Counted from the stretch's first letter, positions 1-35,516 are shown. The stretch is 35,516 bases of DNA from Candidatus Omnitrophota bacterium (GCA_029261095.1 JAJDBZ010000294.1:1-35516), one strand, 5' to 3'. The notes: generated by a model from the sequence alone, not told the origin. Program-made: numbers and translations.

Positions 1-1266
1 TTTCTCGAGCGATTCCCGGCTCCCATCGGAGATATCCTTGGCGGTGGCGACCTTATCCTTGAGGTCTCTGAATTTTTGGGAGAGATCTTTGGGGATTTTT
101 TTGGAAATCGGAGATAGGGATTCCTTCGATTTCTGGCCTCCACTGGGAACACCCACAGCTGCATACTCATCGGATAAGAGAATCTCTTTGATCAGTGCCT
201 TCGTGCTGTATTCATTCTGTTGCAAGAACACGCCGAGTGAGTTCAAGAGATCTCGGTCCCGGTAATCGATATCCCTGTGAAGTAGGAATCGGTAGATGTG
301 TTGTGCCATGGTCCGGGCAAACCGAGGGTCATTGGCAATGTAATTTCCCAAATCTTTGAGTCCCGAGCTGGGGTATCCGTAGTAAGTGGGGGTTCGTTCC
401 AGATGAAGTTCAGCGCTCTTCATTCCCTGCTTGGAGAATGTGGTAAAGGTCTCTTTCGCATAGGAACTGGAACCTTCGGGTCCGATCGAAAAACCATAGA
501 GATGCGCCCCTATGCCATCGAGAGTGCTATGGCAGGCGACACATCCGATGTTGTTTCGTGTGGCATCGAGAAGATCGAGTTCCGGATCGGCCGCACCCAA
601 CCTCAGATCGACCGAGACATCTCGAAGGAGATGATCGTCATCGAGAAAGATCCGCGTAATCTGGTTGGCACGATGACGCTGCTTGTTGGAAAGTGTGGAT
701 GTGTATCTGAAATAGAAAGAGGTTTGGGAGAGGACTCCGGCGTGCTCGCGCCCATCCAAGTAACGGCCCCTTCGCCATTGATCCGAATAGTCGTTCCCAT
801 CATAAGAGATGTCCCAGAACCAGGCGAGCGTTGAATTTGCCACAGTATAATCGGCGGCAACCAGTTCGGTGAGCGGGAGATTATTTTCAACAATATATTG
901 GAAGAGACGAACAGGCTCCTCGCCCACCGCCTTAGTCACATCCCACCGAGAGTCCTCGTTCTGGTAATCATAGGAGTCCCGGAAATACTCTACAAAGACG
1001 TTCCGGGTCAGGAAAATATCGTTCCCCATCCAAAGAAGACGATCTCTAAACTCTATGCTTTCCATATACTGATCGATCAAGTTTGGAATCCCCGCTTCGG
1101 AGGTCTGTAGATCGGATTCGGAAGGAAGGGTCCCCTTCAGGTCAAGGCTGATTCGGCGAATGGTTTCTTGAGGAGAGAGTTTTATAAGGTCTTGGGCAGA
1201 TCCTGAGGTGTGTGAGAACCCGATGATGCAAATGAGGAAGCAGAGTGAAATTTGGAGTTTTTTCAT
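1..1266 (-). CDS. Secreted planctomycete-type cytochrome/DUF1549-DUF1592-like protein, 3' end truncated at the window edge
   Basis: Reverse-strand reading from ATG at 1266 gives MKKLQISLCFLICIIGFSHTSGSAQDLIKLSPQETIRRISLDLKGTLPSESDLQ..., with a signal peptide, a DUF1549-like 'RRISLDLKGTLPSESDL' segment and an in-frame CVACH heme motif (~546-529) followed by STLDGIGAHLYGFS. Missing from the ORF track because it runs off the left edge. Confidence 0.75.
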   Translation of the reverse strand, partial: MKKLQISLCFLICIIGFSHTSGSAQDLIKLSPQETIRRISLDLKGTLPSESDLQTSEAGIPNLIDQYMESIEFRDRLLWMGNDIFLTRNVFVEYFRDSYDYQNEDSRWDVTKAVGEEPVRLFQYIVENNLPLTELVAADYTVANSTLAWFWDISYDGNDYSDQWRRGRYLDGREHAGVLSQTSFYFRYTSTLSNKQRHRANQITRIFLDDDHLLRDVSVDLRLGAADPELDLLDATRNNIGCVACHSTLDGIGAHLYGFSIGPEGSSSYAKETFTTFSKQGMKSAELHLERTPTYYGYPSSGLKDLGNYIANDPRFARTMAQHIYRFLLHRDIDYRDRDLLNSLGVFLQQNEYSTKALIKEILLSDEYAAVGVPSGGQKSKESLSPISKKIPKDLSQKFRDLKDKVATAKDISDGSRESLEK

Positions 1267-1456
1267 TTTGTTCGACTTGATCGAATGTTGCCTGATTCCT
1301 TTGCTGTTGGAACTGCTTTCTCGAAGTATATGGGAAGAAATACCCCTTTTTCTCCGATTGACCCAAACCTGACAAGAATTATAAATAAGATTGATTTGCA
1401 ACGACAACTCTAATTTCTTTTCAAACTTTTCAAGTTTAACAAATACAAAGGGTTAT

Positions 1457-2019
1457 ATGACCCAGAAATCTGAGAATTACTGGGATTCCGTCCAGGTTCT
1501 CGATCTGAAACTTGATTCGATCATTTTTCCTTGTAGGGTTTCGATTGAGGTGCTTCGGGTGAGACTCAAGCGACCTGAACCCTCATGGGGAGATGAAAAA
1601 CCCCGGATCCAAGGCATCGTAAACGGAGTCTAACGGTCCGCAAGGAAGGAGTCGTATTGATGACTTTCCCAAAGACAACGGAGACACAAAGAAGTATCCC
1701 TACCTGCAACCGGTTTCTGTGGCCGGTCAGGGATTCGGTAGATTAGCCCCACACTGGACCCAGATTAAATCCGAACGTTCTTCGAATATCATCGTATTCA
1801 ACGCCTTCTCTGATTTGGAAGGGTGCTGTGTGCACCCGGTCGAGGATATTCATTCTCTAGAACCCCACCGATCTCTACTTTGATGAGACCCGCGTGGGCG
1901 GGACGCTACGTTCGCCCTCTTGGTGGGAAAGTCTCATTCTGGCACTATCCCCGGATTACATCGGAATTCCCCTCACATCGAGGATGTCGACTCAATATCT
2001 TTTCTACGGAGGTTCATAA
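1457..2019 (+). pseudogene. Frame-disrupted small protein gene (about 185 aa if repaired), function unknown
   Basis: Consecutive protein-like readings in three frames: frame 2 (1457-1633) MTQKSENYWDSVQVLDLKLDSIIFPCRVSIEVLRVRLKRPEPSWGDEKPRIQGIVNGV; frame 3 (1623-1881) ...SNGPQGRSRIDDFPKDNGDTKKYPYLQPVSVAGQGFGRLAPHWTQIKSERSSNIIVFNAFSDLEGCCVHPVEDIHSLEP; frame 1 (1861-2019) NPTDLYFDETRVGGTLRSPSWWESLILALSPDYIGIPLTSRMSTQYLFYGGS*. The end abuts the next start codon. Confidence 0.5.
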
Positions 2020-2020
2020 A

Positions 2021-3067
2021 ATGGCGGTCAAGAAAAAGAAGAAGGCGGTGTACCGTTTCTCGTTCGGTCCCTGGAATATCCATGAGGGAGCCGATCCATT
2101 CGGGCCGCCTGTCCGCGACTCTTTCAGTTGGGATGAAAAGATCAAGACTTATCGGAAGCTCGGTTTCAAGGGAATCCAGTTTCATGATGACGATGTCGCC
2201 GATGCCTCCCTCCCCTTCCGTGCCGCGATGGAGCGAGCCAAGGAAGTCAAGAATATCCTGGCTGGCGAGGGACTCGAAGCGGAGTTCACCGCACCGCGTA
2301 TGTGGGAAGACGATCGCGGGATCGATGGAGCATTCACCGCCAACGATGCAAAGGTCCGCAAATGGGCGGTCGACCGGACGAAGCGGTGCATCGATATCGG
2401 GAACGTATTAGGAACTCACAAGATGGTCATCTGGCCAGCACGTGAGGGGACCTATATCCGGGAGGCGAAGGACGCGGCGCTGGCTTACGATCGCTTTGTC
2501 GATTATTTGAACAAGGCGTTGGCTTATGATGATAAACTCAAGATCTTGATCGAACCGAAGCCAAACGAGCCGATGGATCTCGCTTATTGCCCGACGATCG
2601 GTCATGCCATCGGGCTGGCCTATCGGACCAAGGATCCGAACCGGGTCGGGGCTCTGATCGAATCGGCGCATGCGATTCTAGCCAACCTCGATCCCTCGGA
2701 TGAGATGGCCTATGCGATCTCACACAAGAAGCTCTGGTCGGTGCACCTCAACGATCAGAACAGTTTGAAGTACGACCAAGACAAGGTTTTCGGTTCCGCC
2801 AATCTCCGCCGCGCTTTCAATCAAGTGATGGTGTTGGAGGAGGCCTCGTACGGAAACAACGGCGAATGGGTCGGCTTGGACATCAAAGTGATGCGGACCC
2901 AGAAGCGGGAAAACTCTTTCCTCCATCTCAAGAACAGCCGTGAGATTTTCATGAAGTTGGTGAAAGTCGCTCGCGGCATCAACAAGAAAGAGGTCGAGGC
3001 GCTCCGCGAAGAAAGAGACTATGAGACCTTGGACCGGTTGATTCTCAATCATCTGATGGGTGTCTAG
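2021..3067 (+). CDS. Xylose isomerase-like TIM-barrel sugar isomerase
   Basis: MAVKKKKKAVYRFSFGPWNIHEGADPFGPPVRDSFSWDEKIKTYRKLGFKGIQFHDDDV... and LIEPKPNEPMDLAYCPTIGHAIG. GGAGG RBS at ~2008-2012; start chosen at 2021 rather than 1823. Confidence 0.88.
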   Translation: MAVKKKKKAVYRFSFGPWNIHEGADPFGPPVRDSFSWDEKIKTYRKLGFKGIQFHDDDVADASLPFRAAMERAKEVKNILAGEGLEAEFTAPRMWEDDRGIDGAFTANDAKVRKWAVDRTKRCIDIGNVLGTHKMVIWPAREGTYIREAKDAALAYDRFVDYLNKALAYDDKLKILIEPKPNEPMDLAYCPTIGHAIGLAYRTKDPNRVGALIESAHAILANLDPSDEMAYAISHKKLWSVHLNDQNSLKYDQDKVFGSANLRRAFNQVMVLEEASYGNNGEWVGLDIKVMRTQKRENSFLHLKNSREIFMKLVKVARGINKKEVEALREERDYETLDRLILNHLMGV

Positions 3068-3132
3068 GAGATTGTTTTTACACAGTGGTATGGAACCGTT
3101 AGTTTGAGTGGACCCATGAACGGAGATTTTTG

Positions 3133-4167
3133 ATGGCACGAGTGAAAGTGATCGGAGTCGCGGGATATTCGGGGAGCGAACTCGCGCGACTTCTGATCCA
3201 GCACCCCCATATGGATTCGATCCTATTGATCGATCGGAGAGCGGAGGAACCGACACCCATCTGGAAGTACCGGGCGAGCCTGCGCGGGACGACCGACCAG
3301 ATGGTGGTGGGGAAGGATGACAGTTCCAAAGCGGATGCGGTTTTTTTCGCAACTCCCGATGGGGTGGCCATGAACCATGCCAAGGATCACCTCGAATCGG
3401 GAGCAAAAGTGATCGACTTCTCAGGCGATACACGACTCCGGAGCCCAGAGACCCATCAGAAGTGGTATGGGATCGAGCACACAAACCCGAGTTTGCTCAA
3501 GGAGGCGGTCTACGGTCTTCCGGAACTGCACCGTGAGGAGATCAAGAAAGCCAATGTGATCGCCAATCCCGGCTGCTATCCCACCGCAACCATCCTTGGC
3601 TTCGCTCCGATGGTGAAAAAGGGTTGGATCGATACCTCGACTCTGATCGCCGACGTGAAATCGGGAGTCTCCGGTGCCGGCAAACACCTGAACACACGGA
3701 TGCATTTCGCGGAGTGCGAATCGAATTTCAATGCGTACAAGGTGACGGGTCACAAGCACACACCGGAGATCGAACAGGAATTGAGTCTTCTTGCTGGTTC
3801 GGATCTGACAGTTAACTTTATTCCACACCTCTGGCCAGTGACTCGTGGTATTCTGGCAACTCTCTATTCGACGCTCACCGGAGGCCACTCAGTGGAAGAG
3901 ATCCAGGCCGAGTATGAATCCTTTTATGAAACCCACCCCTTTGTCCGTGTCCTTCCCCAGGGCGAGGAGACCTGCCTCAAGGCGGTACAGGGATCGAATT
4001 TCCTGGACATCTCTGTTCATGTCGACAGTCGAAACAGCCGTCTGATTGTCACTGTAGTCGAGGACAACCTGATCAAAGGTGCCGCTGGTCAGGCCGTGCA
4101 GAATATGAACCTGGCACTCGGGTTCGAGGAGACCGCGGGACTGATGCAGCCGGGGTTGTGGTTGTAG
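3133..4167 (+). CDS. argC: N-acetyl-gamma-glutamyl-phosphate reductase
   Basis: VIGVAGYSGSELARLLIQHP, active-site ANPGCYPTATILGFAP, SGVSGAGKHLNTRMHFAECESNFNAYKVTGHKHTPEIEQ. Confidence 0.95.
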   Translation: MARVKVIGVAGYSGSELARLLIQHPHMDSILLIDRRAEEPTPIWKYRASLRGTTDQMVVGKDDSSKADAVFFATPDGVAMNHAKDHLESGAKVIDFSGDTRLRSPETHQKWYGIEHTNPSLLKEAVYGLPELHREEIKKANVIANPGCYPTATILGFAPMVKKGWIDTSTLIADVKSGVSGAGKHLNTRMHFAECESNFNAYKVTGHKHTPEIEQELSLLAGSDLTVNFIPHLWPVTRGILATLYSTLTGGHSVEEIQAEYESFYETHPFVRVLPQGEETCLKAVQGSNFLDISVHVDSRNSRLIVTVVEDNLIKGAAGQAVQNMNLALGFEETAGLMQPGLWL

Positions 4168-4245
4168 ACAACATTGAACAGCCGTGTTCTGCATGAGACA
4201 GAGAATCGGTGCTGTAGCGAATCAGGGAAAACCTAACTTTCGATC

Positions 4246-5448
4246 TCAGAAGAGATCTTCGAAGGAGATTTTCGGGAAGGATTCGAGGGCGGTTCCGGGG
4301 GTGGCGTTGAGGATTTGCCGGTCGTTTTCTTCGGCCCAAAGGTGGGCACAATCGAATTGTTTTTCGGAGATTTCGGGGGCGGGCTTCGAAAAACGTTTGG
4401 ATTCACCAGCGATATAGCGAGGGTCGAAATGAGTCGGGCTCGTGGGGTCGGAGGAGTCCCAGAATTCAGCCTGCCCGATAGTCTCTCCTTTTTCTTTTTT
4501 CATCTCAGTCTTCACCTCTCGGTAAGTCCTTAGAAATTGATGGAGCGGGGTTCCTTCGATGAATCGAAAGAGTCTTCTTCTCGCGCCAATCTTCCAGACC
4601 TGAAAAGGAGAGAGCGAATCGTTTACGCCCTCCTTGAATTCGAACCGGTGGTCGACACCGACTAGAATGATCGGATCGCAACCCATCACTGCAGCGATTT
4701 GGAGGAGGAGATAGGTGACTGTACTCCCGAGATAAATCGAATTCTCCGAGGCAGAGAATCGTGGATCGGCCACATGCCGGTTATCGATGTTCAGCGGGCA
4801 GGAGTTTTCGAAATGAAGGAGGGGGAGGTACTCCATCGAGAAGAATTTTGGAATCTCCGATGGAATATGCTTTTCGTACTCCGTTCCATATTCCTCCATC
4901 TGCAGCCAGTCGCCGATCCCCCAATAGTTGAAGGGGTATCCCCATTTCTCAAACCCGAGGTAACAGCGATTCGACCCGAGTGTGACCTCGTCCTTGAGAA
5001 GAGTCATATCGATATCATTCAGGCTCGGACCATTTCCCACTACGAAACAGCGTTTACCTTTATGGAGGTCCACAAAATGGTCGAGGAGATAAGGAATAGT
5101 GACTCGTTTCGAACCGGCGAGCGAGTAAAACTCGAATTCTCTAAACCCCCTGTTCCAGAGTTCCCGGACTAATGGATAGATGGGAGTCCAATCGGGTCGG
5201 GTCGTTTCCGGATAAAAGGCGAGAGGGACACTGTCCACTTGGACAGGGAGAACCGCGACTGTTCCCGTCGAGGCGGCTCCTGGGCCTTCAAGCGGTTTTA
5301 TGTTCGGAAAATTCTCGGTCAATCTTCTGCGTTCTTCAGGGTCGGGTGAAAAGAAAGCGGTTTCAATCTCGGGTTCGTGACGGTGGGAGCTCAACCACCT
5401 TTCGGCTAGGGTCGAGTCTTGCGGGATATAGAGAAAAAAGTTTGACAT
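4246..5448 (-). CDS. DUF115/MptE-like or Maf-like protein (glycan-associated)
   Basis: CFVVGNGPSLNDIDMTLLKDEVTLGSNRCYLGFEKWGYPFNYWGIGD... and IAAVMGCDPIILVGVDHRF, the DUF115-type 'GxGPSL' and 'LVGVDH' motifs. Confidence 0.7.
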   Translation of the reverse strand: MSNFFLYIPQDSTLAERWLSSHRHEPEIETAFFSPDPEERRRLTENFPNIKPLEGPGAASTGTVAVLPVQVDSVPLAFYPETTRPDWTPIYPLVRELWNRGFREFEFYSLAGSKRVTIPYLLDHFVDLHKGKRCFVVGNGPSLNDIDMTLLKDEVTLGSNRCYLGFEKWGYPFNYWGIGDWLQMEEYGTEYEKHIPSEIPKFFSMEYLPLLHFENSCPLNIDNRHVADPRFSASENSIYLGSTVTYLLLQIAAVMGCDPIILVGVDHRFEFKEGVNDSLSPFQVWKIGARRRLFRFIEGTPLHQFLRTYREVKTEMKKEKGETIGQAEFWDSSDPTSPTHFDPRYIAGESKRFSKPAPEISEKQFDCAHLWAEENDRQILNATPGTALESFPKISFEDLF

Positions 5449-5698
5449 GGCTTTCTGGATGGAGAAGGTTCCCTGGATTCGCGAAAGGAATCAAGCGGAA
5501 GCCCTCTGGGAAGGGAGTGGCAGAACTTCTATTCTGCACCCAGGAAGCGTCACAGAGTCCTGCGCGAGGTGAAAATCTCGCGGAATCCGACGAAGTCTCC
5601 CTCGGGGGAATGAGTTTTCAGAGAGCGTTGCCGCTTTCGTTGGGTTCTCTCAATGGCTCAGGCATCCTCGGGCGCTCCGAAAGGTCATAAAAGGCTGA

Positions 5699-6931
5699 AT
5701 GAAAATCTGCTTAGTACATCGACACTATCCCCCGGTTGGGGGAGGAGGAATCTGCACCTACATCGCCACCCTGGCTCATGGGTTGGTGGATGCCGGGCAC
5801 ACAGTCCATGTCATTGCACGCGCGGAGACCGGCCCGGATCGTGTCGAACAGGACCGGGGAGTGACAATACATCGATTGGCTCCGTTGTCCTCAAACCGGC
5901 TGATGAATATCGGATTGACTGGGATGGGTCATCTTATCCGAAAGGTCAGCGGTAAGTTTGTAAATCGTCTTTGGGCAGGCAGGAGGATCGCGGCCAAGGT
6001 GGAAGAACTCACCTTGCGAGGAGAGATCGAACTGGTTGAAACAGCCGAGTGGGAAGCGGAGCTGTATTGGTATTTGAAAAACTCGAACGAACGCATCCCG
6101 ACGGTGGTCAAACTGCACGGTCCGATGGAGATCATTCGGAGTGTTAATCGAATGAAACGGGACCCGGCTTTCGATTGTCTCGCAAACTGGGAGAGAAGAA
6201 TGACCCTGATGGCCGACCAGGTCACTTGTCCCAGCCTTCACCTGGCCGAAGAGATGTCGAGACGGTGGGGAATGGAAATAGACCAGATTGAGATCATCCC
6301 CTATCCGGTCGATGACAGACAGTTTTCTCCGAAGGAAGAGGCTTCGAAATTTGAGCCTCAAACGATCCTATTTGTCGGCCGCATTGAAAAGAACAAAGGG
6401 GCCGATGTCCTGTTTGCATCCATCCCAAAAATCCTGGAGCGGTTTCCCCGAGCAAAGTTCCGATTGATCGGTTCCGACACACAGACCGGAGAAGGGGGCG
6501 GGTCGTTCCAACAGCAGTTGTTAAGAGGCCTCCCCGACCTTTACCATGCCCAAGTGGAGATGGTTGGGCCAAGGAGTCATGGCGAATTGGTTTCAGTGTA
6601 TCAACAGGCGACCGTGTTTGTCATTCCATCCTTGTTTGACAATTTCCCGAACGCTTGTCTCGAGGCAATGGCTTGCGGTTGCGCGGTATTGGGAAGCGAC
6701 ACAGGCGGAATCCGTGAGATGATCGAGGACAAACATTCGGGCCGCCTCTTCCCGGTAGGAGACTCGAATAGTCTCGCGGAAACACTGATTGAAATGTTGA
6801 GCACGCCCGAGTCCATCGAACATTATGGAAAGATGGCGCGACAGCGGGTTGAGAACGAGTATTCGATGGAGAGAGTCCTGAACAAGACAATGGATTACTA
6901 CGAGAGAACTGTCGGAGTGAAGAAATCCTGA
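5699..6931 (+). CDS. Family 4 glycosyltransferase
   Basis: MKICLVHRHYPPVGGGGICTYIATLAHGLVDAGHTVHVIAR N-terminus; ILFVGRIEKNKGADVLFASIPKI and FVIPSLFDNFPNACLEAMACGCAVLGSDTGGIREMI C-terminal motifs. Confidence 0.93.
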   Translation: MKICLVHRHYPPVGGGGICTYIATLAHGLVDAGHTVHVIARAETGPDRVEQDRGVTIHRLAPLSSNRLMNIGLTGMGHLIRKVSGKFVNRLWAGRRIAAKVEELTLRGEIELVETAEWEAELYWYLKNSNERIPTVVKLHGPMEIIRSVNRMKRDPAFDCLANWERRMTLMADQVTCPSLHLAEEMSRRWGMEIDQIEIIPYPVDDRQFSPKEEASKFEPQTILFVGRIEKNKGADVLFASIPKILERFPRAKFRLIGSDTQTGEGGGSFQQQLLRGLPDLYHAQVEMVGPRSHGELVSVYQQATVFVIPSLFDNFPNACLEAMACGCAVLGSDTGGIREMIEDKHSGRLFPVGDSNSLAETLIEMLSTPESIEHYGKMARQRVENEYSMERVLNKTMDYYERTVGVKKS

Positions 6932-7848
6932 TGGACAACCTGCTTTCTGTAGTGGTCCCAACTCGGAACCGTGGCGATATCTCCGAATGTCTCAGGCATC
7001 TGTTCGACATCCGTTACCGTCCCTTGGAGATCATTGTGATTGACCAGAGTGAGGACGACCGTACGGAAGAGTCTGTATCGAGGTTTCTCGAAACCCATTC
7101 TCAACCGGATATTCCATTTCAGTATCATCGTTCTGAGACAGTGGGTTTGGATGTCTCAAGGAACGAAGGGATACGTCTTTCGAAAGGAAGTTGGATCGCC
7201 TTTGTCGATGACGATTGCCTAGTCGAATCGGGATGGGGAGAGGGTTTGGTCGAATCGCTTGGATCCGGGTCCAATATCGGAATGGTGTTTGGCCAGACTC
7301 GTGCTTATTACACAAAACCGGAAGAAGGTTTTCGGACCCGAATCTCGATCAAGGACTCTCCGGATAGAAAAATTTTCCGGAGTCATCGCGAAATCATGGT
7401 TCGGTCGGTCGGCATGGGTGGAAATATGTCGGTTTCCCGCAAGGCGATTGAGGCAGCGGGTTTCTTCGATGAGCACCTCGATCATGGGACACGTCTCCCC
7501 GGGGCTGGAGACTATGAGATGAGTTATCGAATCTTGAAGAGTGGGTTTCATGCGATATACGAACCGAAAGCCATCAGTTTGCACAAGAGAAAGATCCCTT
7601 GGCCGAATTATTTGATGACCGAACAAGGGTATTCGATAGGACGCGCGGCGGCTCTCTTGAAACATGCTCGGAAGGGTGACCCGATCGCGGCTCTCGCGCT
7701 TCTTGGAGAAGGGTTCAAACGGTTCGCGGAGATTGGCTATCACTTGGTTGTCACTCGCCAGTCAAAGATGATTCAGCGCGCTTTCAAGCGGGCCAGGGGA
7801 TACGCAATCGGAATCCGAAAGGGGGCGAAGACCCAGTGGGACCTCTAG
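6931..7848 (+). CDS. Family 2 glycosyltransferase
   Basis: LLSVVVPTRNRGDISECLRHLFDIRYRPLEIIVIDQSEDDRTE; WIAFVDDDCLVESGWGEGL. Overlaps the previous stop as TGATG. Confidence 0.92.
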   Translation: MDNLLSVVVPTRNRGDISECLRHLFDIRYRPLEIIVIDQSEDDRTEESVSRFLETHSQPDIPFQYHRSETVGLDVSRNEGIRLSKGSWIAFVDDDCLVESGWGEGLVESLGSGSNIGMVFGQTRAYYTKPEEGFRTRISIKDSPDRKIFRSHREIMVRSVGMGGNMSVSRKAIEAAGFFDEHLDHGTRLPGAGDYEMSYRILKSGFHAIYEPKAISLHKRKIPWPNYLMTEQGYSIGRAAALLKHARKGDPIAALALLGEGFKRFAEIGYHLVVTRQSKMIQRAFKRARGYAIGIRKGAKTQWDL

Positions 7849-7870
7849 TTTTTCGAGTACCCATCGTTCT

Positions 7871-9265
7871 GTGTCCCACAAAAAATCCATGAATTGGCGA
7901 CGGCCCCTGCTAAACCAGTTGTTGAACTTGAAAGATGCCATGTATGGCGCTCCATTCGCCACCACTAGGGAATATCGGGAAATCCTGAATTGGACCGCAT
8001 CCGATCGACTAGCGGTGCAAAATAGACAGGAGGAGCGACTTACTTCCCTTCTCTTGCACAGCCAGCGTCATTGTCCGTACTACCGAAGATTGCTTGAAGA
8101 AACCGGAGTCGTAGATCGATCGACAGTCAGGTTGGAAGAATTTCAAAAGATCCCGTTCCTGACCAAAGAGATCATGCGGGGGAACATCCCCGATCTATTG
8201 AGCGATGAACGGCGGTCGCGGAAGGTTTACCGAAACACCTCAGGGGGATCGACAGGGGAGCCAATCCCGTTCTATCAGGATAATGTCTACAAGGCTTCGA
8301 ATTGGGCTACTGTCCTCTATTACAATCATGCCCTCGGGAAAGAACTGGGCGACCGTGAAGTCAAATTATGGGGATCTGAGCGGGACATCTTGCAGGGAAA
8401 CATCGGATTCAAATCCCAATTGAAAAATTTTTTGTACAACCGACTTCTCCTCAATGCGTTTCGGATGACCCCTGAAATGTGTCGGAGCTATGTGGATCAA
8501 ATCAACCGATTTCGGCCGGTCTCGATTTGGAGTTATGTCGATTCCATTTACCAACTGGCTCGATATGTGGAGCGTGAGGGGATCAACATCGAACCGATCC
8601 CGGCGGTTATCACTACCGCGGGAACTTTGGATAACGAAATGAGACACTTTATCGAGAGGACCCTTTTGACAAGAGTGTATAACCAATACGGCTCTCGGGA
8701 GGTCGGTCCGGTTGCGGCGGAAAGACTCGATCAGAAGGGGCTGGTCCTGTTCGAGTGGAGCCAGTTTGTGGAGGTGGTTGATTCGGCAGGAAACCCCGTT
8801 CCTCCAGGGGGGACGGGTGAAATAGTGATCACCCTCCTTTCCAACTACACAATGCCTCTGATTCGTTATCGCATCGGCGACATGGCGATGGTTCCCCTTG
8901 AGGAAGATTTCTCCGAACTTCCCCTCCGACGTCTGAGTTCGGTGACTGGGCGAGTTACCGATTATTTTATCCGCAAGGACGGAGCGCTGGTGCATGGAGA
9001 ATATTTCACGCATCTGTTCTACCATCGAAATTGGGTCCGTCGGTTTCAGGTAGTTCAAGAAACATTCGATCGAGTTTCAGTCAATCTTGAGTGCGAAAAC
9101 CGTCCCGAGAAAGATGAAGAAATCGAAATAGAAAAGATGATTCAGAAGGTGATGGGCCACGAATGTCGTGTCGATTTCGAGTATCTCGATCAAATCAAAC
9201 CCTCCTCTTCCGGAAAGTACCTTTACACGTTTTCGAAGGTGGGACGAGAGCAGGATCATGATTGA
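7871..9265 (+). CDS. Phenylacetate-CoA ligase/CapK-like adenylate-forming protein
   Basis: HSQRHCPYYRRLLEETGV, VYRNTSGGSTGEPIPFYQD (P-loop-like STGEP), QYGSREVGPVAAE, PLIRYRIGDMA. GTG start at 7871, with ATG at 7889 as an alternative. Confidence 0.88.
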   Translation: MSHKKSMNWRRPLLNQLLNLKDAMYGAPFATTREYREILNWTASDRLAVQNRQEERLTSLLLHSQRHCPYYRRLLEETGVVDRSTVRLEEFQKIPFLTKEIMRGNIPDLLSDERRSRKVYRNTSGGSTGEPIPFYQDNVYKASNWATVLYYNHALGKELGDREVKLWGSERDILQGNIGFKSQLKNFLYNRLLLNAFRMTPEMCRSYVDQINRFRPVSIWSYVDSIYQLARYVEREGINIEPIPAVITTAGTLDNEMRHFIERTLLTRVYNQYGSREVGPVAAERLDQKGLVLFEWSQFVEVVDSAGNPVPPGGTGEIVITLLSNYTMPLIRYRIGDMAMVPLEEDFSELPLRRLSSVTGRVTDYFIRKDGALVHGEYFTHLFYHRNWVRRFQVVQETFDRVSVNLECENRPEKDEEIEIEKMIQKVMGHECRVDFEYLDQIKPSSSGKYLYTFSKVGREQDHD

Positions 9266-10145
9266 ACACGGGGCGCCATCAGTCTGTGTCAGCATCGTCC
9301 ACTACAGGAATCCTGACTTGCTCGATGCTTGTCTTCAGAGTTTTGTGGAGCATCCCCCCACCCTACCCTTCCGTGTGGTAGTTGTGGATAACTCCGCCTC
9401 CACACATTCAGTAAAAGAGAGAGTAGAGCGATATCCCTTTGTCGAATTGAGGGAAGCGAAAACCAACATCGGTTTCTCGGCCGGTAACAACCGAGGGGTC
9501 GAGGGAGCCACCGAGGATTACTACTTCTTTTTGAACCCGGACACCAAGATATTCGAATCCACATTGGAGAATCTTGTCAGTTTCATGGAAAGAACTCCCT
9601 CGGCGGGGGCGCTAGGACCCACAAACATAGGTCCGGATGGAATCATCCAGTTTAGTTGTCGTAAATTCCCGAATATTTGGACAGTCCTGGCAAATCGTTA
9701 CTCCTTTCTTACGCGTTTCTTTCCCAACAATCCGATATCAAACCGTTACCTGCAAACCGAATTGGACCGAGGTGAAACCCAGGAGGTAGACTGGGTAAGT
9801 GGCGCGGCACTTATGATGAGGAGTGAGGATTTTAAGAATCTACGGGGCTTCGACGAGGATTATTTTCTCTATTCGGAGGATGTCGATTTATGTTATCGAA
9901 TTCACCAGATTGGAAAGAAAGTTTATTTCTTCCCCGGTTCAAAGATTGTCCATGCGATAGGGGGAGCGAGCGGGAAAAGCCGATATCGATCTCTGTGGGA
10001 ACGCCACCGAAGCATGTACACCTTTTTCAGGAAACACTACAGCCGGGATATTCCGCTTCTCGACCTCATCACCTTATTTGGCGTGCTTTCCCGGGCAACG
10101 CTTTTCCTCTTTCTTGAGTCAGTGGGAAGATCCCCACACAGGTGA
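9258..10145 (+). CDS. Family 2 glycosyltransferase (rhamnosyltransferase-like)
   Basis: VCVSIVHYRNPDLLDACLQSF, VVVDNSAS, NIGFSAGNNRGVEGA, YYFFLNPDTKIF, VDWVSGAALMMRSEDFKNLRGFDEDYFLYSEDVDLCYRI. ATGATTGA overlap with the CapK-like stop. Confidence 0.92.
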   Translation: MIEHGAPSVCVSIVHYRNPDLLDACLQSFVEHPPTLPFRVVVVDNSASTHSVKERVERYPFVELREAKTNIGFSAGNNRGVEGATEDYYFFLNPDTKIFESTLENLVSFMERTPSAGALGPTNIGPDGIIQFSCRKFPNIWTVLANRYSFLTRFFPNNPISNRYLQTELDRGETQEVDWVSGAALMMRSEDFKNLRGFDEDYFLYSEDVDLCYRIHQIGKKVYFFPGSKIVHAIGGASGKSRYRSLWERHRSMYTFFRKHYSRDIPLLDLITLFGVLSRATLFLFLESVGRSPHR

Positions 10146-10244
10146 CAACCTGGATTTCGACGATCACCGACCCCATGGTGTTCCGGGCGGAAGCTATCGT
10201 GTTCATAGGTTTTTCTTTTCTGAAATCAGATGCGTCAAACTCCC

Positions 10245-12644
10245 TCAGGCGGACTTTCTGTGGAGGTGTTCGTTGAGGGCTGAATAAAGGTGTTCAGGCT
10301 TAACCGGTTTGCTGAGGTAGCCATCCATACCCGCTTCAAGACACTTCTCTTTGTCGCCCTTCATGGCGTTGGCAGTCATGGCAAGGACGGGCATTCGCGC
10401 GCCACCCCCCTGCTCTCGGTCTCGCAGCTCGCGTGTCGCTTGATACCCATCCATTTCTGGCATCTGACAATCCATTAAAACCAAATCGAACTTCATCGCC
10501 TCCAACGCTTGAAGGGTCTCGATACCGTTTGCGGAGAGATGAACCGAGTAACCTTTCTTTTCGAGGATTTTTGAGGTGATCTTCTGATTCACCGGATTGT
10601 CCTCAGCCACCAGGATTCTGTACTCCCGATGAAGAGAGGTTGCTCGATGGTCGTGATCGCCCAAGGATTCATTATCCCTTGATCCTCCATCTTCTTCTGG
10701 AGCCAATGATGATCTTAGTATTTCAATGAGAGATTTTTCGCGGATGGGTTTCCTGAGAAATCCGATTCTTCTCCTGCTTGAATTGGCCGGAATTTCGAAA
10801 TCGGCTCCACGTGGAGCTAGGAAAATGAGAGGAACTTGAGCGAACCCTTCCAGCAAATCGATCCGGTGAGAAAGTTCTGCTGGACGAAGGCCCTCAAGCC
10901 GGGAATCGAGAATAATCGAATCGAACTTTTCGCCACCCTCTGCATGATCCTTCAAATCATCCAATGTTGTCCCCCGCGCGGACGAGGCCCCTAGATCAAG
11001 AAAGTGGTGTTGAAGGACCTCCACGAGCACATCTTCGCTCTCCAAAATCAAGACATGGCTGCCACGGATTGCATCGGATCCTGGATCGACGGGTGTGATA
11101 TTTTCGGATTGGCTCTTTCCGAGGTCCATGGTGAACCAAAAGGTGCTTCCTTGTCCTTCCACACTTTCGACCCCAACTTGCCCATTCATCAGGGTGGCCA
11201 GATCTTTACAGATGGCCAACCCGAGACCTGTCCCACCGAACTTGCGTGTGGTGGAAGAATCGACCTGAGAAAAAGATTGGAACAAGCGGTGTATCTTGTC
11301 CTCCGGAATGCCGATGCCGGTATCCTCCACCTCAGTTCTGAGAAGGATTCGATCCCCATCCTCATTCTCAGTATTGATTCGGATAGTGACAGACCCGTTC
11401 GAGGTAAACTTTAGTGCATTGTTGAGGTAGTTCAGAAGAATCTGGCGAATACGAGTTGAATCGCCAATCAAGATCCGAGGAACGGATAGATCGATGAAAG
11501 AACCGAGTGTGATGTTATTCTCATAGGATTGCTTAGCCAATAAATCCAGTGTGTCTTCAACTGTTTCGCGGAGGTCAAATTCGACAGCTTCAAGATCCAG
11601 TTTCCCTGCTTCTATTTTTGAAAAATCAAGGATGTCGTTGATGATTGTGAGCAGGCCTTCGCCACAACTGGTGATGGTTCTCGAATACTCTCGTTGCTCG
11701 GCGGTTAGCTCGGTCTCCAAAAGCAGACCCGCCATCCCGATGATACCGTTCATAGGAGTACGAATCTCATGACTCATGGATGCCAAGAAATCCGATTTGG
11801 CTTGAGTTGCGCAATGTGCTTCCTCTAAAGCGTCATCAAGAGCCTGATTCTTGTTTTCTATCTCCTGGGCGTATCCCAGAAGCCTTTTCTGGGCAAGATG
11901 GCGCTGAGTCTCATCCAGCCCCAAAGACAGGATCGAACTCACATTTCCATCCTCATCATAGAGCGCGGAATTGTACCATCTACAATCGATCGTATTCCCA
12001 TCGGGGAGAGTGTGTTTACAAAAAACAGTCCCTCGATCCTCCGACTTACACAACAGACGTTTCATCTTTGTCTCGAAGAACTCCAGTTCCCTTGTGCTGA
12101 ACATCTCCAATTCCAATGGCGTTTTTCCAACAGCATCCTTGGAGGGAATTGAGAAAACTTCTGCGGTCTTGTTAGACCAGATCTTGACCCGCAGGTCCGA
12201 ATCCCAATGGACGACGGCCAGGGGTGAGTTTTCGACATGGCTCGTCATGACCTGAGTTGCATGTCTGAGTTTCGAATCATCATCTGCATGACGCTGGATT
12301 TCTTTTTCGAGGGCAACGTTCCTGGTTTTCAGTTCATGCAATCGAGCCTTCATATCGATCGATTTTTGCTTGATCGGTAGGGCAATGGCAAACCCAACGT
12401 ATCCGGATGCTAATATGAATATGAAAACTGGTAGAGCACCAGGAAGAGAGATGGGAAACTGGATACTCCAATTAAGATCGAACAGGCCGCTCCAAATCAA
12501 AATAAGAGTGGCTGGTAGCCCCAGGAGAATTAGAAATGTATTCCAGGGGGGTCTGGATTTGGTAAAGATGCTTCGCCCAGTTGTTCTATCCCCCGGAGCT
12601 GGTTCGGCTTTTTCCAATCCGACCTTGTCACCGTCAATTCCCAA
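10245..12644 (-). CDS. Membrane-associated hybrid histidine kinase (TM-PAS-HisKA-HATPase-REC-REC)
   Basis: N-terminal hydrophobic helices; [19 protein letters not shown] (H-box); [43 protein letters not shown]1 ILDSRLEG...LRKP; REC2 [10 protein letters not shown]...[13 protein letters not shown]...SKPVKPEHL. Confidence 0.93.
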
Positions 12645-12991
12645 TGGAAGTCTCCTCTTTTCGTTAGAACAGATAGAATAATGATTTCGATTCCTAAAAA
12701 TCGAATCATCTCAACAGCTTATTCAGAGCAGTTTCAATGCCTTGATTGTAACAATATGGGGAATTACAGATTAGGATCGCTAACCACTATATTATCAATC
12801 GGTTAGGCAGTCATGAAGTGGCCAGAGGAGAAACCGGAACGAAAACGGGGATGTGTGAATGTGTCTTTAAATAGAGACACAAAAAAATTGCATTGATTAA
12901 ATTATGTGTTTTTCAAATTTTTCATACATATTTGGCAAAGGTCGCGAATCCCAGACAGTGTCTTCATAAAGCGACACAATATAGGTGGCGA

Positions 12992-14362
12992 TCAACTCCG
13001 AAAATTGTCAGCCGAAAATTCATATTTCGAGAGGATCTTGTGGAGGGATTGGCGGCTAATCCTTGCTTCTTTAGCAGAGCTGGTAACATTTCCACCATGG
13101 CGGGAAAGCAGGGCCTCCAGGTATTGTTTGTCGGCTTGAGCCAGGAAATCCTGCCTGGAAATTGAAGTCGTTAACTCTGAAAACCGCTTTCTTTCATCTG
13201 ATCCTTGCGACTCTTTTACTCTTGAAGGGAGGTCCGACAAATCAATTCTCCCAGAGTGGCAGAACGTAAGAGCATGTTCGATCACGTTCCTCAGCTCGCG
13301 GACATTTCCAGGCCAGTCGTAAGATTGGAGGAGTTTCATCGCGTTAGTGGTCACACCAGATACAACGTTTCTGTGAGAAAATCCCCTGAGAAAATGTTCG
13401 ACAAGAACTGGAATATCAGCGATTCGATCTCGTAATGGCGGGATAGTAATCGGGACCACCGCCAGGCGGAAATAGAGGTCTTTCCTAAAATACCCTGCCT
13501 CCACAAACTCCTCGAGATTTCGGTTCGTTGCGGCAATGATCTTGGTGTCGATTTCAACGTGGGATTTCTTCCCTAGTGGAAGGAATGTTTTTTCCTCAAG
13601 AAACCGAAGGAGTTTTGCTTGGAGATTCATCGGCATTTCCCCGATTTCGTCGAAGAACGTAATCCCTTTCTCTGATAATGCGAGCAACCCGACCTGTTCC
13701 CTGTCCGCACTGGTGAATGATCCTTTGCTGTGACCAAAGAGGATGGATTCCATCAATGATTCTGGGATCGCGGTACAATCAATCACATTAAACGCCTGAT
13801 CACGTCGATCTGTGTTCAGGTGAATGGTTCGCGCCACCAACTCCTTTCCAGTTCCGGTTTCACCAGAAATCAGGACTCCGGCATCCGATCTAGCGACCTG
13901 CGAAGCGATTTCTCTGACTTCTTTCATGACATCGGTCTCACCGACAATGGGTGCGAATCCTTCCATATCCAAAGGGGCAAGTCGTGCGCCGGGTTTCTGA
14001 AGAAGAACACGGTCGATTGTTTGAAGGAGGTCTCCGATCTCAAAAGGTTTTAGGAGATAATCGGAAACACCGACCTTGATACCATCGATGGCAGAGTCTA
14101 AGGATGGAAAGCCGGTAACGACAATCAATGGAACATCTTCAAACCGGTTTCTACCGCTGCGGATCCATTCCATTGAGGCATTCCCGGGCATATTCAGGTC
14201 TGAAATCACCAAATCGATCGACTCGGTTTCAAGAATCCGCATTGCTGACTCACCATCCCTGGCACAAATACAGGAATAACCCTCATTCTTGAGCAATTCG
14301 GCCGTTGTATCCAGGAATCCCGGTTCATCATCCGCGATGAGTAGACGGGGCGATTCAGACAT
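12992..14362 (-). CDS. Sigma-54-dependent response regulator (NtrC-type EBP)
   Basis: REC (RLLIADDEPGF...VISDLNMPG...LLKPF); AAA+ GETGTGKELVARTIH (Walker A), GITFFDEIGEMP (Walker B), DWPGNVRELRNVIEHA; Fis-type HTH 'GGNVTSSAKEARISRQSLHKIL'. Start set at MSESPRLL rather than 14497. Confidence 0.93.
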   Translation of the reverse strand: MSESPRLLIADDEPGFLDTTAELLKNEGYSCICARDGESAMRILETESIDLVISDLNMPGNASMEWIRSGRNRFEDVPLIVVTGFPSLDSAIDGIKVGVSDYLLKPFEIGDLLQTIDRVLLQKPGARLAPLDMEGFAPIVGETDVMKEVREIASQVARSDAGVLISGETGTGKELVARTIHLNTDRRDQAFNVIDCTAIPESLMESILFGHSKGSFTSADREQVGLLALSEKGITFFDEIGEMPMNLQAKLLRFLEEKTFLPLGKKSHVEIDTKIIAATNRNLEEFVEAGYFRKDLYFRLAVVPITIPPLRDRIADIPVLVEHFLRGFSHRNVVSGVTTNAMKLLQSYDWPGNVRELRNVIEHALTFCHSGRIDLSDLPSRVKESQGSDERKRFSELTTSISRQDFLAQADKQYLEALLSRHGGNVTSSAKEARISRQSLHKILSKYEFSADNFRS

Positions 14363-15935
14363 TTGCAGTCTCCTTAGGTCGTGGTTCATCATTGCATGAA
14401 ATTGGAATTGAGAACGTGAAAGTAGCCCCCTGGTTGACTGCGGACGCCACTGTAATCGCTCCACCCATAGCCTGAGCCAAGTTTTGCGAAACGGCAAGAC
14501 CTAACCCCAGGCCCCCTTGTCCCCCCGATTTCTTGGTGGTGAAGAAGGGATCAAAAATCTTAGATTGTATTTCTTGGGAAATTCCCTCTCCGGTGTCGGC
14601 CACTTCGACGATGGCATCATCCTCATATTTTCTAACCGTAACCCTGATTTTATCGCCAGAATGTGAAGCCTGAATCGCGTTGAGTATGAGATTGTAAAGA
14701 ATCTGATTGACTTCACCCTCAGGTTGGTAGACGAGGATGGGAGTTTTTGGGACCGATGTTTCGATCTCAAGGTGGTTTTGCTTGGATTTTGAAGAGAGTA
14801 ACCTGCAAACATCTGAAAGGGCCCCACTCAAATCGAACTGATTTGGTTTACCAGCCTTTGGACTATAGGTTTTATACATCTGTTGGATGATTGCCGCGAT
14901 ACGATCGATTTCCTTCTTGATCAGGTCAACATAGGACGCATATTTGCTGTCTTTCGGAATTTCGCTTCGTATCAGGGTAAACGCGTTCTTAATTCCTGCC
15001 AGCGGGTTGTTAATTTCATGCGCCACGCGGGCAGCCATCTGACCAGTGGCGGCAATCTTTTCCATAGCTGATTTCTGGCGCTGGAGTTCTTCTATCTTTT
15101 GTGTCCGTTGGTCGACCAACAATCCGAGGTGCGTGGTGTGTTCACGGAGGATTTCCTCCATCTTCTTCCGTTCGGTGATGTCGCGATAAACCATGACCCA
15201 TCCCAGAGCCTTGCCGACCTTGTCGAACAAGGTCCGATAGGTCACTTCAGCGGGAAAAGTCGATCCATCTTTTTTTCGGCATTTGGCCTCGAATTGCTGG
15301 ACAAGACCATGGGGAAGACTACTGAGGGGCGGAGATGCCAGCGAATCGAGTGGGCCATCGGCCGGATCGAGGATGATCGTGTGGGATTCACCAATAACCT
15401 CCTGAGAACGGAATCCAAATGTAACTTCGGCGCTCCCGGTCCAACGGACGATCTCTCCATCGAGATCTGTCAGGAGAACAGTATCGGGCATCGAATTCAA
15501 TATCTGATCCGATAAGAGGAGTTCCTCTTTGGCATGACGCCGCTCGAATTCTATCTTGTTCAAGCGGAGTACCTGGTCAACTGTGGCAGGCAGACGTTTG
15601 ATATGCTCAATCGTCTTGATGACGTAGTCGGCCACCCCCATCTTCATGGCCTCTATGGCAATTTCTTCGTTTCCTGTACCCGTTAGAAGAATAACGGGAG
15701 TTTCGAGGTTTTTCTGTTTCAGAATTTCCAGAACTTCGAGACCGGTGAACCCTCTTAGCAAGTAATCCGAGATAATGATATTCGGTGGGTTTTGGATTTC
15801 TTGAAGAAACTGTTCTCGGGTTTCGGCCTCGCGAATAATGGGGTCTTGAAATTCCTTGGTAAGGTATCGCTTGACCAAGCCCCGATCGGCACGATCATCG
15901 TCCACCAAGAGGAAGCTTATTTGTGGGATCGACAT
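14355..15935 (-). CDS. REC-PAS-histidine kinase (NtrB-like output kinase)
   Basis: REC (FLLVDDDRADRGLVKRYL...IISDYLLRGFTGLE); PAS (NSMPDTVLLTDLDGEIVRWTGSAEVTFGF); RVAHEINNPLAGIKNAF H-box; VADTGEGISQEIQSKIFDPFFTTKKSGGQGGLGLGLAVSQNLAQAMGG. Confidence 0.93.
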   Translation of the reverse strand: MSIPQISFLLVDDDRADRGLVKRYLTKEFQDPIIREAETREQFLQEIQNPPNIIISDYLLRGFTGLEVLEILKQKNLETPVILLTGTGNEEIAIEAMKMGVADYVIKTIEHIKRLPATVDQVLRLNKIEFERRHAKEELLLSDQILNSMPDTVLLTDLDGEIVRWTGSAEVTFGFRSQEVIGESHTIILDPADGPLDSLASPPLSSLPHGLVQQFEAKCRKKDGSTFPAEVTYRTLFDKVGKALGWVMVYRDITERKKMEEILREHTTHLGLLVDQRTQKIEELQRQKSAMEKIAATGQMAARVAHEINNPLAGIKNAFTLIRSEIPKDSKYASYVDLIKKEIDRIAAIIQQMYKTYSPKAGKPNQFDLSGALSDVCRLLSSKSKQNHLEIETSVPKTPILVYQPEGEVNQILYNLILNAIQASHSGDKIRVTVRKYEDDAIVEVADTGEGISQEIQSKIFDPFFTTKKSGGQGGLGLGLAVSQNLAQAMGGAITVASAVNQGATFTFSIPISCNDEPRPKETANV

Positions 15936-16387
15936 ATCGGGTCCTGTTCTGGCTTGGCATCAGATTTTAGAAAGAATCTGTGGACCGCAGCCAACAATTC
16001 GGAAAGTTCCGCGTAAGTGAGTGGTTTCACAAGGAAACAATTTGCACCGGCGCGGTATGATTCTGAAACATCAAGTGGGTCGGAGGATGCAGAGAGGATG
16101 GCACACGAAACTTTCTGGAGGCGTGGGTCTCCCTTTACCATTCGTACGAGATCGATTCCTGAGATGCGGGGAAGTCGGAGGTCGGTCATGAGCAATCGCA
16201 CGGTTGAGGCGGGCGACTGAAGGTATTGAAGGGCAGCCTCGGCATGAAGCACATGAACAATAGGAGTGTCGATACCCAGTTTTTTGAACACGCGGATAAC
16301 AAGTCGAGCATTGGATGGTTCGTCTTCAACCAGGAGGATCGAAGGGATATGGGGAGGTCGCTCTTCGATTTGGGTCGTTAAGTTCAT
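15917..16387 (-). CDS. Stand-alone response regulator receiver protein
   Basis: SILLVEDEPSNARLVIRVFKKLG, LLMTDLRLPRISGIDLVRM, CAILSAS, CFLVKPLTYAELSELL; 19-bp overlap with the downstream kinase. Confidence 0.9.
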   Translation of the reverse strand: MNLTTQIEERPPHIPSILLVEDEPSNARLVIRVFKKLGIDTPIVHVLHAEAALQYLQSPASTVRLLMTDLRLPRISGIDLVRMVKGDPRLQKVSCAILSASSDPLDVSESYRAGANCFLVKPLTYAELSELLAAVHRFFLKSDAKPEQDPICRSHK

Positions 16388-16393
16388 ATACGT

Positions 16394-17593
16394 TCACCCC
16401 GTCTGAGGTCGGGGTAACCTCAGTTCAAATCTCGTTCCCATATCCGATTGGGGAGAGATCGCCAATCGACCACAGTGGATCTCGGCCGCTTTCCTCGCAA
16501 GGGAGAGTCCCATTCCGCACCCTGGGAATTCGCTAGCAACATGAAGTTTTCGAAAAATCCCAAAAACTTCTTCGTGGTAGGCAGGATCGATCCCAATCCC
16601 GTTATCGCTAATCATAAAAAGAATACAGCTGGCTTGCTCCTTCACCTCAATGGTGACCTCGGGAATCTCACCCGTACTCACAAATTTCAGTGAATTATCG
16701 ATCAAGCTTTCGAAGATGATTGAAAAAACTCTTCGATTTCCGAGAACGACCGGAAATTCTCCGACCAAGGTCAGTGTGGCTTGGGTCTCTTCTATTCTGT
16801 CCTTGAACCTTCCGATGGCTTTCATGATCACATGTTCGGAGTTAATAGGGTTCAGAATCCATTCTTCTTTCCCAAGATTACAGTAATCGGTTAAACCCCC
16901 GAGGAGATCCCGCATCCTCAGGGCACCCTGCGAAATCTCGTTCAAGTACCCCAAAGCCTCCGGGTCGAGAGTTTGTCCAAAATCCTCCGACAGGGCTTCG
17001 GCAAATCCTTCGATCGCTCGTAATGGGGCCTTGATTTCATGGGAGAGAACAGAAGCCAAGCCCTCAATGGCTCCTCTATGGCTCTGGAACTGAAGAAGGC
17101 TCTTCTCAAATGTCAGTCGATCCGCGCCGGCGCCCCAGAACCCGATGTGGACCCCATCCGAATCGAATCGTGGGATAACAATTTCGTGGAAACAATGGAA
17201 CCTCCCGAGAGAATCTTGTAATCGGTATGAAAGGGATCGGTGCGATGTGTCCTCCGAAACCCGCTTGATGTCGTCCTTCAAAGATTGCAAATCGTTTGGA
17301 TGGATTCCATCCATCCACCCCGGACCGATTTCCTGGTCCAGCGATTTCCCAGTGTATGCAAGCCATGCCGAGTTGAAGTAGGTGCGAACTAAAACAGGAT
17401 CAGAAATCCAGATGGGAAACGGGGCCTGCTCGGCAAATTCGCAGAGCGCCTCGTCCGATTGGAGACAGGTGGCGACAAGTGAATTCCCCTCGAACAGAGC
17501 GACGCCCTCCAAACTGATCGGTTCAACAATCGATTTCCGATTCACATCCACGATTTCAAGAAATAACCGCTCATGATTCGGATTAGAGATCAT
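16394..17593 (-). CDS. PAS-histidine kinase (phytochrome-like transmitter)
   Basis: PAS (EQAPFPIWISDPVLVRTYFNSAWLAYTGKSLDQEIGPGWMDGIHPND); SVLSHEIKAPLRAIEGFAEAL; ISDNGIGIDPAYHEEVFGIFRKLHVASEFPGCGMGLSLARKAAEIHCG. Confidence 0.92.
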   Translation of the reverse strand: MISNPNHERLFLEIVDVNRKSIVEPISLEGVALFEGNSLVATCLQSDEALCEFAEQAPFPIWISDPVLVRTYFNSAWLAYTGKSLDQEIGPGWMDGIHPNDLQSLKDDIKRVSEDTSHRSLSYRLQDSLGRFHCFHEIVIPRFDSDGVHIGFWGAGADRLTFEKSLLQFQSHRGAIEGLASVLSHEIKAPLRAIEGFAEALSEDFGQTLDPEALGYLNEISQGALRMRDLLGGLTDYCNLGKEEWILNPINSEHVIMKAIGRFKDRIEETQATLTLVGEFPVVLGNRRVFSIIFESLIDNSLKFVSTGEIPEVTIEVKEQASCILFMISDNGIGIDPAYHEEVFGIFRKLHVASEFPGCGMGLSLARKAAEIHCGRLAISPQSDMGTRFELRLPRPQTG

Positions 17594-17664
17594 ATGGATT
17601 TTGAATATTACAGATACGCGGCAGATTCATCAACATCTAGGCCCAATGATTCTAAGCTTCCCCA

Positions 17665-18720
17665 TTAGAGTCGGGCGAGCATGGGGATGAGCTTTTTCTG
17701 GTACGAGGGAAGTGGAGCACTCTTAAGATCGATTAATGGAGAGAGTCGGATATGTTCATTCTCCTGGATTGAATGCTCAGGAACCCCTCCAAGGTCGAGA
17801 AAGAAACAAGATGTTTCAATTCTTCGGTGGGTTACCGAATGCTCTGTTTTGGTGGCCAAAATCGGTGAAGGTCTGCCGTGTAATTTCAGATACTTTCGTA
17901 GGTCCTCAATTCTAGCGGAGAGGTCAGTCTCATCGCTTCCGATCCACATCCAGGGAAACTGCCATAGCCCGGAGTAGATGGATTCCTCGTTTCGATTTGT
18001 GAGCAACCATTTGTCCCGCCACCTGACTAGTAGGAGGACCTCTTTTACCTTGAGGGTCTTATTCTTTTTCGACTTGACTGGGAAACTTGCCACAGTCCCG
18101 GTTTTGTTCGCGAAACAGATCCCGGCGATTGGGCATTGATCGCATGTCGGATTGCGAGGTTTACAGACCGTTGCTCCCAGATCCATGAGCGCCTGATTGA
18201 AACATCCTGGCGATCGATTCGGGACGATCTGATATGCGATATCCCAGATCGCCTTCTTACCAACATTCGTTGCCAAGTCATCGTCAATCCCGCAGAGCCG
18301 TGAGAGAACCCTTTCCACATTACCATCCACCAAGGGCTCCGGCTGGTCGAAGGCGATGCTGAGTAGGGCTCCCGCTGTGTAGGGTCCAATCCCGGGTAGA
18401 TCCAGGACCGCCCTCTTATCCGATGGGAACCGCCCCTTGTGTTCTGTCATGACTGTTTTTGCGCAATGGTGAAGGTTTCGGGCCCTTCGATAGTAACCCA
18501 GTCCTGACCAGAGGGCGAAAACCTCTTCCTCGGAAGCGCGCGCGAGTGACCGAAAATCTGGGAAACGTTCGATGAAGCGGTTGAAGTATGGAATGACCGT
18601 CTCCACCTGGGTCTGTTGGAGCATTATTTCAGAAACCAGGATCGAATATGGATCGGAGGACTTCCTCCAAGGCATCTCCCTTGTGTTGTCGCGGTACCAT
18701 TCAAGGAGACGGCGTCGGAT
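17665..18720 (-). CDS. mutY: A/G-specific adenine glycosylase (5' end uncertain)
   Basis: MPWRKSSDPYSILVSEIMLQQTQVETVIPYFNRF, VLDLPGIGPYTAGALLSIAFDQPEPLVDGNVERVLSRL, FeS loop C-X6-C-X2-C-X5-C (CKPRNPTCDQCPIAGIC). Homology-like reading IRRRLLEWYRDNTREMPWRK extends upstream of the first ATG (18675) to about 18720 without a canonical start. Confidence 0.9.
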   Translation of the reverse strand: MRRRLLEWYRDNTREMPWRKSSDPYSILVSEIMLQQTQVETVIPYFNRFIERFPDFRSLARASEEEVFALWSGLGYYRRARNLHHCAKTVMTEHKGRFPSDKRAVLDLPGIGPYTAGALLSIAFDQPEPLVDGNVERVLSRLCGIDDDLATNVGKKAIWDIAYQIVPNRSPGCFNQALMDLGATVCKPRNPTCDQCPIAGICFANKTGTVASFPVKSKKNKTLKVKEVLLLVRWRDKWLLTNRNEESIYSGLWQFPWMWIGSDETDLSARIEDLRKYLKLHGRPSPILATKTEHSVTHRRIETSCFFLDLGGVPEHSIQENEHIRLSPLIDLKSAPLPSYQKKLIPMLARL

Positions 18721-18861
18721 AGATCCCCGGGTCGATGGGTGGGTGGGTTTTAGTCTCGTTATAATTCGGACGATCCTTACGTTCTATAGAGAAGATACTT
18801 CAAATCGATCCGTGAATCGCACGATTCTTTCACCGATCTTGTCTTGAGGAGGCGTTTTATC

Positions 18862-19605
18862 ATGTCTAGGCCGTCATTCACATCTCACATGCTTGTCATT
18901 CTCTTGGCATTCACGATTTCCGGGACCGTCCATGCGGTGGATCATTCCATCTGGGACTCAATCTTGAAAGATTCGGTCAAGAATGGGGTTGTGGATTATG
19001 GAAAAATCAAGGAGCGCTATTCGGAATTACAGAAATACCTTCAATCATTGGAGACAATTTCCCTCGATACGCTGGAACCCAATGAAAAGATGGCCCTATT
19101 CATTAACGCCTATAACGCGCAATGTATCCGGGGTGTCCTTGATCGAGGTGATATCGAATCGGTCCGCGATGTTACTTTCTTCTTTAAGCGAACCCAGTTT
19201 GTCCTGGGAGGTAAAGATTTGAGTCTCGACTCCTTAGAACACACCGAACTCCGGCCTATGGGAGATCCACGGATCCACTTCGCGATCGTTTGTTCGAGCA
19301 AGAGTTGTCCACCCCTACGGGGCGAAGCTTATCAGGCGGAAAGTTTGGACGAGACTCTAGATGATCAAGCATCGATATTTCTGAATAGCGAAGAGATGAA
19401 CCGTCTTGATCGAGAAAAGAAGACCTTTTACTTGAGCAAGATCTTTAAATGGTTTGCGGAGGATTTCACCAAAGACCATGAAAGTGTCCTTGATTTCTCA
19501 AAGGGTTACCTCCCGGAGGATTCAAATGATTTCTTGGATCGCCATTCAGGTAAAATCCGAGTTGAGTTTCTCCCATACGATTGGAGCCTGAACGGGCACT
19601 ATTGA
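18862..19605 (+). CDS. Secreted DUF547 family protein
   Basis: Signal peptide (SHMLVILLAFTISGTVHA), then VDYGKIKERYSELQKYLQSLE...LFINAYNAQCIRGVLD...DPRIHFAIVCSSKSCPPLRGEAYQAESLDETLDDQASIFLN. Confidence 0.88.
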   Translation: MSRPSFTSHMLVILLAFTISGTVHAVDHSIWDSILKDSVKNGVVDYGKIKERYSELQKYLQSLETISLDTLEPNEKMALFINAYNAQCIRGVLDRGDIESVRDVTFFFKRTQFVLGGKDLSLDSLEHTELRPMGDPRIHFAIVCSSKSCPPLRGEAYQAESLDETLDDQASIFLNSEEMNRLDREKKTFYLSKIFKWFAEDFTKDHESVLDFSKGYLPEDSNDFLDRHSGKIRVEFLPYDWSLNGHY

Positions 19606-19682
19606 ATCTGCACCTCCAACATTGCCAGGGGCGGAACGGCACTATAACATCCACCCAAATTGAACTTAGGGGGAAAGATTAG

Positions 19683-20867
19683 ATGTGTCGTTGGTCATTG
19701 GTTCGTATATTTCTGATTGTCGCAATTACTGGGTGTCACCTTCAGGCACATGCCCAGATTGACCCTTCCTTGGTTCCTGTCGAAATCGATCAGGAACCTG
19801 GTTCGGAATACGCCAATGACAAGAGAATATTCCAGGGAATTCCCGGAATCGAACGGGCAAGGAACGGTCGACTTTGGGCGACTTGGTATGGAGGGGGAGA
19901 AGGAGAGGGTCCCGACAATTATGTCATGTTGGTCACAAGCGGTGACGACGGAAAAACATGGACCGACCTCCAACTCGTGATCGATCCGCCGGGGGATGTC
20001 AGGGCCTACGATCCCGCGCTTTGGATGGATCCGACAGGCAAGTTGTGGCTCTTTTGGGCTCAATCCCACGGATTGTGGGATGGTCGTGCGGGAGTGTGGA
20101 CGATGACTACGGACCATCCGGAATCGTCCAATCCACAATGGTCGCCCCCTCGCAGGCTGGCGAATGGAATCATGATGAACAAACCGACCGTTCTGACAAA
20201 TGGAGATTGGTTGTTACCCGCCGCGATTTGGGATTTCCCCCCTAAGCGTACGGATAAGACTTACCAACGCCCCCTGGAAACCGAAAATGGATCGAATGTC
20301 ATTGTTTCTCGAGACGAAGGTAAGACTTGGAATTTCTTGGGGCGATCCCGGGTTCCAGAACGTTCGTGCGATGAACATTTGATCGTTGAAAAGAAGGACG
20401 AGAGTCTTTGGAAGTTGGTAAGGACAAAATATGGTGTCGGTGAAACGTTCTCTACCGACGGAGGAAGCACTTGGACCGAAGGAAGAAAGTCGGAAACGAT
20501 CTCCCATATCCCTCATGCCCGTTTTTTTATCAGGCGCCTCAATTCAGGAAAACTTCTTCTTGTTAAACACGACCCACCGGATGGCAAATCGCGATCTCAT
20601 CTGAAGGCATTCCTATCGGAGGACGATGGAGAGACCTGGGGAGGAGGGCTCATGATCGATGACCGGAAGGGGGTATCCTACCCAGACGGAATCGAAGATG
20701 AGACGGGCGTCATCTATCTGATTTACGACTTCGACCGTAAGGGAGAAAAAACGATCAACATGGCCAATTTTACTGAAGAGGATATCTTGGCGGGGAAACC
20801 GGTCTCTGAATCTTTCCAGACAAGGGTTGTGATCAACCAAGCCACAGGGAGTTCTGAAGCCCCTTAA
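19683..20867 (+). CDS. Secreted sialidase-family (BNR/Asp-box) protein
   Basis: N-terminal signal with possible lipobox (VAITGC), GNGRLWATWYGGG-like segment and Asp boxes TSGDDGKTWTDL, VSRDEGKTWNFL, TDGGSTWTEG, LSEDDGETWGGG. Confidence 0.87.
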   Translation: MCRWSLVRIFLIVAITGCHLQAHAQIDPSLVPVEIDQEPGSEYANDKRIFQGIPGIERARNGRLWATWYGGGEGEGPDNYVMLVTSGDDGKTWTDLQLVIDPPGDVRAYDPALWMDPTGKLWLFWAQSHGLWDGRAGVWTMTTDHPESSNPQWSPPRRLANGIMMNKPTVLTNGDWLLPAAIWDFPPKRTDKTYQRPLETENGSNVIVSRDEGKTWNFLGRSRVPERSCDEHLIVEKKDESLWKLVRTKYGVGETFSTDGGSTWTEGRKSETISHIPHARFFIRRLNSGKLLLVKHDPPDGKSRSHLKAFLSEDDGETWGGGLMIDDRKGVSYPDGIEDETGVIYLIYDFDRKGEKTINMANFTEEDILAGKPVSESFQTRVVINQATGSSEAP

Positions 20868-20881
20868 ACATCGGGGGCCCC

Positions 20882-22252
20882 TTATCGGAGGTCATCCCCC
20901 AGACCTTGTTCATCGATTCCATTCTCACCGATGCTGTATAGGTTGACCAATGGTTTTTGCTCGTATTGGATAACACCGTATTCGAAGGGGTTGCCCCACG
21001 GGTCGGTTTCAGGGATCTCTTCTTTCAGGTAGGGACCCTGCCAACCCTCAATTTCTCCCGAGGCGCTCCTCAATACCGCCAATCCTTCGGCCGAGGAGGG
21101 GAGACGTCCGGTATCCACAAAGAATTTCTCTAGCGCCTGACGGTAAGAACCAAAAAGAGGCGCCAGACCTGTGACACGCACCGGTTGGAGATCCTGAAAG
21201 ACGAATCGATCCGAGGCGACGCCCATTAGCGGGCGCACGGGCCTTCCCTGAAGGCGGTCATGACTGGTCAAGGTGAACTCTACGGGGAGGTCGATTTCGA
21301 CTGGTTTCCATGTGGTGAACTCGAACCATTCAATGGGATCGCTAACCTGTGTAACTTCCGGTTTCAGAGCCCGACTCCCATCCAGCATCAACTTACCGAT
21401 TCTCGCTTGAGTTCTCCTCGGTAGAGTCACAGGATCCGAACCGGCGTTTGAACGGTTTATTTCCCAATTGGGGCCATCGTAATTGGTGACTGTCAAATCC
21501 CCGTTAGAACTCTTCCGAATCCGTTTCAATCCGTAGGGAAAATCCATCCGGAGGCCGCCGATGGTCAAAAAAATCTTCTCGTCTTCATCCACCGATTGCT
21601 CTTTCTCGATCCATACATTGCCCCGACCTACTTCGATCTGGAATGCAATCTCTTTTTCATTTTCACCGAATTCGATCTCGATAATCTTAAGGAGTGCTCC
21701 TTGTTCCATCGCGACGCTAAACGCGGAAGCCACCCTGAACTGAACACGTGCGTTCGAAGGAGTTCGGATTTCCTCACCGGGTCTAACTACGGTGCCTGTT
21801 TGGAGGATCTCCGAATTGTCTTCACCAATAGTGTTCTTTCCTGGTTCACCCAATACCCAACCGACCTTGGCGGTCAACCGGGATTTTTCCCGTTCCAACC
21901 GTTCGGCCGATCTTTTCATCTCGTAGTCGTCGATCATTTCGAGGAGCCTTCCCCTCCCGCCGTGGCGTAGGGGGTCATTTAAAACAAGTCCATCCATTTT
22001 GATGGTTTCGATTTGGCCGGTGTCTTCGATCGATACGGTTTGTCCATTTTCAAGGACAATTTCGTAGCGATTGGGATCATCTATCAGTGTCTTTTGACCC
22101 TCAACTATCTGGCCCTGGAAAACAGTTCCTGAATTGTAAATGATCATATCCATTGGAACCGTGGCCTTGTTCTCTGGGGTCGCGTCTTCCTGGCAAAAAA
22201 CCGGGAATGCGAAAGAGCAAACCATGATAAGAGGGAGAACTTTCCGAGTCAT
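20882..22252 (-). CDS. Secreted protein with FecR-like central region and C-terminal T2SSG (GspG pseudopilin) domain
   Basis: Signal peptide MTRKVLPLIMVCSFAFPVFC; 'TGTVVRPGEEIRTPSNARVQFRVASAFSVAMEQGALLKI...' FecR-like; C-terminus 'ALEKFFVDTGRLPSSAEGLAVLRSASGEIEGWQGPYLKEEIPETDPWGNPFEYG...NLYSIGENGIDEQGLGDDLR' matches the GspG C-terminal pattern. Confidence 0.8.
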   Translation of the reverse strand: MTRKVLPLIMVCSFAFPVFCQEDATPENKATVPMDMIIYNSGTVFQGQIVEGQKTLIDDPNRYEIVLENGQTVSIEDTGQIETIKMDGLVLNDPLRHGGRGRLLEMIDDYEMKRSAERLEREKSRLTAKVGWVLGEPGKNTIGEDNSEILQTGTVVRPGEEIRTPSNARVQFRVASAFSVAMEQGALLKIIEIEFGENEKEIAFQIEVGRGNVWIEKEQSVDEDEKIFLTIGGLRMDFPYGLKRIRKSSNGDLTVTNYDGPNWEINRSNAGSDPVTLPRRTQARIGKLMLDGSRALKPEVTQVSDPIEWFEFTTWKPVEIDLPVEFTLTSHDRLQGRPVRPLMGVASDRFVFQDLQPVRVTGLAPLFGSYRQALEKFFVDTGRLPSSAEGLAVLRSASGEIEGWQGPYLKEEIPETDPWGNPFEYGVIQYEQKPLVNLYSIGENGIDEQGLGDDLR

Positions 22253-22290
22253 GAAAAAATTTTAGGATGTTCTCCTTGGTAGGGCAAGCG

Positions 22291-22314
22291 GTCACAGAAA
22301 AAAAAATCTGTGAC
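22291..22314. promoter_or_regulatory. Perfect inverted repeat between divergent genes (possible operator)
   Basis: GTCACAGA-AAAAAAAA-TCTGTGAC, 8-bp perfect arms in the 174-bp gap between the divergent starts at 22252 and 22427. Confidence 0.35.
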
Positions 22315-22426
22315 AAAGACTTTAACAGTCTCGGAGGACGCCTATTTCTGCAGCTGGACGATCTTTTCAATGAAGACGGAGGCACCTGCCCTTCACCCTT
22401 AGGAATGGATCATTTACAATCCGGCC

Positions 22427-23392
22427 ATGAACTCGTCTCTGACAGACTCATTTTCTTTCGAAGATTCGGAGGAAACCCCTGGCAAAAACGTCGTTCGATT
22501 GATGGAAGAGATTTCCCAGATTAACCTGAAAATGACTCAGGCCGAAGATTTGAGTCGTGAAGATCTTCTAGAGTTAGTGAACCAAGCCACGACTCTCATG
22601 ATTCGCCAGGATCATTACATTCAAGAACTGTCCTCCCATTATCAGGAAACGCTCAACAAATTGAACTTAGAGATGTCTCAGGTCCGGGATGTCCAGGAAA
22701 GTCTGTTGCCCGACAAAGCACCGCAATTGGAGGGAGTGGATTTCGCTTCCGAGTATCTTCCAAGTGGGCACGCTAGCGGGGATTATTACGATTTTTTGAG
22801 GCCAACAGAGGACCTATTGGGATGCTTCATAGCCGATGTCTCCGGACATGGCGCCCCATCGGCGGTCGTAATGGCGATTACCCGTGTCCTTGTCCATGAG
22901 CACCTCGAGCATATGAAGTCAGCTGGAGAGGCGCTCTCAAAGATCAATGACCTGATGCATCAATTCGTTCCGGGAAGCCTGTATGTAACAGGAGTTTATC
23001 TTTTATATAATCACCGAACCCACGAGTTTCAGTATTCGACAGCTGGGCACCCAGCACCCATCATCTGGAAAGAGAAAGACCAGAAAGCATCCCCGTTAGA
23101 GATTAAGCCTAGGTTCCCTCTAAAATTCCTGCCCGATGTCGAGTATGAAACATTGGAATCCCAACTGGATTTGGGAGATATTCTAGTATTCTACACCGAC
23201 GGAATCACCGAGCTGACCAATGACGCCGGAGAAATGGTCCAACAGACCGGCCTTTTGGAATGGGTGACCCAATCGCCGAAAGATACATCCGCGGGGTTTT
23301 TGTGGGGTCTTCTCGACGAGGCCTCTCGTTACACGGGGGGGGTCCCACCCGAAGACGATTTTACCATCGTGGTCCTGAAGCGAACCGATTGA
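22427..23392 (+). CDS. SpoIIE/RsbU-type PP2C serine phosphatase
   Basis: N-terminal coiled coil, then MSQVRDVQESLLPDKAPQLEGVDFASEYLPSGHASGDYYDFL...GCFIADVSGHGAPSAVVMAITRVL...DILVFYTDGITEL...DDFTIVVLKR. Confidence 0.93.
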   Translation: MNSSLTDSFSFEDSEETPGKNVVRLMEEISQINLKMTQAEDLSREDLLELVNQATTLMIRQDHYIQELSSHYQETLNKLNLEMSQVRDVQESLLPDKAPQLEGVDFASEYLPSGHASGDYYDFLRPTEDLLGCFIADVSGHGAPSAVVMAITRVLVHEHLEHMKSAGEALSKINDLMHQFVPGSLYVTGVYLLYNHRTHEFQYSTAGHPAPIIWKEKDQKASPLEIKPRFPLKFLPDVEYETLESQLDLGDILVFYTDGITELTNDAGEMVQQTGLLEWVTQSPKDTSAGFLWGLLDEASRYTGGVPPEDDFTIVVLKRTD

Positions 23393-23430
23393 ATGCGATG
23401 ACCCTATTGAATCGAATGGAGAGATGAACC

Positions 23431-24093
23431 ATGAAAAGTTTGATCCCTTTGCTTTTAGTCTTTGGATTGCTTGGATCGATGAGCGTTGCGGAAAACCCGA
23501 ACCCGAATTGGGGAGTGGTCTACGAAGAGGATTTTTCGGGAGGAAAATCGAATGATTGGGTTTTCGCCGATCCAGAGGCATGGAAGGTGGAGACCAAAGA
23601 CAATGAATCCTTTCTGTCCAGTTTCCAAGACAGCAATTACAAACCGGAGGTCCGATCTCCTGAAAACATCTCCTGGCTAAAAGACCTTGAGGTGGGGAGC
23701 TTCGTTCTCGATGCGACTGTCCGTTCAACACAAGCCGAGTATGGTCACCGCGATGTTTGTTTCCTATTCAATCGGGTGGATGCCTCTCATTTCTATTATG
23801 TGCATATCGCAACCAAGGCGGACGCCCGCGCGAATTCGGTATTTCTGGTGAATGGGGAACCAAGAGTTTCGATTTGCGACGATCGAACGGATGGAACCAA
23901 ATGGACCGAGGACTGGCATCACGTTCGGATTATCCGTAATGTGGATTCCGGAGAAATTCGAGTCTTCTTCGATGACATGGACGAAGCCATCATGAAAACA
24001 TCGGACAAGACATTTCTTAAGGGATCCATCGGTTTTGGAGCGTTCGACGACACTGCCGATCTGGATAAATTAACGATTCGGGCTCCACAGTAG
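23431..24093 (+). CDS. Secreted DUF1080-like/concanavalin-fold protein
   Basis: Signal peptide MKSLIPLLLVFGLLGSMSVA; VVYEEDFSGGKSNDWVFADPEAWKVE...FLFNRVDASHFYYVHIATKADARANSVFLVN...WHHVRIIRNVDSGEIRVFFDDMDEAIMKTSDKTFLKGSIGFGAFDDTADLDKLTIR. Confidence 0.75.
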   Translation: MKSLIPLLLVFGLLGSMSVAENPNPNWGVVYEEDFSGGKSNDWVFADPEAWKVETKDNESFLSSFQDSNYKPEVRSPENISWLKDLEVGSFVLDATVRSTQAEYGHRDVCFLFNRVDASHFYYVHIATKADARANSVFLVNGEPRVSICDDRTDGTKWTEDWHHVRIIRNVDSGEIRVFFDDMDEAIMKTSDKTFLKGSIGFGAFDDTADLDKLTIRAPQ

Positions 24094-24130
24094 ACCCTCC
24101 AACCTAAGGGAGGTCGCCCTTACACCTGGT

Positions 24131-26293
24131 TTACGCGATCGGTTTTCTCAAGAAATCGAGGATTTCCTCCCGGTCGTGAACCGCTTGAGGGACTGGAAGA
24201 GAATCCAGAAAGACGGACCCGTAGGGTTTGGTCCGGACGCGTGAATCGAGAATGGCCACAACGCCTCGGTCTCTGTGGCTCCGAATGAGGCGTCCGAGAC
24301 CCTGCCGAAACTGCATGACGGCGTGGGGAATTTGAATCTCATAGAACGGGTTCCCTCCCCTCGCGCGGGATCGAGCGATACGCGCTTCAAGGACTGGGTC
24401 ATCGGGCACTTGGAAGGGAAGTCGGGTGATGACCACCATCTCCAAGGCTTTTCCGGGAACATCGACCCCCTGCCAAAACGTCGCAGCCCCAAACAGCAGC
24501 GCTCGCGACGATCCTTTGAACACTTCCAAGATTTTTTCTCGAGAGGCATCTCCTTGGCGCAGCACAAGTAAAGGATCCTCGGATGAACGTTTTCTCGTTG
24601 TCATGGAAGGTGTCCAGGGCTCGGAATCCGACGTTTCGATAAATCGATCGTAGAGGGCATCCAAGATCTTAAAGCTGGTACATAGGACAAAGACTCCACC
24701 TTGTGCACCCGCGGCAAGTGGCTCGATCTCGGCGATAAGATCCGAGATGTAGGCATCGTATTGGGCCGGTTCGGCGAGATGGTCAGGCGCATAGACTCGA
24801 AGGTTCTTCTCATAATCAAAGGGAGAAGGTAGCGAAAGGCTGGAGCCCCGTCCCTCATCAACCCCCAGGCGCGTTCGGATGAAGGAAAAATCCCCGCCAG
24901 TCGAGAGAGTAGCGGACACCAGGACCGTTGTCTCGAAGAAGGGGTAGAGTCGTTCGGCGAGGACTTCGCCCGGTTCGATGGGAGTAGCGTTGAAAGCGGC
25001 GGTCCCTTTGGCCTCGGTTGGGGATTTGGATCTGGGCAAGATTTCTTCCGCCCAGAGGAGCCAGGGGGAGGAGGGGGCCATCCCGAGGATTTCCTTGGCT
25101 TCATTAAGGATTCGTTCCAGGCGCTTGATATACCCCTCGCATTCGATCCTTTTTTCATCGACAAGGATTTTTCGGCTTGCCAGTTTCAATGAAGCGACCA
25201 ACTCCGACAGGGGTTCCAAGAAATGATTCAATCCCAATTCGGCGGTCTCTTGGGATACCTGGGTCTTGGGTTTTCCATCGAGGACCGTTTCATGAAACCA
25301 GTGAATGGTCTCGTTGAATTTCTTTTCGACCGCGATGACTTGGTCGAGAAGGTTTTGTCTCTGTTCAAGCGAGAGATCATGAAGAGACCCCACAAGGCAT
25401 CCCTCCCCCTCGCGTCCTCGCAATCCCTCCCAGACTCTTCTCAAAGCACGATGGGAGAATTCGGCGCCTAGGCAATCCGATGCGATGCTATCGAGAGAAT
25501 GCGCTTCATCGAGAATCAGGTAGGAGCATTGCGGGAGGTATTCCCAGTCGGCTCGAAGGTTGGCGAAGAGGAGATGGTGGTTGCCGACCAAGACATCTGC
25601 GGTCTGAATGTGACGTCGGGCTCGTTGATGGAAACAGGTGCCGCCACGTCCGCAATCCTGTCCGGAACAAAGGTCCGGAATACGGCAAGATTGAAACCAG
25701 GTGGCGGGGGAGAGATGAAAATCGAGTTCCGACCGGAGGCCGTTCCTCGACCTGTCTTTCCATTCGAGGAGCGCTTCGACCTCTTTTCGGTTGTAAACAT
25801 CGGGTTTGGTTTGGGAGGCTGTATCCACCCCATCGAGGCGCCGTTCGCAGAGGTAATTTTCGGCCCCGAGACAGAGTGAGTAAGAAAAATCCACTGGGAG
25901 GTGCTTGCGAAGAAAGGGGAGTTCTTTTTCCATGAGTTGGTGTTGGAGAGTCTTCGTCCCAGTCGCGACAAACACTTTCTGGTTTTCTTTGACTGCGCGA
26001 AGGATGGTGGGGACGAGGTATGCCAGCGATTTCCCGACACCGGTCCCAGCCTCGAGCAGGAGGATCGATTTTTTCTCAATGGATTCGGCCACCGCTTGGG
26101 CCATATCCAGTTGTTGGGGGCGGAACTCATAGTGGGGGAGACACTTCGAAAGGGTCCCTCCATCGCAAAAGAATTCTTTGATGGCCCCTTGGACCTCCAG
26201 CGCGATCGTGTTGGGTTCTTGGGTGTCCAGCGCCAGGGTTCCTCCATTGAGTGAGATATCCATCGATTCAAGCAGAGGCACGGGCGAATACAA
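24131..26293 (-). CDS. dinG: DinG-family (XPD-like) ATP-dependent helicase
   Basis: RPQQLDMAQAVAESIEKKSILLLEAGTGVGKSLAYLVPTIL; LILDEAHSLDSIA; VLVSATLS; GAATFWQGVDVPGKALEMVVITRLPFQVPDDPVLEAR; QGLGRLIRSHRDRGVVAILDSR. Confidence 0.9.
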   Translation of the reverse strand: MYSPVPLLESMDISLNGGTLALDTQEPNTIALEVQGAIKEFFCDGGTLSKCLPHYEFRPQQLDMAQAVAESIEKKSILLLEAGTGVGKSLAYLVPTILRAVKENQKVFVATGTKTLQHQLMEKELPFLRKHLPVDFSYSLCLGAENYLCERRLDGVDTASQTKPDVYNRKEVEALLEWKDRSRNGLRSELDFHLSPATWFQSCRIPDLCSGQDCGRGGTCFHQRARRHIQTADVLVGNHHLLFANLRADWEYLPQCSYLILDEAHSLDSIASDCLGAEFSHRALRRVWEGLRGREGEGCLVGSLHDLSLEQRQNLLDQVIAVEKKFNETIHWFHETVLDGKPKTQVSQETAELGLNHFLEPLSELVASLKLASRKILVDEKRIECEGYIKRLERILNEAKEILGMAPSSPWLLWAEEILPRSKSPTEAKGTAAFNATPIEPGEVLAERLYPFFETTVLVSATLSTGGDFSFIRTRLGVDEGRGSSLSLPSPFDYEKNLRVYAPDHLAEPAQYDAYISDLIAEIEPLAAGAQGGVFVLCTSFKILDALYDRFIETSDSEPWTPSMTTRKRSSEDPLLVLRQGDASREKILEVFKGSSRALLFGAATFWQGVDVPGKALEMVVITRLPFQVPDDPVLEARIARSRARGGNPFYEIQIPHAVMQFRQGLGRLIRSHRDRGVVAILDSRVRTKPYGSVFLDSLPVPQAVHDREEILDFLRKPIA

Positions 26294-26430
26294 GGGATGC
26301 TGCGGTAGAACGGGTCTTCGTAGCCCTTGGGCTTTGTCTCCTACCCGAAGGTCCCGCCCATCGCGATCTTCCCTTCCCTATCGCTCCCTAACCTTCTACC
26401 TTTCCTTTCATATCTTCGGAATTTGAGGGT

Positions 26431-26614
26431 TTGTTCACGAGCGCGCCGGTTACGATCAAGGGTTTGGTGGAGCGTTTCGAGTCACAGGTCGAGGATTACA
26501 ATCGTGGGGCCTACAACGAGACCCAAGTCCGCTGATCGGGAGATCGATTCCATTGTTTATGAACTGTATGGGCTGACTGATGAAGAGATCGCGCTGGTGG
26601 AGAGGGCGGGGTGA
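26431..26614 (+). pseudogene. Internally deleted remnant of an Eco57I/PglX-like restriction-methyltransferase (N-terminal head joined to C-terminal tail)
   Basis: Frame from TTG 26431: (M)FTSAPVTIKGLVERFESQVEDYNRGAYNETQVR* (stop 26533-26535). The +1 frame continues at 26531: ADREIDSIVYELYGLTDEEIALVERAG* (stop 26612-26614). Both match the characteristic termini of type IIG/N6-adenine methylase-restriction proteins. Confidence 0.65.
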
Positions 26615-26635
26615 GGGGATGAGGCAATGATACCT

Positions 26636-27135
26636 GGTTCGAGATTCCTTTCTCGAACCCGCTTTCGCACGAATCCCTTGGTGCCATCGCTCGCCGTAAA
26701 ACTGGATGAGAAGATGAGGTTGGGCGATTCTATCCGCAGGAAGGGATTCCTGCGGAAGTTGCGCCGAGAAAGGATTCTCGGCGCAGGTGGGGAGGGCGTG
26801 AGCACCGATTCAATTTTTTTTGGTGTCCGACATGGCGGGGTACACATTCGCTAATCCGCCCTACTACACTCAATCGATCCGAGTCCGTTTCAACGGACGG
26901 CTCTTTGTGTTGCCACGGAATTGATTCCGCGGCGGGATGGATCGCACCCGATTGCTAATATAATTCATTCAAACTTTCACCTCCCGATAGATTCCTCCTG
27001 ACGTCGGAATGACACCTTATGGAATGTGCGGGAGGGTGGAGAGACGGCGGACAGGAGTCCGCGTGGGGTGGGAACGAAGCGGAGCAACGTTCCAACACCA
27101 TCGATCCGGAGGCTGATCGGGGGGAGTGGGCTCCC
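26636..27135. repeat. Cluster of intergenic palindromes/hairpins
   Basis: GGTTCGAGA/TCTCGAACC (26636-26659), GCACGAA/TTGGTGC (26667-26684), TCCGCAGGAA/TTCCTGCGGA (26733-26756), GCGCCGAGAA/TTCTCGGCGC (26761-26784), GTCCGTT/AACGGAC (26883-26898), GCCACGGAAT/ATTCCGCGGC (26912-26933), GCGGAC/GTCCGC (27047-27062), GGAACG/CGTTCC (27071-27093), GGGAG/CTCCC (27122-27135). Confidence 0.75.
26986..27015 (-). repeat. GTCATTCC...GGAATC-type dispersed intergenic repeat
   Basis: Reverse strand reads TGTCATTCCGACGTCAGGAGGAATCTATC, resembling the dispersed 'GTCATTCCGAGCGxAGCGAGGAATCT' repeat of many bacterial genomes. Confidence 0.5.
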
Positions 27136-27240
27136 GCGAACCCCATGGAAAGCGGGTTGCGATGTGAGGCTTGACCTCCCCGCGCGAGAGTGCTTTTTTA
27201 GAGGTTCAATTCCGAGGGGATTTGGGAGGGGAACCCTATC

Positions 27241-30200
27241 ATGCCGGACCAGTCGTTCGTTCATCTTCACTTACATAGCGAATACTCCATTTTGGATGGG
27301 ATGTGCAGACTCGACCGTCTCATGGATGAGGTGAAGAGGCAGAAGATGTGGGCGGTCGGGTTGACCGATCACGGGAACATGTTCGGCGCCCTCGACTTCT
27401 ACAACAAAGCATCCAGCGCGGGTATCAAACCGATCTTCGGCTGCGAGTTCTACACCACCCCAGGCAGCCGTCACGAACGCGGAACTGGCCGGACCAAGGG
27501 GACCGATGGTCAGAAGATGATCAACCACCTGACCATCCTCGCCAAAGACCTCACCGGGTACGAGAACCTGATGAAACTCACCACCATCGCTTTCACCGAG
27601 GGGTTCTACTACAAACCGAGGATCGACAAAGAGGTTCTCCGCGAACATTCCGAAGGGCTCATCGCCTTCTCCGGGTGTCTGGCGGGAGAGGTTTGTCAGG
27701 GACTCTTGCGCGACGATATCGAGAAAGCCGGGGAAACTGTCGAGGAGTTCCGGGGCATTTTCGGCGAAGAGAACTACTATATGGAGATCATGTCGAACGG
27801 GATCCCGGAGCAGGACAAAGCGAACTCGGGAATCATTGAACTCGCCAACCGTTATAGCCTTCCTCTGGTCGCGACCAACGATGCCCATTATGTCCACCGA
27901 TCCGAGGCGGAAGCGCACCAGGCGATGGTCTGTATTCAAACCGGAAGCCTCCTCAACGATCCCGATGGTCTCCATTTCAATTCGAACGAGTTCTATTTGA
28001 AGTCGCCAGACCAGATGTGGAAAGAACTCGGAAAATATTCCGAGGCACTCAAACACACGACCGAAATCGCCAATCGTTGCAATGTCGAAATCGAGAAGAG
28101 CGGCAACACATTGATCATGCCGTCATTCGAGGCCCCGGAGAAACAACCAAACTCGGAGTTCATGCGTGAACTCACCTACCGAGGACTCTGGGAAAGATAC
28201 TTCGATCATGCCGACGAAATCGATTGGGACCCCACTGAATCGAGACCGAAGACATTGACCCCTATCGGCGATCCTCCCCCCAATCCGGGGAACTGGGAAG
28301 AAATCGCGAAACACCTCCCCAAAGTCGTGGTGGACCGTGCGGAGTTCGAGTTGGAGATCCTCGAATCGAAGGGTTACAACGAATACTTCCTCATCGTTTG
28401 GGATTTTATCGATTTCGCCCGTAAACGTGAGATTGCTGTCGGACCGGGGCGCGGAAGCGCCGCCGGGAGTATTGTCGCATACGCCCAAAGGATCACAGAC
28501 ATCGATCCTCTCCAGTTCGGGTTGATCTTCGAGAGGTTCCTCAACCCTGAACGCGAGTCCCCGCCCGATATCGATACCGACTTTTCCGATAAACGCCGTG
28601 ACGAAGTGATTCGCTACTGTGCCGAACGATATGGAGCGGATAGTGTTTCCCAGATCGCAACCTTTTCGAGGATGGGCGCAAAGCAGGTCGTGCGCGATGT
28701 CGCTCGCGTGATGGGAATGCCCGCCAGCGAGGGCAACCGAATCGCCAAACTCATTCCCAACGAACTGAATATCAAACTTGCCAAAGCGCTTCAAGATGCC
28801 CCCGAACTCGAGACCCTTCGGAAGGAAGACGCAGAACATGAAAAGCTGTTCGAAATCGCGCTAACCATCGAGGGGACGATCCGTCAGACATCGGTCCATG
28901 CCGCCGGTATCGTGATCGGCCCGGAAAGCCTGATCAATCTCTGTCCCTTAATGAAGACCAACAACGGCGACACCTGCACCCAATACGAACATAAACACCT
29001 CGAGGATTTGGGGCTGGTAAAGATGGACTTCCTCGGACTGAAGACTCTGTCGGTCATTGAAGACACGGTAATAGCGATCCACGAATCGGGTCGGGAGTTC
29101 GATATGTCCGAAATTCCCCTGGACGATCCCAAAGCCTACCAGCTACTTCAACGTGGGCGTACCAATGGGATCTTTCAGCTGGAGTCAGCGGGTATGAAGG
29201 ACCTGATCAAGAAGCTTCACCCGGAATCCTTCTACGATGTCATCCCGTTAGTCGCTCTCTATCGACCGGGTCCGCTACAGAGTGGGATGGTCGATAAATT
29301 CATTGCCCGCAAGCATGGACGAGAGCAGACTCAATACGATCACGCCGATCTGGAAGAGATTCTTTCCGAAACCTACGGGACCATTCTTTATCAAGAACAG
29401 GTCATGCAAATTGCGAGCAAGATCGCGGGTTACTCTCTTGGGGAAGCGGATATGCTGCGACGGGCGATGGGCAAAAAGAAACCCGAGGAGATGGCAAAAC
29501 AGAAGACCCGCTTCATGGAGGGTGCGGCCGAAAAGGGTTTTGAGCGCGCAATGGCCGACAAACTCTTTGATACGATCGAATTTTTCGCGGGTTACGGATT
29601 CAATAAATCTCACAGCGCGGCGTATGGAGTGATCGCGTACCAGACGGCCTACTTGAAGGCGAACCATCCGGGCGAGTTTATGGCTGCCGCGATGACCAAC
29701 GACCGTAACAACACGGACAAAGTGGTCCGTTATGTTTCCGACTGCCGGGAAATGGGAATCCCGGTCCTGCCTCCCGACATCAACCTGAGTCGCGAAAACT
29801 TCACAGTCACCTCGACAGGTATTCTGTTTGGCTTAGCGGGGATCAAAGGAGTGGGCGAGGCGGCTGTCAGGGGAGTCATTCGTGAACGGGAAGCGAACGG
29901 TCCATTCGACAACCTTCAGGATTTTTGTGAGAGAGTCGACAGCGGAGTGGTCAATAGCAAGATCATTGAATGCCTCATCCGGACCGGCGCCTTCGTCTCG
30001 TTCGGTAAAAAGAGGTCCCAGTTACTGGCGGCCTATCCAGAAGCGATCGGGGCTGCCGCAGCAATCCACAAAGACCGCGCGGCGGGACAAGCAAATCTGT
30101 TCGGCGATGTCGATCCCGGGGATGGAGAAGATATCGAATACCCCGATCTTCCGGAACTCTCGGATTCGGAGGTTCTCAAAGACGAGAAGAAACTTCTTGG

Positions 30201-30864
30201 GTTCTACATTTCCGGGCACCCCCTGTCGGAGCACGCCATTGAAATTCAAAAACTCTCCACTCATCAGGCAGCGGATATCGCTGAGATCGAGCAAGATCAG
30301 AGTTTTCCAGTCCGTATTGTCGGAATTATTACCTCGGTCCAAAAACGAAAAACCAAGAATGGTGACACAATGGCAAACATCCGTGTCGAGGATCTAACGG
30401 GTGAATTCGTCGGAACATTGTTCCCGAATACGTATCAAACGGTGGAGAACTTGTTGTTCGAGGGGAGTATTGTGGCGGTGGAGGGGTTCGCGAAACAGGG
30501 TCGCGACCAGCCGGAGGTCACTGTCGATGCGCTCAAACCTTTGAAAACATCCTGGGACGAGAATGTCAAAACAGTCCATGTCAGCCTGATATCCGAGGGT
30601 TTGGAGGATGAAATCCTAGAAACGCTAAAGCGAACCTTTCGACGTCACACCGGGGCCGCGGAAGTGGTGCTTCATGTAAAAACGCCCCGTCATGGTGAAG
30701 TTCTGATTCGCGCGGGGGAAGAATACAAGGTTGCCCCTACGCGTGAGATGGAGATCCAGGTGGAGGATTTATTGGAAGAGGACACGGTGGATTATGAAGT
30801 CAAAGGATACAGTCCCCGTCAGCAACAACGAAAACCTTGGGAACGGGCGCGGAATGGAAGTTAG
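27241..30864 (+). CDS. dnaE: DNA polymerase III subunit alpha
   Basis: PHP domain FVHLHLHSEYSILDGMCRLDRLMDEV; catalytic AVGPGRGSAAGSIVAYAQRITDIDPLQFGLIFERFLNPERESPPDIDTDF; ILYQEQVMQIA; GYGFNKSHSAAYGVIAYQTAYLKANHP; C-terminal OB-fold. Confidence 0.98.
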   Translation: MPDQSFVHLHLHSEYSILDGMCRLDRLMDEVKRQKMWAVGLTDHGNMFGALDFYNKASSAGIKPIFGCEFYTTPGSRHERGTGRTKGTDGQKMINHLTILAKDLTGYENLMKLTTIAFTEGFYYKPRIDKEVLREHSEGLIAFSGCLAGEVCQGLLRDDIEKAGETVEEFRGIFGEENYYMEIMSNGIPEQDKANSGIIELANRYSLPLVATNDAHYVHRSEAEAHQAMVCIQTGSLLNDPDGLHFNSNEFYLKSPDQMWKELGKYSEALKHTTEIANRCNVEIEKSGNTLIMPSFEAPEKQPNSEFMRELTYRGLWERYFDHADEIDWDPTESRPKTLTPIGDPPPNPGNWEEIAKHLPKVVVDRAEFELEILESKGYNEYFLIVWDFIDFARKREIAVGPGRGSAAGSIVAYAQRITDIDPLQFGLIFERFLNPERESPPDIDTDFSDKRRDEVIRYCAERYGADSVSQIATFSRMGAKQVVRDVARVMGMPASEGNRIAKLIPNELNIKLAKALQDAPELETLRKEDAEHEKLFEIALTIEGTIRQTSVHAAGIVIGPESLINLCPLMKTNNGDTCTQYEHKHLEDLGLVKMDFLGLKTLSVIEDTVIAIHESGREFDMSEIPLDDPKAYQLLQRGRTNGIFQLESAGMKDLIKKLHPESFYDVIPLVALYRPGPLQSGMVDKFIARKHGREQTQYDHADLEEILSETYGTILYQEQVMQIASKIAGYSLGEADMLRRAMGKKKPEEMAKQKTRFMEGAAEKGFERAMADKLFDTIEFFAGYGFNKSHSAAYGVIAYQTAYLKANHPGEFMAAAMTNDRNNTDKVVRYVSDCREMGIPVLPPDINLSRENFTVTSTGILFGLAGIKGVGEAAVRGVIREREANGPFDNLQDFCERVDSGVVNSKIIECLIRTGAFVSFGKKRSQLLAAYPEAIGAAAAIHKDRAAGQANLFGDVDPGDGEDIEYPDLPELSDSEVLKDEKKLLGFYISGHPLSEHAIEIQKLSTHQAADIAEIEQDQSFPVRIVGIITSVQKRKTKNGDTMANIRVEDLTGEFVGTLFPNTYQTVENLLFEGSIVAVEGFAKQGRDQPEVTVDALKPLKTSWDENVKTVHVSLISEGLEDEILETLKRTFRRHTGAAEVVLHVKTPRHGEVLIRAGEEYKVAPTREMEIQVEDLLEEDTVDYEVKGYSPRQQQRKPWERARNGS

Positions 30865-31129
30865 TGTTCAGATGAATGGCCTCCCCCGTGGGAGAGGAAG
30901 GAAAGAGAATCCTCAGATCTAAAAATTTGTTGAAGTTATCTCAGGATTCGATACACTTTCTTTGAATATTGGATGTATGTGAAGGGTTTTTCAGGGATCA
31001 TGGAAAACCCATTGTGATATCTGTTGAGAAGTTTCTCTATACCGGCCCCGGGGAGGCATTAAGCCATCCCGTATCCGATTTTTCTCGCCCAAAAAAATTG
31101 TTTAAATGGAACGTCAAGGAGACCGAACT

Positions 31130-34100
31130 ATGTGGTCATCGCTCAAACAACTTCGTCCCGGCAGCATCTTAAAAAATGTACCTCAGCTGATCCTCATGGT
31201 CTCGGTACTGGTGGTTCCGCTTTCTCCAAGTTGGGGAATGCCGGCCGATCCCACGAATATCCGTACTTGGGGGCTCAAGGGTGACAAGACGAAAATCACC
31301 TGGACCGACAACGCGAGCGATGAAGACGAATACCGGGTCGAGCGATCCTCAAACGGAGGCGGTTTTAGCGAGATCGCCACGCTGGCCGCAGATACCAACA
31401 AATATTTCGATGATGGATTCGACACCTCCAACACCTACCGTTATCGAGTCCGCGCCTACCGCGCGAGCGATACAAGTTTTTCGAGCTACACGGACACCTC
31501 TCTGGGACCTCAAATCCTCACTGGGTCCAATTTCCGAATGTTCTACAACACCAGCGAATGTTTCCCGACAACAGGAGATAAAAAGAATTGCACTCCGAAC
31601 ACGATGAACGGGATGATGCAAAACGAGATGGCGGCGCGGATCAACGACGTTCTTGACGGTTCATTGGTCGAGTTTGTAACCAATTTCGGGTTTAACGATC
31701 CCTACAATCCTGAAGGAGGCGAACCGATCCCGGTAAACATGAAATACTGTGACGGCGGCGGATGCGCCGGAGGGTGTGGGATCGGTCTCGCCCCCGCGTT
31801 CCACGATCCCTATGACCATACGATGAATTCGGGAGACCCCGGAATGCTTGTGGTTCCCGCGCACGAACTCTTCCACATGATTCAGTTCAGCTACGACGCG
31901 GTGAAGACCGACCCCGCCGGAGCATGGGTCACCGAAGCGCAGGCACGGGCGATTCAAGACCTGGTGTGCATCGATGCGGGGGGCCTGACTTGTCAGAATG
32001 TAGATGACGAGCCCGGGGGGATCGCGCCATTCTACGGCCAGGTGAACTCTTATTTGGGGAACACCAACCGTCCCATCAATGAACTCTCTTATACCGCTTG
32101 TCTCTTTTGGTCTTATCTCTGCCAGGAATACGGAACCAACATGACCGAACCTCAACTCGGTCTAGATTTTCTCGAGAAGTTTTGGGACGAAGCCGACGAT
32201 GACAAGAACCGCGATGGGATTCAGGTGGTGGATGCGACGTTGAAGAACATTAACGCCTCATTCAGTTTCAAGGGAGCGTTCAAAGATTTTGTCATCGCCA
32301 ACTACGCAAAAGATCTAAGCGGAGCGGGAGTTCCTTCGAAATACCAGTATGTCGACGAGTCGCAATCGCCGGGGTCTTACGACATGGTCGCGCTTGAACT
32401 GAGCGAAGACATCTCCGGCATGGAGCAGGTGGGGCCGATGCTGGCGGATGTTCAAAAATGGGGCGCTGTCTATCACGAGGTTCGACCAGATAACACGGTG
32501 CCTTATATCCAAGTCGATTATAGTGTCGATAACGGGGTCCCGGCGTTCTTCTGCCTCCTCGCCATCAAAGGCGGCGAAATCGACATGGAGATCCGTCACG
32601 AGGGCATGGATTTCGCGGAATCCTTCGCGAATGACAGCTACGACGCCATTGCTGTGGTGGTGGCGGGACTCGAGAGCGATGTCAATTATCGTTATTCGAT
32701 CAACGGCACCCAACCGATTATCAACATTCTCGATCCGCTGTCTGGAAGAAAGGCACTCGTGGGAGATAAGGCCGCTCCGGAAAAATTTGTGGCGAAAGTC
32801 GAGGTCCTCGACCCCGATTCAAACCCAATCGAGGGGATCGCGGACAACGCGTTTACGTTCGAGATTGGTCCCCAAACATTGGGGGCCGGGAATATTGTGA
32901 CGAGCGCGTACGTTCAGGGGCAGTATTGGTTTGTCATTCAGTCTCCTACCCAGACAGCAAACACGGACTACGATTTTGTCGCGAGTTGGTCGGTGCTCTC
33001 CGACACGGAAACGAATGCTGTTTCATACATGATGCGCGCCGATGCGGACAACATGCTGGTGATCGACAAATCGGGGAGTATGGGCGCGCCCATTTCAAAA
33101 CTTCAGGACGCACAAGACGCCGCAAACCTATATGTCGACAGTTGGCGTGAGGGGGACAAGGTGGGTGTCGCGAGCTTCAATTGCACTTCTGACCCATCAG
33201 ACCTCACTCTCCGCGATTGGAATGACATGAGCCGGATGGATGCCCACACCGCGATCGGTGGAATCGGAGCGGGTGGAAACACCTCTATCGGTGCCGGACT
33301 TCAAGAGGGTTTGGACGAGTTAATCGCCCGGGGGGACGCGAGCCACCAATGGGCCGTCATCCTATTAAGCGACGGCAACAACACTTGTGACCCGGACATC
33401 GCGAATTTTCTCTCCACCTATGAAGCGCGAAAAGATAACGGAGATCAAGTGCCTCAGGTCCACACCGTTGCGATCGGAAACGACGCAAATCGCCCCGACC
33501 TGGAGAATTTGGCGAGCAAGACGGGGGGGAGCTACCAGTTTGCCGCCGAACCCTCTCCAAAAGGCCCGGCAGCCGGCGATTTTGGTCGCGATATCGCTGA
33601 GATCTACCGAGTGATCAGCGAAAGAATAACCAGGACCCAACAAGTCCTGATTGCGAGAGACGAACTGAGACGAAAACCCGAGAACGATCACCCGTTCACC
33701 GTCGATGGCGGTGCCTCGGAGTTGGTGGTGATCGCCAAGTTCGAACCGGGTACGAACCAACCGGATGTCGTCTTGGTCGACCCAATGGGAGCAACACACA
33801 CGGCGGGTATCGGAATTCTGAACCGACACAAAGTGTTCCGAGTCGGGTCGCCCGCGCCGGGTCAATGGGTCGTGCAGTTGAGATGTCCAAGTGGCTCGCA
33901 ATCTTGTTTCGGATCCGAGTACCTCGTCGAAGGAGCGGTCAAGAGCAGCCTTACGATGGACATGTTTTTTGTTCTACCTGTCGAGGATCGTATTGTGGGA
34001 ACCCCAATGCCGGTATTGGTGTCGTTGACCGACAGTGGGCCAATCAAGGGCGCAATTGTGGCGCTGGGCATCGAAGATCCATTGGGGAACTCGTCCGGCC

Positions 34101-35449
34101 TCTTGCTTTTCGATGATGGTTTGCATGGAGACGGTACCGCGAACGATGGAATTTATGGCAACACGATCTATGGAACGGGGCAACCGGGAACTTATCGAGT
34201 CCAGTCGGTGGCAGTCGGCGAGTCCGACGATTTCGGGCCATTCGTTCGTCGTGTACTGGAGTCGTTCGTGATGCGAGGGGATACGGACAACGACCAGGAT
34301 CGAATTCCCGACAGTTACGAAATCCGCGTGGGCCTCGATCCTAAAAACCCCGACGATGCCGGAGAGGATCCGGACAAAGACAAACTGAATAATTTCCTTG
34401 AATGCCAAATCGGAACCGATCCGTTTGACCCCGACACCGATGACGGCGGCGAAGAGGACGGTTCCGAGTACTTCAACCAGCGCAATCCACACGAACCGGG
34501 AGATGATTTGGTGCGTCCTCCCAGACTGGTTGCTATTCCTGGAGTCAACAGGAATCTAATCCGGTTCACGATTCCGATCTTGCCTGGGAGCGAGGATATA
34601 AAGGATGTGACCTACACATTTGAGATTCAAAGGTGTGTCGGACAGAACAACGAGTTCACGGTACACGAAGCCGTTTACGCTGTGACCGAAACGATTGATT
34701 TCCAGTATGAAGACACATCGATCAAGAACGGAACTTTCGCGAAATACCTCTTCTACGTGGTCGGCCCAAACGGGGCGCGGAGCGCACCGTCGAACATCGT
34801 ATCTGCCACTCCACAAGCCGATCCCTATCCGCCCTATGGAGGGATCTTGATCAACGATGGCGAGGCATCGACCACATCCATGATGGGGACGCTTCGGTTG
34901 TTCGCCACGGACGGTTACGATCCCGAATACGATTTCCCGGACCGTGACGAAGAAGACCCGGATGCCCAGGTCTCGGGAGTGGCTGACATGATGATCTCGA
35001 ACTTCAGCGATGGGTCGGATGGAATGTGGGAACCCTTCGCCGAGAAAGTGGAGGACTGGCCGCTGATGCCGAACCAATCGGATATTGCCACGGTTTACGC
35101 CAAGTTCCGCGACAATGCCGGGTGTGTGTCGGAAATTTATCAGTCCTCGATTCGGGTGCTCGATCCCACTGCGACTCCGAGTCCGACAAACACACCGACT
35201 TCGACACCAACGGGTACTTCCACTCCAAATCCGACTCCATCGGAGACACCCGAAATGTGCGATATCGAGGACGGCGATTACGATCTCAATGGCGACGGTG
35301 AAGTTAACGCGGAAGATCTCGTGGAATTGCTCGAAGCGATCCGGAGGGGATCAGTCGATCCGAAGTACGACTTCAACGGCGACGGGGTTGCGGACGAAAA
35401 CGACGCTGCATTTTTCGCGACTCAGTGGAAGAAGATGGTGACCCCCTAA
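31130..35449 (+). CDS. Large secreted multidomain protein: FN3, HExxH metallopeptidase-like region, vWA, CLCA-like segment, TSP3-like repeats, T/P linker, dockerin
   Basis: Signal peptide; FN3-like PTNIRTWGLKGDKTKITWTDNASDEDEYRVERSS; HELFH at 31862-31876; DKSGSM MIDAS at 33065-33082; LLFDDGLHGDGTANDGIYGN; DTDNDQDRIPDSYEIRVGLDPKNPDD; TATPSPTNTPTSTPTGTSTPNPTPSETP; DLNGDGEVNAEDL + DFNGDGVADENDA. Confidence 0.88.
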   Translation: MWSSLKQLRPGSILKNVPQLILMVSVLVVPLSPSWGMPADPTNIRTWGLKGDKTKITWTDNASDEDEYRVERSSNGGGFSEIATLAADTNKYFDDGFDTSNTYRYRVRAYRASDTSFSSYTDTSLGPQILTGSNFRMFYNTSECFPTTGDKKNCTPNTMNGMMQNEMAARINDVLDGSLVEFVTNFGFNDPYNPEGGEPIPVNMKYCDGGGCAGGCGIGLAPAFHDPYDHTMNSGDPGMLVVPAHELFHMIQFSYDAVKTDPAGAWVTEAQARAIQDLVCIDAGGLTCQNVDDEPGGIAPFYGQVNSYLGNTNRPINELSYTACLFWSYLCQEYGTNMTEPQLGLDFLEKFWDEADDDKNRDGIQVVDATLKNINASFSFKGAFKDFVIANYAKDLSGAGVPSKYQYVDESQSPGSYDMVALELSEDISGMEQVGPMLADVQKWGAVYHEVRPDNTVPYIQVDYSVDNGVPAFFCLLAIKGGEIDMEIRHEGMDFAESFANDSYDAIAVVVAGLESDVNYRYSINGTQPIINILDPLSGRKALVGDKAAPEKFVAKVEVLDPDSNPIEGIADNAFTFEIGPQTLGAGNIVTSAYVQGQYWFVIQSPTQTANTDYDFVASWSVLSDTETNAVSYMMRADADNMLVIDKSGSMGAPISKLQDAQDAANLYVDSWREGDKVGVASFNCTSDPSDLTLRDWNDMSRMDAHTAIGGIGAGGNTSIGAGLQEGLDELIARGDASHQWAVILLSDGNNTCDPDIANFLSTYEARKDNGDQVPQVHTVAIGNDANRPDLENLASKTGGSYQFAAEPSPKGPAAGDFGRDIAEIYRVISERITRTQQVLIARDELRRKPENDHPFTVDGGASELVVIAKFEPGTNQPDVVLVDPMGATHTAGIGILNRHKVFRVGSPAPGQWVVQLRCPSGSQSCFGSEYLVEGAVKSSLTMDMFFVLPVEDRIVGTPMPVLVSLTDSGPIKGAIVALGIEDPLGNSSGLLLFDDGLHGDGTANDGIYGNTIYGTGQPGTYRVQSVAVGESDDFGPFVRRVLESFVMRGDTDNDQDRIPDSYEIRVGLDPKNPDDAGEDPDKDKLNNFLECQIGTDPFDPDTDDGGEEDGSEYFNQRNPHEPGDDLVRPPRLVAIPGVNRNLIRFTIPILPGSEDIKDVTYTFEIQRCVGQNNEFTVHEAVYAVTETIDFQYEDTSIKNGTFAKYLFYVVGPNGARSAPSNIVSATPQADPYPPYGGILINDGEASTTSMMGTLRLFATDGYDPEYDFPDRDEEDPDAQVSGVADMMISNFSDGSDGMWEPFAEKVEDWPLMPNQSDIATVYAKFRDNAGCVSEIYQSSIRVLDPTATPSPTNTPTSTPTGTSTPNPTPSETPEMCDIEDGDYDLNGDGEVNAEDLVELLEAIRRGSVDPKYDFNGDGVADENDAAFFATQWKKMVTP

Positions 35450-35455
35450 AGACAG

Positions 35456-35490
35456 GCCGAGAGAAAACGTCTGTTTTCTCTTGGCTTTTT
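35456..35490 (+). terminator. Rho-independent terminator
   Basis: GCCGAGAGAAAAC-GTCT-GTTTTCTCTTGGC stem (13 bp with one G-T wobble) followed by TTTTT, 7 bp after the stop of the dockerin protein. Confidence 0.9.
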
Positions 35491-35516
35491 GGGCAGTTCC
35501 TTTCGACGATCGGGTC

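Follow-up and report, generated by a model that had tools for sequence, protein, structure and literature searches.

A predicted secreted metallopeptidase of a Candidatus Omnitrophota bacterium combining an MXAN_6640-type peptidase module with a CLCA-like vWA-BSD half

A 35,516-nt stretch of DNA from a Candidatus Omnitrophota bacterium (JAJDBZ010000294.1, here called the window) contains a gene in which a HELFH motif precedes a vWA domain. A sequence-only reading had likened this layout to animal CLCA proteins and proposed a self-cleaving surface adhesin or a protease docked to a scaffold. Which parts of the protein are CLCA-like, and how might it act? By sequence comparison, the protein is predicted to be secreted; its second half, consisting of the vWA and a beta-sheet-rich domain (BSD), is CLCA-like, and its predicted zinc-peptidase half comes from an uncharacterised bacterial family.

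Gene, domain order and terminal attachments

The open reading frame extends from an upstream ATG at 31106 to 35449 (+; 1447 aa). The ATG at 31130 is the likelier start and was also the one proposed earlier; it is preceded by AAGGAG 8 nt upstream and yields 1439 aa (31130-35449, +). Residues of the window protein are numbered from the ATG at 31106. With a calculated pI of 4.2 the protein is acidic; it is composed of a signal sequence, FN3, HELFH zinc-peptidase module, two beta domains, vWA, BSD, TSP3-like repeats, FN3/Ig-like domains, T/P linker and type I dockerin, in this order:

31130..35449, +, complete coding sequence (ATG preceded by a ribosome-binding site)
31130..31237, +, predicted Sec signal peptide, KQLR...LILMVSVLVVPLSPSWG (read from sequence)
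31238..31495, +, FN3-like domain at the N-terminus, aa 45-130 (FN3con 4u3h, phmmer E 0.003; FN3-type matches)
31517..32401, +, predicted zinc-peptidase module of MXAN_6640 type, aa 138-432 (NF045524; profile match; model m23f52d7bf970)
31862..31876, +, HELFH motif, aa 253-257, on a predicted helix (model 108-124; HExFH invariant in 21 sequences)
31934..31936, +, E277, candidate third zinc ligand, on the next predicted helix (model 135-150; invariant in 21 sequences)
32399..33025, +, two beta domains, about aa 432-545 and 558-640 (model secondary structure; the first also in stand-alone MXAN_6640-type proteins)
33053..33541, +, vWA domain, aa 650-812, with MIDAS D654xS656xS658, T726 and D756 (PF00092, E 7.6e-10; 6pyo matches; invariant residues)
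33563..34276, +, CLCA-type BSD, about aa 820-1057 (TIGR00868 to position 682; profile match)
34106..34213, +, choice-of-anchor X motif DDGLHGDGTANDGIYGN, aa 1001-1036 (NF041940, 42.7 bits, cut-off 25)
34277..34495, +, three calcium-binding repeats of TSP3-like type, aa 1058-1130 (visible in the sequence; MtsD matched weakly, E 0.001)
34496..35152, +, second FN3-like and Ig-like domains, about aa 1131-1349 (conserved with relatives; presumed fold)
35153..35257, +, Thr/Pro linker TPTSTPTGTSTPNPTPSETP (sequence)
35258..35446, +, type I dockerin with two F-hand loops, DLNGDGEVNAED and DFNGDGVADEND, both intact (PF00404, 23.8 bits, cut-off 22.9)

All motifs quoted in the sequence-only reading were recovered, namely HELFHMIQ (aa 253-260), WVTEAQARAIQD (aa 274-285), VIDKSGSM (aa 652-659), LVDPMGATHTAG and LLFDDGLHGDGTANDGIYGN. 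They are not chance occurrences, because HExFHxxQ, E277 and the MIDAS residues vary little or not at all among 20-21 homologues from several phyla. A signal sequence equivalent to that of the window protein (...LLLLGVFVIPDVTWG) is present in relative L023. Elsewhere in the window, adjoining two-component signalling genes occupy 10245-17593 (-), with Pfam hybrid histidine kinases at 10245-12644 and 14355-15935.

The terminal attachments named earlier were also found. The N-terminal FN3, weakly matched to FN3con as its best solved structure, recurs in L023, a relative of the same family, and is missing from L024-L026. The TSP3-like repeats are visible in the sequence, and PF18884 scored in three of five relatives. 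The dockerin exceeded its Pfam cut-off with both calcium loops intact. Other relatives end in further TSP3 repeats or in FG-GAP, lactonase-like, CARDB or carboxypeptidase-regulatory-like domains. Of five class members, the window protein and its family relative were the only ones in which FN3 and dockerin were seen; both are therefore lineage-specific additions, and the dockerin may bind cohesins. In the genome to which the window belongs (G000), cohesin-like modules were located in three separate proteins (265, 1076 and 525 aa; contig C366, L105, 6846-13597); two of the three modules scored above cut-off and two of the three proteins have dockerin-like ends. Among the ORFs read on this contig, no multi-cohesin scaffoldin was found. 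The same genome encodes about 20 further proteins with matches to the linker and dockerin that end the window protein. A literature search returned no work joining dockerin, vWA and metalloprotease in uncultured bacteria.

The two halves of the protein and their distribution

Sequence and profile comparisons place the HELFH module with MXAN_6640-type putative metalloproteases. NCBIfam model NF045524, whose members are themselves putative metalloproteases only, matched aa 247-403 (46.3 bits, under the curated cut-off of 140 bits; E 4.6e-12) and gave matches in all five class members tested. This cut-off delimits a narrow core, because stand-alone MXAN_6640-type relatives tested here also scored just 32-39 bits. 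When the first 640 residues were searched alone, MXAN_6640 was the sole match. In profile-profile comparison with stand-alone MXAN_6640-type proteins, the peptidase region aligned over 326 columns (E 1e-30), spanning the first beta domain. The window protein has HELFH[MQH]VQ, the downstream Glu, the following beta domain and conserved downstream blocks in common with the MXAN_6640 family; the stand-alone relatives (about 950-1080 aa) differ from it in lacking the vWA-BSD half. In the literature searched, no paper was found under the MXAN_6640 name.

In the 21 fused homologues aligned, HExFHxxQ and the Glu at +20 after the second His were invariant (spacing counted in the window protein). In the predicted structure (pLDDT 80; model of peptidase and beta domains), HELFH lies on one helix and E277 on the next. 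HExxH with a Glu at 20 residues is gluzincin spacing, and in clan MA(E) the third-ligand Glu is placed on the following helix. The module is thus gluzincin-like in its spacing, and proteolytic activity would be expected from it. A Foldseek search with the peptidase-plus-beta model retrieved no zincin in the top 50, where beta-domain matches swamped the search; the peptidase fold is therefore without confirmation from a solved structure. Profile A6 gave chance-level matches only against PDB sequences.

The description of a vWA with intact MIDAS (VIDKSGSM) was upheld by the Pfam match and by the D-S-S, T and D residues, which are (nearly) invariant among 20-21 homologues. For the family profile, the vWA of human CLCA1 (6pyo) was the second-best solved structure after a mussel thread protein (E 1.1e-15). 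The predicted structure of the vWA half (pLDDT 86) could be fitted to 6pyo with a TM-score of 0.87 by target length. Planctomycetes locus L050 (RBG_13_46_10) was excluded from the vWA structure job, as its vWA is partly masked (N in the record).

The similarity of the second half to CLCA exceeds that of a generic vWA, as judged by sequence models. The NCBIfam CLCA/hCaCC model TIGR00868 matched aa 650-1038 across both vWA and BSD (E 2e-15), and profile-profile comparison of vWA plus BSD with bacterial CLCA-type and related proteins extended over 377 columns (E 7e-57), in line with the CLCA likeness claimed earlier for the vWA and the 'DDG..GDG...DGIY' segment. The BSD alone still matched TIGR00868 (positions 526-682), weakly in the window protein (E 0.0097) and more strongly over a comparable stretch of relative L030 (E 4.6e-7); the likeness is thus not confined to the vWA. 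Among 386 genomes, a handful of proteins match TIGR00868 through vWA and BSD, and most other vWA matches end near position 480.

The peptidase module was found in 5 of 14 genomes of the class, always with the same core architecture. Loci were collected with an alignment scan of 84,980 genomes (35 loci); a contig scan with a single protein as query had given no match. Peptidase and vWA motifs lay within one ORF at 16 named-genome loci of those examined, and about 20 proteins from several phyla share the conserved fusion. Record titles of the fusion loci name Chloroflexota, Acidobacteria, Desulfobacterales, Deferrisomatales, Myxococcota, Gammaproteobacteria, Cellvibrionales, Planctomycetes and Nocardioides. 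Some of these labels may be wrong, because most loci come from metagenome-assembled genomes; two Nocardioides records (SR21, URHA0020) do not bear a metagenome-assembled label. Distances between peptidase halves correlated with those between vWA-BSD halves (r 0.95, reached in 0 of 2000 permutations), which argues that both halves travelled together. No homologue was found on plasmids, and gene neighbourhoods were not conserved among ten loci.

Proposed action and alternative readings

The protein is probably a secreted chimeric metallopeptidase, in which an MXAN_6640-type zinc peptidase is joined to a CLCA-type vWA-BSD chassis. Most likely, it is a putative cell-surface metallopeptidase positioned by its vWA. 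Catalysis would be carried out by HExxH and the Glu 20 residues downstream, followed by the module's own beta domain. The vWA would capture a partner or substrate via its metal-dependent MIDAS, and the BSD would connect the vWA to the C-terminal half. The TSP3 repeats and, in this lineage only, FN3 and dockerin may tether the protein to the cell surface or to partners that bear cohesins.

The sequence-only reading had further suggested self-cleavage. If the protein were a precursor of the CLCA1 and CLCA2 kind, its peptidase would cut in trans behind the BSD and free the N-terminal half from an anchored C-terminus. Such cleavage would extend the chimeric-metallopeptidase reading more than compete with it, and is considered rather doubtful. 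The module order is that of CLCA, and for CLCA2 self-cleavage is zinc-dependent and requires the HExxH Glu (PMC10669480). An acidic TSP3 stretch also lies behind the BSD, near the CLCA cut position. However, no signature of a cleavage site was recognised, the peptidase belongs to a different family and the comparison is by analogy only.

It is unlikely that the protein is a surface adhesin that acts through its vWA, with an HExxH module that does not function as a protease. Its vWA, FN3, Ig-like and dockerin modules are of a kind typical for adhesins; the catalytic motif has been lost repeatedly among CLCA lineages (PMC3650047), and it is substituted in bacterial CLCA-type proteins L138 and L013. 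Against this stands the invariance of HExFH and the Glu at +20 in 21 of 21 fused homologues, which would be unlikely without a catalytic or metal-binding constraint.

It is very improbable, and largely refuted by the profile comparisons, that the protein is a true CLCA with a CLCA_N domain too diverged to be recognised. The order peptidase-vWA-BSD and the strong CLCA match of the second half would fit such an origin. The peptidase region, however, had no PF08434 (Pfam CLCA) match, and the N-terminal 640 aa had no TIGR00868 match. PF08434 gave no match above cut-off over 14 and 386 genomes, nor in any control. This silence is weak and was not used alone, because PF08434 also misses divergent bacterial CLCA_N-like domains (L138, L013, L139). 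Bacterial CLCA_N-like domains were instead gathered via TIGR00868 and compared by profile. Using hhalign, the peptidase region with beta domains matched the bacterial CLCA_N-like profile (A9, three sequences only) with a probability of 0.1%, set against E 1e-30 for MXAN_6640-type proteins. The third-ligand candidates differ as well: the Glu of the window protein is at +20, whereas in the intact CLCA_N-like domain of L139 (genome G150; HEFGH, motif HEFGHYGYGLYDEY) acidic residues follow at a short distance. The CLCA_N-like domains of L138 (G228) and L013 (G087) are without HExxH (QAFAHYAFGLYDEH).

Of the CLCA layout perceived in the sequence-only reading, the order peptidase-vWA-BSD thus stands and the homology of the HELFH region to a CLCA-type peptidase does not. 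CLCAs are defined by their CLCA_N domain (PMC3650047), which excludes the window protein, since its peptidase domain is not CLCA_N. By analogy, the window protein may nevertheless work like a CLCA, with the peptidase in front and vWA-BSD behind. Chance juxtaposition of a protease and a generic vWA with no special relation to CLCA is barely credible and was rejected: vWA domains are common and promiscuous, but the BSD likeness persists without the vWA, the profile match covers vWA and BSD together, and most other vWA matches in the 386 genomes end at the vWA.

Exchange of peptidases on the vWA-BSD chassis

CLCA proteins (TIGR00868), which are metazoan and in some cases prokaryotic, share with the window protein the module order, vWA/BSD homology and the DDG-x-GDG-x-DG[IV]Y motif. 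Unlike them, the window protein has a non-CLCA_N peptidase, two beta domains before the vWA, and a C-terminus with TSP3 repeats and dockerin. In CLCA-type architectures, replacement of CLCA_N by Peptidase_M10 (Teredinibacter) or CHAP (Methanosarcina) has been described (PMC3650047). These exchanges likewise combine the same chassis with an unrelated peptidase, each in a single species, whereas the present fusion involves another peptidase family and occurs across several phyla. As judged from domain content, the window-protein family is a further peptidase swap on the CLCA chassis, more widespread than those with M10 and CHAP.

A subtilase fusion was also observed at L141 (G361:C495:1-3228), with vWA, CLCA-type BSD, TSP3 repeats and a MAM-like insert inside the vWA. 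Its order of peptidase, beta segment, vWA, BSD and TSP3 is the same as in the window protein; it differs in its Peptidase_S8 catalytic domain and in the insert. Its predicted domains make it one more swap on the vWA-BSD chassis.

As a tentative and less probable extension, vWA-BSD could be a general bacterial chassis for secreted peptidases, which would carry five or more unrelated catalytic modules (CLCA_N, M10, CHAP, S8 and MXAN_6640-type) and act on the peptidase itself in latency, activation or substrate presentation; animal CLCAs would then be one branch. The fusion family bears on the proposed animal origin of prokaryotic CLCAs, because the chassis occurs in many bacterial phyla. If the general-chassis reading is true, the published hypothesis of animal-to-bacteria transfer would be weakened, for the chassis only.

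CLCA1 is an abundant mucus protease. A fragment consisting of its catalytic domain and vWA is the more active form and cuts the mucin MUC2 (PMC6851300). A CLCA vWA-BSD half joined to another peptidase separates the functions of both, and the features kept across swaps are likely to reflect the job of the chassis.
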